This document shows, one piece after another, positions 1 through 64,000 of a DNA stretch of 64,000 bases. The DNA lies in contig NZ_JBEWXT010000001.1 of assembly GCF_040538665.1 (NCBI RefSeq), positions 372,001-436,000 on the forward strand, read 5' to 3'. The notes under the pieces were generated by a model that was given only the letters and a program-made list of their open reading frames with translations, ran no database searches and was not told the origin of the DNA. A program made the translations under genes and the position numbers. Origin of the DNA: Aureibaculum sp. 2308TA14-22 (GTDB taxonomy: Bacteria > Bacteroidota > Bacteroidia > Flavobacteriales > Flavobacteriaceae). Position 1 is the stretch's first letter, and each line of letters begins with the position of its first letter.

Positions 1-2417
1 GTAATGGCTTTGTTTTTTATATTGTTGTATTTCTGCAAGGGAGCAATATTCGCTTTATAAATAGAACGCCCGTGTGTACCAATAATCAAGTCTTTTTCGC
101 GTTCTTGGAGTACCAAATCGTGTACCGCTACTTTAGGAATTCCATTTGAAAATACTTGCCAGTTATTGCCTTTGTCAAAACTTACAAACACTTCGCTGTC
201 GGTACCCAAATAGAGTATGTTTTCATCAGTCGGGTCTTCTTTAATTACGTTTACGGAATAATCGGGCAATCCGTTGCCTATTGATTTCCAAGTGTTGCCC
301 ATATCTTCACTGACATAAACAAAGGCTTTAAAATTGTCACTTCTATATCCGTTTAAAGTAGCATAAACTCTATTTTTTTCGTGTTGAGAAGCAATGACGC
401 GAGACACCCACAATCCTTGAGGTAAATTATCGGAAACTTTTGCCCAACTGTTGCCGCCGTCTTTTGTAATGTGAATTAACCCGTCATCACTCCCAGTATA
501 AATCATTCCGAATTGAAATGGACTTTCGGAAATGCTTGTGAGCGTTCCGTAAGGTACATTCCCTTTTTTACCGCCAGTGGTCAAATCGTCCGAAATCACA
601 TCAAAATTTTTGCCCTTGTCCATAGAACGCAACAACTTGTTGGCTCCCATATATAAAATGTCTTGATTATGAGGTGATAATAAAATTGGGGTTTGCCAAT
701 TGTATCGGTAAGGAGCATCGCCCAATTCATGTTTAGGATGGATGCTCAAACGCTCACCTGTCTCTAAATTAAGTCGGTAATAGTAGCCAAATTGTGAACC
801 AGAATACACAATATTATTGTCTCTGCTGTCAATTTGAACCTGCATACCATCACCACCGCCTATTCTTTTATAAGGATATTGCCCGCTACCTTCCCATCTT
901 TTGGAAGCCTTGTAATTGCTCGGTCCATACCACACGCCATTATCTTGAAATCCGCCAAACACGTTGTACGGTTTTTTATTATCAACATTTACGTAATAAT
1001 ATTGCCCTACTGAGGGAGAGTTATTTTTAATCCAATTTTCACCATCATCATAGGTAATATTTACGCCACCATCATTTCCGTTAATAATATGGCCTTCATG
1101 CTTTGGATTTATCCATAATGCTTGATGGTCGGCATGTACATTTTCTTTGCCGATGGATTTGAACGTTTTACCCCCATCATCTGTTTTTAATAAAGGAACA
1201 CCACCAATATATACTTTGTTTTCGTTGGCCGTATTCACGCCTATTGTACCAAAATAGTATCCGTAAGAGCTATACACGCCATCCAAATAGCCATCATGAG
1301 TTTTTGCCCAAGATTTGCCACCATCTGTAGATTTGTACAACTCTGCACCAATGACTGGTGAGTTAAACAAAAGAGCATTGGCATCTACTAAATACATTTT
1401 TAAGTCAACGGGTTTAACTTTTCCGTTTTTGACCATTTCTTTTACTTTTTTAGCTTCATATTTTTTAGGGAAACCATTTGTTTTGAGGTAATCGTTTAGT
1501 TTTTTATTGTCAAGAGCTATAAAATCGGCATTGGTCATACTTTCAAAATCCTCTTTTTTTAAACTTTCTGACTTTTCTTTTTTCTCCTTCTCTTTTGGCC
1601 TTCTGTTCTGATTATCTAAAAAAGCATAAATGGTAGTGTCATTATATGTCGCTAATCCGATCCTTCCAACACCAGCATCAGATGGAAAACCACTATTTGT
1701 ATTGGTCATTTTAGTCCATGTAGAACCACCATCTGTACTTTTGTAAATGGCAGAATTTTGTCCGTCTCCATCAAAATCCCATGCTTTACGTATTCGCTCC
1801 CAAGAAGCGGCATACATAATATCTGGGTTGGTAGGCGATACCGAAATGTCAATTACACCAGTATTTTCATCAATAAACAATACATTTTTCCATGTTTTTC
1901 CGCCATCAATAGTTTTAAAAATGCCACGTTCGGCATTTGGGGTGTACAAATGTCCAATGGCACCAACTACTAGTTCGTCAGGATTGTTTTTATTGATTAT
2001 CATTCGTCCAATGTGGTGCGAATCTTTCAAACCAACATTTGCCCATGTTTTGCCTTTATCCGTGCTTTTTAGAATTCCGATACCTGCATACGACGAACGT
2101 GAAGAATTACTTTCACCCGTACCGATATAAATAGTGCCAGATTTCCAATCAACGGCTACATCTCCCATGTTTTGAGTTGGTGCATTTTCAGTAACCGCAG
2201 TAAAAGAAGTACCATTGTTATTGGTGTACCATAACCCGCCCGAGGCATAGGCCACATAAAATTCGGTAGGTTGGTCTGGGTTTACATCAAAATCCACAAC
2301 ACGCCCACTCATAACCGTTGGACCAATATTGGTAAAAGGTACGTTTTGTACTATAGACTGGGCAAAAAAGTTAAAAGAAAGTAATAAAAGGATGAGAAAA
2401 AGCAGCTTTTTTTTCAT
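1..2417 (-). CDS. Secreted VPS10/sortilin-type BNR-repeat protein (3' end outside window)
   Basis: About 805 codons are visible, from an ATG at 2417 to the window edge without a stop. The product starts with a signal peptide (KKKLLFLILLLLSFNFFAQ). It then shows repeated BNR/Asp-box motifs of the type STDKGKTWANV, TIDGGKTWKNV, STDGGSTWTKM, KTDDGGKTFKSI, TKDGGNSWAKV and SEDMGNTWKSI, separated by short beta-propeller blades. This is the pattern of the large Bacteroidota proteins called VPS10 domain-containing or WD40/YVTN/BNR-like repeat proteins. The family usually runs to 1000 residues or more, so the C-terminus is missing here. A charged lysine/glutamate-rich insert lies near residues 265-300. 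Export is well supported. The enzymatic activity is unknown; the 'glycosyl hydrolase' label sometimes used for the family rests on fold only. Confidence 0.85.
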   Translation of the reverse strand, partial: MKKKLLFLILLLLSFNFFAQSIVQNVPFTNIGPTVMSGRVVDFDVNPDQPTEFYVAYASGGLWYTNNNGTSFTAVTENAPTQNMGDVAVDWKSGTIYIGTGESNSSRSSYAGIGILKSTDKGKTWANVGLKDSHHIGRMIINKNNPDELVVGAIGHLYTPNAERGIFKTIDGGKTWKNVLFIDENTGVIDISVSPTNPDIMYAASWERIRKAWDFDGDGQNSAIYKSTDGGSTWTKMTNTNSGFPSDAGVGRIGLATYNDTTIYAFLDNQNRRPKEKEKKEKSESLKKEDFESMTNADFIALDNKKLNDYLKTNGFPKKYEAKKVKEMVKNGKVKPVDLKMYLVDANALLFNSPVIGAELYKSTDGGKSWAKTHDGYLDGVYSSYGYYFGTIGVNTANENKVYIGGVPLLKTDDGGKTFKSIGKENVHADHQALWINPKHEGHIINGNDGGVNITYDDGENWIKNNSPSVGQYYYVNVDNKKPYNVFGGFQDNGVWYGPSNYKASKRWEGSGQYPYKRIGGGDGMQVQIDSRDNNIVYSGSQFGYYYRLNLETGERLSIHPKHELGDAPYRYNWQTPILLSPHNQDILYMGANKLLRSMDKGKNFDVISDDLTTGGKKGNVPYGTLTSISESPFQFGMIYTGSDDGLIHITKDGGNSWAKVSDNLPQGLWVSRVIASQHEKNRVYATLNGYRSDNFKAFVYVSEDMGNTWKSIGNGLPDYSVNVIKEDPTDENILYLGTDSEVFVSFDKGNNWQVFSNGIPKVAVHDLVLQEREKDLIIGTHGRSIYKANIAPLQKYNNIKNKAI

Positions 2418-2446
2418 GATGATTGGTTTAGTTTTTTGTTGATGTT

Positions 2447-2454
2447 CAAATATA
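2447..2454 (-). promoter_or_regulatory. Flavobacterial -7 promoter motif for the BNR-repeat protein
   Basis: On the minus strand this reads TATATTTG, matching the Bacteroidota TAnnTTTG -7 element. It lies 30 bases upstream of the ATG of the BNR-repeat protein. Inference from motif and position only. Confidence 0.5.
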
Positions 2455-2535
2455 AAGAAATAGACACTAATTTAATGAATTGACATGAGTTAATTCTTGT
2501 AGAGGAATTTTTTAATGTAAGTATTGTCCCTTGAG

Positions 2536-2553
2536 CCCTGATAGCTATCGGGG
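2536..2553. repeat. Dispersed palindrome of the CCCGATAGCTATCGGG family
   Basis: The site reads CCCTGATAGCTATCGGGG, one mismatch from a perfect 16-base palindrome. The same core occurs at 11321-11336, 60522-60539 and 63502-63519. It lies in the 387-base gap between the divergent BNR-repeat protein and dnaE. That gap otherwise holds the promoter of the former and a second repeat (2564-2681). Confidence 0.6.
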
Positions 2554-2563
2554 GTTAAGGGTG

Positions 2564-2681
2564 TTCACACAATGTTTTTCACGCAAAATCCGCAGAGGTA
2601 AAACGCAAAGTCCACTAAGAATTTTATGGTAATTTTAACCTTTTGCGTTCTTTGCGAAAATCTTAGCGACCTTTGTGTGAA
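2564..2681. repeat. Inverted repeat with TTTGCGTTCTTTGCG core
   Basis: The outer arms TTCACACAA (2564-2572) and TTGTGTGAA (2673-2681) are perfect inverted copies. The inner arms CGCAAAG (2604-2610) and CTTTGCG (2650-2656) also pair. The 15-base string TTTGCGTTCTTTGCG at 2642-2656 recurs exactly at 22029-22043. No coding potential is seen. It is probably a non-autonomous dispersed repeat upstream of dnaE. Confidence 0.55.
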
Positions 2682-2804
2682 ACCTTTATACAAATCTTTT
2701 TATCCAAACGGTCCTGTTAATAAAAACCCTAAAATTCCTATTTAAATTCCCATCCAAAACACTATTTTTAAAATCTCTAATTAGTAGAAAAATCACATTA
2801 ATTT

Positions 2805-5800
2805 ATGTACTTAATATTTGACACCGAAACCACAGGGTTGCCTAAAAAATGGAATGCCCCAATTACTGATACGGACAATTGGCCTAGGTGTATTCAAATA
2901 GCTTGGCAACTGCATGATAGGTACGGTGAACTGATAGAAAGTCAAGAGTTTTTAATTAAACCAGAGGGATTTAACATCCCATATGATGCAGAGCAGATTC
3001 ATGGTATTTCAACAGAGCTTGCACAGGAAAAAGGCGAGGATTTAGAAACAGTTTTATACAAATTTAACCACGCTTTATCAAAAACGACTTTTGTAGTGGG
3101 ACAAAATGTAGGTTTTGATTTGAATATAATGGGTTGCGAGTATTTCCGTCTAGGGATTGATACAAAACTGAACGACCTTCCCATTTTAGATACTTGTACA
3201 GAAAAAACAGCAGCTTTGTGCCAAATTCCCGGTGGTAGAGGTGGTAAATTTAAGTTACCTACGCTAACCGAATTACACGAGCACTTATTTAACACACCTT
3301 TTGCCGAGGCTCATAATGCTGCTGCCGATGTTGAAGCCACAACACGATGCTTTTTTGAACTGATTAGAAAACGTGTTTTTACCAAAGAAGAATTAGATGT
3401 TGATGCTAATTATTTTGAAGAGTTTTCTAAAGAAAATCCTCAGGAAATAGAACTTATTGGGCTACAACATATCAATCTTAAAAAGGAGAGCAACAAACTT
3501 AAGAAGAAACACAAAAAAACGGGTGCAGGCCTTGAAAGTACAAGTTTTGGAACGGACATAGACTTAACTAATTTTTCATTTTCTCACCTGCACAACCATT
3601 CCCAATTTTCTATTTTACAATCAACGGCCAGTATTAAAAAATTGGTGGAAGCCGCTGTAAATGATAAGATGCCAGCGGTAGCCTTAACCGATACGGGTAA
3701 TATGATGGGTGCTTTTTATTTTGTAAAAGAAGTATTGAACAGTAATAAAAACAACGAGCATCAAATAAAGCCCATTGTGGGTTGTGAATTTTTTGTTTGT
3801 GAAGATCATAAAAATAAATCTGTAAAGGACAATGGCTATCAAATGGTGTTATTGGCCAAAAACAAAAATGGCTATCATAATCTAGCAAAAATGGCATCTA
3901 CAGCCTATATAGATGGTTTTTATTACGTGCCAAGAATTGATAAATCAGTCGTTGAAAAATATAAGGAGGATGTTATTGTATTAAGTGGAAATATGTACGG
4001 TGAAATTGCTTCTAAGATTCTGAATATGGGTGAAAACCAAGCAGAAGAAGCATTAGTCTGGTGGAAAGATACCTTTGGAGATGATTTTTATATTGAGCTT
4101 AACAATCACAATCAGGAAAACGAACAACATGTTAATAGTGTTTTAATTGAATTTTCTAAGAAGCATGGCGTAAAATTAATTGCGGCCAACAATACTTATT
4201 ATATTGATAAATCAGACGCTGATTCACATGATATTTTATTATGTGTTAAAGATGGCGAAAAAATAGCTACACCAAAGGGAAGAGGAAGAGGTTTTCGTTA
4301 CGGATTGCCCAACGATGAGTATTACTTTAAGAGTCAGGAGGAGATGAAGCAATTGTTTCGTAAAATTCCCGAAGCCATTGCCAATATTCAAGAAATTGTT
4401 GACAAAATTGAAGTTTACACCTTGGCACGTGATGTGTTGTTGCCGAAGTTTGACATTCCAGAGCAGTTTATCGATCCCAAAGATGCCGAAGACGGAGGCG
4501 TTCGTGGTGAAAATGCTTACTTAAAGCATTTGACTTTTGAGGGTGCTAAAAAACGCTACGGTACGCTGGATAAAGAAACTCAAGAACGTCTTGATTTTGA
4601 ATTGGAAGTAATACAAAATACTGGCTATCCAGGGTATTTTTTAATTGTATGGGATTTTATCGCAAAAGCAAGGGAAATGGATGTTTCTGTTGGACCTGGA
4701 CGTGGTTCTGCAGCGGGATCAGCTGTAGCATATTGTTTGGGAATTACCAATATTGATCCTATAGCATACGATTTACTTTTTGAGCGGTTTTTAAATCCCG
4801 ATCGTGTTTCGTTGCCAGATATTGATATTGATTTTGATGATGAAGGGAGGCAAAGGGTAATTGATTATGTAATTGATAAGTACGGTGCCAATCAAGTGGC
4901 ACAAATTATCACATATGGTACCATGGCCGCTAAATCTTCAATAAGAGATACTGCTAGAGTCTTGGATTTACCTTTGATGGATGCGGATAGAATTGCAAAG
5001 TTAATTCCGAATACCAAATTAGCTACCATTTTTGGCGAGGACGAAAAGAGTGTCGCTAAAATAAAAGCAATGCGTAACGACGAAATATTACGTGTTAACG
5101 AATTGCGGAATTTAGCAGAAGGCGAAGGTATAGAAGCCCAGACGATTACGCAAGCAGTGGCCTTGGAAGGTTCGGTTAGAAATACGGGAACTCACGCTTG
5201 TGGAGTAATTATTACACCAGAAGATATTACCAATTTAATTCCTGTTGCTACTGCTAAAGATTCTGAACTTTATGTAACTCAATTTGACAACAATGTTGTT
5301 GAAGATGCGGGTCTATTAAAAATGGATTTTTTAGGCTTAAAAACCCTGACTTTAATAAAAGACACGGTTAAAATCATTAAAGCGTTACACGGAAAAGTTT
5401 TAGATCCTGATGAGTTTCCTTTGGATGACGAAAAGACTTATGAACTTTTTCAACGCGGTGAAACTGTTGGTATTTTTCAGTACGAATCGTTGGGGATGCA
5501 AAAGCATATGAAGCATTTAAAACCGACTGAGTTTGCCGACTTAATTGCAATGAACGCTCTGTACCGTCCAGGACCTATGGAGTATATTCCGCTCTTTATT
5601 CAGCGTAAACATGGTATTGAAGCCATTGAATATGACCTTCCAGAAATGGAAGAATACTTAAAGGAGACTTATGGTGTTACGGTATATCAAGAGCAAGTGA
5701 TGTTATTGTCACAAAAGTTGGCGGGTTTTACCAAAGGTGAAGCCGATGTGTTGCGTAAAGCAATGGGGAAAAAGATTTTTTCGTTATTGGAAAAGTTAAA

Positions 5801-7124
5801 ACCAAAATTTATTGAGGGCGGTGCAAAAAATGGACACCCAGCCGAAATCTTAGAGAAAATTTGGAAAGATTGGGAGGCTTTCGCGGCTTATGCTTTTAAC
5901 AAATCGCATTCTACCTGTTATGCATATATTGCTTATCAAACAGCATATTTAAAAGCACATTATCCTGCTGAGTACATGGCAGCGGTCTTGTCAAATAATA
6001 TGAATGACATTAAGCAGGTTTCTTTCTTTATGGATGAATGCAAACGTGCAGGGATAGAAGTGCTGAGTCCAGATGTAAACGAATCGTTTTACAAGTTTGC
6101 GGTAAATAAAGAAGGAGCTATCCGTTTTGGTATGGGAGCCGTAAAAGGTGTTGGTGCTAGTGCAGTTGCTGCTATAGTTTCAGAACGGAAAGAGAATGGT
6201 CCATTTACTTCAATTTTTGATATGGCAAAACGAGTTGATTTACGCTCTACTAACAAAAAAGCCTTTGACGGATTAGTGTTGGCTGGTGCTTTTGATTCTT
6301 TTTCGGATACCCATAGAGCTCAATATTTTGAGTTGGATGAACGTGGACAAACTTTTATAGAACGTGCTCTCCGTTTTGGTAATAAATATCAAGAAAATAA
6401 AAATTCGGCACAAATTTCTATGTTTGGCGAGGCTTCTGAGATTCAATTTGAAGAACCTGTTATTCCCAATTGTGAACCTTGGGGTGTAATGGAAAAGTTG
6501 GCCAAGGAAAAGGAAGTTATCGGAATTTACATATCCGGTCATCCGCTTGACGACTATAAAACTGAACTCAAATATTTCTGTAATGCCCCCATTAGTGCTT
6601 TTAATGATTTACAGCAATTATTGGATAAAGATTTAACCATTGCAGGTATTGTAACCGATGTGCAACACAGAATTTCCAAAAATGGAAAAGGTTGGGCAGC
6701 TTTTACAGTTGAAGATTATTCCGATGCCCATGAATTTAGGATGTTTGGTGAAGATTATCTAAAGTTTAAGCATTTTTTAATTCCCAATTCATTTTTGCAT
6801 ATTAAAATATCTGTACGGAAAGGGTGGCGTGAAGGTGATGTGAGAATGCAGTTTAACCATATACAAATGTTACAAGATGTATTGGAGGTCTTAGCAAAAA
6901 AGTTGACCTTACAATTGGATATTTTGGAACTTAATGATGAAAGAATTAATACTTTGGAAGAACTGTTGGAAGATCATAAAGGCAAAGACGTATTGAATTT
7001 TATGGTCTATGACAGAGAAGAAAAATTGAAATTGCAAATGCCAAGTAGAACTGCAAAAGTGAAAATTTCTCAAGAATTGTTAAATGAATTGGATGTCAGA
7101 AAACTAAGATATAAACTGAATTAA
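2805..7124 (+). CDS. dnaE: DNA polymerase III alpha subunit with fused N-terminal proofreading exonuclease
   Basis: This is the catalytic subunit of the replicative polymerase, 1439 residues, longer than the roughly 1160 residues of the classical protein. Residues 1-185 form a DEDDh exonuclease domain: D6 and E8 in DTETTG, a VGQNVGFD block near residue 98, and H170/D175 in HNAAADVEAT. All expected catalytic residues are present. A PHP domain starts near residue 258 (FSHLHNHSQFS). The polymerase core contains PGRGSAAGSAVAYCLG and the metal-binding PDIDIDFD at 671-678. An OB-fold (AGIVTDVQHRISKNGKGWAAF) lies near residues 1285-1350. The 1-base TAATG overlap with the channel gene downstream suggests co-transcription. 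The fusion implies that a separate DnaQ may not be needed, which is inference. Confidence 0.96.
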   Translation: MYLIFDTETTGLPKKWNAPITDTDNWPRCIQIAWQLHDRYGELIESQEFLIKPEGFNIPYDAEQIHGISTELAQEKGEDLETVLYKFNHALSKTTFVVGQNVGFDLNIMGCEYFRLGIDTKLNDLPILDTCTEKTAALCQIPGGRGGKFKLPTLTELHEHLFNTPFAEAHNAAADVEATTRCFFELIRKRVFTKEELDVDANYFEEFSKENPQEIELIGLQHINLKKESNKLKKKHKKTGAGLESTSFGTDIDLTNFSFSHLHNHSQFSILQSTASIKKLVEAAVNDKMPAVALTDTGNMMGAFYFVKEVLNSNKNNEHQIKPIVGCEFFVCEDHKNKSVKDNGYQMVLLAKNKNGYHNLAKMASTAYIDGFYYVPRIDKSVVEKYKEDVIVLSGNMYGEIASKILNMGENQAEEALVWWKDTFGDDFYIELNNHNQENEQHVNSVLIEFSKKHGVKLIAANNTYYIDKSDADSHDILLCVKDGEKIATPKGRGRGFRYGLPNDEYYFKSQEEMKQLFRKIPEAIANIQEIVDKIEVYTLARDVLLPKFDIPEQFIDPKDAEDGGVRGENAYLKHLTFEGAKKRYGTLDKETQERLDFELEVIQNTGYPGYFLIVWDFIAKAREMDVSVGPGRGSAAGSAVAYCLGITNIDPIAYDLLFERFLNPDRVSLPDIDIDFDDEGRQRVIDYVIDKYGANQVAQIITYGTMAAKSSIRDTARVLDLPLMDADRIAKLIPNTKLATIFGEDEKSVAKIKAMRNDEILRVNELRNLAEGEGIEAQTITQAVALEGSVRNTGTHACGVIITPEDITNLIPVATAKDSELYVTQFDNNVVEDAGLLKMDFLGLKTLTLIKDTVKIIKALHGKVLDPDEFPLDDEKTYELFQRGETVGIFQYESLGMQKHMKHLKPTEFADLIAMNALYRPGPMEYIPLFIQRKHGIEAIEYDLPEMEEYLKETYGVTVYQEQVMLLSQKLAGFTKGEADVLRKAMGKKIFSLLEKLKPKFIEGGAKNGHPAEILEKIWKDWEAFAAYAFNKSHSTCYAYIAYQTAYLKAHYPAEYMAAVLSNNMNDIKQVSFFMDECKRAGIEVLSPDVNESFYKFAVNKEGAIRFGMGAVKGVGASAVAAIVSERKENGPFTSIFDMAKRVDLRSTNKKAFDGLVLAGAFDSFSDTHRAQYFELDERGQTFIERALRFGNKYQENKNSAQISMFGEASEIQFEEPVIPNCEPWGVMEKLAKEKEVIGIYISGHPLDDYKTELKYFCNAPISAFNDLQQLLDKDLTIAGIVTDVQHRISKNGKGWAAFTVEDYSDAHEFRMFGEDYLKFKHFLIPNSFLHIKISVRKGWREGDVRMQFNHIQMLQDVLEVLAKKLTLQLDILELNDERINTLEELLEDHKGKDVLNFMVYDREEKLKLQMPSRTAKVKISQELLNELDVRKLRYKLN

Positions 7125-7840
7125 TGAATAAAGCATTTTTAGATAATTTAGTAAATAACCCAAGCTCTAAATATGGAAAAATATTTGCGATAAGTATTCA
7201 GATTCTGATTGTTATTGCCATTATTACATTTTCTGCTGAAACTGTACCTGATCTAAAACCTGAAACTAGAAGATGGCTTAGTATTATAGAAGTTATATGC
7301 GTAGTTATTTTTACTATTGAATATTTCTTAAGGATTTATGTTGCTCAGAAAAAGTTAAAGTTTATTACCAGTTTTTTTGGCATCATAGATTTATTGGCAA
7401 TACTACCTTTTTACCTATCAACGGGAATTGATTTACGTTCTTTAAGGGCTTTACGTTTTTTAAGACTGTTCAGTATTTTTAAAATTATCCGATATAATAC
7501 TGCTATCCGTCAATTTACCAGAGCAATAATTTATGCTAAAGAGCAGATTCTACTTTTTTTGTTTATCACACTTATATTAATCTATTTGTCGGCTGTTGGA
7601 ATTTATTATTTTGAAAATGCCGCCCAACCCGAAGCTTTTTCTTCAATTTTCGATAGTTTGTGGTGGGCAATTATAACGCTGACAACTGTAGGTTATGGAG
7701 ATGTGTATCCAATCACAGTAGGTGGTAGGGTTTTTACGTTTATTATTTTAATGATTGGTTTAGGTATTGTAGCCATTCCAACGGGTATTATATCTTCTGC
7801 CTTGACACAATCAGTAGAGGAAAAAAAGGAAGATAGTTAA
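7124..7840 (+). CDS. Voltage-gated potassium channel-like ion transporter
   Basis: This is a 238-residue inner-membrane protein of the six-helix voltage-gated channel family. An arginine-rich S4 segment (RSLRALRFLRLFSIFKIIRY) lies near residues 105-124. The potassium selectivity filter TTVGYGD is at 187-193, followed by the last helix. The length is that of a minimal Kch/KvAP-like subunit, with only a short charged tail (EEKKEDS) and no RCK domain. Its ATG overlaps the dnaE stop codon by one base. Pairing with dnaE is probably positional rather than functional. Potassium selectivity is inferred from the filter. Confidence 0.9.
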   Translation: MNKAFLDNLVNNPSSKYGKIFAISIQILIVIAIITFSAETVPDLKPETRRWLSIIEVICVVIFTIEYFLRIYVAQKKLKFITSFFGIIDLLAILPFYLSTGIDLRSLRALRFLRLFSIFKIIRYNTAIRQFTRAIIYAKEQILLFLFITLILIYLSAVGIYYFENAAQPEAFSSIFDSLWWAIITLTTVGYGDVYPITVGGRVFTFIILMIGLGIVAIPTGIISSALTQSVEEKKEDS

Positions 7841-7853
7841 CTTTATTATAGAT

Positions 7854-8960
7854 TTATAATTTTATTTTCTTTCCAGTTTTAGCACTTTTTTTAGCAGCCT
7901 CTAAAATTTCAACTACAATCATGTTATTCTCTAAAGACGATAAATCATAAGGAGGTAGTGTAATTTTATTTCTAATTACAGCTTCAAACATTGAAAAAGG
8001 ATCGTCATAAGGATTAGGACGAGGCTCTAGTATTTCTTTTTTCTCTTTATCTTTCTCATTTAAGCGGTAACGTATTTTTTTGGCATTATCGCTATAAACA
8101 TATCCGGTTTTACCATAGATTTCCATATCTTTTCTGGACATGGGCCAATTCCAAGAAGCTTGAATTATACCCTGCATTTTTGGATATTGTAAAACTATAG
8201 TAGCTTCATCATCTACATTTGGGTAAATTTCAGGTTTTATAGTTTGGGTAATAGCCATAACCGCTTCTGGTTTTTTCCCTTTGGTTAGCCACGTAATGAG
8301 GTTAGCACCGTAACAACCAAAATCAACCAAGGCACCACCACCGTTTAACACGGGGTCGGTAAGCCACTCTAAAAATTCTTTATTAATACCAATTTCTTTA
8401 GGACCTTGATGGCCGTCTCTAACCACTATTTTTCTCAACTCGCCAATAGTACCATTTTCAACCATTTTATATGCTTTATGATTAGTAGCATACCATGAAG
8501 TCTCGTAATTAGTCAATAAATGAATATTGTGTTTTTTAGCGAGTGCTTCCATTTTTTTGGCGTGTTCCATACTTACTGCCAACGGTTTTTCAACCATAAC
8601 ATGAATACCTAAAGGAGCACAAGTTTCAACTACTTTTAAATGTTCATAAATGGAGCCAAACGCAGTAACCGCTTCTGGTTTTGTAGCTTTAATCATTTCT
8701 TCCATGGTAGTAAAAACAATATCCATGGAGTAACCAAAATGTTTTGAGTAACGTTCTGCCAAATCTTTATTGGGTTCTACGATACCTACAATTTTTATAT
8801 CCCCTTTGTCTGGCCTACCTAATATCCAACCTACATGGCTATGTGACAAGCCTACAACGCCTATTTTAAGCGGTTTCGTTTTGGTTTGGCTTACAGAAAG
8901 TTCAGAATTCAGTAAGAAGAATGAAAGTATAACTAGAAATAGGGTGTTTTTAAATTGCAT
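7854..8960 (-). CDS. Exported Gfo/Idh/MocA-family oxidoreductase
   Basis: A 368-residue NAD(P)-dependent sugar or cyclitol dehydrogenase-like protein. The N-terminus (MQFKNTLFLVILSFFLLNSELSVSQ) is a signal peptide, which is unusual for a dinucleotide-dependent enzyme and points to the periplasm. A Rossmann segment follows (KIGVVGLSHSHVGW; the usual GxGxxG is altered to GLSHSH). Then come VMVEKPLAVS, the EKP motif of the family, and a C-terminal Gfo/Idh/MocA substrate domain (GGALVDFGCYGANLITWL). The substrate is not identifiable. It ends convergently with the potassium channel gene, 13 bases away. Two other family members in the window (22094-23077 and 55669-57006) are not close copies. Confidence 0.88.
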   Translation of the reverse strand: MQFKNTLFLVILSFFLLNSELSVSQTKTKPLKIGVVGLSHSHVGWILGRPDKGDIKIVGIVEPNKDLAERYSKHFGYSMDIVFTTMEEMIKATKPEAVTAFGSIYEHLKVVETCAPLGIHVMVEKPLAVSMEHAKKMEALAKKHNIHLLTNYETSWYATNHKAYKMVENGTIGELRKIVVRDGHQGPKEIGINKEFLEWLTDPVLNGGGALVDFGCYGANLITWLTKGKKPEAVMAITQTIKPEIYPNVDDEATIVLQYPKMQGIIQASWNWPMSRKDMEIYGKTGYVYSDNAKKIRYRLNEKDKEKKEILEPRPNPYDDPFSMFEAVIRNKITLPPYDLSSLENNMIVVEILEAAKKSAKTGKKIKL

Positions 8961-8991
8961 AGTATTTGAAAAGAATTGAGTAAGTTCTTTT

Positions 8992-8999
8992 CAAATGTA
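8992..8999 (-). promoter_or_regulatory. Flavobacterial -7 promoter motif for the exported Gfo/Idh gene
   Basis: Minus-strand TACATTTG matches TAnnTTTG and lies 32 bases before the start codon at 8960. Confidence 0.5.
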
Positions 9000-9009
9000 G
9001 TGAAAAAAT

Positions 9010-9040
9010 AAACCTTATAGATTTTGAAACTATAAGGTTT
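9010..9040 (-). terminator. Rho-independent terminator after the 172-residue gene
   Basis: An 11-bp perfect stem (AAACCTTATAG / CTATAAGGTTT) with a 9-base loop is followed on the minus strand by a T-rich run (ATTTTTTC). It lies ten bases past the stop of the 9050-9568 gene. The A-rich 5' side could let it work in both directions. Confidence 0.7.
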
Positions 9041-9049
9041 GTATTATTT

Positions 9050-9568
9050 TTATTCCAAGAAGTCATCATCAGAGTTAATTTCATCATCAGGATCGTAATC
9101 ATCGTAATTTATACCTGGTGGATTGAACAAGCCCCAACGGTCTATCATATAATTCTCTTGGTCAAAACTTTTTACCCATTCGGCAAAAATGATTCTAAAT
9201 TCTTCTATTTCATTTCTAAGTAGTTCGATATAATCATTGTCTTGGTAACCGCAAAGTTGCATACCTGTGCAACTGGTTAATATTTCGCGTGCAGATTTTC
9301 TAATGATTGACGCATTTTCCATACGGATATCGTAAAGATCGGCTCCTTCAGCTCCAGCTATTTTTGCAGGAATTATCAATGCATTTTCTATAATGTATGT
9401 AGCATAATTCTCTAACATTTCCCCTTCGGCTTCATCAGCTGTTTCAACATCATCTTTTGAAACCAAACTGCCAATTTTTCTTCCTAACAGCATAATTTCC
9501 CATGCTTTTTTATAGATGGGCATTTTTTCAATTTCTTCATGTGATTTGAAATCATCGTCTTCGAACAT
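9050..9568 (-). CDS. Conserved hypothetical protein, acidic, all-alpha
   Basis: A 172-residue soluble protein with no signal peptide and no membrane segment. It is strongly acidic at both ends (MFEDDDF at the start, DPDDEINSDDDFLE at the end). The middle looks helical (ENYATYIIENALIIPAKIAGAEGADLYDIRMENASIIRKSA). I do not recognise a characterised domain. It is monocistronic: a terminator follows it and cspA lies upstream on the same strand behind its own terminator. No function is assigned. Confidence 0.75.
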   Translation of the reverse strand: MFEDDDFKSHEEIEKMPIYKKAWEIMLLGRKIGSLVSKDDVETADEAEGEMLENYATYIIENALIIPAKIAGAEGADLYDIRMENASIIRKSAREILTSCTGMQLCGYQDNDYIELLRNEIEEFRIIFAEWVKSFDQENYMIDRWGLFNPPGINYDDYDPDDEINSDDDFLE

Positions 9569-9707
9569 AAGCAGTCTTTTTTGTAGTGTCTTATAGTAAC
9601 GACAAGAATTGTAACGTAGTATTTGCTTATATGTAAATTGTTGTTATGTATTGATATCAATATGGTTAGCTTTTTAATTGTTTTACATGTTATTTATTAT
9701 AACGAAA

Positions 9708-9731
9708 AAAGCCCATCAACTGATGGGCTTT
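9708..9731 (-). terminator. Rho-independent terminator of the cold-shock gene
   Basis: The stem AAAGCCCATC / GATGGGCTTT with a 4-base loop is followed on the minus strand by TTTCGTTAT. It sits 30 bases after the cold-shock protein stop. Confidence 0.8.
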
Positions 9732-9760
9732 CATTAAAAAATTTAATTCGAAATATATAT

Positions 9761-9952
9761 TTATATAACTTTCACATTTACTGCGTTTAAACCTTTTCTT
9801 CCTTCCTGTAAATCAAATTCAACTTCATCGCCTTCGCGTACTTCATCGATTAATCCAGAAATGTGAACGAAATGTTCTTGATTTGAACCTTCTTCAGTTA
9901 TAAAACCAAATCCTTTGGCGTCATTGAAGAATTTTACTGTTCCTTTACTCAT
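9761..9952 (-). CDS. Cold-shock domain protein (CspA family)
   Basis: A 63-residue single-domain OB-fold RNA chaperone. RNP1 is KGFGFI (residues 13-18) and RNP2 is HFVHIS (residues 27-32). These are the aromatic and basic residues that bind single-stranded nucleic acid. It starts with the standard MSKGTVKFFNDAKGFG. At 63 residues it is slightly shorter than E. coli CspA (70), as is usual in Bacteroidota. It has its own terminator. Members of the family are controlled post-transcriptionally through the leader, but the upstream sequence is only an AT-rich leader and shows no recognisable cold-shock box. Confidence 0.95.
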   Translation of the reverse strand: MSKGTVKFFNDAKGFGFITEEGSNQEHFVHISGLIDEVREGDEVEFDLQEGRKGLNAVNVKVI

Positions 9953-10008
9953 TTTTATTATAATTTAATATTAATTACTTAGCTGTAGTCAATTATGATG
10001 CCAAGAAA

Positions 10009-11184
10009 TTAGTTGAGTAATGCTAACTCTGGAATTTTAATGTTTAGTTTTTTAAAATCATTATATGAAATGCCGTTTATTAGGTTTTTTGGAATTTTAG
10101 ATTTTATTTCACGTAAATCATTTTCAAATAATGAATCTAAAGGCTTTTTAAAAACCCTTAAGGCTTCATGATTTCGTATTTTATTTATAGAATTATTTTC
10201 AATATTCATTAATTCTAAATAATTTTTATAGTTTGATTCGTCATCATATAAAATGATAAAATGTCTTTCTGTTTTATAGTTCTTTTCTATTAGGATTGAT
10301 AATTCCTTTTTAGAAATTTTTTGAGTGTCAAAATAAAGTTCATTTTTTATTAATGATATTATATTTCGATTGTTACTGTCAATTACTGTTCTAAGTGATG
10401 GTTCGGGTGGAGGCGGCAATAACATCCGCTCTGTATCATTTCTCTGAATTAATCTTTCTTCAACAAAATCGTTTAAGTATACATAAATATACTCTTTCGA
10501 AGTTAATATCTTGTCGCCATCTTTAAGGTAATAATCAATATTATTAATTAGTTTGACTTTTCTAACATTATTAGTTCTGCAATAATAAAAAATTTCATTG
10601 AGGCTTTTCATTTTCGAGTTTTTATCCGCAGTTAATGATATGCCCATAATAATATAATCGTGCGGACTATGAGAAAATAGAAACGATCTTAACTCTTTAA
10701 ATTCAGCTATTCTGTCATTTAATTGTAAAGCAAATTCATTAGAATTTATTTTTTTTCCAAAAATTACATAATTTGTAAGGTTTTGATTACTAATTGGTGC
10801 TTCTTTGAGTATTTTAAATTTATCTATATTTTCTATTTTTGGGTATTCTATTGATAGTTTATTTGTGTCAAATTCATTATAAAAGCCGTAACCTTTTTTA
10901 ATATATGTTGAGTTGTTAAAATATAACAAAGAATCGTCTTCTACTCTTGTTTTAAACTTTTCACCAAATAACTCAAGCTCGTTCACATGAAGTTTTAAAC
11001 TTTCTGAATATTCTTTTACAAATGGATAAGAAGATATTGAAATAGAATCTTTTGTGATTATTATTTTCTCAGCTGCATTTTCATCCTCAGAATAAGGATA
11101 TGTCATCAGCCACTCACCATAATATTTTTCTTTATTAGTGCATGAAACAATCAGAACTATAATAAGAACCAGATATTTCTTCAT
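10009..11184 (-). CDS. Hypothetical lipoprotein
   Basis: About 391 residues from the ATG at 11184. A longer reading frame opens at 11253, but its first 23 residues look like translated leader. From 11184 the product begins MKKYLVLIIVLIVSCTNKEK, a lipoprotein signal with C15 as the lipidated residue, so this start is preferred. The rest is a mature protein rich in asparagine, lysine and glutamate with no domain I recognise. There is a proline-rich stretch (LLPPPPEPSLRTV) near residue 265. Probably anchored to the outer or inner membrane. Function unknown. Confidence 0.7.
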   Translation of the reverse strand: MKKYLVLIIVLIVSCTNKEKYYGEWLMTYPYSEDENAAEKIIITKDSISISSYPFVKEYSESLKLHVNELELFGEKFKTRVEDDSLLYFNNSTYIKKGYGFYNEFDTNKLSIEYPKIENIDKFKILKEAPISNQNLTNYVIFGKKINSNEFALQLNDRIAEFKELRSFLFSHSPHDYIIMGISLTADKNSKMKSLNEIFYYCRTNNVRKVKLINNIDYYLKDGDKILTSKEYIYVYLNDFVEERLIQRNDTERMLLPPPPEPSLRTVIDSNNRNIISLIKNELYFDTQKISKKELSILIEKNYKTERHFIILYDDESNYKNYLELMNIENNSINKIRNHEALRVFKKPLDSLFENDLREIKSKIPKNLINGISYNDFKKLNIKIPELALLN

Positions 11185-11262
11185 TCTAAAATGAGCATTT
11201 ATTAAAACACTTATAAAGTTAAAACAATATCTGACAAATGCAATGTTATACACCCCAATATT

Positions 11263-11336
11263 GCCTCCCCATTTCTGCGTGTCGCCGCAGCTTTAGCAGA
11301 GGCACTCGGGGAGGGCTAGTCCCGATAGCCATCGGG
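11263..11336. repeat. GC-rich inverted repeats, including a CCCGATAGC-type palindrome
   Basis: CCTCCCC near 11264 pairs with GGGGAGG at 11308-11314, and CCCGATAGCCATCGGG at 11321-11336 is nearly self-complementary. The block is far more GC-rich than its surroundings. It lies just past the stop of the alpha-2-macroglobulin gene, where it could act as a terminator. The CCCGATAG core is one of the dispersed palindromes of this window. Confidence 0.55.
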
Positions 11337-11345
11337 AGGGGCTTC

Positions 11346-14300
11346 TTACTGAACACTAACCCTAACCCCCTCACTATGACTACTAAACTCCGGTGCATAC
11401 ATACTCTGTATGGTGGTAATACCATTTGAGAAATCGCCTTTGTTATTGACACGTAAGTCGTATTCAAAAACATAAACGCCTTTGGGTAAATAGTCAAAAA
11501 AGAAATTGGTGGCCGCATCTTTGGTGCTTTCGTAATAGCCCAGGTTATCTTGCCATTTGTATTGCGATAATACATTTACAGGTTCAAAACCAGCAGCACG
11601 CATGTCTTTCATATGTACAAATTCCATAGTTCTATCTACCTTAAGTTCTATACGAACGCTAACTAAATCGCCCAATTGTAAATCGGTGTTTTCGTTTATT
11701 GCCGTGAGTTCTTCGCCTTTGTCAGTATTCTTTTTAAGGAACAGTTTTTTGGACAATTGCAACGGTGTTTTAGCTGAGGTAATTTTATCCATATCCTCAA
11801 AATATTGCCAATATAAGGCACCCCAAGCTACACCTTCGGTTTTCTTGCTCAACGTTACTGTTGCCATGTCTTCTTTAATTTCATCGCCTTTCCAAGAAGT
11901 TTTAAAATAGCCCGTTCCGGCTTCTACTTTGGTGTCTTCCAATTGTAGTGGATCTATTTTTTGATCGCCGATGGTTATTCCTACAAACTCGGTTACTTCC
12001 AGCCAATCCGTGCCTTGTAATAATAAGGCATAAACGGCTTCGGTAGTGGCTTTTGTGGTTTTCCAGCCGTTGGTTTGCTTGTTTTTTAGCAACCAAACTT
12101 TCAGTTCGTCAATGGTCTTTACATCGCCTTCCACTTCGGTAAACGCTTCAATTAATAACGCTTGTGTTTCAATTGGTGCTTGATACCAATACCAACTTGA
12201 GGTATTTTCTTTCCAGTACATTCCCAATTCTTCACTCGTAATTGCATTTTCTTTTAGCGAAGCAATAATTTTATTAGCTACATCCGTTTTATCATTTCGT
12301 TTTGCGATTAAGGAAATCATTCCTTTGGTATATAAATTTTTGTTGTCCAACCAAAATTCATAAGACTGATTTCTATAATAATCAACTGCAGTCTGCACGT
12401 TTTTACGGATAGGAATGTCCTTGTAAAAACTTCGCATGTACAAATACTGGATTTGAAAATGGTGGGTATGATTGCTCGCCCAAAATTCTTTTACCAAACG
12501 CTCTCCTTCTTTTTTGGTTTTGGCTCTTGCCTTAATTCTTCTCGCTTGTTTTTTTAACTCATTGTAATCGGATAAAATTTCATCATCTAAAAATTTGACG
12601 GCTTTTTTAAGCATTTGTTTAGATTCAGGATTAGCAACACCCAATTTGTTTAAATGCCCAAATCCAGAAGCAATATGCTGTGTGATATATCGATTGGGAT
12701 ATCTTGCCCCTTTAAACCAAGGGAATCCGCCATTGCCCATTTGCATTTGTTCCAATTTACGTAAGGCTGAGGCCAATTCGTTTTTCATTTTATTCAAGTC
12801 GAATAATAAGGCAATTCGCTTTTTCTGTTCGGTTTCAGACTGAGCATCACGTAACCAAGGGGTTTCTTGAATAATGAGCGATTTTAATTCCTGATTTTTC
12901 TCTAAATTAGAAACTAAAGCGTCGGCCGACGCCCATTGGTTAAATACTTCTTGAATACGTGGATTTGAATTCGCAATATGGCTAGCCAATGCATTTGCGT
13001 AATACCTAGAAAAGGTTTGTTCTGCACATTCATACGGATATTCCATCAAATACGGCAAGGCTTGAACGGCATACCAAGCAGGGTTTGATGTAATCTCCAA
13101 ACTCAAATTATGGTGTTTTAAGCTGGTTGAAGTGTTGTTCTTTAACTTATCCAAAGTAAAAGTCCTTGTTTCGTTAGAACGCAACCACATTGGTAAAGTT
13201 TCGGTAACCAACATTCTGTTTGACAATACAGGTAGAGCATTTTCCTCACCATCGGTAAAATCACCCGCTTTAGCAACAATTTTATATTTAACTGCTTGTA
13301 CATCAAAAGGAATTTTTAATGTCCAACTTACGTTGGCATTGCCTTTGGCATCAACGGTAAAAGTTTTTCGGTTATCAGCATTCCCTAATTTCGCATCAAT
13401 CGGTTTATCCGTTAATGCGTCAAACAATTGTAATTCGCTAATACCATCTAATTTATTTTCTGTTAGATTAGAGATTTTTGAAGCAAAAACAATTTCATCG
13501 CCTTCACGTAAAAACCGTGGTGGATTTGGCATTACCATCAATTCTTTCTGCGTAACAGTTGACAATTGCATTTGTGCAGATGCCATGTCTTTGGTATGAG
13601 CCAATAGATTTAAATTCCATCGTGTTAAACTTTCAGGAATGGTGAAATTAAAACTTACATTGCCTTCTGCATCTGTTTTTAAATGCGGATAAAAGAACGC
13701 CGTTTCCTGTAAATTTTTACGAGCTACTATTCCTTTTAGAGATTGTTTTCCACCTTTATTCTGATCTCTTTCGTCACCGCTCGTTCTTCCTTCTTTATTT
13801 TTTTCGGCATCTTTTCCTCCACGAGGGCTCATCATTGGTACATCTTCCGAAATCATCTCCTCTTCAACATCTGATTCGTTGGCCTCGACTTGAATTCCGG
13901 CAACCTTACCAGATAAGGCATTTGTTACAGAATAACTTAATGATTTTTTCTCTCGTCTTACTCCCATTGCGGTCACAACTACTTCATCTAAGACATCAGA
14001 CGCATTCAGTACTATATTATACACATTATCTTTTTTAACTGTAATTTCTGAAGTGTTCATTCCTACAAAAGAGAAAACCAACTTTTCGCCTTGTTCGGCT
14101 TTGATTTTAAAATTGCCATCAAAATCGGTAATAACACCTTTAGAAGTTCCTTTTACAATAACATTTACACCAGGCAAAGCACCAGAATCGTCGGATACTT
14201 TTCCGTAGATATACCCTTTTTCTTTTTTAGAATCGTTATAAGATGTAACTCTATCTGGAGCATGTTTTCTTCTGATTGTATTCAAATAATTATTATTAAA

Positions 14301-17300
14301 CCAACTGTTGGTTAAGCTAAACCCAAACCAATTCAGTTGGTCGTATCGTTGATTAGAATAGCCATAATAATTATAATTTTTTTGTTCTATTCTAAAATTG
14401 GTATTCCCAAAACTATGATTTGCCGTACTTTGGTTGTATTGGTAAAAATACCGTTGATTTAAGGGACTAAAATACCAGTTGTGCGGTCTAAAGGCATCTA
14501 ATGAAGCATCATACATAGAGGCTAATACTTCAGCAGCTACTTTGTCTTTTTTGTCTCCTTTAATTTTAAAACTCCATGTTTCGTTCTGACCAGGTTGTAA
14601 TTTATCTCTAAACGTGGTCGTTTCAATAGACAACTTCTTTTTAGGATAAGGCACATTTATATTAATGTTGCCATTGCTAAATGCATTATTGTTTACCAAT
14701 TGATATTGTATGGAAAATCCACCCAAATCATCCTGTTTTACTGGTATTGAAATGGTTTTAATCTCGTTAGACAGCTTTATAACTTTAGTATCAACGATGC
14801 TATATTTTTTAACAGTTGTAAGTGTTATCGATACATTTTCTGATGCTGAACCTAGTTGTAATTTTACAAACTCGTTAGGTTTGTATTCGTTCTTGTTAGT
14901 TTTTACAAAAAGCAGTTGATTATCAGCTACCACTTTTTCTTTTGCAGTAAATACATCAAAGCGGAACTCGTCTCTTACCGCTTGTTTGAATTTATCTTCA
15001 CTCTCGGTGATAACAATATATTTTCCAGAAACCCATTTGCTAATATTTTTCAGCTTAATTTCCTTCTCTTTTTCGGTATCAAAAGTGGTTTCAAAAACAA
15101 GCTTTCCTTGTTTCCATGTATTAGGGTCATTCTCCTTTTGATAAGCTTCATGTGGGAATAACTTTTTAAATTCCTCTTCTGAAAAAGATTGATAATCTGG
15201 AGCTTCCCAAGGTCTTACTCTTAACACATGTTTAGGAGCAATTAATTTATAAATTTTTAAACTGCCTTTTGCGGGAACAAATTCACCATTCAAATTGTTA
15301 GATTGTAAATTAATAACATGGTTTTTATCATATTTTTCCAATGGAGCAGACATAGCAATTGCCAAAGTTAAGGCGTGATAACCTACATTAACTGTGGTTT
15401 CTGTACTTCGTGTTTCCCCATTAATATCGGTAACATCTGCCGAAACTCTATAATTAAAAGTGGGCTGATTGCTAGGGTCTATACTTGAATCAGGAATCGC
15501 TTTAAACTTAATTTTATAATTACCACTAGCATCGGTAGTCGTTTCGCCATGCGTTATTTCTTGAGATTCTGAACTGTACCTATAATCATTATAGTACCAC
15601 CAACACCACCTTGGAAATTGAGCCGTTCTAAATACGCGATAAGTTACTTTAGCGTTAGTAATGGTGCTTCCTGCAAAAGCATTTGCAATACCGTTAACGG
15701 TGACCGTATCATTTACTCTATACGTTTCAGATACTGGTTTAAATTCGGTTTCAAATTTTGGGCGTTTATACTCTTCAACTGAAAAATGTGTACTTCCACC
15801 AAGGCTATTTCCAAAATAATAGCCAGAAGAGACTAAAATATTAAAATTACCCGTCAACCCTGTATTTGGTAGCACAAATTCCCCACTAAAAGAACCAAAT
15901 TCATTGGTTTTTAATGATAGCGATTTCACTTCCTGATAGTTAACATCATTTAATTTTACTGTTACCTGTTGGTTTTCGATAGCATGCGATTTGTTGTTTT
16001 CCATAGCCACGGCAATCCCCTTAAAATGAACTGTTTGTCCCGGTCTGTATATGCTTCTGTCCGTAAATAAAAAGATTCGCGACGATTTGTTTTCGGTTAA
16101 TTTACGTTTACGATTTTCATACATATAATACTCACCAAAAATGGCTTTATCATTTTTATGATTTACTGTAATAATTACATTGTTTCTATAAACAGTGTTC
16201 TTAAAATGTACTTGACCTTTGCTATCACTAATTAGATTTTTATTAATAGGTTTGTTATATCTACCTGCGTTATAATTTCTAATATTTACTTTGGCGTCTT
16301 GCAAGGGTTTCCCCGTATTTCTATCTACAACCTGATAAATATTTTTACCCTCCAGTTTGTTTTCAATCAAAGCAATATTTGATACTTGTGTAAAAGTGTA
16401 CCCGTAAGTGAATTTTTCAGAAATACTCTTGTTTGTAGAAGTAAAAATCATGTAATTACCGCCTTCTAATTCGGGTAAAAGTACTTCGGTATTATGTTGC
16501 AAGTAATCGCTTTCATTTTTTAAGTTGGCGTTCCATTTTTTAACAACTTTCAGCTTTCTTATAAAGGCAATTTTCTTATCGTCTTGATAGATTTCGTTAA
16601 ATTTTCTTTGTTGACTTTTGGAAATTTTTAATGCGGTAAAATAAAGTTGCTCAGTATTTTTATAATTTACCAATAAGCGTGCGGGTTTATTAATGGGAAT
16701 AAACTTTTCAGCCGTAATTTGCAAACTCGGATTTAAAATTTGACTTTGTAAACTTTTACATTTTTCCGCTCCAGTTGATTTTGGAAAACGAGCTATAGCC
16801 TTTTCACAAATTTTTAAGGCTTCTTGTCGTTTCCACTGATTGGTATTCTTTATAGGGTCGTAAGCACTTGCTTCGTTATCAAGATATACAGCAATTTTAT
16901 AGTCAATTTCTGCAACAATTTCATGTTCGTTATACTGTTCTTTAAGTGCGTTTAAGGTTTGTAAATAAACTTCATCTTTAGTATTAAAAGTTGCATTGGC
17001 TCGGACAAAATCTAAGCGTTCTAAGGTTAATGTAACCAAAGCAGCTGGGTCTTTGTCCTTAAGATGTGCCAAGGTCAAGTTTTTGTACAATCGCAAGGCA
17101 TGTAATTGTTGCGATAAGCTATCTTTGGCATACAATTGATTCTTTACAAATTCGGAGTTCGGTGCCAATAACTCAGGATTGTCAATTTCAAACTTATACG
17201 ACGGACGGTTTAAATTACGCTCGTCCGTTTTGTAAAAATCAATGGCCCTATGTGCCAAAAAATCATATAATGTAGGTCTATATGTTTTTGAATTTTCTTG

Positions 17301-17840
17301 AGGATGTAAAATAGAATTGAACTGCTTTAAATCGGTTTCTTGCAGAGAAATGGCACTTTCTAAAGATGCCTGAAAATGACTATGTGTTTCTTCAAAAATA
17401 GTTTGTAAATCCCAGGTTCTAAAATCGGTAGAATCTACTTTTTTAGCCGTATTTGTCCTGTTGTAAAACTTCCATCGGTTTTGCTGAAAATACTGCCAAT
17501 AAATATCGGCAATAATACTTTCCAGTACATTTTTTGCAGGAAAAGGAAGACTTGCCTTTTCTTTCTTTAATCTTTTGATAATTTCCAATTGGGCATCTTC
17601 CTCAAGTGTTAACGCAAATTTTGACTTATACAATAAGGTTTTTATCAGTTGAGGATTATTCTTATCCTTTTTTGCTTTTTTATAAATCTTTTCAACTTCC
17701 GCTAAGGCAGATTTTGGTAAACCTTCAATTTCAAAGGACTCCACTTTATACCAATCTTTCGAATAATTATCGGAATATTGAGCTTTTAAAGTGGTTGAAA
17801 ATAAGAGTATCATTGTTAAAATTGCGATTGATTTTTGCAT
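11346..17840 (-). CDS. Alpha-2-macroglobulin family protein with embedded SusC-like CarboxypepD_reg segment
   Basis: A 2164-residue exported protein with signal peptide MQKSIAILTMILLFSTTLKAQ. Macroglobulin domains begin around residues 490-700, including the MG2 hallmark RSIYRPGQTVHFKG near residue 590. The bait/A2M region begins around residue 1380 (ETAFFYPHLKTDAEGNVSF). The thioester motif CAEQ is at residues 1605-1608, consistent with covalent protease trapping. It is followed by an alpha-alpha toroid. Unusually, residues about 1205-1320 carry a CarboxypepD_reg domain (GYIYGKVSDDSGALPGVNV) followed by DEVVVTAMGVRREKKSLSYS and SGKVAGIQV. These are signatures normally found at the start of SusC/TonB receptors. 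A basic, glycine-rich linker follows. It may act as a periplasmic protease inhibitor or colonisation factor, which is inference from the family. No PBP1C partner gene is adjacent. Confidence 0.92.
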   Translation of the reverse strand: MQKSIAILTMILLFSTTLKAQYSDNYSKDWYKVESFEIEGLPKSALAEVEKIYKKAKKDKNNPQLIKTLLYKSKFALTLEEDAQLEIIKRLKKEKASLPFPAKNVLESIIADIYWQYFQQNRWKFYNRTNTAKKVDSTDFRTWDLQTIFEETHSHFQASLESAISLQETDLKQFNSILHPQENSKTYRPTLYDFLAHRAIDFYKTDERNLNRPSYKFEIDNPELLAPNSEFVKNQLYAKDSLSQQLHALRLYKNLTLAHLKDKDPAALVTLTLERLDFVRANATFNTKDEVYLQTLNALKEQYNEHEIVAEIDYKIAVYLDNEASAYDPIKNTNQWKRQEALKICEKAIARFPKSTGAEKCKSLQSQILNPSLQITAEKFIPINKPARLLVNYKNTEQLYFTALKISKSQQRKFNEIYQDDKKIAFIRKLKVVKKWNANLKNESDYLQHNTEVLLPELEGGNYMIFTSTNKSISEKFTYGYTFTQVSNIALIENKLEGKNIYQVVDRNTGKPLQDAKVNIRNYNAGRYNKPINKNLISDSKGQVHFKNTVYRNNVIITVNHKNDKAIFGEYYMYENRKRKLTENKSSRIFLFTDRSIYRPGQTVHFKGIAVAMENNKSHAIENQQVTVKLNDVNYQEVKSLSLKTNEFGSFSGEFVLPNTGLTGNFNILVSSGYYFGNSLGGSTHFSVEEYKRPKFETEFKPVSETYRVNDTVTVNGIANAFAGSTITNAKVTYRVFRTAQFPRWCWWYYNDYRYSSESQEITHGETTTDASGNYKIKFKAIPDSSIDPSNQPTFNYRVSADVTDINGETRSTETTVNVGYHALTLAIAMSAPLEKYDKNHVINLQSNNLNGEFVPAKGSLKIYKLIAPKHVLRVRPWEAPDYQSFSEEEFKKLFPHEAYQKENDPNTWKQGKLVFETTFDTEKEKEIKLKNISKWVSGKYIVITESEDKFKQAVRDEFRFDVFTAKEKVVADNQLLFVKTNKNEYKPNEFVKLQLGSASENVSITLTTVKKYSIVDTKVIKLSNEIKTISIPVKQDDLGGFSIQYQLVNNNAFSNGNININVPYPKKKLSIETTTFRDKLQPGQNETWSFKIKGDKKDKVAAEVLASMYDASLDAFRPHNWYFSPLNQRYFYQYNQSTANHSFGNTNFRIEQKNYNYYGYSNQRYDQLNWFGFSLTNSWFNNNYLNTIRRKHAPDRVTSYNDSKKEKGYIYGKVSDDSGALPGVNVIVKGTSKGVITDFDGNFKIKAEQGEKLVFSFVGMNTSEITVKKDNVYNIVLNASDVLDEVVVTAMGVRREKKSLSYSVTNALSGKVAGIQVEANESDVEEEMISEDVPMMSPRGGKDAEKNKEGRTSGDERDQNKGGKQSLKGIVARKNLQETAFFYPHLKTDAEGNVSFNFTIPESLTRWNLNLLAHTKDMASAQMQLSTVTQKELMVMPNPPRFLREGDEIVFASKISNLTENKLDGISELQLFDALTDKPIDAKLGNADNRKTFTVDAKGNANVSWTLKIPFDVQAVKYKIVAKAGDFTDGEENALPVLSNRMLVTETLPMWLRSNETRTFTLDKLKNNTSTSLKHHNLSLEITSNPAWYAVQALPYLMEYPYECAEQTFSRYYANALASHIANSNPRIQEVFNQWASADALVSNLEKNQELKSLIIQETPWLRDAQSETEQKKRIALLFDLNKMKNELASALRKLEQMQMGNGGFPWFKGARYPNRYITQHIASGFGHLNKLGVANPESKQMLKKAVKFLDDEILSDYNELKKQARRIKARAKTKKEGERLVKEFWASNHTHHFQIQYLYMRSFYKDIPIRKNVQTAVDYYRNQSYEFWLDNKNLYTKGMISLIAKRNDKTDVANKIIASLKENAITSEELGMYWKENTSSWYWYQAPIETQALLIEAFTEVEGDVKTIDELKVWLLKNKQTNGWKTTKATTEAVYALLLQGTDWLEVTEFVGITIGDQKIDPLQLEDTKVEAGTGYFKTSWKGDEIKEDMATVTLSKKTEGVAWGALYWQYFEDMDKITSAKTPLQLSKKLFLKKNTDKGEELTAINENTDLQLGDLVSVRIELKVDRTMEFVHMKDMRAAGFEPVNVLSQYKWQDNLGYYESTKDAATNFFFDYLPKGVYVFEYDLRVNNKGDFSNGITTIQSMYAPEFSSHSEGVRVSVQ

Positions 17841-17961
17841 AACATTTTGTTTTAAATAACAAATAACAGTTGAATAACCTAAAAATACAATTTATATTGA
17901 GTAAACAAGACTTTTCAATAAGTTAAGTGGCTTTTTGATTGAGCGGTTACATTTCAAATTC

Positions 17962-17969
17962 TATATTTG
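17962..17969 (+). promoter_or_regulatory. Flavobacterial -7 promoter motif deciding the downstream start
   Basis: TATATTTG matches TAnnTTTG, with a TTG about 20 bases upstream (near 17936). Transcription would begin around 17975, so translation must start at the ATG at 17986 and not at the in-frame ATG at 17935, which lies upstream of the promoter. Confidence 0.6.
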
Positions 17970-17985
17970 CATTTTAATCTTTATA

Positions 17986-18543
17986 ATGATTTTGGAGCAA
18001 GAATTATACCAACAAACCAAACATGCAACACGCGTTGTAATTGAAGGTAATATTAAAAAAAATGCCCTAACAAAGATGGTGTTGCACGTTATGGACTATT
18101 GTGACAAAACGGTTGATTATGTAATCAAAGATTCCAAACAGATAGCCCATAATGAATTTATTGTTATTGAAGCTGATAAACAACCAGAACTATTACTACC
18201 CAACATAGCATTGTTAAACAGTGCTTTGCCTTCTGATTTTGAAACTGTTAAGTTTTTAAGTGCAATTACAAATGGAGGTATTTTAGTGTTTAATGAAGAG
18301 GATGAAGTACTTTCAAAATTAGTGGAAGCTTGTAGTAATACCATTAAGAAATATCCGTATCAAAAACCTAATTTTACTGTTGAAAATGGCACTTTTTCAC
18401 TAGATACTAACGAAGGAAAACTACCCTTAGAAATTGCCGACCAAAATATTGTAGAACACATTTTAGGAGCAAAATGGATTTGCCAACACATGGGTGTTGA
18501 TGAGGATGATTTTTATGAGGCGATAGGTACGTTTCGAGTTTGA
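17986..18543 (+). CDS. Short Mur-ligase-like protein (degenerate central domain)
   Basis: 185 residues from the ATG at 17986. The N-terminal block VVIEGNIKKNALTKMVLHVM aligns in shape with the Mur ligase P-loop region (GTNGKTTT...), but the glycine-lysine-threonine nucleotide-binding residues are not kept. The following segments (PELLLPNIALLNSALPSDFETVKFL, GGILVFNEEDEVLSKLVE) resemble the middle domain of UDP-MurNAc-peptide ligases. The C-terminus DEDDFYEAIGTFRV resembles the start of the Mpl C-terminal domain, where the protein then stops. I infer a truncated, probably non-catalytic paralogue. It is a lone gene between the alpha-2-macroglobulin and era, convergent with era. Confidence 0.7.
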   Translation: MILEQELYQQTKHATRVVIEGNIKKNALTKMVLHVMDYCDKTVDYVIKDSKQIAHNEFIVIEADKQPELLLPNIALLNSALPSDFETVKFLSAITNGGILVFNEEDEVLSKLVEACSNTIKKYPYQKPNFTVENGTFSLDTNEGKLPLEIADQNIVEHILGAKWICQHMGVDEDDFYEAIGTFRV

Positions 18544-18598
18544 AGTTTTGAAAATAAACGTTACTACCAACTAACCACTGCTGACTGAAAGTTAAGGA

Positions 18599-19477
18599 TT
18601 AATCCTTATACCCAAATCGCTTCAATTGATTCTGATTAGAACGCCAATCTTTATTTACCTTCACAAAAAGCTCCATATATATTTTTTTGCCAAAGAATTT
18701 TTCCAAATCGCGTCTGGCTTCCGAGCCTACACGCTTCAATCCTGCACCTTTATGTCCAATAATAATTCCTTTTTGTGAATCACGTTCTACCATAATGATG
18801 GAACGTATTTTAATAATATTAGGTTCTTCAACAAATTCTTCAGTGTCAATTTCTACAGCGTAGGGAATTTCCTTTTTATAATGCACCAATATTTTTTCGC
18901 GAATGGCCTCGTTAACAAAAAAGCGTTCAGGTTTGTCGGTCAATTGGTCTTTGGGATAAAATGCTGGCGATTCCGGTAATAGCTGCACAATATTTTCCAA
19001 TACATTTTGCACATTGAATTTTTGTAATGCAGAAATGGGAACTACACGGGCATTGGGTACTTTTTCTTGCCAATAAACCATTTGGTCTTCCAGTTCGTTT
19101 TGAGATGAGTTGTCAATCTTATTAATCAATAATAAAACGGGAATATTAGCATTGGTAATTTTCTTGAAAAAATCTTCATCTTTTAAGGCTTTTTCACCTA
19201 TTTCAACCATATAGATCAGCACATCGGCATCTTCAAAGGCAGACTTTACAAAATCCATCATAGATTCTTGTAACTCGTAAGCCGGTTTTATAATGCCCGG
19301 AGTATCCGAGAAAACAATTTGAAAATCGTCACCGTTTACAATACCTAAAATACGATGACGCGTAGTTTGTGCTTTGGAGGTGATAATTGACAGGCGTTCA
19401 CCGACAAAAGCGTTCATTAATGTTGATTTTCCAACATTTGGGTTGCCAATAATATTTACAAATCCAGCTTTGTGCAT
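18599..19477 (-). CDS. era: GTPase Era, 30S ribosome assembly factor
   Basis: 292 residues, the normal Era length. G1 is GNPNVGKST (residues 11-19), G3 is DTPG, and G4 is NKID. The C-terminal KH domain carries GIIIGHKGAGLKRVG near residue 240. Era binds the 3' end of 16S rRNA and couples ribosome maturation to GTP hydrolysis. A good TAnnTTTG promoter lies just upstream, suggesting its own transcript. Confidence 0.97.
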   Translation of the reverse strand: MHKAGFVNIIGNPNVGKSTLMNAFVGERLSIITSKAQTTRHRILGIVNGDDFQIVFSDTPGIIKPAYELQESMMDFVKSAFEDADVLIYMVEIGEKALKDEDFFKKITNANIPVLLLINKIDNSSQNELEDQMVYWQEKVPNARVVPISALQKFNVQNVLENIVQLLPESPAFYPKDQLTDKPERFFVNEAIREKILVHYKKEIPYAVEIDTEEFVEEPNIIKIRSIIMVERDSQKGIIIGHKGAGLKRVGSEARRDLEKFFGKKIYMELFVKVNKDWRSNQNQLKRFGYKD

Positions 19478-19499
19478 TGATAAAATTTAATTTATATTG

Positions 19500-19507
19500 C
19501 AAAGATA
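19500..19507 (-). promoter_or_regulatory. Flavobacterial -7 promoter motif for era
   Basis: Minus-strand TATCTTTG lies 23 bases upstream of the era ATG, a typical short leader for this group. Confidence 0.55.
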
Positions 19508-19523
19508 GGTTTAAATTACAGAA

Positions 19524-19556
19524 AGACCTCACCCATTTTCAAAACCTGTGAGGTCT
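19524..19556. repeat. Inverted repeat AGACCTCA ... TGAGGTCT
   Basis: Arms AGACCTCA (19524-19531) and TGAGGTCT (19549-19556) are perfect complements. The right part, AAAACCTGTGAGGTCT, recurs exactly around 30536-30551. It lies between the divergent genes era and the GNAT gene, and is probably a dispersed repeat. Confidence 0.5.
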
Positions 19557-19629
19557 ACAAATTAATCATAAAAACTATTATTTTTAAGCACAGTTAAGTT
19601 ATGTTTTAACTGCTAATTAGCCTTGTTAA

Positions 19630-20133
19630 ATGAATTTTAAACTAATACAAGCTCACCCTTCAAAAATTCAAAAAGCTTTTGAATTGCTAAAATCCGCATC
19701 CATAACTTTAGAAAAGAAAGGCATTAAGCAATGGGATTATTGGCAAAACCCGCCCATTGAAAAAATAAATTGGGTCAAAGAGGGCTTTACTAGTAAGGAG
19801 TTTTATTTTATTGAAAATGATGCCCATGAAGTAATGGGTATGGTGAGAATCATGGAAGAAGATTTGACGTATTGGGGCAAAATGAATGATAAAGCTAAAT
19901 ATATTCACTCGTTAGTTATCGATGAAAAATTTTCTGGAAATCAGCTAGGAACTGAAGTGGTTATAAAGATAGAAAGAGGTGCTAAAAAAAATGACTTCGA
20001 TTATTTAAGATTGGATTGTGATTCCACAAATCTAAAACTTTGTGCTTATTATGAAAACCAAGGTTTTGTAAACGTGGGGCAAAAGCAATTGCCACTTGGA
20101 ATTTATAATTTGTACGAGAAGGAGTTGAAATAA
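19630..20133 (+). CDS. GNAT-family N-acetyltransferase
   Basis: 167 residues with the GNAT core. A beta strand with IHSLVIDEKFSGNQLGTEVV supplies motif A of the acetyl-CoA site (the Q/RxxGxG/A loop is weakened to NQLGTE). It is followed by LRLDCDSTNLKLCAYYENQGFVNVG, the typical motif B ending in xYExxGF. The N-terminal half (IKQWDYWQNPP) resembles family members that act on small molecules or amino acids. The substrate cannot be read from the sequence. Single gene, flanked downstream by the nested inverted repeat at 20177-20280. Confidence 0.85.
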   Translation: MNFKLIQAHPSKIQKAFELLKSASITLEKKGIKQWDYWQNPPIEKINWVKEGFTSKEFYFIENDAHEVMGMVRIMEEDLTYWGKMNDKAKYIHSLVIDEKFSGNQLGTEVVIKIERGAKKNDFDYLRLDCDSTNLKLCAYYENQGFVNVGQKQLPLGIYNLYEKELK

Positions 20134-20176
20134 GATATTTTTACCTTTTAAAACAAGAAATATCTTTTTGCGTCTG

Positions 20177-20280
20177 TTCGAGTGATTTTTTGAAAAAAAA
20201 TTGTATCGAGAACCCTTGTTGAATTAAAATTTGATTCTCGATACAAATTTTACACAAGAAAAATGTGCAAATCACTCGAA
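20177..20280. repeat. Nested perfect inverted repeat (104 bases)
   Basis: The outer arms TTCGAGTGATTT (20177-20188) and AAATCACTCGAA (20269-20280) are exact complements. The inner arms TTGTATCGAGAA (20201-20212) and TTCTCGATACAA (20235-20246) are too. It lies in the 267-base gap between the GNAT and antiporter genes. A degenerate CGATAGCTA palindrome follows at about 20314-20327. The element has no reading frame and could fold into one long hairpin. It has the look of a miniature dispersed element. Confidence 0.65.
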
Positions 20281-20400
20281 TTGACAAATTTTTACATGCA
20301 AATACTCCTAATTGCGATAGCTACTGGGACTCAAGAGGACAATACCCATGCTCCAACTTTTTCCTCGTACTTCTAACCTTGTACCTCTCTCGTACCTTTT

Positions 20401-21879
20401 TTACATAGCAAACCCTAACACCAAATACAGAATAACCGTAATTATCCCACCAATTAAAGCATAAGGTAATTGTGTCCGCACATGGTCAATATGATCACTT
20501 GCGGAAGCCATCGAAGATATTATTGAGGTGTCAGAAATAGGGGAGCAGTGATCTCCAAAAATACCACCTCCTAACGTAGCTGCCACCACTAAAGTAATAT
20601 CAGAGCCATGCAAATTTGCCATTGGGATAGAAATTGCCAACATAATGGCAAAAGTACCCCAAGAAGTCCCTGTGGAAAAAGCAATAAAAGAGCTGATTAT
20701 AAATACTATGGCCGGTAAAAACTCTGGTGATAGCCAATCTTTAGACCAATTGGCAACAAATTGACCCGTACCTAACGCTTTACAGGCATCACCAATAGCA
20801 AATGCCAATAACATTAACAAGGCCAAAGGCATCAACTCACTAATACCTTTTAAGATGAGATCTACCATTTCCTTACTTCGCATCAATCCTTGCGAGCGGT
20901 ATAAAATCATAGCAACAATTATTGATGTGGTTACGGCATAAAGCACTGAAGAAGAACCTGACCCTTCACCTAAAGCAGTAACAAAATGATTCCACCAAGA
21001 GGTAGCATCGGTAACGTTATTCCAGCCAGTGTATGCCAGCCAAACTGGCATCATAATAACCATAGTGACTAACGGAGCAATCATGTTATAGGCTCTTGCA
21101 GGGATTCCTTCTTTTGGTTCGTAAGAAGTTACCGCTTCCGAAATCATGGGTTTAGAACCGTCATTTAATAATTTTCCTGTCTCTCGAGTACGTTTTTCTG
21201 CCTTGGCCATAGGGCCAAAATCTTTTTTAAATAAGATGATAACAAGCACCAAAAGCAATGCTAAAATTGGATAAAAATTATACTTTATGGAAGACATCAA
21301 TACACCAAACGGATTCTCAATATCTAAGGTCAATAGTAAACCCATAATAAAAGCACCCCAAGCGTTAAAAGGAATAAGGATAGAAGATGGAGCCGAACTA
21401 GAATCAGCTATGTAGGCTAATTTTTCACGCGGAATCTTCAATTTGTCAAAAACAGGACGATAAATAGTACCTACTGTTAACGAACTGATACTGGTTTCTA
21501 CAAACAATGCCATTCCTGTAAAAAATGCTAATAATTGCACTACAACTCGACTGTAACCCGTCTGTTTTTTTTCAAAATGAGCGATGAGTTTGTTTAGTTT
21601 ATTTACAAAACCCTCAACACCACGAGAGTATTGTATAAAAAGTAATAAAGCACCCACCAAGGCACTAAACATTATGGTTCTCGTATTTCCTTCAGATTTA
21701 AAAACGTTTACAAAAGCCTCTAAAGTTGCTAATGTGCCTTCTAAAAAATTCCAATCGCTCATGATTAGCCATGACAACCAAATTCCCAACACCAACGAAA
21801 CGTAAACTTGTTTAGTTCTTAATGCTAAAATAATGGCTAATACTGGAGGTAAAATAGATAGGAAACCGTAATCTGTCAT
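20401..21879 (-). CDS. Na+/H+ antiporter NhaC family protein
   Basis: A 492-residue polytopic inner-membrane protein with about 12 hydrophobic segments. Features typical of the NhaC family are present: LGIWLSWLIMSDWN near the start, SSISSLTVGTIYRPVFDKLKIPREKLAYIADSSSAP in the middle, and STGTSWGTFAIM plus GGGIFGDHCSPISDTSIISSMAS in the C-terminal half. The family exchanges cytoplasmic sodium for protons, or in some members amino acids for malate or lactate. Sodium export fits a marine lifestyle, but that is inference. Monocistronic and divergent from the following Gfo/Idh gene. Confidence 0.92.
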   Translation of the reverse strand: MTDYGFLSILPPVLAIILALRTKQVYVSLVLGIWLSWLIMSDWNFLEGTLATLEAFVNVFKSEGNTRTIMFSALVGALLLFIQYSRGVEGFVNKLNKLIAHFEKKQTGYSRVVVQLLAFFTGMALFVETSISSLTVGTIYRPVFDKLKIPREKLAYIADSSSAPSSILIPFNAWGAFIMGLLLTLDIENPFGVLMSSIKYNFYPILALLLVLVIILFKKDFGPMAKAEKRTRETGKLLNDGSKPMISEAVTSYEPKEGIPARAYNMIAPLVTMVIMMPVWLAYTGWNNVTDATSWWNHFVTALGEGSGSSSVLYAVTTSIIVAMILYRSQGLMRSKEMVDLILKGISELMPLALLMLLAFAIGDACKALGTGQFVANWSKDWLSPEFLPAIVFIISSFIAFSTGTSWGTFAIMLAISIPMANLHGSDITLVVAATLGGGIFGDHCSPISDTSIISSMASASDHIDHVRTQLPYALIGGIITVILYLVLGFAM

Positions 21880-22028
21880 TTTTATAGTCTGTAGAGGTTA
21901 GTCTTTAGTCCTCCTTCGCAGCAGCTTCGGCGGATAAATCTTTGGGTTAAATATATAAAAAGTATGTGACTTGATGTTGATAGAAGAAACAATTTAGAAC
22001 CATCACTTTGTGTTCTTTGTATTTTTTC

Positions 22029-22043
22029 TTTGCGTTCTTTGCG
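22029..22043. repeat. Second copy of the TTTGCGTTCTTTGCG repeat
   Basis: Fifteen bases identical to 2642-2656, inside a T-rich degenerate block (22005-22050). A GTG at 22010 opens a frame into the downstream oxidoreductase, but it runs through this repeat and is not taken as coding. Confidence 0.5.
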
Positions 22044-22093
22044 TGAAACTCAAGGTGCTTTTGTATTATTGTTTACTATTTAGCATAAGAAGT

Positions 22094-23077
22094 ATGGAAA
22101 CATTAAAAATAAAATGGGGTATTGTAGGTTGTGGAAACATAGCTAATAAATTTGTAAGCGATTTGGCTTTGGTTGAAGATGCTGAGTTACAAGCGGTGGC
22201 ATCTAGAAATCTAGAAAAAGCTGATGCGTTCGGACAAAAGCACAATTCAAAGAAATGTTATGGAAGTTATGATGAATTATTTCTTGATTCGGATGTTGAT
22301 ATTGTTTATATAGCCACGCCACATAATTCACATTGCGAATTCAGTTTAAAAGCACTAGAATATGGTAAACACGTTTTATGCGAAAAACCTTTGAGCATCA
22401 ACCGAAAAGAAGCCGAAAAAATGATTGCTTTATCGAAGTCTAGAAACCTGTTCTTTATGGAAGGGTTGTGGACACGTTTTAACCCAACTTTTGTAGCGGT
22501 AAAAGAACGAATTGATAATGGCGAAATTGGTAAAGTAAAATATATAAAAGCTGACTTTTCTTTTAAATCGGAACACGCATTAGATAGCCGAGTTTTTAAT
22601 TTAGATTTAGCTGGTGGAGCATTATTGGATATTGGTATCTATCCCATATTTTTAGCATATAGTTTGTTAGGTAAGCCGGAAGATATTTTGGCAAAATCAA
22701 TTTTTCATACTAAAACAGGTGCCGATGTGCAAACATCAATGTTGTTTCATTATAAGAATGCACAAGCCATTTTATATAGTGGTTTTATGTCAAAATCTAA
22801 AATGACAGCTTGTATTAGTGGTACGGAAGGCGAAATTTATATTCATGACCAATGGCATGTTGCACAAGGTTATGCGTTGGTAAAAAATGAAGAAGAAGAA
22901 GTTTTTGAATTGCCTACGAAGGGAATCGGGTTTACCCATGAAATTGAAGAATGCCATAAATGTATTAGAAATAATCAAATTGAAAGTAACTTGTGGTCGC
23001 ATCAACATAGTTTGGATTTGATTTCCATTTTAGATGATGTTCGAGATCAAGTTGGATTAAAATACCCGCAAGAATAG
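22094..23077 (+). CDS. Gfo/Idh/MocA-family oxidoreductase
   Basis: 327 residues from the ATG at 22094 (METLKIKWGIVGCGNIANKF). The frame is open further upstream, but that stretch is translated repeat sequence, so this start is chosen. The Rossmann motif is GIVGCGNIA, followed by IATPHNSH and HVLCEKPLSIN with the catalytic-site EKP lysine. The C-terminal half carries LAGGALLDIGIYPIFLAYSLLG, the standard substrate domain. There is no signal peptide, so it is cytoplasmic, in contrast to the family members at 7.9 kb and 55.7 kb. It resembles trans-1,2-dihydrobenzene-1,2-diol or glucose-fructose type dehydrogenases. The substrate is unknown. Convergent with rsgA, 3 bases apart. Confidence 0.9.
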   Translation: METLKIKWGIVGCGNIANKFVSDLALVEDAELQAVASRNLEKADAFGQKHNSKKCYGSYDELFLDSDVDIVYIATPHNSHCEFSLKALEYGKHVLCEKPLSINRKEAEKMIALSKSRNLFFMEGLWTRFNPTFVAVKERIDNGEIGKVKYIKADFSFKSEHALDSRVFNLDLAGGALLDIGIYPIFLAYSLLGKPEDILAKSIFHTKTGADVQTSMLFHYKNAQAILYSGFMSKSKMTACISGTEGEIYIHDQWHVAQGYALVKNEEEEVFELPTKGIGFTHEIEECHKCIRNNQIESNLWSHQHSLDLISILDDVRDQVGLKYPQE

Positions 23078-23080
23078 CGG

Positions 23081-24019
23081 CTATATATAATCATCAACGC
23101 GGTAATTTTCGTTTTCTCCTTTCAGTAATTGTAAATAACTAACATATCTAGATTGTGCTATTTCACCAGTTTCCAAGGCTTTTTTTACGGCACAATCTGG
23201 CTCGTTAACGTGTAGGCAGTTGTTAAACTTACAATGTGCTTTTAAAGCGAAAAATTCGGGAAAATAATCGCCAATTTCATTCTCATCAAAATCAACTACA
23301 CCAAAACCTTTTATGCCTGGGGTATCAATAATATGCCCACCGAAAGGTAGCACAAACATTTCAGCAAAAGTTGTAGTGTGTTGTCCTTGTTTGTGCTGTT
23401 CTGATATTTCTGCGGTTTTCAAGTCCAATTCGGGATAAACGGCGTTAATCAAGGTTGATTTTCCAACACCGGAATGTCCAGAGAACATGCTTGTTTTATC
23501 CTTCATAAATATTTTTAACTTATCGATATTGATATGTTCCGTAGCCGAAACATCCAAACATTCATAGCCAATTTTCCTATAAACCTGTTCGAGTTTCTGC
23601 TTTTTTTCCAACAGTTCCTTACTGTACAAATCTATTTTGTTGAATAGGAGTATGGCTGGGATTGAATAGGCTTCGGCTGTAGCTAAAAACCGATCGATAA
23701 AAACAGGAAAAGTAACAGGATTTTCTAGCGTAACCATTAAAAAGACCTGATCAATATTAGCGGCAATAATATGTGTTTGTTTAGAAAGGTTGACCGATTT
23801 TCTAATAATGTAATTTTTACGGTCATGAATTTTTGTAATGATGCCATTTTCATTGTCATCCTCCATGAGAAAATCAACAATATCTCCTACAGTAACAGGA
23901 TTGGTACTTTTAATACCACTTAAACGGAATTTTCCTTTAATTCTACAATCAATAACAGTTTTATCATCAACCCTTACCGTGTACCAACTCCCTGTCGATT
24001 TTGTTACAACACCAGTCAT
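23081..24019 (-). CDS. rsgA: Small ribosomal subunit biogenesis GTPase RsgA
   Basis: 312 residues. An N-terminal OB-fold (TGVVTKSTGSWYTVRVDDKTV) is followed by a circularly permuted GTPase domain: NKID (G4) comes first, then GHSGVGKSTLINA (G1) and DTPG (G3). A C-terminal zinc finger reads CKFNNCLHVNEPDC. RsgA checks late 30S maturation, so with era it is the second ribosome assembly GTPase within 6 kb, though they are not in one operon. Length and motif order are standard. Confidence 0.97.
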   Translation of the reverse strand: MTGVVTKSTGSWYTVRVDDKTVIDCRIKGKFRLSGIKSTNPVTVGDIVDFLMEDDNENGIITKIHDRKNYIIRKSVNLSKQTHIIAANIDQVFLMVTLENPVTFPVFIDRFLATAEAYSIPAILLFNKIDLYSKELLEKKQKLEQVYRKIGYECLDVSATEHINIDKLKIFMKDKTSMFSGHSGVGKSTLINAVYPELDLKTAEISEQHKQGQHTTTFAEMFVLPFGGHIIDTPGIKGFGVVDFDENEIGDYFPEFFALKAHCKFNNCLHVNEPDCAVKKALETGEIAQSRYVSYLQLLKGENENYRVDDYI

Positions 24020-24123
24020 TCGTTAAATTTTAACAATGATAAGAAAACTCTTTTAGTATTTCTATAAAAATTTCTCAAAACAATACTTAAATTAAATATA
24101 TAGTGCAGATATCTAATATTCTT

Positions 24124-24131
24124 TATATTTG
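24124..24131 (+). promoter_or_regulatory. Flavobacterial -7 promoter motif
   Basis: TATATTTG lies 23 bases upstream of the ATG of the SRPBCC/GyrI-like protein. Confidence 0.5.
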
Positions 24132-24154
24132 TAATAACTCTAAACTAACTAATT

Positions 24155-25201
24155 ATGAAAGCATTAAAATATATTTTGCTATTGCTACTTCTTATTATTG
24201 TAGCAGGTTCTATTTATGTTGCCACCTTAGAAAACACATATAATGTCCAACGCACAAAAGTTATTCATGCACCTGAAGATGTAGTTTTTAATATGGTAAA
24301 TGACTACAAGACTTGGCCAAGTTGGTCGCCATGGTTAGGGCAAGACCCAGAAACAAAATTGACTTATGGAGAAAAAGCAAGTGGTGTTGGAGCTTCTTAT
24401 GCTTGGCAAAGTGAAAATGTCGATGTTGGTGAGGGGAGTATGGAAACACTTTCTACAGAAAAAGACAGTATTAGCCAAAAAATAACGTTTATTAAGCCGT
24501 GGGAGTCCACCTCTAATGTGTATTGGAACTTTAAAAAAGTTGATAAAGGCACGGCTGTCACTTGGGGTATGAAAGGTGATTTAGATTTTATGTCTAAGGC
24601 ATTTATGGCTTTTAATGGTGGTATGGACAAGCAAATTGGACCGGATTATGAACGCGGACTGGAAAAATTAGATAGTGTTGTGCAGTTAGAAATGCAAAAA
24701 TACAGTGTAACTATAAATGGTATTACCAAACATGGAGGAGGTTATTATTTATATACTACTACTTCATGTAAAATTGAGGAAATGCCAGAAAAAATGGCTG
24801 AAATGATGCCCAAAGTGGCAAATTATGCCACAAAAAATAACATTACCATGGCAGGCCCGCCTTTTAACTTATATCATAAATACGATGCAGAAAACAATGC
24901 GGTAATTGTATCAGCTGCAATACCTGTAACTGAAAGGGTCATTACGGATAACGACAGCGGTGTTTTAACAGGTATGTTACAACCTTTTACTGCTGTTAAG
25001 ACTACTTTAATGGGAGATTATAAAAATTTAAAAGAAGCTTGGGAAACTACGGAAAAATATATTTCTGACAATGCTGTTGAAGCAATGGAGGGAGTTCCCG
25101 CCCTTGAAGTATATCATAACGATCCCATAAATACGCCCAATCCGGCAAAGTTAAAAACTGAAATCTTTGTACCTGTAAAGGAAGTGCAAGAAGCGAATTA
25201 A
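24155..25201 (+). CDS. Membrane-anchored SRPBCC plus GyrI-like domain protein
   Basis: 348 residues. A single N-terminal membrane anchor (ALKYILLLLLLIIVAGSIYVA) is followed by an SRPBCC/polyketide-cyclase fold at about residues 35-175 (TKVIHAPEDVVFNMVNDYKTWPSWSPW, TAVTWGMKGDLDFMSKAF). A GyrI-like small-molecule binding domain follows at about 185-340 (AAIPVTERV, LEVYHNDPINTPNPAKLKTEIFVPV). This pairing is common in Bacteroidota proteins annotated as SRPBCC or GyrI-like. Both domains bind hydrophobic ligands, so a sensing or binding role at the membrane is possible, but no reaction can be assigned. Convergent with tag. Confidence 0.85.
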   Translation: MKALKYILLLLLLIIVAGSIYVATLENTYNVQRTKVIHAPEDVVFNMVNDYKTWPSWSPWLGQDPETKLTYGEKASGVGASYAWQSENVDVGEGSMETLSTEKDSISQKITFIKPWESTSNVYWNFKKVDKGTAVTWGMKGDLDFMSKAFMAFNGGMDKQIGPDYERGLEKLDSVVQLEMQKYSVTINGITKHGGGYYLYTTTSCKIEEMPEKMAEMMPKVANYATKNNITMAGPPFNLYHKYDAENNAVIVSAAIPVTERVITDNDSGVLTGMLQPFTAVKTTLMGDYKNLKEAWETTEKYISDNAVEAMEGVPALEVYHNDPINTPNPAKLKTEIFVPVKEVQEAN

Positions 25202-25230
25202 TGTACAATTAAATAAGGTCTCTTTTTCGA

Positions 25231-25797
25231 TTAACCTACCTCATTATATCGAAAACAATCCGTTACATGGTCGTTGACCATGCCCGTGGCTTGCATATAT
25301 GCGTACATAACAGTACTGCCCACAAATTTGAATCCGCGTTTTTTCAGGTCTTTAGAAATTTTGTCGGATAAAGTTGTAGTAGCAGGAACTTCTGACAATC
25401 TTTTAAAATTGTTTTTTATAGGTTTACCCTCGGTAAAGGCCCAAATATATTCCGAAAAAGAACCAAATTCTTTTTGCACTTCCATAAATGCCTGTGCATT
25501 ACTAATAGTAGCCCTAATTTTCAATTTATTTCTTATGATTCCCGCATCTTGTAGTAAAGATTCGTATTTGTCTTCTCCGTATTTAGCTATTTTTTTATAG
25601 TCAAAATTCTCAAAAGCTTTTCTAAAATTTTCACGCTTTCTCAGGATAGTTATCCAGCTCAATCCCGCTTGAAAAGTTTCTAAGATCAGAAATTCAAATA
25701 ATTCATCATCGTCATAAACGGGTACACCCCATTCTTCGTCGTGATAGGCCATATATAATGGGTCATTACCGCACCAAGCACATCTTCTTTTGTCCAT
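25231..25797 (-). CDS. tag: DNA-3-methyladenine glycosylase I
   Basis: 188 residues, the usual size. The N-terminus RRCAWCGNDPLYMAYHDEEWGVP is the Tag signature and includes a zinc-ligand cysteine and histidine. Further features are FEFLILETFQAGLSW with the base-recognition glutamate, and the C-terminal GMVNDHVTDCFRY with the remaining zinc ligands. The enzyme excises 3-methyladenine from alkylated DNA. Single gene. Confidence 0.96.
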   Translation of the reverse strand: MDKRRCAWCGNDPLYMAYHDEEWGVPVYDDDELFEFLILETFQAGLSWITILRKRENFRKAFENFDYKKIAKYGEDKYESLLQDAGIIRNKLKIRATISNAQAFMEVQKEFGSFSEYIWAFTEGKPIKNNFKRLSEVPATTTLSDKISKDLKKRGFKFVGSTVMYAYMQATGMVNDHVTDCFRYNEVG

Positions 25798-25853
25798 CGA
25801 AATTTAATTTATGACTAAAATAGAAATTTTATTTGTTGTAATCTTAATGGTTC

Positions 25854-25893
25854 CTCCCCTTTTTTAAGGGGAGGTGTCCCGAATGTTCGGGAC
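25854..25893. repeat. Tandem GC-rich palindromes before the polyketide operon
   Basis: A CTCCCC / GGGGAG hairpin separated by a T/A run (about 25854-25873) is followed by GTCCCGAATGTTCGGGAC (25876-25893), a perfect 18-base palindrome. It sits 35 bases upstream of the first gene of the operon. A similar palindrome, GTCCCCTCGAGGGGAC, occurs at 32294-32309 inside the operon. It may act as a terminator for what lies before, or be a dispersed repeat. Confidence 0.5.
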
Positions 25894-25927
25894 GGAGGGG
25901 TATTAAAAAATAATTTATCTTTAGAAA

Positions 25928-27037
25928 ATGAATTTAAGCTACTGGGAAATAAAATCATGGTTTGCTAATAATGATTTTACCATTGTTGGTAGTGGAATTG
26001 TGGGATTAAGTGCTGCTTTATTTCTAAAAGAGGAACATCCGAAAGCTAATATTCTTATCCTTGAAAAGGGAATATTACCGCAAGGAGCTAGTACCAAAAA
26101 TGCGGGTTTTGCCTGTTTTGGAAGTTTATCTGAAATTATTGATGATTTAAAATCCCATTCTCAGCAGGAAGTTTATGAGTTGGTTAAAAAACGTTGGCAA
26201 GGTCTTCAATTAATGAGAAAAACACTAGGAGATAAAACCATTGGTTTTCAACAATTGGGCGGTTTCGAGTTATTTGATGATGAGTTAAGTTTCAGAGAAT
26301 GTTATAATAAAAAGGAATTTGTAAATCAATTGTTGGAACCATTTTTTAAGAAAGATGTTTTTACATTTGTTGAGAATAAATTCATTTTTGAAAAAGTAAA
26401 CGAACAACTGGCTTTTAATACATTTGAAGGGCAAATCGACACGGGCAAAATGATGACTGCTTTACTACAAAAAGTACAATCAAAAGGAATTAAAGTACTT
26501 AATAATTGTACTGTTGAAAGTTATACAGAGCAACCAAATGATGTGAAATTAAAAACCAATATTGGCGAATTTTCAACAAAAAAGATATTGATTGCTACCA
26601 ATGGTTTCGTAAATCAATTACTTAGTTTAGATGTAAAACCAGCCAGAGCACAGATTCTGATTACCAAACCGATTCCTAATTTAACAATAAAAGGAACATT
26701 CCATTTGGAAAAAGGGTATTATTATTTTAGAAATATTGACAATAGAATTTTATTAGGCGGTGGTCGAAATCTGGATTTTGAAATGGAAGAGACTATAGAA
26801 TTTGGGCAAACGGAGTTGATACAAAGTAAGCTGGAAGGAATCTTATCGACTATTATTTTACCAAACACTAATATAGAAATAGAGCATAGATGGAGCGGTA
26901 TAATGGGTGTAGGCCATCAAAAAAGGGCATTGGTAAAACTATTAGGCAATCGCGTTGCTTGTGGTGTTCGCCTAGGTGGCATGGGTATTGCAATAGGATT
27001 TTCAGTAGGTAAGGAATTATCCGAATTAGTAAATTAA
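25928..27037 (+). CDS. FAD-dependent amine/amino-acid oxidase-like protein (DAO family)
   Basis: 369 residues. The N-terminal dinucleotide fold FTIVGSGIVGLSAALFLKE is followed by LILEKGILPQGASTKNAGF, the DAO/GlpO-type FAD-binding pattern with the STKNAG loop. The C-terminal HRWSGIMGVGHQKR...GVRLGGMGIAIGFSVGKELSE closes the FAD site. It is related to D-amino-acid dehydrogenases and glycine or sarcosine oxidases. Substrate unknown. It is first in a run of plus-strand genes with very short spacings (11 bases to the YceI gene), so it is either the first gene of the polyketide operon or a neighbour co-transcribed with it. Confidence 0.85.
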   Translation: MNLSYWEIKSWFANNDFTIVGSGIVGLSAALFLKEEHPKANILILEKGILPQGASTKNAGFACFGSLSEIIDDLKSHSQQEVYELVKKRWQGLQLMRKTLGDKTIGFQQLGGFELFDDELSFRECYNKKEFVNQLLEPFFKKDVFTFVENKFIFEKVNEQLAFNTFEGQIDTGKMMTALLQKVQSKGIKVLNNCTVESYTEQPNDVKLKTNIGEFSTKKILIATNGFVNQLLSLDVKPARAQILITKPIPNLTIKGTFHLEKGYYYFRNIDNRILLGGGRNLDFEMEETIEFGQTELIQSKLEGILSTIILPNTNIEIEHRWSGIMGVGHQKRALVKLLGNRVACGVRLGGMGIAIGFSVGKELSELVN

Positions 27038-27047
27038 ATCACCAGTT

Positions 27048-27575
27048 ATGAAACTTAAGTTTAGTATTATTTTTTGTTTGACTTTCTTGACCCTTTCAGC
27101 TCAAGAAATTACTCAAACTTCGGCATCAGTTGACTTTAAAATTAAAAACATGGGTTTTAATGTTGATGGAACTTTTAACGATGTAACCATTTCGACCAAT
27201 TTTAATTCAACGGATTTAGAGAATAGTTATATAAAGGGCGTTATTAAAGTCAATTCAATTGATACGGATAATAAAAAAAGAGATAAGCATTTACGAAATA
27301 AAGACTATTTTGAGGTTGAAAAATACGGTACAATAAAATTGACTTCAACCAAAATAGAAAAAAAATCAGCAAGTAAGTATCAATTAACTGCTAAGCTCAC
27401 TATTAAAAAAACCACAAAAACGATAACTATTCCGTTGGAAGTTAAGCAGACTTCCGATTCCATTAGCATAAAATCAAGTTTTTCAATTAACAGATTGGAT
27501 TTCGGAGTGGGTGAGAGCAGTTGGGTACTATCAGATACCGTTAAAATTAAAGTAAACTTTTCAGGCAAAAAATAA
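27048..27575 (+). CDS. YceI-family periplasmic lipid-binding protein
   Basis: 175 residues with a signal peptide (KLKFSIIFCLTFLTLSAQ) and a YceI lipocalin-like barrel (SVDFKIKNMGFNVDGTFND, VNSIDTDNKKRDKHLRNKDYFEVEKYGTIKLTS, FSINRLDFGVGESSWVLSDTVKIKV). Characterised YceI proteins carry isoprenoid quinones or amphipathic lipids in the periplasm. It lies one base before the next flavoprotein and five genes before the ketosynthase/ACP set. That suggests it may bind the hydrophobic product of this operon, which is inference. Confidence 0.9.
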   Translation: MKLKFSIIFCLTFLTLSAQEITQTSASVDFKIKNMGFNVDGTFNDVTISTNFNSTDLENSYIKGVIKVNSIDTDNKKRDKHLRNKDYFEVEKYGTIKLTSTKIEKKSASKYQLTAKLTIKKTTKTITIPLEVKQTSDSISIKSSFSINRLDFGVGESSWVLSDTVKIKVNFSGKK

Positions 27576-27576
27576 G

Positions 27577-28701
27577 ATGTACCAAAATAAAGATGTAATC
27601 ATTATTGGAGGCGGACTAGCTGGTTTGATTAATGCCATACATCTTTCAAAACAGGGCATTAATGTTTTGGTCATCGAAAAAAATAAGTATCCAAAGCACA
27701 AAGTTTGTGGTGAGTACATCTCAAATGAAGTATTGCCTTATTTAAATTCTTTAGGTATAAATCCACTAGAGTATGGAGCAAAACGAATCACAAATTTTGC
27801 GATTAGCACCGTTAAAAATAAATTAATAGAAACTAAATTACCCTTAGGTGGATTTGGAATCAGTAGGTATACCTTAGACCGCTTATTGGCTGAAAAAGCC
27901 ATCGAAAATGGTGTTGAAATTTTTAAAGATGAGGTGGTAGATGTGTCATTTGAAAATGATAAGTTTTCCGTTTTTACCAAAAGTGAGCAGCAATTCGATT
28001 CAAAAATTGTTATTGGAGCTTACGGCAAACGCTCTAATATTGATGTGCAATTGAACAGAAAATTTATAAAAAATGAATCCCCTTTCTTAGCTATTAAAAC
28101 TCATCTAAAGGGAGACTTTCCAGAAAATTTAGTGGCACTACATAATTTTAAAGGTGGTTATTGCGGCATTTCTAAAGTGGAGAACAATCATATTAATTTA
28201 TGCTATATTACCAATTACAAAGCCTTCAAAAAACATAAAAATATTGATGAATTTCAACAAAATGTGTTGTGCGAAAATACTTTTTTGAAAGAGATTTTGG
28301 AAAATACTACCTGCGTTTTCGACAAGCCGTTGACCATTGGACAGGTTTCGTTTTCATCAAAAAAACCAATAGAAAATCATATTTTAATGTGTGGTGACAC
28401 GGCTGGTATGATTCACCCTTTATGCGGAAATGGAATGAGTATGGCTATACATAGTGCAAAAATTGCCTCCGAACTTATTATTGAGTATCTTAAGGGGAAA
28501 CTATCTCGTAAGGAATTGGAATACTGTTATAAAAAACAATGGAATGCTGAATTCAAATCGCGATTAAAAGTTGGGCATATTATTGCTAAATTATTCAAAA
28601 TGAATACCTTTTCCGAATTGATGTTGTATGGACTGCAAACTTTTCCTGGTTTGTTGCCAAAAATCATAAAACAAACGCATGGTAAATCCTTAACGGTATA
28701 A
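27577..28701 (+). CDS. FAD-dependent oxidoreductase, geranylgeranyl-reductase/hydroxylase type
   Basis: 374 residues. The FAD fold IIIGGGLAGLINAIHLSKQG is followed by VIEKNKYPKHKVCGEYIS, a form typical of the geranylgeranyl reductase family and related aromatic hydroxylases. The second FAD motif is GDTAGMIHPLCGNGMSMAIHSAKIASE. Members reduce prenyl double bonds or hydroxylate aromatic polyketides. Its stop overlaps the methyltransferase start by one base (TAATG), and the type III PKS follows. By analogy with phenolic-lipid operons, it may hydroxylate the ring made by the PKS. That is inference. Confidence 0.88.
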   Translation: MYQNKDVIIIGGGLAGLINAIHLSKQGINVLVIEKNKYPKHKVCGEYISNEVLPYLNSLGINPLEYGAKRITNFAISTVKNKLIETKLPLGGFGISRYTLDRLLAEKAIENGVEIFKDEVVDVSFENDKFSVFTKSEQQFDSKIVIGAYGKRSNIDVQLNRKFIKNESPFLAIKTHLKGDFPENLVALHNFKGGYCGISKVENNHINLCYITNYKAFKKHKNIDEFQQNVLCENTFLKEILENTTCVFDKPLTIGQVSFSSKKPIENHILMCGDTAGMIHPLCGNGMSMAIHSAKIASELIIEYLKGKLSRKELEYCYKKQWNAEFKSRLKVGHIIAKLFKMNTFSELMLYGLQTFPGLLPKIIKQTHGKSLTV

Positions 28702-29411
28702 TGGGATTTCTGATCGACACAAAAAACCGAAGTAATGCCATTGAAATCATGGATGATTTTTCGATAGAAGGAGAATATCTTTATAAAACTTTAGATCAAT
28801 TGGCATCTATAAATAAATGGTTAGGCGGAAATAGTGTAACCTTGAAAGGACTCAAAAAAGTACTTAAAAATCACCCAAAAGAGACAATGTTTACCTTAAT
28901 AGATTTAGGATGCGGCAATGGAGATATGTTAAGAATAGTGTCCAACTATTTAAATAAAAACAACTATAATTTTAAACTGATTGGGATAGATGCCAATGCC
29001 TTTACGATAAACTATGCGAAAGAATTGTCGAAAGATTACCCCGAAATTACTTATCTTCAACAAGATATTTTTTCAGAAGATTTCAAGTCGTTACAATATG
29101 ATTTGGTGTTGGCAACGTTGTTTTTGCATCATTTTAAGGAAGACCAAATTATAGAAGTATTGAATGGAGCGATAAAAACTGTAAAGATTGGAATAGTAAT
29201 TAACGATTTACATCGCCATTGGTTGGCCTACTATTTATTTAAGGGATTGAGTTTATTCATAAAGAATCCAATGGTTAAGCAAGATGGATTGACCTCTATT
29301 TTAAGAGGATTTAAAAGAAAAGAGTTAGAAAGATTGTCAAAAAAGCTGAATGTTAAAAGTGATCTCAATTGGAAATGGGCTTTCCGTTTTCAATGGATAA
29401 TTCAAAAATAA
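28701..29411 (+). CDS. Class I SAM-dependent methyltransferase
   Basis: 236 residues. SAM motif I is FTLIDLGCGNGDMLRIV near residue 72, followed by LIGIDANAFTINYAKE (acidic loop, motif II) and LVLATLFLHHFKEDQI (motif III/post II). It shares one base with the preceding flavoprotein gene and is followed immediately by the type III PKS start with no gap, which shows tight translational coupling. A likely O- or C-methylation of the polyketide is inferred from position. The acceptor cannot be read from sequence. Confidence 0.88.
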   Translation: MGFLIDTKNRSNAIEIMDDFSIEGEYLYKTLDQLASINKWLGGNSVTLKGLKKVLKNHPKETMFTLIDLGCGNGDMLRIVSNYLNKNNYNFKLIGIDANAFTINYAKELSKDYPEITYLQQDIFSEDFKSLQYDLVLATLFLHHFKEDQIIEVLNGAIKTVKIGIVINDLHRHWLAYYLFKGLSLFIKNPMVKQDGLTSILRGFKRKELERLSKKLNVKSDLNWKWAFRFQWIIQK

Positions 29412-30464
29412 ATGAGCGTAAAAATAGTATCAGTTGCAAAACAACTTCCACAGTATACTCGAACAACCCAAGAGATATTACCATATATCAAGACTTGGTT
29501 AGCTGGTCAAGAAGAACGTTTTCAGCGAAAAGTAATTAAACTTTTTGAAAATGCGGGTGTTGACAAACGCTATTCAATAATGGATGCTCATGAAGTATTT
29601 TTAAATTCATCATTTGAAGAAAAAAATGATATTTATGTAAGAGAATCTATAAAATTAGCACAATCGGCATTGAAAAAATCGTTAGACAAAGCAAGTTTAA
29701 GCCCTATTGATATTGATTTCATAATCACGGTTAGTTGTACGGGAATAATGATTCCCTCTTTAGATGCCTATTTAATCAATAGACTAAAAATGCGTCAAGA
29801 TATTGTGCGTTTACCAGTTACGGAAATGGGCTGTGCGGCTGGTGTGTCGGGCATCATTTATGCCAAAAATTTTTTAAAGGCAAATCCCAATAAACGAGCT
29901 GCAGTTATTGCTGTTGAATCGCCAACCGCTACTTTTCAACTGGAAGATTATTCTATGGTAAATATTGTGAGTACCGCTATTTTTGGTGACGGAGCGGCTT
30001 CTGTAATTTTATCTTCTCATGAAACTGAAAATGGTCCTGAAATACTTGACGATGCCATGTACCATTTTTACGATGCCGAAAAAATGATGGGTTTTAAATT
30101 GCGGAATACAGGACTGCAAATGATTTTGGATAAATCCGTACCGGAAACTATTGCCAAACATTTTCCAGATATTGTGCATCCATTTTTAGAAAAAAACAAG
30201 TTAAAAATTGAAGATGTGGATTATCTTATTTTTCATCCTGGCGGAAAAAAAATAGTGCAAATTGTTGAGGAACTTTTTGGTTCTTTGGGAAAAAATATTA
30301 ACGATACAAAAGAAGTATTGCGATTGTACGGAAATATGTCTAGTGCAACTGTGTTGTATGTGTTAGAGCGTTTTATGGATAAAACCCTAACTGAAGGTGA
30401 TATTGGATTAATGTTAAGTTTTGGTCCAGGGTTTTCAGCTCAACGTGTGTTGTTACGATGGTAA
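29412..30464 (+). CDS. Type III polyketide synthase (chalcone/stilbene synthase family)
   Basis: 350 residues. The catalytic triad is complete: C141 in TEMGCAAGV, H275 in LIFHPGGKK, and N308 in LYGNMSSAT. A C-terminal GFGPG-like loop is present (SFGPGFSAQR, 336-345). The enzyme would load an acyl starter (often a fatty acyl-CoA or acyl-ACP), extend it with malonyl units, and cyclise it to an alkylresorcinol or alkylpyrone. The surrounding genes code for a hydroxylase-like flavoprotein, a methyltransferase, a ketosynthase, an ACP and a phosphopantetheinyl transferase. This points to a modified lipid-like polyketide. Chain length and cyclisation mode are not predictable here. Confidence 0.95.
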   Translation: MSVKIVSVAKQLPQYTRTTQEILPYIKTWLAGQEERFQRKVIKLFENAGVDKRYSIMDAHEVFLNSSFEEKNDIYVRESIKLAQSALKKSLDKASLSPIDIDFIITVSCTGIMIPSLDAYLINRLKMRQDIVRLPVTEMGCAAGVSGIIYAKNFLKANPNKRAAVIAVESPTATFQLEDYSMVNIVSTAIFGDGAASVILSSHETENGPEILDDAMYHFYDAEKMMGFKLRNTGLQMILDKSVPETIAKHFPDIVHPFLEKNKLKIEDVDYLIFHPGGKKIVQIVEELFGSLGKNINDTKEVLRLYGNMSSATVLYVLERFMDKTLTEGDIGLMLSFGPGFSAQRVLLRW

Positions 30465-30490
30465 GATTTTTAAAATTTTATAAGAATATA

Positions 30491-30548
30491 CCTCACAGGT
30501 TTTTACTTGTCCACCGAAACTTTTTGTATAGGAGGAAAACCTGTGAGG
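30491..30548. repeat. Inverted repeat CCTCACAGGTTTT ... AAAACCTGTGAGG
   Basis: The arms at 30491-30503 and 30536-30548 are complementary over 13 bases. The right arm, AAAACCTGTGAGGTCT, recurs near era (19541-19556). It sits in the only sizeable intergenic gap inside the operon, between the PKS and dehydratase genes, so it could attenuate or stabilise the transcript. Confidence 0.55.
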
Positions 30549-30566
30549 TCTAAAAACAATGAATAA

Positions 30567-31001
30567 ATGACTCCAAACCAAATCATATCATTATTACCTT
30601 ATCAGCATCCTTTTTTGTTCGTTGACGAACTCACTGACGTTTCAGAAAATGGAATAACGGGGAGTTACACTTTTAAAAAAGGTGAATATTTTTATCAGGG
30701 TCATTTTAAAGACAACCCGATAACGCCCGGTGTTATTTTAACCGAAACGATGGCTCAAATTGGAGTGGTGTGTTTAGGAATTTATTTGATGAAAAATCTA
30801 AATTTAGAAGAAAATGAACCGAAAATAGCCTTGACATCTCAAGCCATTGAGTTTTATTTACCCGTATTTCCAGAGGAGAGAATATCGGTAATTTCAGAAA
30901 AAGAATATTTTAGATTTAATAAGTTAAAATGCAAGGTAAAAATGTTAAATGCCTCTAATGAATTGGTTTGTAGAGGTTTTATTTCTGGAATGATAAAATG
31001 A
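30567..31001 (+). CDS. Hot-dog fold 3-hydroxyacyl-ACP dehydratase (FabZ-like)
   Basis: 144 residues. The helix-region motif YQGHFKDNPITPGVILTETMAQ carries the catalytic H46 and E60 of FabZ/FabA-type dehydratases. The start PNQIISLLPYQHPFLFVDE is also FabZ-like. It would dehydrate beta-hydroxyacyl-ACP. Its stop overlaps the ketosynthase start (ATGA). Together with the ketosynthase and dedicated ACP it forms a partial fatty-acid-type cycle. No ketoreductase or enoyl reductase is encoded nearby. Confidence 0.9.
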   Translation: MTPNQIISLLPYQHPFLFVDELTDVSENGITGSYTFKKGEYFYQGHFKDNPITPGVILTETMAQIGVVCLGIYLMKNLNLEENEPKIALTSQAIEFYLPVFPEERISVISEKEYFRFNKLKCKVKMLNASNELVCRGFISGMIK

Positions 31002-32269
31002 AAAATAGAGTTGTTATAACGGGTCTTGGTGTGGTTGCTCCTAATGGAGTAGGAGTCGATAATTTCACTTATGCGTTAAAAAAAGGAATTTCAGGAATTG
31101 AATTTTACCAAGAATTAGCTGATTTGAAATTCTCGTGTTGTATTGGCGGAACCCCTAACGTTTCTGAAGAAAAAAAATCCGAATATTTTACAGATTTACA
31201 ACTTCGAAATTTTAATAGTTCAGGAATTCTATATGGTTGTATTGCCGGAATTGACGCTTGGAAAGATGCTGGATTGTCAATAGATGATAAAAATTCGGAT
31301 TTTGACAGTGGTACTATTTTCGGTACTGGGACTTCTGGTGTTGAAAAATTTCGAGAGGCAATTTATAAATTAGATGATAAGAAAGTTAGACGTTTAGGAA
31401 GCACAGTAGTTGCTCAAACGATGGCAAGCGGTATAAGTGCTTATTTAGGCGGTATGTTAGGCTTAGGAAATAGAGTCAGTACAAACTCTGCTGCGTGTTC
31501 AACGGGTACAGAAGCCATTTTAATAGGCTATGAGCGAATAAAAAGGGGTAAAGCCAAACGAATGCTAGTAGGCAGTTGTAGTGATCACGGACCATATCTT
31601 TGGGGTGGATTTGATGCTATGCGAGTAATGACCTACAAACATAATGATGACCCAGAACAAGCTTCACGACCTATGAGTGCTTCCGCATCAGGATTTGTTC
31701 CCGGAAGTGGGGCTGGGGCTTTATTGTTAGAATCATTAGAAAGTGCTTTGGAGCGAAATGCAACCATTTACGCCGAAGTTTTAGGTGGAGCGGTAAATTC
31801 CGGAGGGCAACGCAATGGAGGTTCTATGACTGCACCCAATTCTGATGCTGTGCAACGGTGCATTACTGATGCGATTGAAGAATCAGGAGTTAAGCCCGAA
31901 GATATTGATTTAATCAACGGGCATTTAACCGCAACGAGTAAAGACCCTGATGAAATTGAAAATTGGGTAAAAGCGTTACAAAGAGAAGGGAAAGGTTTTC
32001 CATTCATACAATCCGTCAAATCTATGATTGGACATTGTTTGGCGGCTGCAGGAGCTATTGAAAGTGTAGCGTCAATTATTCAGTTAAGAGAAGGGTTTAT
32101 AGCCCCGACTATTAATTGTGAAGATCTTCATCCTGAGATACTAAAATTAATAGATGAAGATAAAATTTCAAGAAAACTCATCAAAAAAGAACTAAATTTG
32201 ATTGCCAAAGCCAGTTTTGGTTTTGGTGATGTGAATGCTTGTGCAATTTTTAGAAAATTTATAAATTAA
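30998..32269 (+). CDS. Beta-ketoacyl-ACP synthase (KAS I/II type)
   Basis: 423 residues, thiolase fold. The catalytic residues are C167 (STNSAACSTGTEA), H309 (LINGHLTATSKDPDE) and H346 (SVKSMIGHCLAAAGA). The usual NxHGTST around the first histidine is changed to NGHLTAT, which sets it apart from housekeeping FabF and is more like secondary-metabolism ketosynthases. It presumably elongates the acyl chain on the ACP encoded downstream. It overlaps the dehydratase gene by four bases. Confidence 0.93.
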   Translation: MKNRVVITGLGVVAPNGVGVDNFTYALKKGISGIEFYQELADLKFSCCIGGTPNVSEEKKSEYFTDLQLRNFNSSGILYGCIAGIDAWKDAGLSIDDKNSDFDSGTIFGTGTSGVEKFREAIYKLDDKKVRRLGSTVVAQTMASGISAYLGGMLGLGNRVSTNSAACSTGTEAILIGYERIKRGKAKRMLVGSCSDHGPYLWGGFDAMRVMTYKHNDDPEQASRPMSASASGFVPGSGAGALLLESLESALERNATIYAEVLGGAVNSGGQRNGGSMTAPNSDAVQRCITDAIEESGVKPEDIDLINGHLTATSKDPDEIENWVKALQREGKGFPFIQSVKSMIGHCLAAAGAIESVASIIQLREGFIAPTINCEDLHPEILKLIDEDKISRKLIKKELNLIAKASFGFGDVNACAIFRKFIN

Positions 32270-32293
32270 AACTAAAGTTTAATTTGTTAGAAT

Positions 32294-32309
32294 GTCCCCT
32301 CGAGGGGAC
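32294..32309. repeat. Perfect 16-base palindrome GTCCCCTCGAGGGGAC
   Basis: A self-complementary GC-rich site in the short gap between the ketosynthase and ACP genes. It resembles the palindrome upstream of the operon at 25876-25893. Confidence 0.5.
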
Positions 32310-32365
32310 CATAGGGGTGTCCACGTGAATTGAACATCCATATTAAAATAAGAAAATTCAAAACA

Positions 32366-32620
32366 ATGAATAAAGAATCCCTAATATCATCCTTAAAAAG
32401 AATTGTAAAGCCTTACATTCAAGATGAAGAGGAATTTGAAAATTTGACAGAGGAAACCGATTTTATCAATGACTTAAAAATAAATTCTGCCAATTTAGTT
32501 GATGTGGTTTTAGATTTAGAAGATGAATTTAATATTGAAATTGACAATGACGCTATGGAAAAAATGTTAAATGTAAAAGCGGCAATTGAAATTGTTGAAA
32601 CCAAATTAGCAGAAAAATGA
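32366..32620 (+). CDS. Acyl carrier protein
   Basis: 84 residues from the ATG at 32366. An upstream in-frame ATG at 32330 would add 12 basic residues atypical of ACPs. It is acidic and helical, with DLKINSANLVDVVLDLEDEF. S41 is the predicted phosphopantetheine site, where the common DSL is changed to NSA. It overlaps the phosphopantetheinyl transferase start by four bases (ATGA), so carrier and activating enzyme are probably made together. It is distinct from the housekeeping ACP because of the operon setting. Confidence 0.9.
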   Translation: MNKESLISSLKRIVKPYIQDEEEFENLTEETDFINDLKINSANLVDVVLDLEDEFNIEIDNDAMEKMLNVKAAIEIVETKLAEK

Positions 32621-33228
32621 TAGGTAACGATATTGTAGATTTAAATTTGGCTAAAACGCAAAGCAATTGGCAACGAAAAGGGTTTTTAGATAAAGTATTT
32701 ACCAAAAAAGAACAAAAATTAATCAGTAGAGCTGATGATTCTTTTAGAATGGTTTGGCTGTTGTGGAGTATGAAAGAAAGTGCATATAAAAGTTATAGCA
32801 GACAAAATAATATACGGTTTTATGGACCACGGAAGTTTGAATGTGAAGTGAACAATTTAAAAGGAACAGTTACCATTAATAACACGATCTATTTTACGAC
32901 ATCTACCATCAGTAGCAATTGCATTCATACCATTGCGACTTTGAACACTAAAGAAACAATTACTACCGATTTTTTTAGGTTAAAAAGTGATGATTATTTA
33001 ATACAGCACACTACCACACATCGGTATTTAAAATCTGCGATTTCAAATCAATATAATATCCCAATTACGCAACTTAAAATAGAAAAAGATAATACAGGAG
33101 TTCCGCATATCAAGTATTTGTGTGCCATTTCGAGCCTTTCGGCTTCGCTCAAGACAGGCTCGGTCGAGAAGTCGTCGATTTCAATATCCCATCACGGTTA
33201 TTACGGTGCTTATTCATTTATACAATGA
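32617..33228 (+). CDS. 4'-phosphopantetheinyl transferase with in-frame repeat insertion
   Basis: 203 residues. The transferase motifs are GNDIVDL (residues 3-9) and WSMKESAYKSYSR near residue 50, which bind magnesium and CoA. The enzyme would attach phosphopantetheine to the ACP encoded just upstream. Near the C-terminus, residues about 170-188 (AISSLSASLKTGSVEKSS) are encoded by a GC-rich stretch (33124-33178). That stretch resembles the dispersed TCGAG repeat of this genome and separates the two parts of an otherwise normal end (GVPHIKYL and ISISHHGYYGAYSF). The frame is kept, so the gene may still be functional. Confidence 0.88.
   Translation: MIGNDIVDLNLAKTQSNWQRKGFLDKVFTKKEQKLISRADDSFRMVWLLWSMKESAYKSYSRQNNIRFYGPRKFECEVNNLKGTVTINNTIYFTTSTISSNCIHTIATLNTKETITTDFFRLKSDDYLIQHTTTHRYLKSAISNQYNIPITQLKIEKDNTGVPHIKYLCAISSLSASLKTGSVEKSSISISHHGYYGAYSFIQ
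33124..33178. repeat. TCGAG-type dispersed repeat inside a coding region
   Basis: The stretch contains ATTTCGAGC, GGCTTCGCTC, GACAGGC and GGTCGAGAAG. Its GC content is clearly above the flanking gene. Related TCGAGCGGAGTCGAGA copies lie at 34667-34682 and 48691-48706. Insertion length and phase keep the phosphopantetheinyl transferase open. Confidence 0.5.
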
Positions 33229-33674
33229 AGGAAGTAAAACAACAACTTTTTAAAGCTTGTCAAGATTTTGTTTTGGAGAAAGAAAAGACGGTAAAAAAAA
33301 TCATTTCTTCTAACCAAAACGCTTTACATTCCGAAACTAAAAGTAGTGCAGGAGACAAACATGAAACAGGCAGAGCAATGTTACAATTGGAAATGGAAAA
33401 AGCGGGTCAACAACTTGCTGTTGTTGATAAAATGAAAATGACTTTGGAAAGAGTTGTTCTTAATGATAATTCTGAAATAGTAAAATTGGGGAGTTTGGTC
33501 ACAACTAATAAACATCATTATTTTTTGGCAATTAGTGTAGGGGAAATCCAAATAGATAATGAAAAATATTATGCTGTTTCTATTGCTTCTCCTATAGGGA
33601 AACTATTGTTAGGTAAAAAAGTTGGTGATGAATTTACGTTTAAAGGAAGAACTGTAATTGAAAAAATTATCTGA
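33225..33674 (+). CDS. GreA/GreB C-terminal-like domain protein
   Basis: 149 residues from the ATG at 33225, which overlaps the preceding stop (ATGA). Residues 1-75 are a charged helical region (SSAGDKHETGRAMLQLEMEKAGQQL), like the coiled-coil part of transcript-cleavage factors. Residues about 85-148 (VKLGSLVTT, YYAVSIASPIGKLLLGKKVGDEFTF) match the FKBP-like C-terminal domain of GreA. The acidic tip needed for cleavage activity is not obvious. It could be an RNA polymerase-binding regulator. It is the last gene of the run and is convergent with an ABC ATPase 2 bases away. Confidence 0.75.
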   Translation: MKEVKQQLFKACQDFVLEKEKTVKKIISSNQNALHSETKSSAGDKHETGRAMLQLEMEKAGQQLAVVDKMKMTLERVVLNDNSEIVKLGSLVTTNKHHYFLAISVGEIQIDNEKYYAVSIASPIGKLLLGKKVGDEFTFKGRTVIEKII

Positions 33675-33676
33675 AA

Positions 33677-34651
33677 CTATTTTGTTTTTTTACCAATAAC
33701 TCCATCTTTCACTTCAAGAAAAATCTCTTTATTTTCTTCTAACTTTTTATCATTTTCAAAATAAATATTCCTTTCTTTAAAATCTGCCTCGATCAAATAA
33801 TAATTCCCTTTAAAATAACACTTTTTTATAATTGCTTTTAGGTTAGATTTCTTAACTAATTGAAGTTCGTGGGCGTAAACAATTACAGTTTTGTCTTTAT
33901 CAGAATCTGAAATGTCCGATAGCCTAAACTCATTAAATTCCGAAAAGAAAGAAGCGGTTAATTTGTTTTTGGGCTCTTGGTATAGCCTTTGGGGCGTATC
34001 TAAATCTACTTTTTTACCTTGGTGGATAATCAACATATTATCGGCAAAAGAAAGCACATCTTCTTGGTCGTGCGTGGCTAGGATTGCAGTAATATTATTT
34101 TCTTTAAGATGGGCAAATAGTTTTCTCCGCAAACTACGTTTTCTAAAATTATCAATATGGCTAAAAGGCTCATCTAATAATAGTATTTCAGGTTGATTAG
34201 CCAATGCTTTTGCTAAAGCCACACGTTGTTTTTGTCCACCGCTTAAAAATCTGACTTTGGTTTTTGCAAATGCTTCTAACTCTACAACTTTAATAAGTTC
34301 GTTGGTACGCTTTTGTTTTTCCTTTAGGTAAAAATTAGAGAGGAATTCACCAATGTTTGCTTCTACTGTGGTTGATGACATTAAATCAAATTCTTGAGAA
34401 AGAAATTTCATATACTCTGGTCCCGTAATCAGATTGAATTTTGGGCCAAGAATTTCTTGGTCTTTCCATAATAATTGCCCTTTATCAAGATCATATTGTC
34501 CATAAAGTAATTTTAATAAAGTGCTTTTTCCAGAACCGCTTTCACCAACTACTGCCAACACCTCACCCTGTGTTACATTAAAACTGATGTCTTGTAAAAC
34601 GGGTGTTTTATAATAACTAAAGGAAATGTTTTTTACTCGGAGCATGGTCAT
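33677..34651 (-). CDS. ABC transporter ATP-binding protein
   Basis: 324 residues. Walker A is GESGSGKST (residues 36-44), the signature is LSGGQKQRVALAKAL, Walker B is ILLLDEPF, and the switch histidine is in THDQED. The C-terminal extension of about 100 residues resembles the regulatory OB-like tail of sugar, iron, sulfate or spermidine importers (DTPQRLYQEPKNKLTASFF). No permease or binding protein gene is adjacent, so the transport substrate is unknown. An ATG at codon 3 (MLRVKN) is an alternative start. Confidence 0.9.
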   Translation of the reverse strand: MTMLRVKNISFSYYKTPVLQDISFNVTQGEVLAVVGESGSGKSTLLKLLYGQYDLDKGQLLWKDQEILGPKFNLITGPEYMKFLSQEFDLMSSTTVEANIGEFLSNFYLKEKQKRTNELIKVVELEAFAKTKVRFLSGGQKQRVALAKALANQPEILLLDEPFSHIDNFRKRSLRRKLFAHLKENNITAILATHDQEDVLSFADNMLIIHQGKKVDLDTPQRLYQEPKNKLTASFFSEFNEFRLSDISDSDKDKTVIVYAHELQLVKKSNLKAIIKKCYFKGNYYLIEADFKERNIYFENDKKLEENKEIFLEVKDGVIGKKTK

Positions 34652-34654
34652 TTT

Positions 34655-34735
34655 AAGGTTGTTAGGTCGAGCGGAGTCGAGACCTCATTGAGTCGTTGTA
34701 TTAGACAACCTCTTGACTCCGCACTACGTAACATT
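34655..34735. repeat. TCGAGCGGAGTCGAGA dispersed repeat with inverted arms
   Basis: TCGAGCGGAGTCGAGA at 34667-34682 recurs exactly at 48691-48706. The right side (TTGTATTAGACAACCTCTTGACTCCGC) contains imperfect complements of the left (GGAGTCGAGA against TCTTGACTCC). It lies in the gap upstream of the ABC ATPase gene. Confidence 0.55.
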
Positions 34736-34748
34736 TAGTTATAAAAAA

Positions 34749-35186
34749 TTACTTTGTGGCATTGTTTAATCTAACATCTAAAATTTTAGAAATATTATCA
34801 CCTATTTCAAGGGCTTTATTTTTATTTTCTGTTGAAAGTAATGTGATATGCTTATTTCTCTTGTAAAATAAATTAAGTTTAAAAATTATACTTGAAGTAT
34901 GAGCAGCATTTCCTCCTGCGGCTCTGAAACGACTAGTTTTTATGGTTTCAAAAACAGAAACATATTCAATATCAGGTAAAGATTTCCATTTTCCGAATTT
35001 TATTCCATACCAAGAAGTTAATTCTCTATATTTCATATCTAAAAGATTAAGTTCTACCCCATCTTGCATAAGAAAATACAATGCTATTCCAATAAAAATA
35101 AAACCTTGTATTAATCCTCCAGATATAATAATAAATAATCCTAATCCTAAAATAATCGAGAAGAATATCTTTTTAAAAATTGACAT
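34749..35186 (-). CDS. Small membrane protein of unknown function
   Basis: 145 residues from the ATG at 35186 (MSIFKKIFFSIILGLGLFIII). The frame is open from an ATG at 35216, adding ten residues. Two hydrophobic segments near the N-terminus (IFFSIILGLGLFIIISGGLI, GFIFIGIALYFLM) are followed by a soluble PH-like region (YRELTSWYGIKFGKWKSLPDIEYVSVF). The arrangement is typical of small Bacteroidota membrane proteins without a named family. It lies directly downstream of the prolyl oligopeptidase gene and may be co-transcribed. Confidence 0.65.
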   Translation of the reverse strand: MSIFKKIFFSIILGLGLFIIISGGLIQGFIFIGIALYFLMQDGVELNLLDMKYRELTSWYGIKFGKWKSLPDIEYVSVFETIKTSRFRAAGGNAAHTSSIIFKLNLFYKRNKHITLLSTENKNKALEIGDNISKILDVRLNNATK

Positions 35187-35217
35187 TTCTTCAATAAAAA
35201 CAAAATTCTTTCCCAAA

Positions 35218-37419
35218 TTAATCCTTAAAACCAGTCTTTAATTCTTTAACACCCATATTATAAAGTGTGAAACCAAAAATATCAGCATATTGTTCTATGG
35301 TTTTTGCAACTGGAGTTCCAGCTCCATGACCTGCATTGGTTTCAATTCTGATTAAAGTTGGATTAGTACCTGATTGTTTATCTTGCAATTCCGCCGCGAA
35401 TTTAAAACTATGTGCCGGTACAACCCTGTCATCATGATCTCCGGTAGTAACCAAAGTAGCTGGATATTCAACTCCCTCTTTTACATTATGTACTGGGGAA
35501 TATCCTTTTAAATATTCAAACATTTCTTTGCTTTGGTCGGCAGTTCCATAATCGTAAGCCCATCCAGCACCAGCTGTAAATGTGTGATAGCGTAACATAT
35601 CCAATACACCAACAGCTGGTAATGCTACCTTCATTAAATCAGGACGTTGTGTCATAGTTGCACCAACCAAAAGACCGCCATTTGAACCACCACGAATAGC
35701 TAAATAATCTGATGAAGTATATTTTTCAGCGATTAAATACTCGGCCGCGGCTATAAAATCGTCAAATACATTTTGCTTTTTTTGTTGTGTTCCGGCATCG
35801 TGCCACGCTTTTCCATATTCTCCTCCTCCACGTAAATTGGGTACAGCATATACGCCGCCCTGTTCCAACCACACTGTGTTGGCAATGCTGAAGCTCGGGG
35901 TTAGACTGATATTAAACCCACCGTAACCGTACAAAAGCGTTGGGTTTTTACCGTTCAACTCCACACCTTTTTTATGAGTAATAATCATAGGTACTTTTGT
36001 ACCGTCTTTTGAGGTGTAAAAAATTTGCTTTGACTCAAAGTTACTGCTGTCGTAACCTGCAATTTCAGGCTTCTTATATACCTCATATTCCCCACTTTTT
36101 GGATCGAGTTTGTAAATAGTACCAGGTGTAATATAATTTGAGAAAGAAAAATACAACTCTTTAGCTTCTTTTTTACCACCAAATCCACCTGCCGAACCTA
36201 CTCCGGGTAGTTTTACTTCACGGATTTGTTTTCCGTCCATATCGTATTGATACACTTTTGAAACGGCATCAACCATATATTCAGCAAAGAAATACCCTGC
36301 ACCAGTACTAGGGCTTAACACATTTTCTGTTTCTGGGATAAAATCTTTCCAGTTTTCAGAAGATGGGTTGGAAGCATCTACAGTCACTACTTTCTGGTTT
36401 GGGGCATTCATATTAGTAACAATATAGAGTTTACTCCCAATATTATCGATGATATAAGAATCACTATCGTAATTGTCAACTAGGGTTTTTAATGTACCGC
36501 TTTTATCTTGCAAATCTTTGATAAAAAGTTTATTACCAGATGTTGAAGTTGATGCAGAAATAATTAAATATCTTTCATCTTCAGTAACACCACCACCAAC
36601 ATATCTATTTTTTTCAGCAGCTGTACCACCAAAAATAAGTTGGTCGTCTTTTTGTGATGTGCCTAATTTGTGATAGTACAATTTATGCTGGTCTGTTTTT
36701 GCAGAAAGCTCACTTCCTTTGGGTTTGTCGTAACTGGAATAGTAAAAGCCTTCATTGCCTTTCCAAGACACACCACTAAATTTTATATCGATTAAAGTAT
36801 CTTCCTTAATATCTTTAGAGACAGCATCCATTACGATGACTTTACGCCAATCTGATCCACCTTCTGAAATGGAATATGCTGCTAATTTTCCATTTTTTGA
36901 AAAGGATAATCCCGCCAAAGAGGTAGTTGCATCTTCGGAAAACGTATTTGGATCTAAAAACACTTCAGGTTCTTCATCTCCTTTTTGGCGATAAACTACA
37001 TATTGATTTTGCAATCCATCATTTTTATAGAAATACGTGTAATCTCCTTCTTTGAAAGGAGCGGAATATTTCTCATAGTTCCATAGTTTTTCCAAGCGTT
37101 TTTTAAGAGGATCACGATAAGGAATTTGGTCTAAATATCCAAAAGTTACTTTATTTTGAGCTTCCACCCATTGTCCTGTTTCATCTGACATATCATCCTC
37201 TAACCATCGATAAGGGTCTTTTACATCAGTACCAAAATAATTAGTAATGGTATCTACTTTTTTAGTTTCAGGATAGGACAATGCGATTTGTTCTTCAGCT
37301 TTGTTTTCAGTTTTACAAGACATTATGAATACAGCAATTAAGATAAGAAAAGGGAATTTGTTACTCACATTTCTTATATTTTTTTTATTGAGTTCGTGAT
37401 TTTTCTTTGAAAAGTTCAT
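35218..37419 (-). CDS. Prolyl oligopeptidase family serine peptidase (S9A), probable lipoprotein
   Basis: 733 residues. The N-terminus has a basic stretch and then a hydrophobic segment ending FIMSCKTEN, which looks like a lipobox, so the enzyme is probably lipid-anchored in the envelope. The beta-propeller domain begins [22 protein letters not shown]. The catalytic domain carries S579 in [12 protein letters not shown], the acid in GDHDDRVVP, and H698 in NAGHGAG. It cleaves proline-containing oligopeptides. A good TAnnTTTG promoter lies 28 bases upstream. Confidence 0.93.
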
Positions 37420-37446
37420 GAGATAAGTATTTTAGTTTGAGTGAGA

Positions 37447-37454
37447 CAAAAATA
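37447..37454 (-). promoter_or_regulatory. Flavobacterial -7 promoter motif for the prolyl oligopeptidase
   Basis: Minus-strand TATTTTTG lies between the doxX-like terminator and the peptidase start codon. Confidence 0.5.
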
Positions 37455-37460
37455 CATAAA

Positions 37461-37489
37461 AAAAGCATATCCAAAAAGATATGCTTTTG
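37461..37489 (-). terminator. Rho-independent terminator of the DoxX-family gene
   Basis: The 11-bp stem AAAAGCATATC / GATATGCTTTT has a 7-base loop and is followed on the minus strand by TTTATG. It sits 20 bases past the DoxX-family stop. Confidence 0.8.
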
Positions 37490-37508
37490 TCATTGAATAT
37501 GTTGTAGG

Positions 37509-37877
37509 TTAATCAAATAAGGCTTTAAATTTATCCCAATAGGCATAAATTAACACAAAATTTAAAACAGCTACCAAAGCAGCTGGAGCTATGGTCGCCA
37601 TATCAAATTTTAAATGGAATGCAACAATATTCACTGATATAGGCACAAGCCATGCCAATGCAAAACCTTTCCATTTGTTAATCAGTAATAAAATTCCCGG
37701 AATAAGTTCAGACAGAGCAATTAATGGGAACATATAACCAGTTTGACCCAATGCGTGCATAAAACTACCTTCTGGTGGTGCATCCATTGGAATAAAATGA
37801 AAAAACTTATTGGCTCCAAAAATGACCAAAACCAATCCTAATAATATTCTTAATACTAGTGTTACTTTTGAATTCAT
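37509..37877 (-). CDS. DoxX-family membrane protein
   Basis: 122 residues with four hydrophobic helices: VLRILLGLVLVIFGANKFF, FPLIALSELIPGILLLI, GFALAWLVPISVNIVAFHL and APAALVAVLNFVLIYA. GANKFFHF and the SELIPGILL segment are typical of the DoxX/MauE-like group. The family is linked to redox or terminal-oxidase functions in some species, but the role here is unknown. Single gene with its own terminator. Confidence 0.82.
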   Translation of the reverse strand: MNSKVTLVLRILLGLVLVIFGANKFFHFIPMDAPPEGSFMHALGQTGYMFPLIALSELIPGILLLINKWKGFALAWLVPISVNIVAFHLKFDMATIAPAALVAVLNFVLIYAYWDKFKALFD

Positions 37878-38036
37878 AATAAATTATTTTAGTAGGTTAA
37901 CTTATTTAGACGTACAAATTACAAAATGCTAACAAAATGTAACCTAAGTTACAGTATTCTAATATAAAACACGTCAATTTGTCGGGTTATAGTAACGGAA
38001 TAGTTATTGATTCTTTAATAAAAATAAATTTAAAGC

Positions 38037-38396
38037 ATGACAGAATTATTGACAAAAGAAACTTTTTTAGAAAAAGTTTTTAATTACGAAAAAAACAAGG
38101 AATGGAAATTTGAGGGCGATGTACCTTGTATTATTGATTTTTATGCAGATTGGTGCGGACCTTGTAAAATGATTGCACCAGTTTTAGAACAATTGAGCGA
38201 AGAATACGAAGGCAAAATAAATATTTACAAGGTTGACACAGAAAAAGAACAAGAACTCTCTGCAGCATTTGCTATTAGAAGTATTCCTTCTATGTTGTTT
38301 TGCCCATCAGAAGGTCAGCCGCAAATGGCACAAGGTGCGTTGCCAAAACAACAATTGGAGCAGATCATTGAAGATGTGTTGAAGGTGAAGAAGTAA
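38037..38396 (+). CDS. Thioredoxin
   Basis: 119 residues with the redox centre WCGPCK near residues 42-47, the cis-proline loop IRSIPSML, and a typical C-terminal helix. The N-terminus is slightly extended (MTELLTKETFLEKVFNYEKNKEWKFEGD). There is no signal peptide, so it is cytoplasmic. It reduces disulfides with electrons from thioredoxin reductase, which is not encoded in this window. Single gene with a terminator. The name trxA is likely, but paralogues in such genomes make it uncertain. Confidence 0.93.
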   Translation: MTELLTKETFLEKVFNYEKNKEWKFEGDVPCIIDFYADWCGPCKMIAPVLEQLSEEYEGKINIYKVDTEKEQELSAAFAIRSIPSMLFCPSEGQPQMAQGALPKQQLEQIIEDVLKVKK

Positions 38397-38410
38397 ATAG
38401 ATAGAGATTT

Positions 38411-38439
38411 AATAAAAGCCATTAAAAATGGCTTTTATT
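38411..38439 (+). terminator. Rho-independent terminator of the thioredoxin gene
   Basis: The 13-bp stem AATAAAAGCCATT / AATGGCTTTTATT has a 3-base loop and is followed by a T run. Confidence 0.85.
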
Positions 38440-38494
38440 TTTTGGTCTTAGCTTAAACTAGCGATGCACTAAAAACATGACTTAATTAAATATT

Positions 38495-39628
38495 TTATTC
38501 ATCTACTTTTTGTAATAGACCAAATTTGGCAAATTGGTCTATTAAAAAATCGGCATATCTGATGAATCCTAAATCGGTAAAGTGCACTCCGTCAACTGTT
38601 CCTTCATGGTCTTCTCCTGTAGCACTTTTACTATCAATATAATAGATGTTTTTAAATCCATTTTTGATCATTTTTGTGAATTCAGTTTTTAGGGCCTTAT
38701 TCTTTTTACCAATATTTAAATTCATCTTTTTATTTAGAACAGAAGGTTCGTAAATGAAGTTTTCTACAAAAACAATTGCTGTTTCAGGATGCTTTTCTCT
38801 TATGGTTTTTACGAGAGGAACGGTTCTGTCTGCGACTTCTTCAGCATTCATGTTTGGTAAACATTCAATAACATAAAAATTAGGGTTTAATTCTGATATT
38901 AGTTCATTTATGGGTTGTTCCATTTTTCCATTTCCACTAAACCCAAAATTTATGCAGTCCATATTTAATTTTCTGGAAATAATGTTAGTATGTACCATTC
39001 CAGGACGAGATGCACAACCGCCTTGTGTTATGCTTGTTCCATAAAATACTATTGATTTAGGGTTACGCTTTAGTGGTTTTTTGATTACACTATTTGAATC
39101 AACACCTACTTCAATAGTGACAATGCCATCATATAGCGGTAAAAACATTTTAAATTCTCGCATTTTAGTTGGCATGTTATTTATTAGCAGAGCTTCATTG
39201 TCAATACCCGTTGGGCGAGCAGTATTTAAATATTGCCAAGTATTCTCGCTATTAAAATATAAATCAATGCCTTTAATTCCAGTTTCAGCCATGTGATTCA
39301 TTTTGAAATCATTTAGAACAGTCCATTTTACACTAATACTTGTAGTATTAGAATAAAACCGAATTGACATGCCTGCTGAGCTTTTAGACAACTCCCACAC
39401 AGGTTTTCTTACAATTTCCTTATAGGATGCAGGTAGCCTGTCATAACTATTCTCTTTAAGCGAATCAGCAATTTTGGTACCCTCCAACATAAAATAATCT
39501 TTACCAAAATAGATTACTTTATTTGACTCTTGCGAAGTGCTTAAGAGGGGTAAACTTAAAAATAGCAGCGTTAAAAAATGGGTAAATGATGTTTTGTGTT
39601 TTTTTGTTAGTATTTCGTTATTTTTCAT
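38495..39628 (-). CDS. Exported SGNH/GDSL hydrolase
   Basis: 377 residues from the ATG at 39628, which has AAGGAAT upstream. An earlier in-frame start at 39655 is less likely. A signal peptide (FTHFLTLLFLSLPLLSTSQ) is followed by an N-terminal beta domain (residues about 35-160). The SGNH domain then has the block I serine in YGTSITQGG, GFSGNGKME (block III), and DGVHFTDLGF with the catalytic Asp/His. Enzymes of this two-domain layout are carbohydrate esterases or acylhydrolases acting outside the cytoplasm. The substrate is unknown. Confidence 0.88.
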   Translation of the reverse strand: MKNNEILTKKHKTSFTHFLTLLFLSLPLLSTSQESNKVIYFGKDYFMLEGTKIADSLKENSYDRLPASYKEIVRKPVWELSKSSAGMSIRFYSNTTSISVKWTVLNDFKMNHMAETGIKGIDLYFNSENTWQYLNTARPTGIDNEALLINNMPTKMREFKMFLPLYDGIVTIEVGVDSNSVIKKPLKRNPKSIVFYGTSITQGGCASRPGMVHTNIISRKLNMDCINFGFSGNGKMEQPINELISELNPNFYVIECLPNMNAEEVADRTVPLVKTIREKHPETAIVFVENFIYEPSVLNKKMNLNIGKKNKALKTEFTKMIKNGFKNIYYIDSKSATGEDHEGTVDGVHFTDLGFIRYADFLIDQFAKFGLLQKVDE

Positions 39629-39673
39629 TTTGTTTATTCCTTTAAGTAGAACCACTTATATTATAATTCAAAT

Positions 39674-40102
39674 TTATTCTGTAAGATTAACCTGCCATGA
39701 AATACCATATTTATCCTCACACCATCCAAATTTTTTACCAAAGCCATAATCTCCTGAACCTTTGTAGTTTTCAAGAGGAACCATTATCTGACCTCCATTT
39801 GAAGAAAGTTTTTCGAATAAGGTTTGTATCTCATTTTCAGAGTTACATTCAACAAACAATGATACACCTGGCGTGAATGACCAAGCGTGATTATAATTAC
39901 TTTCGGAAACCATGTACTTAGTATTATTTAATGTAAATTCTCCATATTTTATAAGCTCTGGTGTTCCTCCAGCTTCTCCCTCTGAATATTTTATGAGGCT
40001 GTTAATTTCCGAATTTGGAAAGATAGAAGTATAGAAATTTATAGCTTCTTCAGCCTTTCCGCATTGATTACCTACAAATGTTAAAAATGTTGTTATTTTC
40101 AT
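39674..40102 (-). CDS. PhnB-like VOC-family protein
   Basis: 142 residues with the glyoxalase/VOC fold in its PhnB form: ITTFLTFVGNQCGKAEEAINFYTSIFPNS at the start and FGWCEDKYGISWQVN at the end. This is the group often labelled 3-demethylubiquinone methyltransferase-like. The enzymatic role is unknown. A second, clearly different member (41252-41677) lies 1.1 kb away inside the cassette array. Confidence 0.85.
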   Translation of the reverse strand: MKITTFLTFVGNQCGKAEEAINFYTSIFPNSEINSLIKYSEGEAGGTPELIKYGEFTLNNTKYMVSESNYNHAWSFTPGVSLFVECNSENEIQTLFEKLSSNGGQIMVPLENYKGSGDYGFGKKFGWCEDKYGISWQVNLTE

Positions 40103-40217
40103 CTTTTTTTAATTTTAATTCAAACCAAACTTTTCAATTATTATACTTTTTTAAATTTACGACTATAGATAATAACTGAATGAATTCCAACGTGTTTGTA
40201 TATGATTTCATCAGTAC

Positions 40218-41093
40218 TTAGTTTTGAGACAAGTCTGCCTTACATACAATAGATTTCTGCCCAGTTCTTGCCTTATTGTTTGTAATATTTATTTTGGCAC
40301 CATCATTTTCAAGATACCAAAAGTTTTCCTTCACATTATCAATTGGGCTAATTGGTAATTCAAAAGGAATATTTGAGATTTTGTTCTGATTTTCAAAACT
40401 GTTATTGAAGAGTATTGAATTACCAGATAATGTTTGTAAACCAATTTCTAGATCATCAAAGTAAACTTCTGTTGCACCTTTATTCCCTTGAGCAAATTCT
40501 TGTGAGCGTATCGCGAAAGTATAATAGGTAAGAGAAGGTTTGTCAAAAGGGATATAATTTGGATAATCCAGTTGAAAACCATTTAAGTCAAACTCTTGAT
40601 AGATGCCACCACCAACTAGTTTGACTGAAATAAATTCCCTGATTCCAAAATCAGCTGCAATGGTCATTTCATACCAAGTATTTGGTCGTAATTCTTGTCC
40701 AATGTCTCTTGTTTCCCAATTTTCATTGATAGTTGGCACGCCTGACAAGTTTTCTGGTGAACCAGTTCTAAACCAAAAAGTACCATTACGCTGAAATCCT
40801 GCAAGCGACATCCAGTCGGCTCCTTCAAAATGGATAGGGGTGTTAACACCCTCAAGCCACTCGATGTCCAGACCAAAAATAACATCAGCTGCCAAATCAG
40901 ATTCAAAATAAAAATAACCCTTCACATAGGCTTTATCTGGATTTTGAAAGAAATCATTTAATTCTTGGCCGCTATATGCAAAGGCAACTGCGATACTGTT
41001 TATAAATTCTAAAGTATTGGATTTACTACCTTCATCATTTGAACAAGCTACAAAGATTATTGAAAGAATGAAGTATTTTATCTGTTTCATCAT
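40218..41093 (-). CDS. Hypothetical lipoprotein with beta-sandwich look
   Basis: 291 residues. The start MMKQIKYFILSIIFVACSNDEGSKS is a lipoprotein signal; the second ATG is an equally possible start. The mature part is rich in aromatic and beta-forming residues (KGYFYFESDLAADVIFGLDIEW, VYFDDLEIGLQTLSG), like carbohydrate-binding or concanavalin-type sandwiches, but no named family is recognised. Its upstream flank GTTAGCACC continues from attC-like site 5, so it may be the last cassette of the array. I found no matching flank downstream. Confidence 0.7.
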   Translation of the reverse strand: MMKQIKYFILSIIFVACSNDEGSKSNTLEFINSIAVAFAYSGQELNDFFQNPDKAYVKGYFYFESDLAADVIFGLDIEWLEGVNTPIHFEGADWMSLAGFQRNGTFWFRTGSPENLSGVPTINENWETRDIGQELRPNTWYEMTIAADFGIREFISVKLVGGGIYQEFDLNGFQLDYPNYIPFDKPSLTYYTFAIRSQEFAQGNKGATEVYFDDLEIGLQTLSGNSILFNNSFENQNKISNIPFELPISPIDNVKENFWYLENDGAKINITNNKARTGQKSIVCKADLSQN

Positions 41094-41095
41094 AT

Positions 41096-41182
41096 AGGTG
41101 CTAACGCAATTGTGTATAATTTCGTTACGTGAGAACTAAGTTAGCAAAAAAGGACGAACGATTCATATTGTTAACGGCAGGC
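41096..41182 (-). other. attC-like site 5 (degenerate)
   Basis: Minus strand: R''-like GCCTGCCGTTAAC (41182 to 41170), an arm containing AATATGAATCGTTCG, a short loop, an arm ACGAAATTATAC, then GTTAGCACC. The arms pair only partly, and the asymmetric bubble differs from sites 2-4. The outer flank still matches the start of the PhnB-like cassette at 10 of 13 bases. Confidence 0.45.
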
Positions 41183-41251
41183 TTTTTCTTTATTATTCGC
41201 AACATGCTTATTAAAACAGATTCATATCTCTTCATTCATATAAAATACACG

Positions 41252-41677
41252 CTAATTTTCTGATGCTAAAGTTATTTTCCAACTTATGCCAAATTTATCA
41301 ACGCACTGACCATAGTAAGCACCCCAGAATGTCATACCTACGGGTACTTTTATTTGTCCATTTTGAGAAAGTTCGCCAAAGAGCCGGTCAACTTCTTCCT
41401 TACTATCAGTGTGAATAATCAGCGTAAAGGTTTTATAATGTACCATTTCTGCATATGCCAATGAGTTATCTGAACCATTTAGCATTGTCTCTTTACTCAA
41501 AGGCAAGGTGACATGCATAATTTTCTCATCAGACTCTTGAAAAATATTTCTTGCTGGTTTCGGTACGTCTTTGTATTTACTAATATGACTGATTTCTTTA
41601 CGAAAAACTGATTCATAAAAAGTAAATGCTTCTTCACAATTTCCGTCAAAGTAAATGTATGGATTTATTGTTATCAT
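41252..41677 (-). CDS. PhnB-like VOC-family protein (cassette gene)
   Basis: 141 residues from the ATG at 41677 (MITINPYIYFDGNCEEAFTFYESVF), the usual PhnB start. An ATG eight codons upstream is less likely. The end FWGAYYGQCVDKFGISWKI is the conserved PhnB C-terminal motif. It belongs to the glyoxalase/bleomycin-resistance/dioxygenase superfamily; the activity is not known. It is the only gene of its cassette, between attC-like sites 4 and 5, with about 70 non-coding bases before site 5. Confidence 0.82.
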   Translation of the reverse strand: MITINPYIYFDGNCEEAFTFYESVFRKEISHISKYKDVPKPARNIFQESDEKIMHVTLPLSKETMLNGSDNSLAYAEMVHYKTFTLIIHTDSKEEVDRLFGELSQNGQIKVPVGMTFWGAYYGQCVDKFGISWKITLASEN

Positions 41678-41710
41678 AGAATTTAATTTTTGGATATTCA
41701 TTCTATTTTG

Positions 41711-41852
41711 CTTACCGATAACGGTCTCGGCTATGAGTAGTTGCGTGGTTTAGCGGTTAACTTTGCAAGTACACACCAAACTGAAAATCCGGGAGGATTT
41801 TCAGAAGTAGGCGAGAACAAGCAATTACTTATAGCCATTGTTGTAACCAGTT
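41711..41852 (-). other. attC-like site 4
   Basis: Minus strand: AACTGGTTACAAC, then AAT, then stem GGCTATAAGTAATTGC. A loop of about 75 bases contains the smaller hairpin CTGAAAATCC/GGATTTTCAG. Then comes the complementary stem, GAGACC, and GTTATCGGTAAGC. Stem arms differ only at positions 7 and 12 (A on one arm, G on the other when both are read outward-in). The stop codon of the upstream gene lies inside the first arm. Confidence 0.6.
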
Positions 41853-42397
41853 ATTTTTATTCGTTTTATTTGATTTTCTATTTGTAATTCCGTGTTCTTA
41901 AGTTCATTTTGGTCAAGTCCATTATATATTGAGAAGAAATTTTCCTTATCAGATTCAGATTCCTTTTCTAAAACAAACTCAATTCCGACAAGAACATATT
42001 CTGACTCATTATTATTCTTATAAAAATCATATGTCAAAATATTAATTTCAGTAATTACCTTATTTAGATTTTTACTTAACTCTATTTTCGGGTTTTCTTT
42101 CCAAGATAATGGCATTTCATCTCCACTTCCATACCAATTCAGTTTTTCAGATAGTTCAAACGAGTTTATAGTCATACTAAAATCGTCCAATTGATAAGCT
42201 GTGAATTCAAATCTTTGTCCATCTATTTTAAGAACTACAGGTCCATCTGCTAACCATTCGTTTTCGTTCAAGTCCCACATTAACCAATAGTGTTCGATTT
42301 TTTTTCCAATTAATTTGGTAAGAGTTTTTTCAAACTCATTTTTGAAACTTTTTCCACTTCTGTGAAATTTTGGTTTATATGATGGAATTCCGAGCAT
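41825..42397 (-). CDS. Hypothetical protein (cassette gene)
   Basis: 190 residues, soluble, with no signal peptide and no recognised domain. It is rich in lysine, glutamate and tryptophan (HYWLMWDLNENEWLADGPVVL). Its last residues, ITGYNNGYK, are encoded by attC-like site 4 itself (AACTGGTTACAACAATGG...), so recombination at this site would change or extend the C-terminus. The preceding lipoprotein gene lies 19 bases upstream in the same cassette, suggesting a two-gene transcript. Confidence 0.7.
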   Translation of the reverse strand: MLGIPSYKPKFHRSGKSFKNEFEKTLTKLIGKKIEHYWLMWDLNENEWLADGPVVLKIDGQRFEFTAYQLDDFSMTINSFELSEKLNWYGSGDEMPLSWKENPKIELSKNLNKVITEINILTYDFYKNNNESEYVLVGIEFVLEKESESDKENFFSIYNGLDQNELKNTELQIENQIKRIKITGYNNGYK

Positions 42398-42416
42398 TCT
42401 GTTGTAATCAGTTTTT

Positions 42417-42791
42417 TTAATTCACTAATGTCATATAACCCAAAACATCATATGTGTCGTATTTTTTTTGATATTTTAATCTAATTCCAATGTTTTTATA
42501 GTCAGTAAGAATTTCTAAAACACAATCAGCTTTGTTATCGCCATAAGGTTCAGATAAGTCACCTTTTTTTATTCTCAACTCATAGGTTTTTAAACTATCT
42601 GTCAATTCTATCAATTTATTATTTAGTCCTTCTCTAATTCTTATTTCGGAATGATTATATGACGAACCTTTTGCCGGTGGGTTATTCAAAATATCGTGTC
42701 CTATTTTAAGAATTCTTTCTTCATCAATTTTTTCAAAATGTGAACAAGAAAAAATTACAAAAGTGATGATTGTTGTCAAAAAAAATTTCAT
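42417..42791 (-). CDS. Hypothetical small lipoprotein (cassette gene)
   Basis: 124 residues. MKFFLTTIITFVIFSCSHFEKID is a lipoprotein signal with C16 as the predicted lipidated residue. The mature part is charged, with no domain I recognise. It lies immediately after site 3, and its start codon is seven bases after the flank GTTGTAACCAATT. It shares a cassette with the 190-residue hypothetical, so the two may act together, for example as a surface protein and a partner. Nothing in the sequence proves this. Confidence 0.7.
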   Translation of the reverse strand: MKFFLTTIITFVIFSCSHFEKIDEERILKIGHDILNNPPAKGSSYNHSEIRIREGLNNKLIELTDSLKTYELRIKKGDLSEPYGDNKADCVLEILTDYKNIGIRLKYQKKYDTYDVLGYMTLVN

Positions 42792-42797
42792 TGGTGT

Positions 42798-43010
42798 TAA
42801 TTGGTTACAACGGCTCAGTATATGAAAAGTAGCGCTGGGAATAAGCGTTAACTTTTCGGATGAAACACAAGCCGAATTTTTAAATTTTACTATTTATCTT
42901 TTTTATTGGAAATCATCAAATTTAAAAATTTGGCGACTTTCCAAAAATGACCAAACCATAGTGTTAGCAAAGACTTACGCTATTTTTTATATACATTGTT
43001 GTGGGCAGTT
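42798..43010 (-). other. attC-like site 3
   Basis: Minus strand: AAACTGCCCACAAC, AAT, stem GTATATAAAAAATAGCG. A loop of about 130 bases has internal complementary tracts (AAATTTTTAAATTT). Then comes the complementary stem, TGAGCC, and GTTGTAACCAATT. Arms differ only at stem positions 7 and 12. The 3-nt against 6-nt bubble (AAT opposite TGAGCC) is the same as in sites 2 and 4. Confidence 0.62.
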
Positions 43011-43012
43011 TT

Positions 43013-45166
43013 TTACCACCTTCCCATTTCTTCAAGATTCTCTATATCGTAATATTTCTTTTCTTCAAATCCATCTTCGTATGCTTTTTGAAATAATGAT
43101 ATTACCTTATTCTCATTTTCATCAATATCAGCTGGATTAAGATTATCGAACCTATTTTTTACAACCTCTTTATCTATTCCAGGATAAAATTGATATTCGG
43201 CAAGTTGATATCCGACTCTACTGTTAGAAGTCATCCAGCTACGTTTAATAGATAACCAAACATACTTAACTAAATCGTGGTCGTTCTCAATTAGTTTATC
43301 AAAATTTGCCTCGTAATGTTCTTTATAACTTTTATAGACAGTATCCAATATTAATCCAATTTCATCTTCGGCTAAAAATTCGCTTTCAATTAAAATCTTG
43401 TCAAAAAGTTCTTTTGCTATTGAGTTTCTTTTAGACAGAATTTTTTCGATAAATTCCAAGTCACTCTCTTTTTCGAATTTGAAAAGATAATACCATTCGT
43501 TACTTGAATATAATTTACCGTTTTCAGATTGGTTGTTCGCATATAATATTCTATCGCCTAAATAGAATGAAGCAAAACTTACATTTCTTTCTAAATGAGA
43601 GAGGATAAGTTTTCTTCTAACTTCAATATCGTTAATATCATATAACATATTAGAAGCATAATGTAATACTGTTGTTAAATCAGAACCTATGCCCCAAAAC
43701 ATACCCTTTTTATGTGGTAAGTTTTTTGAATAAATTAAAATAGATTCAATGATTTTTTGTTGCTTAAATTCATCACAGCCTTTGCTTTTTATTTTAACCC
43801 AATTAAGGAATTGAAATAATTGTCCTTTTTGTTGTACATTTTTTAAAATGTCTTCATTTTCTTCGGCTGAATTTTCATTTATGAAGCTTTCAAAAACATA
43901 TTCTTGAATGTCAAAATTTGACAATTGAAGATTAAAATATCTGTTGAAATAACTTTCGTTTGCAACTCTTTTACCTCTAATTAAGTCTTCAGGTGTATTT
44001 GCATTGAAGCTATATGAAGAGTCAACTATAAATAATCTTCTTAATATTTGTTTAATTAAATCATTAAATTCTATACTTTCAATAAAAGCGTCGGTAGATT
44101 GCTCATCATTGTTAGAGCGAAAATTAAAATTATTGATATTGTTATCACTTTTGTATACTAAACTTTTTTTATTATCTATGATAAACTTGTAAGCTTTTTG
44201 GTCAAATACTCTTAAAGACTCAATTAATAAAAAATCCAAGATGTTTAATTCATTCACTATTGAAGGTAAACGTAACTTTATACTATTATTAAACCTGTAG
44301 ATATCTCTTAATGAAGAAAAAAAGTTAATAAACGGTTCACTTTTAATAGATTCATTTAATTCTTTAATTTTATCAGTTATCTCATCATCATTAAAAAGTA
44401 TATTTAAATTATCTATGAACAATCTTGATATATCTTCTTTGGAAATTGAAGGTAACGTGTAATCGACTTGAACAATTTTTTCAATATATTTTTTTCCATT
44501 TTCGCCGAATTGATTTTCTAATGCCGTCTGAACTACATTTTGGTCATAAGCTAAAATAAAAATCGTGTTCGCGAAATTCCCGTTTAATTTAATTAATTGA
44601 AAAATATCAGTTATTTCATTAGGTGTTAACCTGTCGATATCATCGATAGTAATATATAATTTTACTTTTGATTCAATTAAAATGTTATCAATTTCCTTTT
44701 TCAGTTCGGAAAGTTCTTTTTCTTTTCCTGCTTTTTTAAAAATATTTTTTAATGATTTTAATGCCTCTCCAGCCCCAGAATGTACGTAATTAACCCAATT
44801 CAAGTATTCTAAAAATTCAGCTATTTTCTTTGAAGCATTTTTTAGTTTTTCAGAGTTGTTTTTTAATTTTAGAATTAACTCTCTTAAGAATACACTTTGT
44901 AATTCCTTTTGACCAGAAAACATCCAAGGATTGAATCTTAAAACAATAATCTCTTGATTTATACTTGAAGAGATTTCTTCAACTTCGTTAATAATGAAAT
45001 TCAGCAAAGTTGATTTTCCAGAACCCCAAGTCCCATTAATTCCAAGGACAATACTTTCATTATTGTCCTTAAAAGATTTAACCAAACCAGATGCTATTTC
45101 ATATGCGAATGGATGCCTACCTAATTTATCGGTTGAATTTTCTTTTAATGGTAAATCTGTATGCAT
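43013..45166 (-). CDS. KAP-family P-loop NTPase (cassette gene)
   Basis: 717 residues. Walker A is GTWGSGKST (residues 45-53), followed by VLRFNPWMFSGQKELQ (the KAP RFNPW motif) and Walker B ITIDDIDRL (DDID at 175-178). A sensor-like region follows (FILAYDQNVVQTAL). The C-terminal 400 residues are helical with no named domain, and no membrane insert is evident in the usual place. KAP NTPases include the phage-exclusion protein PifA and other defence-linked ATPases, so an anti-phage role is plausible but unproven. At 2.2 kb it is a large insert for a cassette, flanked exactly by GTTGTGGGCA and its complement. Confidence 0.85.
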   Translation of the reverse strand: MHTDLPLKENSTDKLGRHPFAYEIASGLVKSFKDNNESIVLGINGTWGSGKSTLLNFIINEVEEISSSINQEIIVLRFNPWMFSGQKELQSVFLRELILKLKNNSEKLKNASKKIAEFLEYLNWVNYVHSGAGEALKSLKNIFKKAGKEKELSELKKEIDNILIESKVKLYITIDDIDRLTPNEITDIFQLIKLNGNFANTIFILAYDQNVVQTALENQFGENGKKYIEKIVQVDYTLPSISKEDISRLFIDNLNILFNDDEITDKIKELNESIKSEPFINFFSSLRDIYRFNNSIKLRLPSIVNELNILDFLLIESLRVFDQKAYKFIIDNKKSLVYKSDNNINNFNFRSNNDEQSTDAFIESIEFNDLIKQILRRLFIVDSSYSFNANTPEDLIRGKRVANESYFNRYFNLQLSNFDIQEYVFESFINENSAEENEDILKNVQQKGQLFQFLNWVKIKSKGCDEFKQQKIIESILIYSKNLPHKKGMFWGIGSDLTTVLHYASNMLYDINDIEVRRKLILSHLERNVSFASFYLGDRILYANNQSENGKLYSSNEWYYLFKFEKESDLEFIEKILSKRNSIAKELFDKILIESEFLAEDEIGLILDTVYKSYKEHYEANFDKLIENDHDLVKYVWLSIKRSWMTSNSRVGYQLAEYQFYPGIDKEVVKNRFDNLNPADIDENENKVISLFQKAYEDGFEEKKYYDIENLEEMGRW

Positions 45167-45180
45167 TTACTGGTTTTTTT

Positions 45181-45324
45181 AAATTGCCCACAACGGTAAA
45201 GTATAAGCGTAGTGCGGGTTTCAAAGCACTTTACTTTCAGTTTGCACTATTGCTTGTTAATATCTAATTCGTTCATTTTAAGCACTTCACCCCGCATTAC
45301 GTTTATACATTGTTACCTGCTGGC
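45181..45324 (-). other. attC-like site 2
   Basis: Minus strand: GCCAGCAGGTAAC, AAT, stem GTATAAACGTAATGCGGG. A loop of about 70 bases has two further AAGTGCTT tracts able to pair. Then comes the complementary stem, TTTACC, and GTTGTGGGCAATTT. Arms differ only at stem positions 7 and 12. It contains the stop codon of the upstream gene. This is the clearest site of the set. Confidence 0.65.
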
Positions 45325-46019
45325 ATTTCTTTCAATTTATTTAATATTCTTCTATTTCGTCTCTCAATTAAGTCTAAAGTATGAACTCTGTAATCATTGT
45401 ATTCTTCGGCTGTTAAAGGCAAAGGTGAACGATTAAAATTATCAAATGGCAAAGCAAAATTCACTTCTCTATCTTTTGTCAGAAAGTCCTGTAGTTGAAA
45501 AAAATCAATATATCCATCAAAACTCTCAAAAAGAGCAAAAAAATCATCGTATCTCTCAATAGCTTTACTCAATGGACTCTGCATATTTTCATAAAATCTT
45601 TTGATACATTCAATTGTCAAGTCAAATCTATCACAAATTAATCTACTAACTCCTCTGGCTTGATTTATAGTAAATCCATCTTTTCTATGAGCAGGAAAAA
45701 CAATATGTCCTCCTATTGTTCTAACTTTATTCTGGAAATTTTCTTCTTGAGATTCACTTAACCAACCGTTAAATTTCCCTTTGTATTTCCCAACAAAATG
45801 AGGACACATTCTATCACTTGACAAGTTCATATACAACTTGTTTTTCAATAAGAATCGTCCATATTTATCTCCAATCACCTTAAAATCAAATGATTTTCCG
45901 CAAGGCAGAGTTTTATTCCATAAAGTTTGGTGAGCTTCATATAATTTTAAGCTATCCGTATCTGGGTCTCCACACTTAGAGTCCAATCTAAAATCATATG
46001 TTATATCAATTACATTCAT
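45303..46019 (-). CDS. DUF6994-like hypothetical protein (cassette gene)
   Basis: 238 residues, soluble. The start ITYDFRLDSKCGDPDTDSLKLYEAHQTLWNKTLPCGKSFDF resembles the uncharacterised DUF6994 family. The following GKFNGWLSESQEENFQNKVRTIGGHIVFPAHRKDGFTINQARG fits as well. There is no signal peptide, and the function is unknown. The last residues (MPAGNNV) and the stop are encoded within attC-like site 2. It is the first cassette after site 1, reading in gene direction. Confidence 0.75.
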   Translation of the reverse strand: MNVIDITYDFRLDSKCGDPDTDSLKLYEAHQTLWNKTLPCGKSFDFKVIGDKYGRFLLKNKLYMNLSSDRMCPHFVGKYKGKFNGWLSESQEENFQNKVRTIGGHIVFPAHRKDGFTINQARGVSRLICDRFDLTIECIKRFYENMQSPLSKAIERYDDFFALFESFDGYIDFFQLQDFLTKDREVNFALPFDNFNRSPLPLTAEEYNDYRVHTLDLIERRNRRILNKLKEMPAGNNV

Positions 46020-46059
46020 TTCTTACTTTCTCTGCTCCCTGCTCTCTACTCTGTCTTTG

Positions 46060-46114
46060 CTTGCAGGTAACAACTGTATAACCGCATTGCGGTTATATCG
46101 TTTATAATTGCAAG
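46060..46114 (-). other. attC-like site 1 (short palindromic form, start of array)
   Basis: CTTGCA and TGCAAG form the outermost pair. The inner arms GTATAACCGC / GCGGTTATAT close on a 3-base loop, with no long variable loop. Unlike sites 2-4, its two outer flanks are complementary to each other. The flank toward the gene, GTTACCTGCAAGC, also matches the far end of that gene's unit (11 of 13). Confidence 0.5.
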
Positions 46115-46184
46115 ATACTTATTTAATTTAATACTAATGGTCAAAAGCATTACTATTAGAGCTTTTGTTGGGTGGTGATAAAAG

Positions 46185-46220
46185 AATTATCCGTTTGTTA
46201 ACCGTTAAAAACGGATAATT
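46185..46220 (+). terminator. Strong orphan hairpin with T tract
   Basis: A perfect 12-bp stem AATTATCCGTTT / AAACGGATAATT has a 12-base loop containing TTAAC/GTTAA, and is followed by TTTTTATCCG on the plus strand. No plus-strand gene ends nearby. It lies between the asd terminator and attC-like site 1. Confidence 0.45.
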
Positions 46221-46233
46221 TTTTATCCGTAAA

Positions 46234-46261
46234 AAAAGCCATACTAAAATAGATGGCTTTT
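46234..46261 (-). terminator. Rho-independent terminator of asd
   Basis: The stem AAAAGCCAT / ATGGCTTTT is followed on the minus strand by a T run. It lies 21 bases after the asd stop. Confidence 0.75.
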
Positions 46262-46281
46262 ATATTTTGTAGAGAATCAAA

Positions 46282-47289
46282 TTAAGAAATTACTTTGGTA
46301 TTCACTAAATTATGTTCCATTAAATACTCAGCAATTTGTATGGTATTTGTGGCTGCCCCTTTACGTAAATTGTCAGAGACAATCCACATGTTTAAGGTAT
46401 TGCGTTGTGATAAATCCCTACGAATTCTACCTACAAAGACATCATCTTTACCATGAGCATAAATAGGCATAGGGTAGGTGTTGGTGTCTAAATTGTCCTG
46501 TACGGTAACTCCCGGGGTTTCACTCAATAATTTTCTGATTTCCGAGACATCAAATTCGTTTTCAAATTCAATATTTACACATTCGCTATGGCCACCAACA
46601 ACGGGAATTCTAACAGCAGTTGCGGTAACCGCAATAGTTTTATCATCTAAAATTTTTTGAGTTTCGCGTACCAATTTCATTTCTTCTTTGGTATAGCCAT
46701 TATCTTCAAAAACATCGCAATGTGGTATGGCATTTTTATGGATAGGGTAGTGGTAGGCCATTTCGCCTTTGTCGCCTTTGTATTCATTTTCTAATTGCTG
46801 AACTGCTTTAACTCCAGTACCTGTAATGGATTGATAGGTAGAAATTACCAGTCGTTTAATCTGATATTTTTTATGTAACGGAGCCAATGCCACTACCATT
46901 TGAATGGTTGAACAATTAGGGTTGGCAATAATTTTATCATCGTCAGTTAGTGTGTCAGCATTAATTTCAGGTACAATTAGTTTTTTTGTAGCATCCATTC
47001 GCCATGCAGAGGAATTATCAACCACGGTTGTACCCACTGCTGCAAATTTTGGTGCCCATTCTAAAGAGGTACTTCCCCCTGCAGAAAATAAAGCAATATC
47101 TGGTTGAAGATTTACCGCATCTTGTAAGCTAACAATGGTATATTCCTTCCCTTTATATTCAATCTTTTTACCTACTGACCTTTCAGAAGCAACTGGAATT
47201 AATTCCGTCAACGGAAAATTCCGTTCTTCTAATGATTTAAGCATTACGTTACCTACCATTCCGGTAGCACCAACAACTGCAATTCTCAT
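46282..47289 (-). CDS. asd: Aspartate-semialdehyde dehydrogenase
   Basis: 335 residues from the ATG at 47289 (MRIAVVGATGMVGNVML). The frame is open 28 codons further upstream, but the NADP fold begins exactly here and the extra part is basic and unlike the family. Catalytic C126 is in ANPNCSTIQM, and the active-site histidine is in VGGHSECVNIEF. The enzyme makes aspartate semialdehyde from aspartyl phosphate for lysine, diaminopimelate, methionine and threonine. Monocistronic with its own terminator. Confidence 0.96.
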   Translation of the reverse strand: MRIAVVGATGMVGNVMLKSLEERNFPLTELIPVASERSVGKKIEYKGKEYTIVSLQDAVNLQPDIALFSAGGSTSLEWAPKFAAVGTTVVDNSSAWRMDATKKLIVPEINADTLTDDDKIIANPNCSTIQMVVALAPLHKKYQIKRLVISTYQSITGTGVKAVQQLENEYKGDKGEMAYHYPIHKNAIPHCDVFEDNGYTKEEMKLVRETQKILDDKTIAVTATAVRIPVVGGHSECVNIEFENEFDVSEIRKLLSETPGVTVQDNLDTNTYPMPIYAHGKDDVFVGRIRRDLSQRNTLNMWIVSDNLRKGAATNTIQIAEYLMEHNLVNTKVIS

Positions 47290-47420
47290 AATTTGTTTAA
47301 ATTTAGAAAGCAAAGGTCTTAAAAAGTTCGATAGCTTAAAAAATTTTTTACTGTAAAGTTCAATTTTTATCAAAATCGATTAAAATGTTGAAATTTCTTC
47401 CAAAAAACACCTAAAACATT

Positions 47421-47428
47421 TACTTTTG
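47421..47428 (+). promoter_or_regulatory. Flavobacterial -7 promoter motif for the trhO transcript
   Basis: TACTTTTG matches TAnnTTTG. It lies 49 bases before a 42-codon small reading frame and 207 bases before trhO, implying a leader of about 200 bases. The 345-base gap 47290-47634 holds this promoter and the small frame. Confidence 0.5.
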
Positions 47429-47469
47429 CATATCATACCATTTCTGTTTTGAAATTACAGTAAAAGAAA

Positions 47470-47598
47470 ATGAGTTTTTTTTCTTTATACAAAATAGAAA
47501 AATTAAGCATAGCTGCGGTTACGGTTTCTTTTTATGTTGAAGTAGAAAGGAAAAAAGGACGTTTTATTACGGTCATTTCAGTGCGGAAATGGTATTAA
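47470..47598 (+). CDS. Possible 42-residue leader peptide upstream of trhO
   Basis: ATG at 47470 to TAA at 47596-47598. The product begins MSFFSLYKIEKLSIAAVTVS and ends ITVISVRKWY. It is basic and partly hydrophobic, with no known domain. It sits between the promoter motif and trhO in a 345-base gap otherwise without genes. It could be a regulatory upstream frame, a small protein, or chance. Low certainty. Confidence 0.3.
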   Translation: MSFFSLYKIEKLSIAAVTVSFYVEVERKKGRFITVISVRKWY

Positions 47599-47634
47599 TA
47601 TTGAATTTTCTTTAACATTTAAAATTAGTATAGC

Positions 47635-48666
47635 ATGCAACTGTACAATACATTAAGTGCCAAAGAAAGAGCAGCGTTAATTGAGCAAACTGGTAAGCAA
47701 CGATTAACCTTGTCTTTCTACGCCTATTCCAAGATTGGAAACCCTACCTTATTTAGAAACCATTTATTCGTGCTTTGGAATGAGCAAGATGTTCTCGGTC
47801 GCATTTATGTTGCCCATGAAGGGATTAATGCCCAATTATCTGTACCCGCCGATAACTTTAACGACTTTAAAACAAAGTTGGATGCTATCCCTTTTTTAGA
47901 AAATGTGCGATTAAATATTGCCGTTGAACAGGATAACAAATCGTTTTTAAAGTTAAAAGTAAAAGTACGAGATAAGATTGTGGCGGACGGATTAAATGAT
48001 GCCACTTTTGATGTTACTGATATAGGTGTGCATTTAAAGGCCAAGGAATTTAATGAGTTGTTGGTAGATCCAAATACTGTTTGTGTGGATATGCGGAATC
48101 ATTACGAAAGTGAAATTGGTCATTTTGAAGGTGCGGTTACGCCTGATGTAGATACGTTTAGAGATTCTCTGGATATCATTGAGGAAGATTTAAAAGAGCA
48201 CAAAGAAGACAAAAACCTCTTGATGTATTGCACAGGTGGAATTCGATGTGAAAAAGCGAGTGCCTATTATAAACACAAAGGTTTTAAAAATGTTTTTCAA
48301 TTAGAGGGTGGTATTATTGAATACATCCGTCAAGTGAAAGAAGAAAAATTGGAAAACAAGTTTATTGGTAAAAACTTTGTTTTTGATCACCGAAGGGCTG
48401 AAAAAATTTCTGATGATGTAATTGCAAATTGCCACCAGTGTGGAAATGCTTGTGATACGCACGTTAATTGTGAAAATGAAGCTTGCCATTTATTATTCAT
48501 TCAATGTGATACGTGTAAAGAAAAAATGCAAGGCTGTTGTTCTGAACAATGTCAAGAAGTCTATAATTTACCTTTTGAAGAACAAAAAGCATTACGCAAA
48601 GGAACACATAACAGCAATAAGATATTTAAAAAAGGAAGGTCAGAAGTATTAAAGTTTAAGAAGTGA
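47635..48666 (+). CDS. trhO: tRNA uridine(34) hydroxylase / rhodanese-type TrhO
   Basis: 343 residues. An N-terminal acylphosphatase-like domain (FRNHLFVLWNEQDVLGRIYVAHEGINAQLSV) is followed by a rhodanese domain. The active-site C199 is in MYCTGGIRCEKASAYYKHKGF, and a second cysteine follows in the loop. A C-terminal cysteine-rich region (CHQCGNACDTHVNCENEACH, CDTCKEKMQGCC) suggests zinc binding. TrhO (YceA) performs oxygen-dependent 5-hydroxylation of U34 in tRNA. It has a good match over its full length. Confidence 0.92.
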   Translation: MQLYNTLSAKERAALIEQTGKQRLTLSFYAYSKIGNPTLFRNHLFVLWNEQDVLGRIYVAHEGINAQLSVPADNFNDFKTKLDAIPFLENVRLNIAVEQDNKSFLKLKVKVRDKIVADGLNDATFDVTDIGVHLKAKEFNELLVDPNTVCVDMRNHYESEIGHFEGAVTPDVDTFRDSLDIIEEDLKEHKEDKNLLMYCTGGIRCEKASAYYKHKGFKNVFQLEGGIIEYIRQVKEEKLENKFIGKNFVFDHRRAEKISDDVIANCHQCGNACDTHVNCENEACHLLFIQCDTCKEKMQGCCSEQCQEVYNLPFEEQKALRKGTHNSNKIFKKGRSEVLKFKK

Positions 48667-48690
48667 AATCAGTTGGTCAAAAATGTCTGT

Positions 48691-48706
48691 TCGAGCGGAG
48701 TCGAGA
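48691..48706. repeat. TCGAGCGGAGTCGAGA dispersed repeat
   Basis: Exact 16-base copy of 34667-34682, downstream of trhO. It is truncated here, with no right arm recognisable. Confidence 0.55.
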
Positions 48707-48746
48707 ACTGGGTTTTTTATTTTAAAAATTGATATAGCCGATATGT

Positions 48747-48935
48747 TTAACCATGGAGAATAAATGTCAATATCCCAAAAATAGCAATTACAGCAATAAT
48801 CGTAAGTCCTACAACCCAAACATTTTTATAATAGATTTTATGAAGTTTTAAGTCCTTTCTATAACTCCATACTATAAAAATGATAAAAGTAATAGCGAAT
48901 AAAATTCCGAAAACAGCTTGACCTTTACTAAACAT
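48747..48935 (-). CDS. Small two-helix membrane protein
   Basis: 62 residues from the ATG at 48935. A frame from 48971 exists, but it would start upstream of the TAnnTTTG promoter copy at 48958-48965, so the shorter form is chosen. Two hydrophobic helices (GQAVFGILFAITFIIFIVWSY, VWVVGLTIIAVIAIFGILTF) flank a basic loop (RKDLKLHKIYYKN). No function is known. Divergent from the MazG-like gene. Confidence 0.7.
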   Translation of the reverse strand: MFSKGQAVFGILFAITFIIFIVWSYRKDLKLHKIYYKNVWVVGLTIIAVIAIFGILTFILHG

Positions 48936-48957
48936 ATTTCTCTTATATTTAACACCA

Positions 48958-48965
48958 CAAAAATA
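48958..48965 (-). promoter_or_regulatory. Flavobacterial -7 promoter motif for the small membrane protein
   Basis: Minus-strand TATTTTTG lies 23 bases before the ATG at 48935. Confidence 0.5.
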
Positions 48966-48973
48966 GAACAATA

Positions 48974-49360
48974 ATGCAAGATAAAATAAAAGCTGTACAA
49001 GAATTTCATGAAGCTTTTGGTTTGGGTGTAGAAGATAGGCCTGTTGCCAACTTATCCCCTCAAAAAATTAAATTACGCTTCAATCTAATGGACGAAGAGA
49101 ATAAGGAATATTTAGACGCAGCTCAGAGTGATGATTTGGTTGAAGTTGCAGATGCCTTGGGCGATATGTTGTATATACTTTGTGGAACAATCATAGAACA
49201 CGGTATGCAACATAAAATTGAAGAAGTTTTTAATGAAATTCAACGTAGCAATATGAGTAAATTAGGCGAAGACGGTAAACCTATTTATCGTGAAGATGGA
49301 AAGGTGCTAAAAGGCCCTAACTATTTTAAACCGAATATTGCTGAGATATTAGATAAATAA
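48974..49360 (+). CDS. MazG-like nucleoside triphosphate pyrophosphohydrolase
   Basis: 128 residues, all-alpha. The metal-binding pattern EENKEY...LVEVADALGDMLYILCGT follows the ExxE...ExxD arrangement of MazG/HisE-type enzymes. The N-terminus QEFHEAFGLGVEDRP and the C-terminal KGPNYFKPNI occur in the subgroup labelled phosphoribosyl-ATP pyrophosphohydrolase-like or HAD-associated. It probably removes non-canonical NTPs. The exact substrate is unknown. Terminated by the hairpin it shares with ilvE. Confidence 0.85.
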   Translation: MQDKIKAVQEFHEAFGLGVEDRPVANLSPQKIKLRFNLMDEENKEYLDAAQSDDLVEVADALGDMLYILCGTIIEHGMQHKIEEVFNEIQRSNMSKLGEDGKPIYREDGKVLKGPNYFKPNIAEILDK

Positions 49361-49386
49361 AAAAAGGCTTCAAAAGAAGCCTTTTT
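49361..49386. terminator. Bidirectional terminator between the MazG-like gene and ilvE
   Basis: The stem AAAAAGGCTTC / GAAGCCTTTTT with a 4-base loop has A and T tracts on both sides. It lies between two convergent stop codons, one base after the first and six before the second. Confidence 0.85.
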
Positions 49387-49391
49387 TAGTT

Positions 49392-50462
49392 CTATTTTAC
49401 TAAATACCTCCAACCAAATTTATCTTCGGATCGGTTGTATTGAATATCTGTTATATGTTTTTTAAATTGTGATGCGTAACTGTTTTCAATTTCAGGTAAT
49501 TTATAATCATTACCTCTATGGCCAAACAAAGTAATTGGTGAAATTACTGCAGCCGTTCCTGCTCCGAACATTTCTTTTAATGTTCCATTTTTAGAAGCTT
49601 CAACTAATTCAGAAACCGTAAATTTACGTACTTGAAAAGGTATGCCTTCGTCTTTAGCTATTTCTAAAATGCTTTTTCTGGTTACACCGTCTAAAATTCT
49701 ATCACTTGTTGGGCTAGTTATTAAAGTATCACCAATTCTTACAAAGATATTCATAGCACCAGCTTCTTCTATAAACTCGTGGGTATTGTCATCGGTCCAG
49801 ATTACTTGGTGATATCCTTTTTTAACTGCTAATTGAGTAGGGTAAAACTGTCCGGCATAATTACCTCCAGCTTTAGCAAAACCTACACCACCGTTTGCCG
49901 AACGTGAATATTTTTCTTCAATTAATACTTTTACGTTCCCTGCAAAATAAGGGCCTGAAGGGGCACAGGCAATAATAAATTTATATTCATCAGCTGGCGA
50001 GGCGTGAAATCCTTTACCACTGGCAAAAACAAAAGGTCGCACATATAAAGAACTACCAGGTGTTTGTGGAATCCACTCTTTTTCAATTTTTAATAAGGTT
50101 TTCAAACCTTCCATAAAATAATTTTCAGGAAAAGCGGGCATAGCCAATCGCTCAGCAGAAATATTAATCCGTTTTTGATTTTCTAAAGGTCTAAACAACC
50201 AAATTTGATCTTGCTCATCCTTATAGGCTTTCATACCTTCAAAAACCGATTGTCCGTAATGAAAAATTTTAGCGGCAGGGTCTAAACTTATATTCTGATA
50301 AGGTATAATTTGAGGTGTTTGCCATTCACCATCTTTATAATCGCAAACAAACATATGGTCAGAAAAAGTTTGACCAAAAGGCAGGTTGTTAAAATCAACC
50401 TGAGGAAGTTTGGAATTTTGAGTTTTTTCTATGTTGATATTTACAGAAGTTGCTGTACTCAT
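49392..50462 (-). CDS. ilvE: Branched-chain amino acid aminotransferase
   Basis: 356 residues of the larger BCAT II type. The PLP-binding lysine is K197 in GFAKAGGNYAGQ. Other family blocks are FHYGQSVFEGMKAY, RPFVFASGKGFHASPADEY, EAGAMNIFV and FGAGTAAVISPI. It transfers amino groups between glutamate and leucine, isoleucine or valine. Promoter TATTTTTG (minus strand) lies at 50482-50489. Confidence 0.96.
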   Translation of the reverse strand: MSTATSVNINIEKTQNSKLPQVDFNNLPFGQTFSDHMFVCDYKDGEWQTPQIIPYQNISLDPAAKIFHYGQSVFEGMKAYKDEQDQIWLFRPLENQKRINISAERLAMPAFPENYFMEGLKTLLKIEKEWIPQTPGSSLYVRPFVFASGKGFHASPADEYKFIIACAPSGPYFAGNVKVLIEEKYSRSANGGVGFAKAGGNYAGQFYPTQLAVKKGYHQVIWTDDNTHEFIEEAGAMNIFVRIGDTLITSPTSDRILDGVTRKSILEIAKDEGIPFQVRKFTVSELVEASKNGTLKEMFGAGTAAVISPITLFGHRGNDYKLPEIENSYASQFKKHITDIQYNRSEDKFGWRYLVK

Positions 50463-50481
50463 AACGCTTAAAATTAGTCAA

Positions 50482-50489
50482 CAAAAATA
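50482..50489 (-). promoter_or_regulatory. Flavobacterial -7 promoter motif for ilvE
   Basis: Minus-strand TATTTTTG lies 20 bases upstream of the ilvE start. Confidence 0.55.
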
Positions 50490-50521
50490 GTCAATCTTGT
50501 AGTATTTTAAGTTTAAAACTT

Positions 50522-50529
50522 TATTTTTG
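50522..50529 (+). promoter_or_regulatory. Flavobacterial -7 promoter motif for the DUF4920 gene
   Basis: TATTTTTG lies 19 bases before the ATG at 50548, divergent from the ilvE promoter. It fixes the start at 50548, since the upstream in-frame codon at 50527 lies inside the motif. Confidence 0.55.
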
Positions 50530-50547
50530 TGTAAAAATTATACAATT

Positions 50548-51042
50548 ATGCGAAAATTAATATGGTTTGCCTGTTTTTTGGCATTTATAGCCTGTAAAGA
50601 AGAGAAAAAAGAAAGTGCAGTTAAAGAGGAAACTAAAATAGCTTATGCGTCTTTTGGTGATAAAATCACTGATGAAAATGTAATTTCAAAAAAAGAAATG
50701 GCTAAGAAATTTGAAAGTTTAAAATCTGGCGATACTATTGCCGTAAAATTTGCATCTAATATTAACGAAGTTTGTAAAGCTAAAGGATGTTGGATGAAAT
50801 TGGATTTAGGTGATGAAAAAGAATCTATGGTTCGTTTTAAAGACTATGGCTTTTTTGTGCCTTTAGATGCAGACAATAAAGAGGTAATAGTAAACGGTAA
50901 GGCTTTTGTTACTGAAACCTCAGTTAAAGAATTACAGCATTATGCTAAAGATGCTGGTAAAAGCGAAGAAGAAATAGCTAAAATTACAGAACCAAAATTT
51001 ACCTATGCTTTTGAAGCTGATGGTGTTTTATTGAAAAAATAA
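50548..51042 (+). CDS. DUF4920 lipoprotein
   Basis: 164 residues from the ATG at 50548. A lipoprotein signal (MRKLIWFACFLAFIACKEEKKES) is followed by a DUF4920 domain: VCKAKGCWMKLDLGDEKESMVRFKDYGFFVPLDADNKEVIVNGKA. The CxxxGCW motif may bind metal or form a disulfide, which is inference. It overlaps the following lipoprotein gene by one base (TAATG). It is the first gene of an apparent four-gene operon up to 52764. Confidence 0.85.
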   Translation: MRKLIWFACFLAFIACKEEKKESAVKEETKIAYASFGDKITDENVISKKEMAKKFESLKSGDTIAVKFASNINEVCKAKGCWMKLDLGDEKESMVRFKDYGFFVPLDADNKEVIVNGKAFVTETSVKELQHYAKDAGKSEEEIAKITEPKFTYAFEADGVLLKK

Positions 51043-51467
51043 TGTACAAATGGTTATGCTTTTTGTTTGTTGTCATACTCTTGACAGCATGCAACAATTC
51101 TGCTAAAAAGGAAAAAGTTGAGGAAGAAATGCAGATGTACAAACCTTCTGAAATGGCGTTGCTAATGCGACGGATGTATGAATTCAATAAACGTACCAAA
51201 ACTCAAATAATTAATAAAGATAGCTTGTCTTCGTTTCCTGAAGAATTTATAAATATTCACAAAGCCATAATGACAGATCCGGACGAACGTGATGCCGAAT
51301 TTGATAGCTTAGCTGTTGAGTTTATAAAGTATCAAAAAGCAACATTCTCTACTAGATCAGATTCTACAGCCTTCTATTTTAATCAATCGGTAAATAGCTG
51401 TGTTGCTTGCCATGAAACTAGGTGTGCCGGGCCAATCCCTAAGATTAAAAAACTCATGATCAATTAA
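51042..51467 (+). CDS. Small lipoprotein with CxxCH heme-binding motif
   Basis: 141 residues. The signal is FLFVVILLTACNN. The mature part is helical and ends with SVNSCVACHETRCAGPIPKIKKL. CVACH is a c-type heme attachment site, and the mainly helical fold suggests a cytochrome c'-like or small di-helical cytochrome. It pairs with the DUF4920 gene by one-base overlap. A redox role in the envelope is inferred. The sixth heme ligand is not identifiable. Confidence 0.8.
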   Translation: MYKWLCFLFVVILLTACNNSAKKEKVEEEMQMYKPSEMALLMRRMYEFNKRTKTQIINKDSLSSFPEEFINIHKAIMTDPDERDAEFDSLAVEFIKYQKATFSTRSDSTAFYFNQSVNSCVACHETRCAGPIPKIKKLMIN

Positions 51468-51468
51468 A

Positions 51469-52134
51469 TTGAAACGAGAAATAATGATGACTTCAGATGG
51501 TTCTACAACCATCCATTTACCGGATTGGAATGAGCAATATCATTCCAAGCACGGTGCTATACAAGAAGCTTATCATGTGTTTATTGATAAAGGATTAAAT
51601 GAGTTTAAATCAGATAAGAGTTTGTCTATTTTAGAAGTAGGTTTTGGTACTGGGCTAAATGCATTTATTACTTATTTAGAATCAAAAAGATCAAGTAAAA
51701 TCATCAATTATACAGGTGTTGAAGCTTATCCCATTGAAAATGATGAGGTTTTTAAACTAAATTATGTTTCTCAATTAAAAGTTGAAAATGAAAAACCAGT
51801 TTTTGATAAAATACACAATATTTCTTGGGGTATAAAGCATCAGATTTCAAATAACTTCTTTTTAACCAAAAGGCAAGAGTTTTTTGATGAAATTGATGAG
51901 GTAAACCAGTTTAATTTAATATTTTTTGATGCTTTTGGAGCTAGGGTACAGCCTGAATTGTGGACAGTTAAAATCTTTAAAAAAATGTATAATGCCTTAA
52001 AGGTAAACGGAATTTTAGTAACTTACTCTGCTAAAGGAAGTGTAAGAAGAGCAATGGAAGAGGTTGGTTTTATTGTAGAAAAATTACCTGGCCCGCCCGG
52101 AAAACGAGAAATGTTGAGAGCAATTAAAAAATAA
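51469..52134 (+). CDS. mnmD: MnmD-type tRNA (mnm5s2U34) methyltransferase
   Basis: 221 residues if started at TTG 51469. This start gives MKREIMMTSDGSTTIHLPDWNEQYHSKHGA, whose KREI opening is usual for the family; an ATG five codons later is the alternative. SAM motif LEVGFGTGLNAF and FFDAFGARVQPELW match the MnmC N-terminal methyltransferase domain without the FAD oxidase half, that is, the stand-alone MnmD form. It would complete 5-methylaminomethyl-2-thiouridine at the tRNA wobble position. It follows the cytochrome-like gene after one base. Confidence 0.88.
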   Translation: MKREIMMTSDGSTTIHLPDWNEQYHSKHGAIQEAYHVFIDKGLNEFKSDKSLSILEVGFGTGLNAFITYLESKRSSKIINYTGVEAYPIENDEVFKLNYVSQLKVENEKPVFDKIHNISWGIKHQISNNFFLTKRQEFFDEIDEVNQFNLIFFDAFGARVQPELWTVKIFKKMYNALKVNGILVTYSAKGSVRRAMEEVGFIVEKLPGPPGKREMLRAIKK

Positions 52135-52152
52135 CAAAGTGTATTAGTAACA

Positions 52153-52764
52153 ATGGATTTTATTTTTGGAGTACTTGTCGGAATATTAGTATTAGGAATA
52201 ATAGTTTTATTATTCAGTAAACGGTTTTTTAAAAATAAATCTGAAGAGCAGTCAGTGGTTCTGTTAGAGAAAATAAGGAATGTATCCAAAATGATTACTG
52301 TTGAAGGTGATTTTTCAGAAATTATGCATTTTGAAGATGTAAAAGGTGTGCTGTTAAATTTAGTTAGTAGTAAAAAAAAGGCCATTGTTCTTGCTAATGC
52401 CAAGGTTTTAATTGGTTTTGATATGAAAAAAATCAGATTGCAATCAAGACCAGAAAATAAAAAACTCATTTTAGAACATTTCCCAGAACCAGAAATATTA
52501 AGCATTGAAACTGATATTCAATATTACGATGTAAAGCATGGCTATTTTAATAAATTCGCTGCTTCAGATTTAAGCAATCTGAATAAAAAAGTAAGAGCAA
52601 ATATTGAAGATAAAATCCCTGAAAGTGAACTTTTGATTTCAGCAACATCAAAAGCCTTAGAAACTGTTAAAATTATTGAGCAAATGGTCAGTACTTTTGG
52701 CTGGAAATTAGATTATAATGGTTTAGAATTTGATGAAAAACGTAAAATAGAAGGAAAATTATAA
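52153..52764 (+). CDS. DUF4230 membrane-anchored protein
   Basis: 203 residues. One N-terminal helix (DFIFGVLVGILVLGIIVLLF) is followed by a basic turn and a DUF4230-like region (LLEKIRNVSKMITVEGDFSEI, KKKAIVLANAKVLIGFDMKKI). It is the last gene of the run from 50548. The function of the family is not known. It faces the periplasm or cytoplasm through one anchor; topology favours outside by the KRFFKNK stop-transfer, which is inference. Confidence 0.82.
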   Translation: MDFIFGVLVGILVLGIIVLLFSKRFFKNKSEEQSVVLLEKIRNVSKMITVEGDFSEIMHFEDVKGVLLNLVSSKKKAIVLANAKVLIGFDMKKIRLQSRPENKKLILEHFPEPEILSIETDIQYYDVKHGYFNKFAASDLSNLNKKVRANIEDKIPESELLISATSKALETVKIIEQMVSTFGWKLDYNGLEFDEKRKIEGKL

Positions 52765-52985
52765 AAGATTTGTGGAAAAAATATACTATTTAAGTCTTTT
52801 AAAATAAGGATATTAAAACAATTTTAGCTATATTTCAATAAAACCTAAGGTTCATATATAAGGTGTTAAATATTATTTGTTAAATTTGTTTTTTAGAATC
52901 TGTGACTTTTTTAGAAATAATCCCCTAAAAATCCAGAAAATATAATTGTGGAATTATATAACTCACTTTCAAGAAATAAGAAGAT

Positions 52986-54566
52986 ATGAAAAAAATAATT
53001 ACGCTAAGTTTTTTGTTGTGTACTTTTTTAATGGCTGCACAATCAACACCTGGAAAGCACAGTATTAGATTGTTAAAGGTCAATACAAAAAATTCAGATT
53101 TTGGTCTCAATTTTTACGGTAAAGATCAGGTTATATTCGCATCTCCTACTGAAAGAGTTGCCATAGTTAGAAGAAATTGGGATGGTAACGACCAACCTTT
53201 TTTAGATTTGTTTATTGGTGATATTGACAGCACTGGACAAATTATTAACAAAAAGAGCTTGAGCGGAGAGGTCAACAGAAAATACCATGAAGCAAGTGTA
53301 ACTTTTACCAAAGACCTAAAAACCGTATATTTTTCGGGTAATAACTATGATGCTAAAGGCAAGGCTATAAAAGGAAGCAATGGATTGAGTAACATTCAGT
53401 TATATGTTGCAGATGTTGAGAGTGAAAGCGTGTGGACCAACGTAAGAAAATTAGAATTTAACAGTGACGATTATTCTACAGGATTGCCAACATTGAATAG
53501 AGATGAAAAGAAATTGTACTTTGTGTCAGACATGCCAGGTACCTATGGAAAAACCGACATCTGGGTAGTTGATATTCTACCTGATGGGAAGTATAGTGAA
53601 CCCAAAAACTTAGGGAGTAAAATCAATACTGAAGAACGTGAAATGTTTCCGCATATTGATGATGATAATGTTTTAATTTTCTCATCAAACGGCCATGCTG
53701 GCTTTGGTAATTTAGATTTGTTTGCCAGTAAGATTTATGATAATACGGAATCAACCCCTATAAATTTAGGAGAACCTTTAAACAGCCCTAAAGACGATTT
53801 TGCCTATATATTAAGAGATGATGTGCAGGGATATTTTTCTTCAAATAGAAAAGAAGGTAAAGGAGATGATGACATCTATTCTTTTAAAGTAGATGAAAAA
53901 ATATACATAGAGTGCTTACAGACGGTTAGAGGTGTTGTAAGAGATAAAGATACAAAAGAGTTGTTACCTGGTGCTTTAGTTGCTATTTTGGATAGTGATG
54001 GTAATCAGTTACAAATGACTGCAGCCACTGAAGAAACTGCTGAGTATACTTTTGATGTACCTTGTGATAGTGATTATACAATAGTTGCAACTAATGATGG
54101 TTATTTAAGGTTAGAGCAAGAAGTTACCACGGTTAACGATTTAGATGCTCCGGCAATTGTTCAGAATTTAGACATGGAAGCTGAATTTAAACTGATTGGA
54201 GATGAAGTATTGGTTAATATTAATGTAATCTATTTCGATTTTGATAAACATAATATTCGTCCAGATGCTGCTGAAGAATTGGATAAAGTTGTTGAGGTAT
54301 TGAATAAATATCCTGATCTAAAAATTCATTCTGCTTCACATACTGACTCTAGAGGTCCAGATAAGTATAACCAAAAATTATCTGAGCGTAGAGCAAAATC
54401 TACCGTTGAGTATATGATTGAAAAAGGAATAGATCCAAGTAGGCTTACTAGTGAAGGTTTAGGAGAAGCTAAACTAGTAAACAAATGTTCTAATGGTGTA
54501 AAATGTACAAAAGAGGAACACCAACTTAATAGACGTACTGAATTTTCTGTTGTAAAAGAAGAATAG
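52986..54566 (+). CDS. OmpA-family outer-membrane protein with PD40 repeats and CarboxypepD_reg domain
   Basis: 526 residues. A signal peptide (KKIITLSFLLCTFLMAAQ) is followed by WD40-like/PD40 blades (TGLPTLNRDEKKLYFVSDMPG, FPHIDDDNVLIFSSNGHAGFGNLDLFAS) up to about residue 300. A CarboxypepD_reg domain (TVRGVVRDKDTKELLPGALV) lies at about 315-395. An OmpA peptidoglycan-binding domain at about 410-525 has YFDFDKHNIRPDA and SHTDSRGPDKYNQKLSERRA. This layout is like the PorE-type proteins near type IX secretion or gliding genes, but no PorP/SprF partner is adjacent. The 221-base gap upstream has no gene and no clear motif. Confidence 0.92.
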   Translation: MKKIITLSFLLCTFLMAAQSTPGKHSIRLLKVNTKNSDFGLNFYGKDQVIFASPTERVAIVRRNWDGNDQPFLDLFIGDIDSTGQIINKKSLSGEVNRKYHEASVTFTKDLKTVYFSGNNYDAKGKAIKGSNGLSNIQLYVADVESESVWTNVRKLEFNSDDYSTGLPTLNRDEKKLYFVSDMPGTYGKTDIWVVDILPDGKYSEPKNLGSKINTEEREMFPHIDDDNVLIFSSNGHAGFGNLDLFASKIYDNTESTPINLGEPLNSPKDDFAYILRDDVQGYFSSNRKEGKGDDDIYSFKVDEKIYIECLQTVRGVVRDKDTKELLPGALVAILDSDGNQLQMTAATEETAEYTFDVPCDSDYTIVATNDGYLRLEQEVTTVNDLDAPAIVQNLDMEAEFKLIGDEVLVNINVIYFDFDKHNIRPDAAEELDKVVEVLNKYPDLKIHSASHTDSRGPDKYNQKLSERRAKSTVEYMIEKGIDPSRLTSEGLGEAKLVNKCSNGVKCTKEEHQLNRRTEFSVVKEE

Positions 54567-54588
54567 AATAGAAATAAATATAACTTAA

Positions 54589-54619
54589 AAAACCATCCTA
54601 AATAGAGGATGGTTTTTTT
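54589..54619 (+). terminator. Rho-independent terminator of the OmpA-family gene
   Basis: The stem AAAACCATCCT / AGGATGGTTTT with a 6-base loop is followed by a run of T. It lies 23 bases after the stop. Confidence 0.85.
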
Positions 54620-54670
54620 ATGAAAAAAATTGTACCTTTCTATTCTTTTTAAACCCCATATTTCTAATCA

Positions 54671-55642
54671 ATGAATTTAAAGTTTATTACTACTCTTTTA
54701 TTGCTGACTCTATTTCTGAACGGTACCTCTCAAAAAAATCCTTTAAAAGATTACAAACAGTCTATTTCAGGTTCAGAATTGTCGATTGATATGGTTGCTA
54801 TCCCTAGTGGTGAATTTAAAATGGGTAGTTCAATAAATGAAGATGAAAAACCTAAACATACCGTAAAAGTCAATTCGTTTTGGATGGCTAAATATGAAAT
54901 TACTTGGGATGTGTATTATCTTTATCTAAATAGGGAAATAGATAATGTAAAGAATACTAATCCCAAAAGGGAAATCAATACCGATATTGATGCCATTTCT
55001 GGAGCAACTGTACCTTACATAGATATGAGTTTGGGTATGGGTACCAATGGTTATCCAGTTGCTAATGTTACCCATTTGGCAGCTTCAAAATTTTGTGAAT
55101 GGCTTTCAGCCAAAACAGGCTTTTTTTATAGATTACCTACCGAGGCGGAATGGGAATATGCGTGTAGGGCAGGTACAGAAACCAAATATTATTTTGGTGA
55201 TGATGTTTCTAAATTAGGTGAATACGCATGGTATGAAGTAAATAGTAAGGGCAGGTATCAAAAGGGAGGTCAAAAGAAACCGAACCCTTTTGGTTTGTAT
55301 GATATGCACGGTAATATGGCAGAACTTACTTTAGATCAATATAACCCTGATGCCTATAAAAAATATAATAAAAAGGTAGCCAATAACCCATTAGAAGTTC
55401 CAACTAAAGAATATCCACATTCAGTTCGAGGTGGCTCATGGGATGATGATAGCGATATGTTACGTAGTGCGTCAAGATATAAGTCAAACCCTAATTGGAA
55501 AAAAAGGGATCCGCAATTGCCTAAAAGTAAATGGTGGCATACCGATGCTCCGTTTTTAGGTTTTAGAATTGTTAGAGTAAAATCTCCAAGCGAAAAAGAG
55601 TATGAAAAGTATTGGGGAAAAGCTATTCCAAGAAAAAAATAA
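54671..55642 (+). CDS. SUMF1/FGE-fold protein lacking the FGE cysteines
   Basis: 323 residues with a signal peptide ([17 protein letters not shown]) and the formylglycine-generating enzyme fold: [73 protein letters not shown]. In true sulfatase-activating enzymes two catalytic cysteines lie shortly after the RGGS segment. Here that region reads [18 protein letters not shown] without cysteine. It is therefore probably not a formylglycine synthase but one of the related secreted FGE-sulfatase-domain proteins. It is followed by a Gfo/Idh gene 26 bases later, probably co-transcribed. Confidence 0.88.
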
Positions 55643-55668
55643 TAACCAAACACAAAAATATTTTTAAA

Positions 55669-57006
55669 ATGAAAAACCCTAAAAAAACCTCTAAAATTTT
55701 AAAGTCTAGAAGAAACTTTGTTAAAAATTCGGCTCTACTGACTGGAGCTATTATGTTACCTACTATGCCTTTAAGTTCAATGGTAAATGTACACAATGAT
55801 AAAAAATTGAAAATTGCATTAATTGGCTGTGGCGGTAGAGGTACGGGAGCGGCAAATCAAGCTTTAAATGCCGATGAAAATGTGGAGTTGATTGCTATGG
55901 CAGATGCTTTTGAAGATCGATTAAAATCAAGTTTGGGTCATCTGACGGAAGCATTTCAGGGTACAAAAAAAGTAAATGTTAAAGAGAAAAATCAATTTAT
56001 AGGTTTTGATGCCGCTCAGAAAGCGATGGATTTGGCAGATGTAGTTATCTTAACTACACCACCTGGATTCAGACCACAACATTTTGAGTATGCGGTAAAA
56101 ACGGGTAAGCATATTTTTATGGAAAAACCTGTTGCTACGGATGTGCCTGGTGTCAGAAAAGTGTTGGCTGCAGCTAAATTGGCTAAAGAGAAAAAATTGA
56201 ATGTAGTGGTTGGTCTTCAACGTCATTATCAAAAACAATATATAGAATTATTGAATCAAATTAAAGCAGATAAAATCGGAAAAATAGTTTCAGGACAAGT
56301 GTATTGGAATAGTAATGGGGTTTGGGTAAAAGAAAGACAACCAAGCCAAAGTGAATTAGAGTATCAAATGCGTAATTGGTATTATTTTAATTGGTTATGT
56401 GGGGATCATATTTTAGAGCAGCACATTCATAATATTGATGTTGCCAATTGGTTTTTAGATGAATATCCTGTTTCTGCACAAGGAATGGGAGGAAGACAAG
56501 TTAGAACAGGAAAAGAATATGGTGAAATTTTCGACCATCATTTTGTGGAATATACTTATCCTAGCGGAGCTGTAATTTCTAGTCAATGTCGTCACCAAAA
56601 GGGAACAATGAACAAAGTAACCGAAGTTTTTCAAGGGACAAAAGGTATTGCTTTGACTAATGAAGCGGGCTCAGCTTATTTAAAGGATTTTGAAGGGAAC
56701 AACATCTATAAGCGAAAAGGTAAGGATGATCCAAATCCCTACCAAGTTGAGCATGATAAACTTTTTGCTTCAATTAGAAATAATGAGGTTATTAGTGATG
56801 CCGAGAACGGGGCTAAAAGTACCATGACAGCAATTATGGGACGCATGGCAACATATTCTGGTAAAATAATCAATTGGGATGAGGCTATAAAATCGGAATT
56901 GAAATTGGTACCTGATAATTTGGATTGGAATTCAACGCCACCAGTATTACCAAAAGAGGATGGTTCTTATGAAATACCGATGCCTGGTAAAACTATAGTA
57001 ATGTAG
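55669..57006 (+). CDS. Tat-exported Gfo/Idh/MocA-family oxidoreductase
   Basis: 445 residues from the ATG at 55669. The frame extends upstream into the preceding gene, but the Tat signal begins here: SRRNFVKNSALLTGAIMLPTM with the twin arginines and a hydrophobic core. The Rossmann motif is ALIGCGGRGTGAANQ, then HIFMEKPVATD, and the long family-specific GDHILEQHIHNIDVANWFLDEYP. Export of a folded, cofactor-loaded enzyme by Tat fits a periplasmic dehydrogenase or glycosidase-like member of the family. Substrate unknown. Its 3' end overlaps the convergent gene by 14 bases. Confidence 0.92.
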   Translation: MKNPKKTSKILKSRRNFVKNSALLTGAIMLPTMPLSSMVNVHNDKKLKIALIGCGGRGTGAANQALNADENVELIAMADAFEDRLKSSLGHLTEAFQGTKKVNVKEKNQFIGFDAAQKAMDLADVVILTTPPGFRPQHFEYAVKTGKHIFMEKPVATDVPGVRKVLAAAKLAKEKKLNVVVGLQRHYQKQYIELLNQIKADKIGKIVSGQVYWNSNGVWVKERQPSQSELEYQMRNWYYFNWLCGDHILEQHIHNIDVANWFLDEYPVSAQGMGGRQVRTGKEYGEIFDHHFVEYTYPSGAVISSQCRHQKGTMNKVTEVFQGTKGIALTNEAGSAYLKDFEGNNIYKRKGKDDPNPYQVEHDKLFASIRNNEVISDAENGAKSTMTAIMGRMATYSGKIINWDEAIKSELKLVPDNLDWNSTPPVLPKEDGSYEIPMPGKTIVM

Positions 57007-57358
57007 TTTTATTTCTCATAAAATAAATACGAAAAGCATAAACCATAAAAATAAATCCGCAGAAAAGCAAACCTAATGCTTCTCTGCCTTCCTCTATGTT
57101 TTTATGGCTCATGTCATTGAAAGTTATGCCTTCAAAAGACTCGGGCCAATTTAATATAGCACCAATAACTGAGCACACTACTAATATGGAGGCTAGTAAA
57201 AAACTGAGCTTGTTGAATGCAAATAGTGATGAAATTAATGCCGCAACTAAATATATTACAACCCATAATATAGGGTCAGGATCATTTAATTGTAAATAGG
57301 CAGACCATAAAAATAATATTGTAAATATAATGCCTAAAGATTTAAAGAAGATACGCAT
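56993..57358 (-). CDS. Transmembrane protein of the 'transmembrane 220' type
   Basis: 121 residues from the ATG at 57358 (MRIFFKSLGIIFTILFLWSAYLQLNDPDP); a start eight codons earlier is possible. Four hydrophobic helices follow the conserved QLNDPDPILWVV segment. The family is widespread in Bacteroidota and has no known function. It overlaps the convergent Gfo/Idh gene by 14 bases at the 3' ends, so both transcripts may run into each other. Confidence 0.8.
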   Translation of the reverse strand: MRIFFKSLGIIFTILFLWSAYLQLNDPDPILWVVIYLVAALISSLFAFNKLSFLLASILVVCSVIGAILNWPESFEGITFNDMSHKNIEEGREALGLLFCGFIFMVYAFRIYFMRNKTTLL

Positions 57359-57398
57359 TTGAAGATGATTTATCTTGTGCAAGATAAGAAAGATACCC

Positions 57399-57406
57399 TA
57401 CTTTTG
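57399..57406 (+). promoter_or_regulatory. Flavobacterial -7 promoter motif for the DEAD-box helicase
   Basis: TACTTTTG lies 18 bases upstream of the ATG, giving a very short leader. Confidence 0.55.
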
Positions 57407-57423
57407 CATTAAAATAGATACTG

Positions 57424-58776
57424 ATGCAATCCTTCGATGAATTTAAGATTTCCAAACAGTTAGGTTATGCTATTGACGATTTAGGGTTCACTACTCCTAC
57501 ACCCATTCAATCACAGGCATTTCCGGTAATTGCTTCAGGTAAAAATGTAGTTGGAATTGCCCAAACTGGCACAGGTAAGACCTTGGCCTATATGCTACCA
57601 ATTTTACAACAGCTTAAATTTTCAGAAGAAAAACATCCACGCGTTTTAGTACTTGTGCCTACGCGTGAATTGGTGGTACAGGTTGCCGGCGAGATCAATA
57701 AATTTGGTAAATACCTTAATCACAGAATCATAGAAATATACGGAGGTACTAACATTAATACACAAAAAGCGATGTTAGAGCAAGGCTACGATATTGTAGT
57801 TGCTACTCCTGGGAGACTGTATGATTTGGTACTAAGCGGTGCATTACAATTAAAATCCGTTAAAAAATTAGTGATTGATGAGGTAGACGTAATGCTCGAT
57901 CTTGGTTTCCGATTTCAGTTGACCAATATATTCGACTTATTACCAACCAATCGACAAAACATTATGTTTTCTGCAACAATGACAGATGATGTTGATGAAT
58001 TAATTACTGAATTTTTCATTGCTCCTGCAAAAATTACGGTAGCATTAAGTGGTACTCCACTCGATAATATTTATCAGAGAAGTTATGCTGTTCCTAATTT
58101 TTATACAAAAGCAAATCTATTGATGTATTTATTGAATAATGTCATTATTTTTAAAAAGGTACTGGTATTTGTTTCCCATAAGAGAAATGCCGACCGCCTT
58201 TTTGAGACCATGGAAGAAACATATGGTTCAGATATGTGTATTATTCATTCTAATAAAACACAAAATTATAGAATGCGATCCATGAAGCAGTTTGACCAAG
58301 GAGTGAATAGGATTTTGGTAACAACTGATGTTATGGCTCGTGGTCTTGACTTAAATGAAATTTCTCATGTAATTAATTTTGATACGCCAAGATTTCCAGA
58401 AAATTATATGCACCGCATTGGTAGAACAGGGCGTGCAGAAAAGAAAGGTGAAAGTATTTTGTTTTTTACCGAAAAAGAATTGAAATTTAAAGAGAGCATT
58501 GAGGACTTAATGAAGATGGAAATTAGTCAACTACCATTTCCTGAAAACGTTGAAATTTCCAAAAGATTAATACCATCTGAGCAACCGAAAACAGAAGAAT
58601 CGACTAATGCTCCTAAAAAACGGGACGAGAACCTTGGTTCGGGTTTTCATGAAAAATCTGAAAAAAATAAAAAGACAAATAAAGGCGGTTCATACCAATA
58701 CAAGATTGCGGCAAAATACAAAAAACCAAAAGCCAGAGGCGATAAAAATTATAACAAGCGGAACAAAAGGAAGTAG
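57424..58776 (+). CDS. DEAD-box RNA helicase with DEVD motif II
   Basis: 450 residues of RhlE-like layout. The Q motif region is FTTPTPIQSQAF. Motif I is AQTGTGKT (residues 46-53), Ia is PTRELV, Ib is TPGRL, and motif II is DEVD (152-155) instead of DEAD. Motif III is SAT, followed by TTDVMARGLD and HRIGRTGR. The C-terminal 70 residues are lysine- and asparagine-rich (NKKTNKGGSYQYK, KKPKARGDKNYNKRNKRK), probably RNA-binding. It probably acts in ribosome assembly or RNA decay in the cold. DEVD occurs in a Bacteroidota subgroup and should not abolish ATPase activity, since the D-E pair is kept. Confidence 0.93.
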   Translation: MQSFDEFKISKQLGYAIDDLGFTTPTPIQSQAFPVIASGKNVVGIAQTGTGKTLAYMLPILQQLKFSEEKHPRVLVLVPTRELVVQVAGEINKFGKYLNHRIIEIYGGTNINTQKAMLEQGYDIVVATPGRLYDLVLSGALQLKSVKKLVIDEVDVMLDLGFRFQLTNIFDLLPTNRQNIMFSATMTDDVDELITEFFIAPAKITVALSGTPLDNIYQRSYAVPNFYTKANLLMYLLNNVIIFKKVLVFVSHKRNADRLFETMEETYGSDMCIIHSNKTQNYRMRSMKQFDQGVNRILVTTDVMARGLDLNEISHVINFDTPRFPENYMHRIGRTGRAEKKGESILFFTEKELKFKESIEDLMKMEISQLPFPENVEISKRLIPSEQPKTEESTNAPKKRDENLGSGFHEKSEKNKKTNKGGSYQYKIAAKYKKPKARGDKNYNKRNKRK

Positions 58777-58816
58777 GGGTAATGCACAGCTTGTTTAAAA
58801 TAATTTTAATCTTATA

Positions 58817-59962
58817 TTATTTTTCACCATTAACTATCTCCATTATTTTGGTAAAAATTTCAGTATTTTCATAAATACCAGAAAAGCTTTTTTCACCTGG
58901 ACCATATACAAAAACGGGAATTAAAGTAGCAGAATGCCCACCAGTTGAAAAAGAACCTTTTATCTTATTATAGTTTCCGTTGTCAGACGCTAGGGTATAA
59001 CCACCCGTTTCATGGTCGGCAGTTACAACAACTAAGGTATTACCGTCCGCTTCGGCAAAATCCAACACATTCCCAATAACTTTGTCAAAATCTAATACTT
59101 CTTTTTGAATATAGTCTTCATCATTTGCATGTCCTCCCCAATCTATTTGCGAACCTTCAATCATTAGGAAAAATCCATTTTTACCTTTGGCTTCATTATT
59201 ATTTAAATAATTAATTCCTAATGTTGTAGCATCTAATAAAAAATCTCCTCTTCCTTCACTCATTTTCGGCATACCATCTTTTGCCAACAAAAATCCGTAT
59301 TTTTTATTTTTTGATAACGTTTGATTTTTTTCAAGGTTCAAAGTATCTACTGTAAAACCATTTTTTGCAAATTCATTTTGGAGTGATATTCCATCTTTAC
59401 GATGAAAGAACCACTTTTTGCCGCCTCCGGCAAAAAAATCAACTTCAGATCCAGGTAATTCACTCGCTATATCTTCGGCAAGGCCTCTAGATTTTACATG
59501 AGCAAAAAAACTTGCGGGCGTGGCATGTGTTATTGATGATGTAGAAATTACACCCGTTGCATATTCTTTTTCAGAAAGGTATTCTACAATATTTTTTACA
59601 GGTATGGTATCCATATTTACACCAATTGCACCATTATATGTTTTCTCACCAGCAGAAAATGCTGTTGCCCCAGAAGCAGAATCAGTAATGAGATGGCTGG
59701 CTGAAGATGTTTTTATGAGTCCAATAGTTGGAAAACGGCTAAAATTTGGCTCTGTTTTTTTTGTAAAGTAGCTACTGGAAACTTGTGATAAACCCATTCC
59801 GTCACCAATCATAAGAATAATATTCATCGGTTTATTTTCTTGAGGTGGTTTAACCTTATGGTTGTTAGTTACTTTTTTTGAAGTACAAGCGGTAATTATT
59901 AGAATCAGAGCTAACAGTGAGAGAAGTTTAATCTTCTTATGAGTTTTAGAGATATTAGTCAT
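58817..59962 (-). CDS. Alkaline phosphatase, lipoprotein
   Basis: 381 residues. The lipobox segment LLALILIITACTSKK places it in the envelope. Metal and nucleophile motifs of the PhoA superfamily are present: ILMIGDGMGLSQV, LITDSASGATAFSAGEKTYNG (with the nucleophilic serine), VVTADHETGGYTL, and GGHSATLIPVFVYGPG. It hydrolyses phosphomonoesters outside the cytoplasm, supplying phosphate. No Pho-box equivalent is recognisable. Divergent from, and separated from, the tRNA region by 150 bases without genes. Confidence 0.94.
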   Translation of the reverse strand: MTNISKTHKKIKLLSLLALILIITACTSKKVTNNHKVKPPQENKPMNIILMIGDGMGLSQVSSSYFTKKTEPNFSRFPTIGLIKTSSASHLITDSASGATAFSAGEKTYNGAIGVNMDTIPVKNIVEYLSEKEYATGVISTSSITHATPASFFAHVKSRGLAEDIASELPGSEVDFFAGGGKKWFFHRKDGISLQNEFAKNGFTVDTLNLEKNQTLSKNKKYGFLLAKDGMPKMSEGRGDFLLDATTLGINYLNNNEAKGKNGFFLMIEGSQIDWGGHANDEDYIQKEVLDFDKVIGNVLDFAEADGNTLVVVTADHETGGYTLASDNGNYNKIKGSFSTGGHSATLIPVFVYGPGEKSFSGIYENTEIFTKIMEIVNGEK

Positions 59963-60082
59963 TTCTATAGGTATTAAAATTCAATTAAGCAATGATAACA
60001 AAATATATGCTAAATGTATTAATTTTAGGTAAAAATTAAATTTTTTTAGAATTAAGTACAAACGCTAAATGCATAAAATAAA

Positions 60083-60107
60083 AAAGCCATACTTAAAGTA
60101 TGGCTTT
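60083..60107 (-). terminator. Rho-independent terminator after tRNA-Asn
   Basis: The 12-bp stem AAAGCCATACTT / AAGTATGGCTTT is followed on the minus strand by TTTATTTTAT. It sits just after the tRNA 3' end. Confidence 0.75.
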
Positions 60108-60113
60108 CGTTTG

Positions 60114-60187
60114 CTCCCCCTCTTGGGCTCGAACCAAGGACCCTCTGATTAACAGTCAGATGCTCTAACCAACTGAGCTAAGGAGGA
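60114..60187 (-). tRNA. tRNA-Asn (GTT)
   Basis: 74 bases without an encoded CCA. The acceptor stem TCCTCCT pairs with AGGGGGA (one T-G wobble). The D arm contains TAGCTCAGTTGGTTAGAGC. The anticodon stem TCTGA/TCAGA encloses loop CTGTTAA with anticodon GTT. The T arm CTTGG...CCAAG encloses TTCGAGC. The upstream GIY-YIG stop codon lies two bases before the tRNA 5' end, so the two are almost certainly transcribed together and separated by processing. Confidence 0.95.
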
Positions 60188-60189
60188 AT

Positions 60190-60480
60190 TTAATATAAAT
60201 ATTTTTCCTTTAATTTATCAGCAATTTCTGGATATTTTTTAAGATTATGAATGTAAATTTTACTCTTCATATTTTTAATGTGTCTTTCTACTTTTATAGC
60301 TTGTGTTGTTATTTCACAATCTATTTTTAGAAAAAGTTTCCAATCACTTGCTTTAGATGTGTAAGAATTTTCATAAAATTTATTTTTATGCTCTTCAAGT
60401 CTCTTATTGAGATCTGAAGTTTCTCCTATATAAAACTTATCTAATTGTATAGAATAAATAATATAAACACATGGTTTCAT
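60190..60480 (-). CDS. GIY-YIG nuclease-family protein next to tRNA-Asn
   Basis: 96 residues. The fold signature is YIIYSIQLDKFYIGETSDLNKRLEEHKNKF, a GIY-YIG variant (YIIYS...YIG) with the catalytic tyrosines and R26 in LNKRLEEH. The following SDWKLFLKIDCEITTQAIKVERHIKNMKSK carries the conserved glutamate. It is a small stand-alone domain of the UPF0213/YhbQ-like group. The stop codon is two bases before tRNA-Asn, and a broken copy of the tRNA 5' half lies 26 bases or so upstream of the gene. This suggests insertion or tRNA-associated mobility. Confidence 0.85.
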   Translation of the reverse strand: MKPCVYIIYSIQLDKFYIGETSDLNKRLEEHKNKFYENSYTSKASDWKLFLKIDCEITTQAIKVERHIKNMKSKIYIHNLKKYPEIADKLKEKYLY

Positions 60481-60512
60481 TTCAATAAAACTATAAAGAA
60501 CATAACTTCTTT

Positions 60513-60554
60513 GCTCTAACCTCCCGATAGCTATCGGGATGAGCTAAGGAGGAA
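60513..60554 (-). pseudogene. Truncated tRNA-Asn 5' half with palindrome in the D loop
   Basis: On the minus strand the site begins TCCTCCTTAGCTCA and ends GGTTAGAGCA, both identical to tRNA-Asn (acceptor 5' strand and D arm). In place of the D-loop bases GTT lies TCCCGATAGCTATCGGGA (60522-60539). No anticodon arm follows. It lies just upstream of the GIY-YIG gene in the same orientation as the intact tRNA. Confidence 0.75.
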
Positions 60555-60690
60555 TATTAGATTTCTCTAAAAATTCAGTCTGCAAATATAAATGTTTTTC
60601 TATTTTTAGCAACATATAATTTAAAAATTTTCAGAATAAATTTTTAGCTCTATAACCATAACTTAAATTATTTTATAAGGTTAAAAATTG

Positions 60691-60698
60691 TATTTTTG
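60691..60698 (+). promoter_or_regulatory. Flavobacterial -7 promoter motif for sucAB
   Basis: TATTTTTG lies 28 bases before the sucA ATG. Confidence 0.55.
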
Positions 60699-60725
60699 TT
60701 ATTCATATTTCGAAATTTTTAATTA

Positions 60726-63461
60726 ATGGATAGGTTTTCGTTTTTAAATGCAGCTCACACAGGTTTTATTGAAGATTTGTATCATAAATACTTGTCAAAT
60801 CCTGATTCGGTAGAACCCAGTTGGAGAAGCTTTTTTCAAGGTTACGATCTGGCCAATACCGATTACAGTTTAAATGGAGAAACTAGTGTGTCTGATGTTA
60901 AAGTGCCAGAACATGTATTTAAAGAATTTCGGGTTATAGAATTAATGAACGGTTATCGTTCCAGAGGTCATTTATTTACCAAAACAAACCCTGTTAGAGA
61001 ACGTAGAAAGTACGAACCTACTCTGGCGATAGAAAATTTTGGATTGTCTGAAGATGATTTAGATACGGTTTTTGATGCAGGCGAAGTTTTAAATATAGGT
61101 AGCAAAAAGCTAAGAGACATTATAAAGCACTTAGAAGCAATTTACTGTGATTCTATTGGTGTTGAATATATGTATATCCGAAAGCCCGAAGTGATAAAGT
61201 GGTGGCAGGAAAAATTAAATAAAAATGACAACCACGCAAAATATGATGTTGAAAAGAAAAAATATATTCTTTCCAAATTAAATCAGGCGGTTACTTTTGA
61301 GCAATTTTTACAGACCAAATATGTAGGTCAAAAACGTTTTTCTCTCGAAGGGGGTGAAGCTCTTATCCCTGCTATTAGCAATATGCTTTATCAAGCAGTA
61401 AATAAGCATCAATTAGAAGAATGTGTGGTGGGTATGGCACATAGAGGGAGGCTAAATACATTGACCAATATTTTCAGAAAACCCGTTAGAGAATTGTTCA
61501 GTGAATTTGAAGGTAAAGATTTTGAAGATGATTCTATCGATGGCGATGTAAAATACCATATGGGTTTAACGTTGAACAAAACCTATCAAAATGGTAAGGG
61601 AATTAAGATGAACTTAGTGCCTAATCCTTCTCATTTAGAGACAGTTGATGCAGTTGCTGAAGGAATTACTAGAGCAAAAATAGACAGGAAATACAATGGT
61701 GATTCCTCAAAAATAGTACCCATTTTAATACATGGGGATGCTGCCATTGCAGGTCAAGGTATTGTTTATGAAGTGATACAGATGGCTAAATTGAATGGTT
61801 ATAAAACGGGAGGCACAATTCATATCGTAGTTAATAATCAAATTGGTTTTACCACAAATTATCTGGATGCACGCTCTAGTACTTATTGTACTGATGTTGG
61901 TAAAGTAACATTGTCACCGGTATTGCATGTTAATGCTGATGATGCTGAAGCGGTTGTCCATGCAACAGAAATGGCATTAGAATTTAGAATGAAATTTCAA
62001 CGTGATGTTTTTATTGACCTGTTAGGATATAGAAAATATGGACATAACGAAGGTGATGAACCACGTTTTACCCAACCAACATTATACAAAGCCATTGCTA
62101 AGCATAGTAACCCAAAAGATATTTATGTTTCTAGATTACTAGAAGAAAATGTTGTTGATGAGGCTTATGTAGAAAAGTTGAAGGACGACTATAAATCTAT
62201 GTTAGAAAGGGAATATGAGAAATCAAAGAAAGACGAGTCTTCTGTTGTAAAGCCTTTTATGGAAAGTACTTGGCAAGGTTTTATACGTGCAGATGAGAAG
62301 GATATGCTAAAGACAATTAATACTGCTTATGCTGAAAAGAAATTAAAAGGAATTGCTGATGTAATTTCGCATGTGCCTGAAGGTGCTAACTTTGTTAGAA
62401 AAGCAGTACGAATTTTAAATGACAGAGCAAAAATGATTGATGCCGACAAGCTGGATTGGGGCTTAGCGGAGACATTAGCTTATGGCTCTCTTTTAGAAGA
62501 AGGATTTAATGTGCGGATTTCTGGTCAAGATGTAGAGCGAGGTACATTCAGTCATAGACATGCTATTTTGCGTGATGAAGTTACAGAAGAACGTATCAAC
62601 TTGTTAAATAGTAATTCAAACAATAAAGGTGTTATGACCATTTATAATTCTTTGTTGTCTGAATATGGCGTTTTGGGTTTTGACTACGGTTACGCTATGG
62701 CTCATCCAAATACATTGACGATTTGGGAAGCACAGTTTGGCGATTTTAGTAATGGTGCCCAAATTATATTTGACCAATATATGTCCGCTGCCGAAGATAA
62801 ATGGAAACTCCAAAACGGTATTGTGGTTTTATTGCCTCATGGTTATGAGGGTCAGGGTTCTGAGCATTCTTCTGCAAGAATAGAGCGTTATTTACAATTA
62901 TGTGCCATGCACAATATGACTGTGACAAATTGTACAACACCTGCTAATTTCTATCATTTATTACGTCGTCAAATGAAAAGAAATTACAGAAAACCTTTAA
63001 TAGTTTTTACGCCTAAAAGTTTGTTGCGTCATCCTAAAGCGGTATCTAACCTGAACGATTTGGCCAAAGGTGAATTTCAAACTGTGATTGACGATACTGT
63101 AACTAAGGACAAGGTAAAGAAATTAGTATTTTGTACCGGTAAAGTTTATTATGATTTATTGGCAGAACGTGAAGAATTAAAAAGAGAGGATGTCGCTCTA
63201 GTTCGAATAGAGCAATTATTTCCACTAGATTTAGAAAAAATACAGCGTATTATAAATCAGTATAAAAATGTAAAAAGATACGTTTGGGCTCAAGAAGAAC
63301 CAGAAAATATGGGAGCTTGGAGTTATATGTTGCAACGCTTTACATTGGTGAAATTAGAAGTTGCTAGCAGACCGTTTTATGCCGTACCTGCCGCTGGTTC
63401 TAGTGCTAGGTTTAAGAGAAGGCAACAACGCGTATTGGATTTGGTTTTTGATAAAAAATAG
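60726..63461 (+). CDS. sucA: 2-oxoglutarate dehydrogenase E1 component
   Basis: 911 residues, the usual Bacteroidota length. The N-terminal segment FLNAAHTGFIEDLYHKYLSNPDSVEPSWRSFFQGY docks to E2. The thiamine-diphosphate domain has VVGMAHRGRLNTL, HGDAAIAGQGIVYE and VVNNQIGFTTN. The second domain has SGQDVERGTFSHRHA and LLPHGYEGQGSEHSSARIERYLQL. E1 decarboxylates 2-oxoglutarate and transfers the succinyl group to the lipoyl arm of E2, encoded next. The 83-base gap to sucB contains a CCCGATAG-type palindrome. Confidence 0.97.
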   Translation: MDRFSFLNAAHTGFIEDLYHKYLSNPDSVEPSWRSFFQGYDLANTDYSLNGETSVSDVKVPEHVFKEFRVIELMNGYRSRGHLFTKTNPVRERRKYEPTLAIENFGLSEDDLDTVFDAGEVLNIGSKKLRDIIKHLEAIYCDSIGVEYMYIRKPEVIKWWQEKLNKNDNHAKYDVEKKKYILSKLNQAVTFEQFLQTKYVGQKRFSLEGGEALIPAISNMLYQAVNKHQLEECVVGMAHRGRLNTLTNIFRKPVRELFSEFEGKDFEDDSIDGDVKYHMGLTLNKTYQNGKGIKMNLVPNPSHLETVDAVAEGITRAKIDRKYNGDSSKIVPILIHGDAAIAGQGIVYEVIQMAKLNGYKTGGTIHIVVNNQIGFTTNYLDARSSTYCTDVGKVTLSPVLHVNADDAEAVVHATEMALEFRMKFQRDVFIDLLGYRKYGHNEGDEPRFTQPTLYKAIAKHSNPKDIYVSRLLEENVVDEAYVEKLKDDYKSMLEREYEKSKKDESSVVKPFMESTWQGFIRADEKDMLKTINTAYAEKKLKGIADVISHVPEGANFVRKAVRILNDRAKMIDADKLDWGLAETLAYGSLLEEGFNVRISGQDVERGTFSHRHAILRDEVTEERINLLNSNSNNKGVMTIYNSLLSEYGVLGFDYGYAMAHPNTLTIWEAQFGDFSNGAQIIFDQYMSAAEDKWKLQNGIVVLLPHGYEGQGSEHSSARIERYLQLCAMHNMTVTNCTTPANFYHLLRRQMKRNYRKPLIVFTPKSLLRHPKAVSNLNDLAKGEFQTVIDDTVTKDKVKKLVFCTGKVYYDLLAEREELKREDVALVRIEQLFPLDLEKIQRIINQYKNVKRYVWAQEEPENMGAWSYMLQRFTLVKLEVASRPFYAVPAAGSSARFKRRQQRVLDLVFDKK

Positions 63462-63501
63462 ATAATAATAAATAAATTCCACTAATTTTGATTGGAATTA
63501 G

Positions 63502-63519
63502 TCCCGATAGCTTTCGGGA
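63502..63519. repeat. CCCGATAGC-type palindrome between sucA and sucB
   Basis: TCCCGATAGCTTTCGGGA, preceded by a hairpin-forming ATTCCA...TGGAAT (about 63477-63497). It may tune the relative expression of sucA and sucB or be an inert repeat. Confidence 0.55.
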
Positions 63520-63544
63520 TTGAAATTTGATAATTTAGACAATT

Positions 63545-64000
63545 ATGGTTTTAGAAATGAAAGTCCCTTCACCGGGCGAATCGATTACAGAAGTAGAAAT
63601 TGCAACTTGGTTGGTTGAAGATGGTGATTATGTAGAAAAGGATCAAGCAATTGCTGAGGTCGATTCTGATAAAGCAACACTTGAGTTACCGGCTGAAGAA
63701 AGCGGCATAATAACACTAAAAGCAGAAGAAGGCGATGCTGTTGCCGTTGGTGCAGTTGTCTGTCATATTGATACCAGTGCAAAAAAACCGAGCGGTACAG
63801 GTTCAAAAAAGGAAGAAGCCAAAGAAACTCCCGCTAAAAAAGAAGAAAAACCAACTGAAACTAAAAAGCAAGAAACTTATGCAAGTGGAACAGCTTCTCC
63901 TGCAGCAAAAAAGATTTTAGCAGAAAAAGGTATTGATGCAAATACTATAAAGGGTACAGGTAAAGATGGTAGAATTACCAAAAACGATGCTGTAAATGCT
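63545..64000 (+). CDS. sucB: Dihydrolipoyllysine succinyltransferase, E2 of 2-oxoglutarate dehydrogenase (3' end outside window)
   Basis: 152 codons are visible to the window edge. The N-terminal lipoyl domain begins LEMKVPSPGESITEVEIATWLVEDGDYV, with K43 in EVDSDKATLEL as the lipoylation site. A lysine/glutamate-rich linker (KKEEAKETPAKKEEK) follows. Then comes the peripheral-subunit-binding domain (ASPAAKKILAEKG, GTGKDGRITKNDAVNA). The catalytic domain lies outside the window. It forms the core of the complex with SucA. Confidence 0.95.
   Translation, partial: MVLEMKVPSPGESITEVEIATWLVEDGDYVEKDQAIAEVDSDKATLELPAEESGIITLKAEEGDAVAVGAVVCHIDTSAKKPSGTGSKKEEAKETPAKKEEKPTETKKQETYASGTASPAAKKILAEKGIDANTIKGTGKDGRITKNDAVNA

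What the first reader, a model, noticed from the sequence alone, without database searches (positions are those of the whole stretch)
41096..46114. Each accessory gene unit has complementary ends: an integron-like cassette array in a flavobacterium
Reading the minus strand from 46.1 to 41.1 kb, the left and right flanks of each unit are complementary across the gene. DUF6994-like unit: GTTACCTGCAAGC against GCCAGCAGGTAAC (11/13). KAP unit: GTTGTGGGCAATTT against AAACTGCCCACAAC (13/14). Two-hypothetical unit: GTTGTAACCAATT against AACTGGTTACAAC (12/13). PhnB-like unit: GTTATCGGTAAGC against GCCTGCCGTTAAC (10/13). The flank sequence differs from unit to unit, so this is not one repeat copied around. 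In integrons this pattern arises because the cassette excises as a circle in which both flanks form one attC. Genes are co-oriented and unrelated, as in cassette arrays. The boxes do not follow RYYYAAC/GTTRRRY beyond AAC/GTT, and no tyrosine recombinase is in the window. It would be a divergent or unrecognised site-specific recombination system.
Basis: partly seen in the sequence, partly recalled or inferred. Interest (0 to 1): 0.9.

Follow-up and report, generated by a model that had tools for sequence, protein, structure and literature searches.

The report
A second kind of integron
These genes sit in a row of interchangeable cassettes, each carrying its own matching end-sequences and hairpin site, apparently run by a recombinase that is not the classical integron enzyme but builds the same kind of gene-collecting device in Bacteroidota bacteria and some phages.

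Summary
Between units lie imperfect hairpins of about 120-190 nt. Each unit starts GTT+R' and ends R''+AAC, complementary only to itself. In 123 adjacent site pairs from the window and 20 related stretches, 118 match at 5 or more of 7 variable positions (11% if shuffled). Position 11 of R' is always A and never paired. The strand opposite the genes folds better in 122 of 123 sites. One ~558-bp cassette occurs 13 times in one genome, with edges at C|GTT. The window array begins with an attI-like element; a copy lies directly behind a 364-aa tyrosine recombinase elsewhere in the same genome and heads an array there. In 198 Bacteroidota genomes these sites track that recombinase clade (P=4e-9), not IntI (P=0.87). 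The clade lacks the IntI-specific insertion; R' fits GTTRRRY in 8 of 147 sites. Best reading: a parallel integron class (integrase, attI, attC-like sites); the window holds an array with attI but no integrase beside it. Phage contigs carry it too. It works like an integron but fails two IntI-type membership tests. My searches of an open-licence library showed no description. Nothing has been tested at the bench.

The parts
46072..46117 (-). attI-like element at the head of the array, ending just before the first GTT; contains the inverted repeat ATAACCGCAATGCGGTTAT
   Evidence: 11 matches in this genome at E<=0.001; 8 of them were read and end before GTT. One lies directly behind the recombinase gene at G000:C1:2368675-2369766.
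46118..46221 (-). stretch upstream of attI with an inverted repeat seen by eye; 46070-46221 (attI included) is 85.5% identical over 152 nt to another attI copy of the genome (L104)
   Evidence: blastn of attI copies
46058..46071 (-). R' box of cassette 1 (GTTACCTGCAAGCA)
   Evidence: 9/10 match to its R''
45303..46019 (-). cassette 1 gene, DUF6994 family (238 aa); its 3' end runs through R''
   Evidence: PF22507, 275.8 bits
45312..45325 (-). R'' box of cassette 1
45192..45314 (-). attC-like hairpin site 1 (R'' AAC to R' GTT)
   Evidence: R1 71.0 bits, E 8.2e-11; this site is one of the 48 in the model
45181..45194 (-). R' box of cassette 2 (GTTGTGGGCAATTT)
   Evidence: 10/10
43013..45166 (-). 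cassette 2 gene, KAP P-loop NTPase (717 aa), PifA-like
   Evidence: PF07693 147 bits; PADLOC PifA 208.6 bits
42998..43011 (-). R'' box of cassette 2
42809..43000 (-). attC-like hairpin site 2 (long form)
   Evidence: R1 53.8 bits, E 2e-7; not used to build the model
42798..42811 (-). R' box of cassette 3 (GTTGTAACCAATTA)
   Evidence: 10/10
42417..42791 (-). cassette 3, first gene (124 aa)
   Evidence: no Pfam match at E<=0.01
41825..42397 (-). cassette 3, second gene (190 aa)
   Evidence: no Pfam match at E<=0.01
41840..41853 (-). R'' box of cassette 3
41720..41842 (-). attC-like hairpin site 3
   Evidence: R1 98.2 bits, E 3.7e-16 (used in the model). As blastn query this spacer matches 30 of 60 genomes searched, the own one included.
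41709..41722 (-). R' box of cassette 4 (GTTATCGGTAAGCA)
   Evidence: 7/10
41252..41701 (-). cassette 4 gene, PhnB / 3-dmu-9_3-mt family (149 aa)
   Evidence: PF06983 60.1 bits
41170..41183 (-). R'' box of cassette 4
41090..41172 (-). degenerate terminal site: no stem like the others, no recognisable R' box, no R1 match at E<=0.05

Best explanation
The region is a cassette array of an integron-like system. A tyrosine recombinase (P0001, encoded elsewhere in the genome) would recombine the folded single bottom strand of a cassette's attC-like site with a double-stranded attI-like site, or with another cassette site, exchanging at the GTT. Excised as a circle, a cassette brings its own R'' and R' boxes together around the hairpin. 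That explains why each unit's two ends are complementary only to each other. Once inserted, the boxes are parted again and the cassette carries both with it. The window array kept its attI-like head but has no integrase beside it, so it would be served in trans or be fossil. Shown by sequence: the end rule, the hairpins, strand asymmetry, edges of repeated cassettes, attI copies with different first cassettes, linkage to one recombinase clade. Inferred: catalysis by this recombinase, use of the bottom strand, exchange inside GTT, action in trans.
For: End rule: 118 of 123 adjacent pairs >=5/7 versus 11.4% shuffled; R' position 11 = A in 123/123 and never complementary. Hairpin: 95.4% of cells paired, 12 of 20 pairs with changes on both sides, two G.T pairs kept in 44/48 and 48/48. 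Top-strand L-stem mismatches A.C/C.A 357 versus G.T/T.G 19; bottom strand folds better in 122/123 circle-form sites. Mobility: 13 copies of one 557-560 bp cassette in two arrays of G030, edges at C|GTT. Two copies of one integrase+attI in G010 and one in G007 are identical through ...TTC|GTT, then carry different cassettes; so does a second pair in G010. Linkage: of 43 recombinase hits, 25 have a co-oriented site downstream, 3 a divergent array, 10 lie within 925 bp of a contig edge, 5 have none; of the 37 fetched for the recombinase alone the figures are 20, 2, 10 and 5. In 16 of 24 loci the first cassette's R' is found at >=8/10, 15 of them 34-135 nt behind the recombinase stop. Co-occurrence in 198 genomes: sites and recombinase together in 42, P=4e-9; sites x IntI P=0.87.
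Against: No experiment, and no strain pair that differs at this very locus was examined. The PhnB unit is the weakest (7/10) and its downstream site is degenerate. All five failures of the end rule lie in one locus, L057. In 198 genomes, 23 of 65 with sites lack a recombinase >=240 bits and 28 of 70 with it lack sites; I chose 240 bits after seeing the scores, and Fisher's test ignores relatedness. G145, G196, G208 and G218 have five or more sites and no such recombinase. Five recombinase loci show no site (one is a 97-aa fragment), and some sites counted as linked are weak (L141, E 0.027). 8 of 24 loci gave <8/10 in the attI test, which takes the best GTT in range. One further pair (L125/L128) differs already inside attI. 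Of six attI-like copies tested in this genome, four start a recognisable cassette at >=8/10. The 48 model sites were picked by stem score, so the share of paired cells is inflated.
Confidence: 0.9

Rival explanations
1. An ordinary IntI integron whose integrase was lost, with attC sites that have drifted.
For: Same architecture: R''-spacer-L''-loop-L'-spacer-R', mostly co-oriented genes, attI at the head. True IntI genes occur in 57 of 198 Bacteroidota genomes.
Against: No IntI over cut-off in the own genome nor in the 19 genomes of its family among the 198. Sites do not track IntI (P=0.87). R' fits GTTRRRY in 8 of 147. Of nine IntI loci scanned, seven showed no site and two showed sites of another sequence type. 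Arrays are headed by the other recombinase clade.
Confidence: 0.04
2. The hairpins are transcription terminators or RNA elements between operons, with chance flank complementarity.
For: Hairpins sit between mostly co-oriented genes.
Against: Complementarity runs across the gene and is specific to the unit. The wobbles favour the strand antisense to the genes. No Rfam family matches apart from one chance-level hit outside the sites (E 0.78). Whole cassettes are copied with precise edges.
Confidence: 0.01
3. A MITE or insertion-sequence family spreads the spacers, and genes lie between copies by accident.
For: The spacers are repeated and palindromic; attI-like copies are dispersed in the own genome.
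Against: R'/R'' differ from unit to unit and match within the unit. The copied unit is gene plus site, ending at GTT. A recombinase lies at many array heads. Target duplications were not looked for.
Confidence: 0.03
4. The array is right but the linked recombinase only integrates the island; another enzyme moves cassettes.
For: Some arrays lack the recombinase (G218 and others); XerC/D-like recombinases are present too.
Against: The recombinase is next to the insertion point, attI sequence is alike between close recombinases, and sites co-occur with it.
Confidence: 0.08

Closest known systems
Integrons (IntI / attI / attC), incl. sedentary chromosomal integrons
   Same: Integrase gene, adjacent attI, arrays of small, mostly co-oriented cassettes, hairpin sites with R, spacer, L and variable loop, bottom strand favoured, edges at GTT (canonical features from passages of PMC2727003).
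   Different: Recombinase clade without the IntI-specific insertion. R stems of ~14 nt with a break at position 11 instead of a 7-nt GTTRRRY/RYYYAAC box. G.T wobbles give the strand asymmetry. Integrase co-oriented with the array in 25 of 28 linked bacterial loci; divergent also in L202, L204 and L254. Several attI copies in one genome.
CALIN (cluster of attC sites lacking an integrase)
   Same: The window array has no integrase beside it.
   Different: It has an attI-like head, and its sites are not of the canonical sequence.
'Integron-like' subgroup of simple tyrosine recombinases (PMC8138268, passages read)
   Same: [quoted passage not shown] the present clade may fall there (not tested).
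   Different: In the passages read, members without the insertion are not linked to arrays, and the insertion is called essential for integron function.
XerA / XerC / XerD recombinases
   Same: By Foldseek E-value the closest solved folds are XerA and IntI4, at TM-scores of 0.4-0.54 by query length; NCBIfam's best score is XerA_Arch, 185.1 bits, below cut-off 220.
   Different: Separate clade in the tree; linked to arrays. A link to dif sites was not tested.
Integrons and CALINs in phages (PMC9892861, passages read)
   Same: Phages can carry cassette sites; one there is a Polaribacter phage.
   Different: There five of six sites tested were used by IntI1. Here phage contigs carry their own P0001-like recombinase and an array on the opposite strand with many very short cassettes.

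Membership tests
IntI-type integron | Integrase with the IntI-specific additional domain | tested here: not met
   Alignment: the four IntIs displayed carry inserts of ~31 and ~11 residues that the 12 array recombinases displayed lack. P0001 scores 174.3 bits against TIGR02249, cut-off 265.
IntI-type integron | attC R boxes RYYYAAC / GTTRRRY | tested here: not met
   R' fits in 8 of 147 sites, R'' in 8 of 147; 1 in 16 would be expected with GTT fixed and random bases.
IntI-type integron | attC architecture R''-L''-loop-L'-R' with unpaired spacer and one strand folding better | tested here: met
IntI-type integron | Extrahelical bases on the R''-L'' arm set the strand | tested here: inconclusive
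   Bulges were not tested on their own. The asymmetry seen comes from A.C (top) = G.T (bottom) pairs, 357 versus 19.
IntI-type integron | attI next to the integrase as insertion point | tested here: met
   16 of 24 loci at >=8/10; different cassettes behind the same attI
IntI-type integron | Array of small co-oriented cassettes | tested here: met
   206 cassettes: longest ORF sense 183, antisense 9, none 14
IntI-type integron | Cassettes move as precise units at G/TT | tested here: met
   By comparison of copies only; the exact bond inside GTT is not resolved
IntI-type integron | Integrase recombines attI x attC in an assay | not testable with these tools
   needs the bench
IntI-type integron | Cassette promoter Pc in attI region | not tested
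   no promoter analysis made
Tyrosine recombinase superfamily | R-K-HxxR-H-Y catalytic residues | tested here: met
   Invariant over the 26 rows of A2 (R219, K244, H308, R311, H334, Y343); their catalytic role is from general knowledge

The most novel reading that the evidence does not exclude
Bacteroidota, and some phages probably of Bacteroidota, own a second class of integron, parallel to IntI. Its integrase clade lacks the domain held essential in IntI. Its hairpin sites code strand choice by conserved G.T wobbles and carry a cassette-private ~14-nt R stem with an obligatory break. One integrase may serve many dispersed attI sites in trans. Standard integron searches would be expected to miss it, so a large gene-exchange pool has gone uncounted, and the plasmid-borne tet(X3) unit beside tpnF may descend from it.
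Probability: 0.7. Interest if true: 0.95.

Novelty: new variant of a known kind. Interest (0 to 1): 0.91.

Why it matters
[quoted passage not shown] Here cassette sites of another type occur in 65 of 198 Bacteroidota genomes, with 105 matches in one genome. If the reading holds, a major phylum has its own integron class carrying anti-phage and other accessory genes, phages carry it too, and the question of how integrases came to use folded single strands can be tested on a recombinase clade that lacks the IntI domain.

Tried and rejected
Rfam scan of the region: one chance-level hit, outside the sites. The search with phrog_2, meant to prove phage identity, rang in 11 of 14 control genomes and says nothing; I used PHROGs on neighbouring proteins instead (one of its ten proteins had no match and one matched only transposases). 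A repeat in family-f36 genomes first looked to me like a MITE holding cassettes; reading the copies suggested a gene-less palindromic cassette repeated inside arrays. I looked for the end rule without the model in 32 recombinase loci taken as non-Bacteroidota by record title (L269 and L274 are by name Bacteroidota): none found. That detector is weak: of seven comparison loci five gave units, on both strands alike, and two gave none, of which L261 has no R1 match either and L236 one. R1 gave no match in the other 30 of those 32 loci (L274 has one). For the named phages Freya_1 and Ingeline_1 the stretches fetched hold a related integrase but no site. My notebook says 17 of 24 for the attI test; a recount gives 16.

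Papers: the listings in the open-licence library (several capped, e.g. 25 of 64 or 12 of 2,301 papers shown) show no title or abstract start describing this system. Most subscription journals and all preprints are outside it. Passages only were read of PMC8618304, PMC9024848, PMC9668308, PMC2727003, PMC8138268 and PMC9892861. The names Hachiman and Septu for HamB and PtuA are recalled.
Full report
What is in the window. On the minus strand from 46.1 to 41.1 kb there are four units. Their genes are a DUF6994 protein, a KAP NTPase that scores 208.6 bits against PADLOC's PifA model, two proteins without a Pfam match, and a PhnB/3-dmu-9_3-mt family protein. Each unit begins GTT+R' and ends R''+AAC. 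Within each unit the boxes match at 9, 10, 10 and 7 of 10 variable positions. Among all 2425 AAC triplets of the window two reach the observed score for each of the first three units (taken as the true partner and the box itself), and ten for the fourth. The spacers between units are imperfect hairpins of about 120 or 190 nt: AACAATGGCTATAAGTAATTGC...GCAACTACTCATAGCCGAGACCGTT and variants.

Related arrays. One spacer as a blastn query matches 30 of 60 genomes, the own one included, with many copies in some. Twenty stretches were fetched because they hold such matches. A scanner requiring AACANNG, a stem and CGTT, but blind to R'/R'' complementarity, found 147 sites at score 20 or more in the window and these stretches, giving 123 adjacent pairs. 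Identity of R' to the reverse complement of R'' of the same unit at positions 4-10 is >=5/7 in 118 of 123, against 11.4% when partners are shuffled. Position 11 of R' is A in 123 of 123, and the partner is never complementary (C, i.e. an A.C mismatch, in 108). Positions 12-14 match again at 79-92%. All five misses lie in one locus, L057.

Strand asymmetry. In the 135 of 147 sites with at least 12 of 18 Watson-Crick pairs in the L stem, top-strand mismatches are A.C or C.A in 357 cases and G.T or T.G in 19; T.C, the next commonest, in 100. A.C on top is G.T below, so the strand opposite to the genes folds better: mean -28.1 versus -23.5 kcal/mol with DNA parameters, lower in 122 of 123 circle-form sites (R'' + hairpin + own R'). 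On an alignment of 48 bottom-strand sites, 95.4% of cells pair, 12 of 20 pairs show changes on both sides (shuffled mean 8.0, 0 of 500 as high), and two G.T pairs are kept in 44/48 and 48/48. The 48 were picked by stem score, which inflates the share paired, and related sites are not independent events. In IntI attC sites the bottom strand is used and a specific extrahelical base chooses it (passages of PMC2727003). Here wobble pairs could play that part; this is inference.

Precise movement. In G030, 13 copies of a 557-560 bp cassette sit in two arrays, three pairs of them in tandem. All 13 agree in the 12 bases from GTT on and in the 8 bases before the next GTT; the columns outside vary as expected for different neighbouring sites and cassettes. 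Compared without gaps to the first copy, five of the seven others of equal length differ at 3-5 positions and two at 39 and 69, probably from shifts. In G010 two loci, and in G007 one, carry the same attI behind the recombinase, identical for 47-48 nt up to ...TATCCCTTC|GTT, followed by different cassettes; a second pair in G010 behaves the same over 50 nt, while L125/L128 differ already inside attI.

The recombinase. The own genome has no IntI above cut-off. Its best hit is a 364-aa tyrosine recombinase at G000:C1:2368675-2369766 (P0001). Directly behind its stop lies the same element that heads the window array, followed by an array. P0001 has PF13495 and PF00589 domains, 185 bits to XerA_Arch and 174 bits to the IntI model, both below cut-off. 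The catalytic residues are invariant over 26 relatives. Against four IntIs from the same phylum, the 12 array recombinases displayed lack the inserted ~31 and ~11 residues; the literature describes an IntI-specific additional domain needed for recombination (passage of PMC9668308). In a tree of 74 proteins the 42 recombinases of the P0001 set, with and without a known array, form one clade (99/93), IntI another (100/100), Xer a third (100/100); sampling was by similarity to P0001 and the root is for drawing only. An AlphaFold model of a relative from Winogradskyella ursingii (mean pLDDT 87.0, pTM 0.60) matches XerA and IntI4 best by E-value.

Linkage. Among 43 recombinase ORFs in the 48 loci examined, 25 have a site downstream in the same orientation, 3 a divergent array, 10 lie within 925 bp of a contig edge, 5 have none. 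Six of these loci had been fetched for their sites; in the 37 fetched for the recombinase alone the figures are 20, 2, 10 and 5. In 24 loci (23 of the 25, those with an untruncated gene, plus L210) the first cassette's R' was found at >=8/10 in 16; 15 of these lie 34-135 nt behind the stop codon, preceded by sequence that by eye is alike between close recombinases and differs between distant ones. In 198 Bacteroidota genomes, R1 sites (E<=1e-4) occur in 65, P0001-clade recombinases (>=240 bits, a threshold chosen on the scores) in 70, both in 42 (Fisher P=4e-9, relatedness ignored). IntI over cut-off occurs in 57, with sites in 18 of them (P=0.87). Of 25 genomes with four or more sites, 21 have the recombinase; G145, G196, G208 and G218 do not. 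One capped scan kept the best 80 recombinase loci of named contigs: 18 of 80 hold sites at E<=0.05, 49 of 51 sites on the strand of the recombinase. Carriers include Algibacter onchidii, Winogradskyella ursingii, Seonamhaeicola aphaedonensis, Algoriphagus ornithinivorans and Flavobacterium aciduliphilum.

The window array within its genome. The attI-like element has 11 matches in this genome; eight were read and end before GTT. Six were tested for a first cassette and four, the window's among them, start one at 8/10 or better. Only one recombinase of this clade was found there. So the window is an array with attI but without a neighbouring integrase. Whether the distant enzyme serves it in trans is open. 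How attI copies spread is unexplained; three share about 130-150 bp, attI included, with an inverted repeat seen by eye.

Cargo. Of 206 cassettes the longest ORF runs with the array in 183, against it in 9, and 14 have none. Of 177 distinct cassette proteins 139 were scanned. Of 79 Pfam families matched, 13 match more than one protein. PADLOC matches include HamB (Hachiman), HerA, PtuA (Septu) and type II methyltransferases; Pfam adds WapI-like immunity proteins (25 families listed each).

Phages. In 80 viral-contig loci with a related recombinase (a capped list), 39 hold R1 matches at E<=0.05, 150 of 152 on the strand that puts the array opposite to the recombinase; L360 and L362 show the same positions and are probably one sequence. 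In five loci the end rule holds in 33 of 41 adjacent pairs (14.8% shuffled), and 29 of the 41 bodies are only 122-350 nt. Neighbouring genes include tail-fibre attachment/RNA ligase (L354), ribonucleotide reductase and SbcC (L315) and a helicase (L328). Hosts were not determined.

Verdict. It works like an integron and shares its architecture, but fails two tests that define the IntI type (integrase domain, R boxes). I therefore file it as a parallel class, not as a member. Function is inferred from comparison alone.

Noticed in passing
L354, L344, L338, L328, L330 (IMG/VR contigs): Phage contigs carry this system with their own recombinase and an array on the opposite strand; 29 of 41 cassette bodies are 122-350 nt and 33 of 41 adjacent pairs obey the end rule.
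   Followed up: partly
L403 4061-6105 (plasmid pHH1107): The recombinase tpnF beside tet(X3) is a relative of P0001 (49.4% identity over 66% of the query). Between them lies an attI-like sequence ending at a GTT box, and the best R''-like partner (7/10, top of 274 AAC triplets besides the box itself) follows the tet(X3) stop. The R1 model finds no site there (only 18.1 bits inside tpnF). tet(X3) may once have been a first cassette of this kind.
   Followed up: partly
L404 5971-11597: A Chryseobacterium plasmid (NZ_CP041688.1) carries the recombinase, annotated 'site-specific tyrosine recombinase/integron integrase', with three R1 sites behind it.
   Followed up: partly
L393, L395, L397, L399 and others (G096, G231): A seemingly gene-less, palindromic cassette (GTTGAAGAAGAATTCG...) recurs behind other cassettes' sites (5 matches each in G096 and G231); perhaps a selfish mini-cassette.
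   Followed up: partly
window 46070-46221, L104, L110: Three attI copies share about 130-150 bp, attI included, with an inverted repeat upstream; how attI copies spread through the genome is unexplained.
   Followed up: no
window 39674-40102 and 41252-41701: Two genes of the same PhnB/3-dmu-9_3-mt family lie close together, one as cassette 4 and one outside the array.
   Followed up: no
G096, G112, G150 (family f36): These genomes hold a true IntI, the P0001-clade recombinase and R1 sites together, so cross-use could be looked for.
   Followed up: no
L057: All five failures of the end rule lie in this locus, whose recombinase is divergent from the array and short (284 aa); a site subtype may be the cause.
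   Followed up: no
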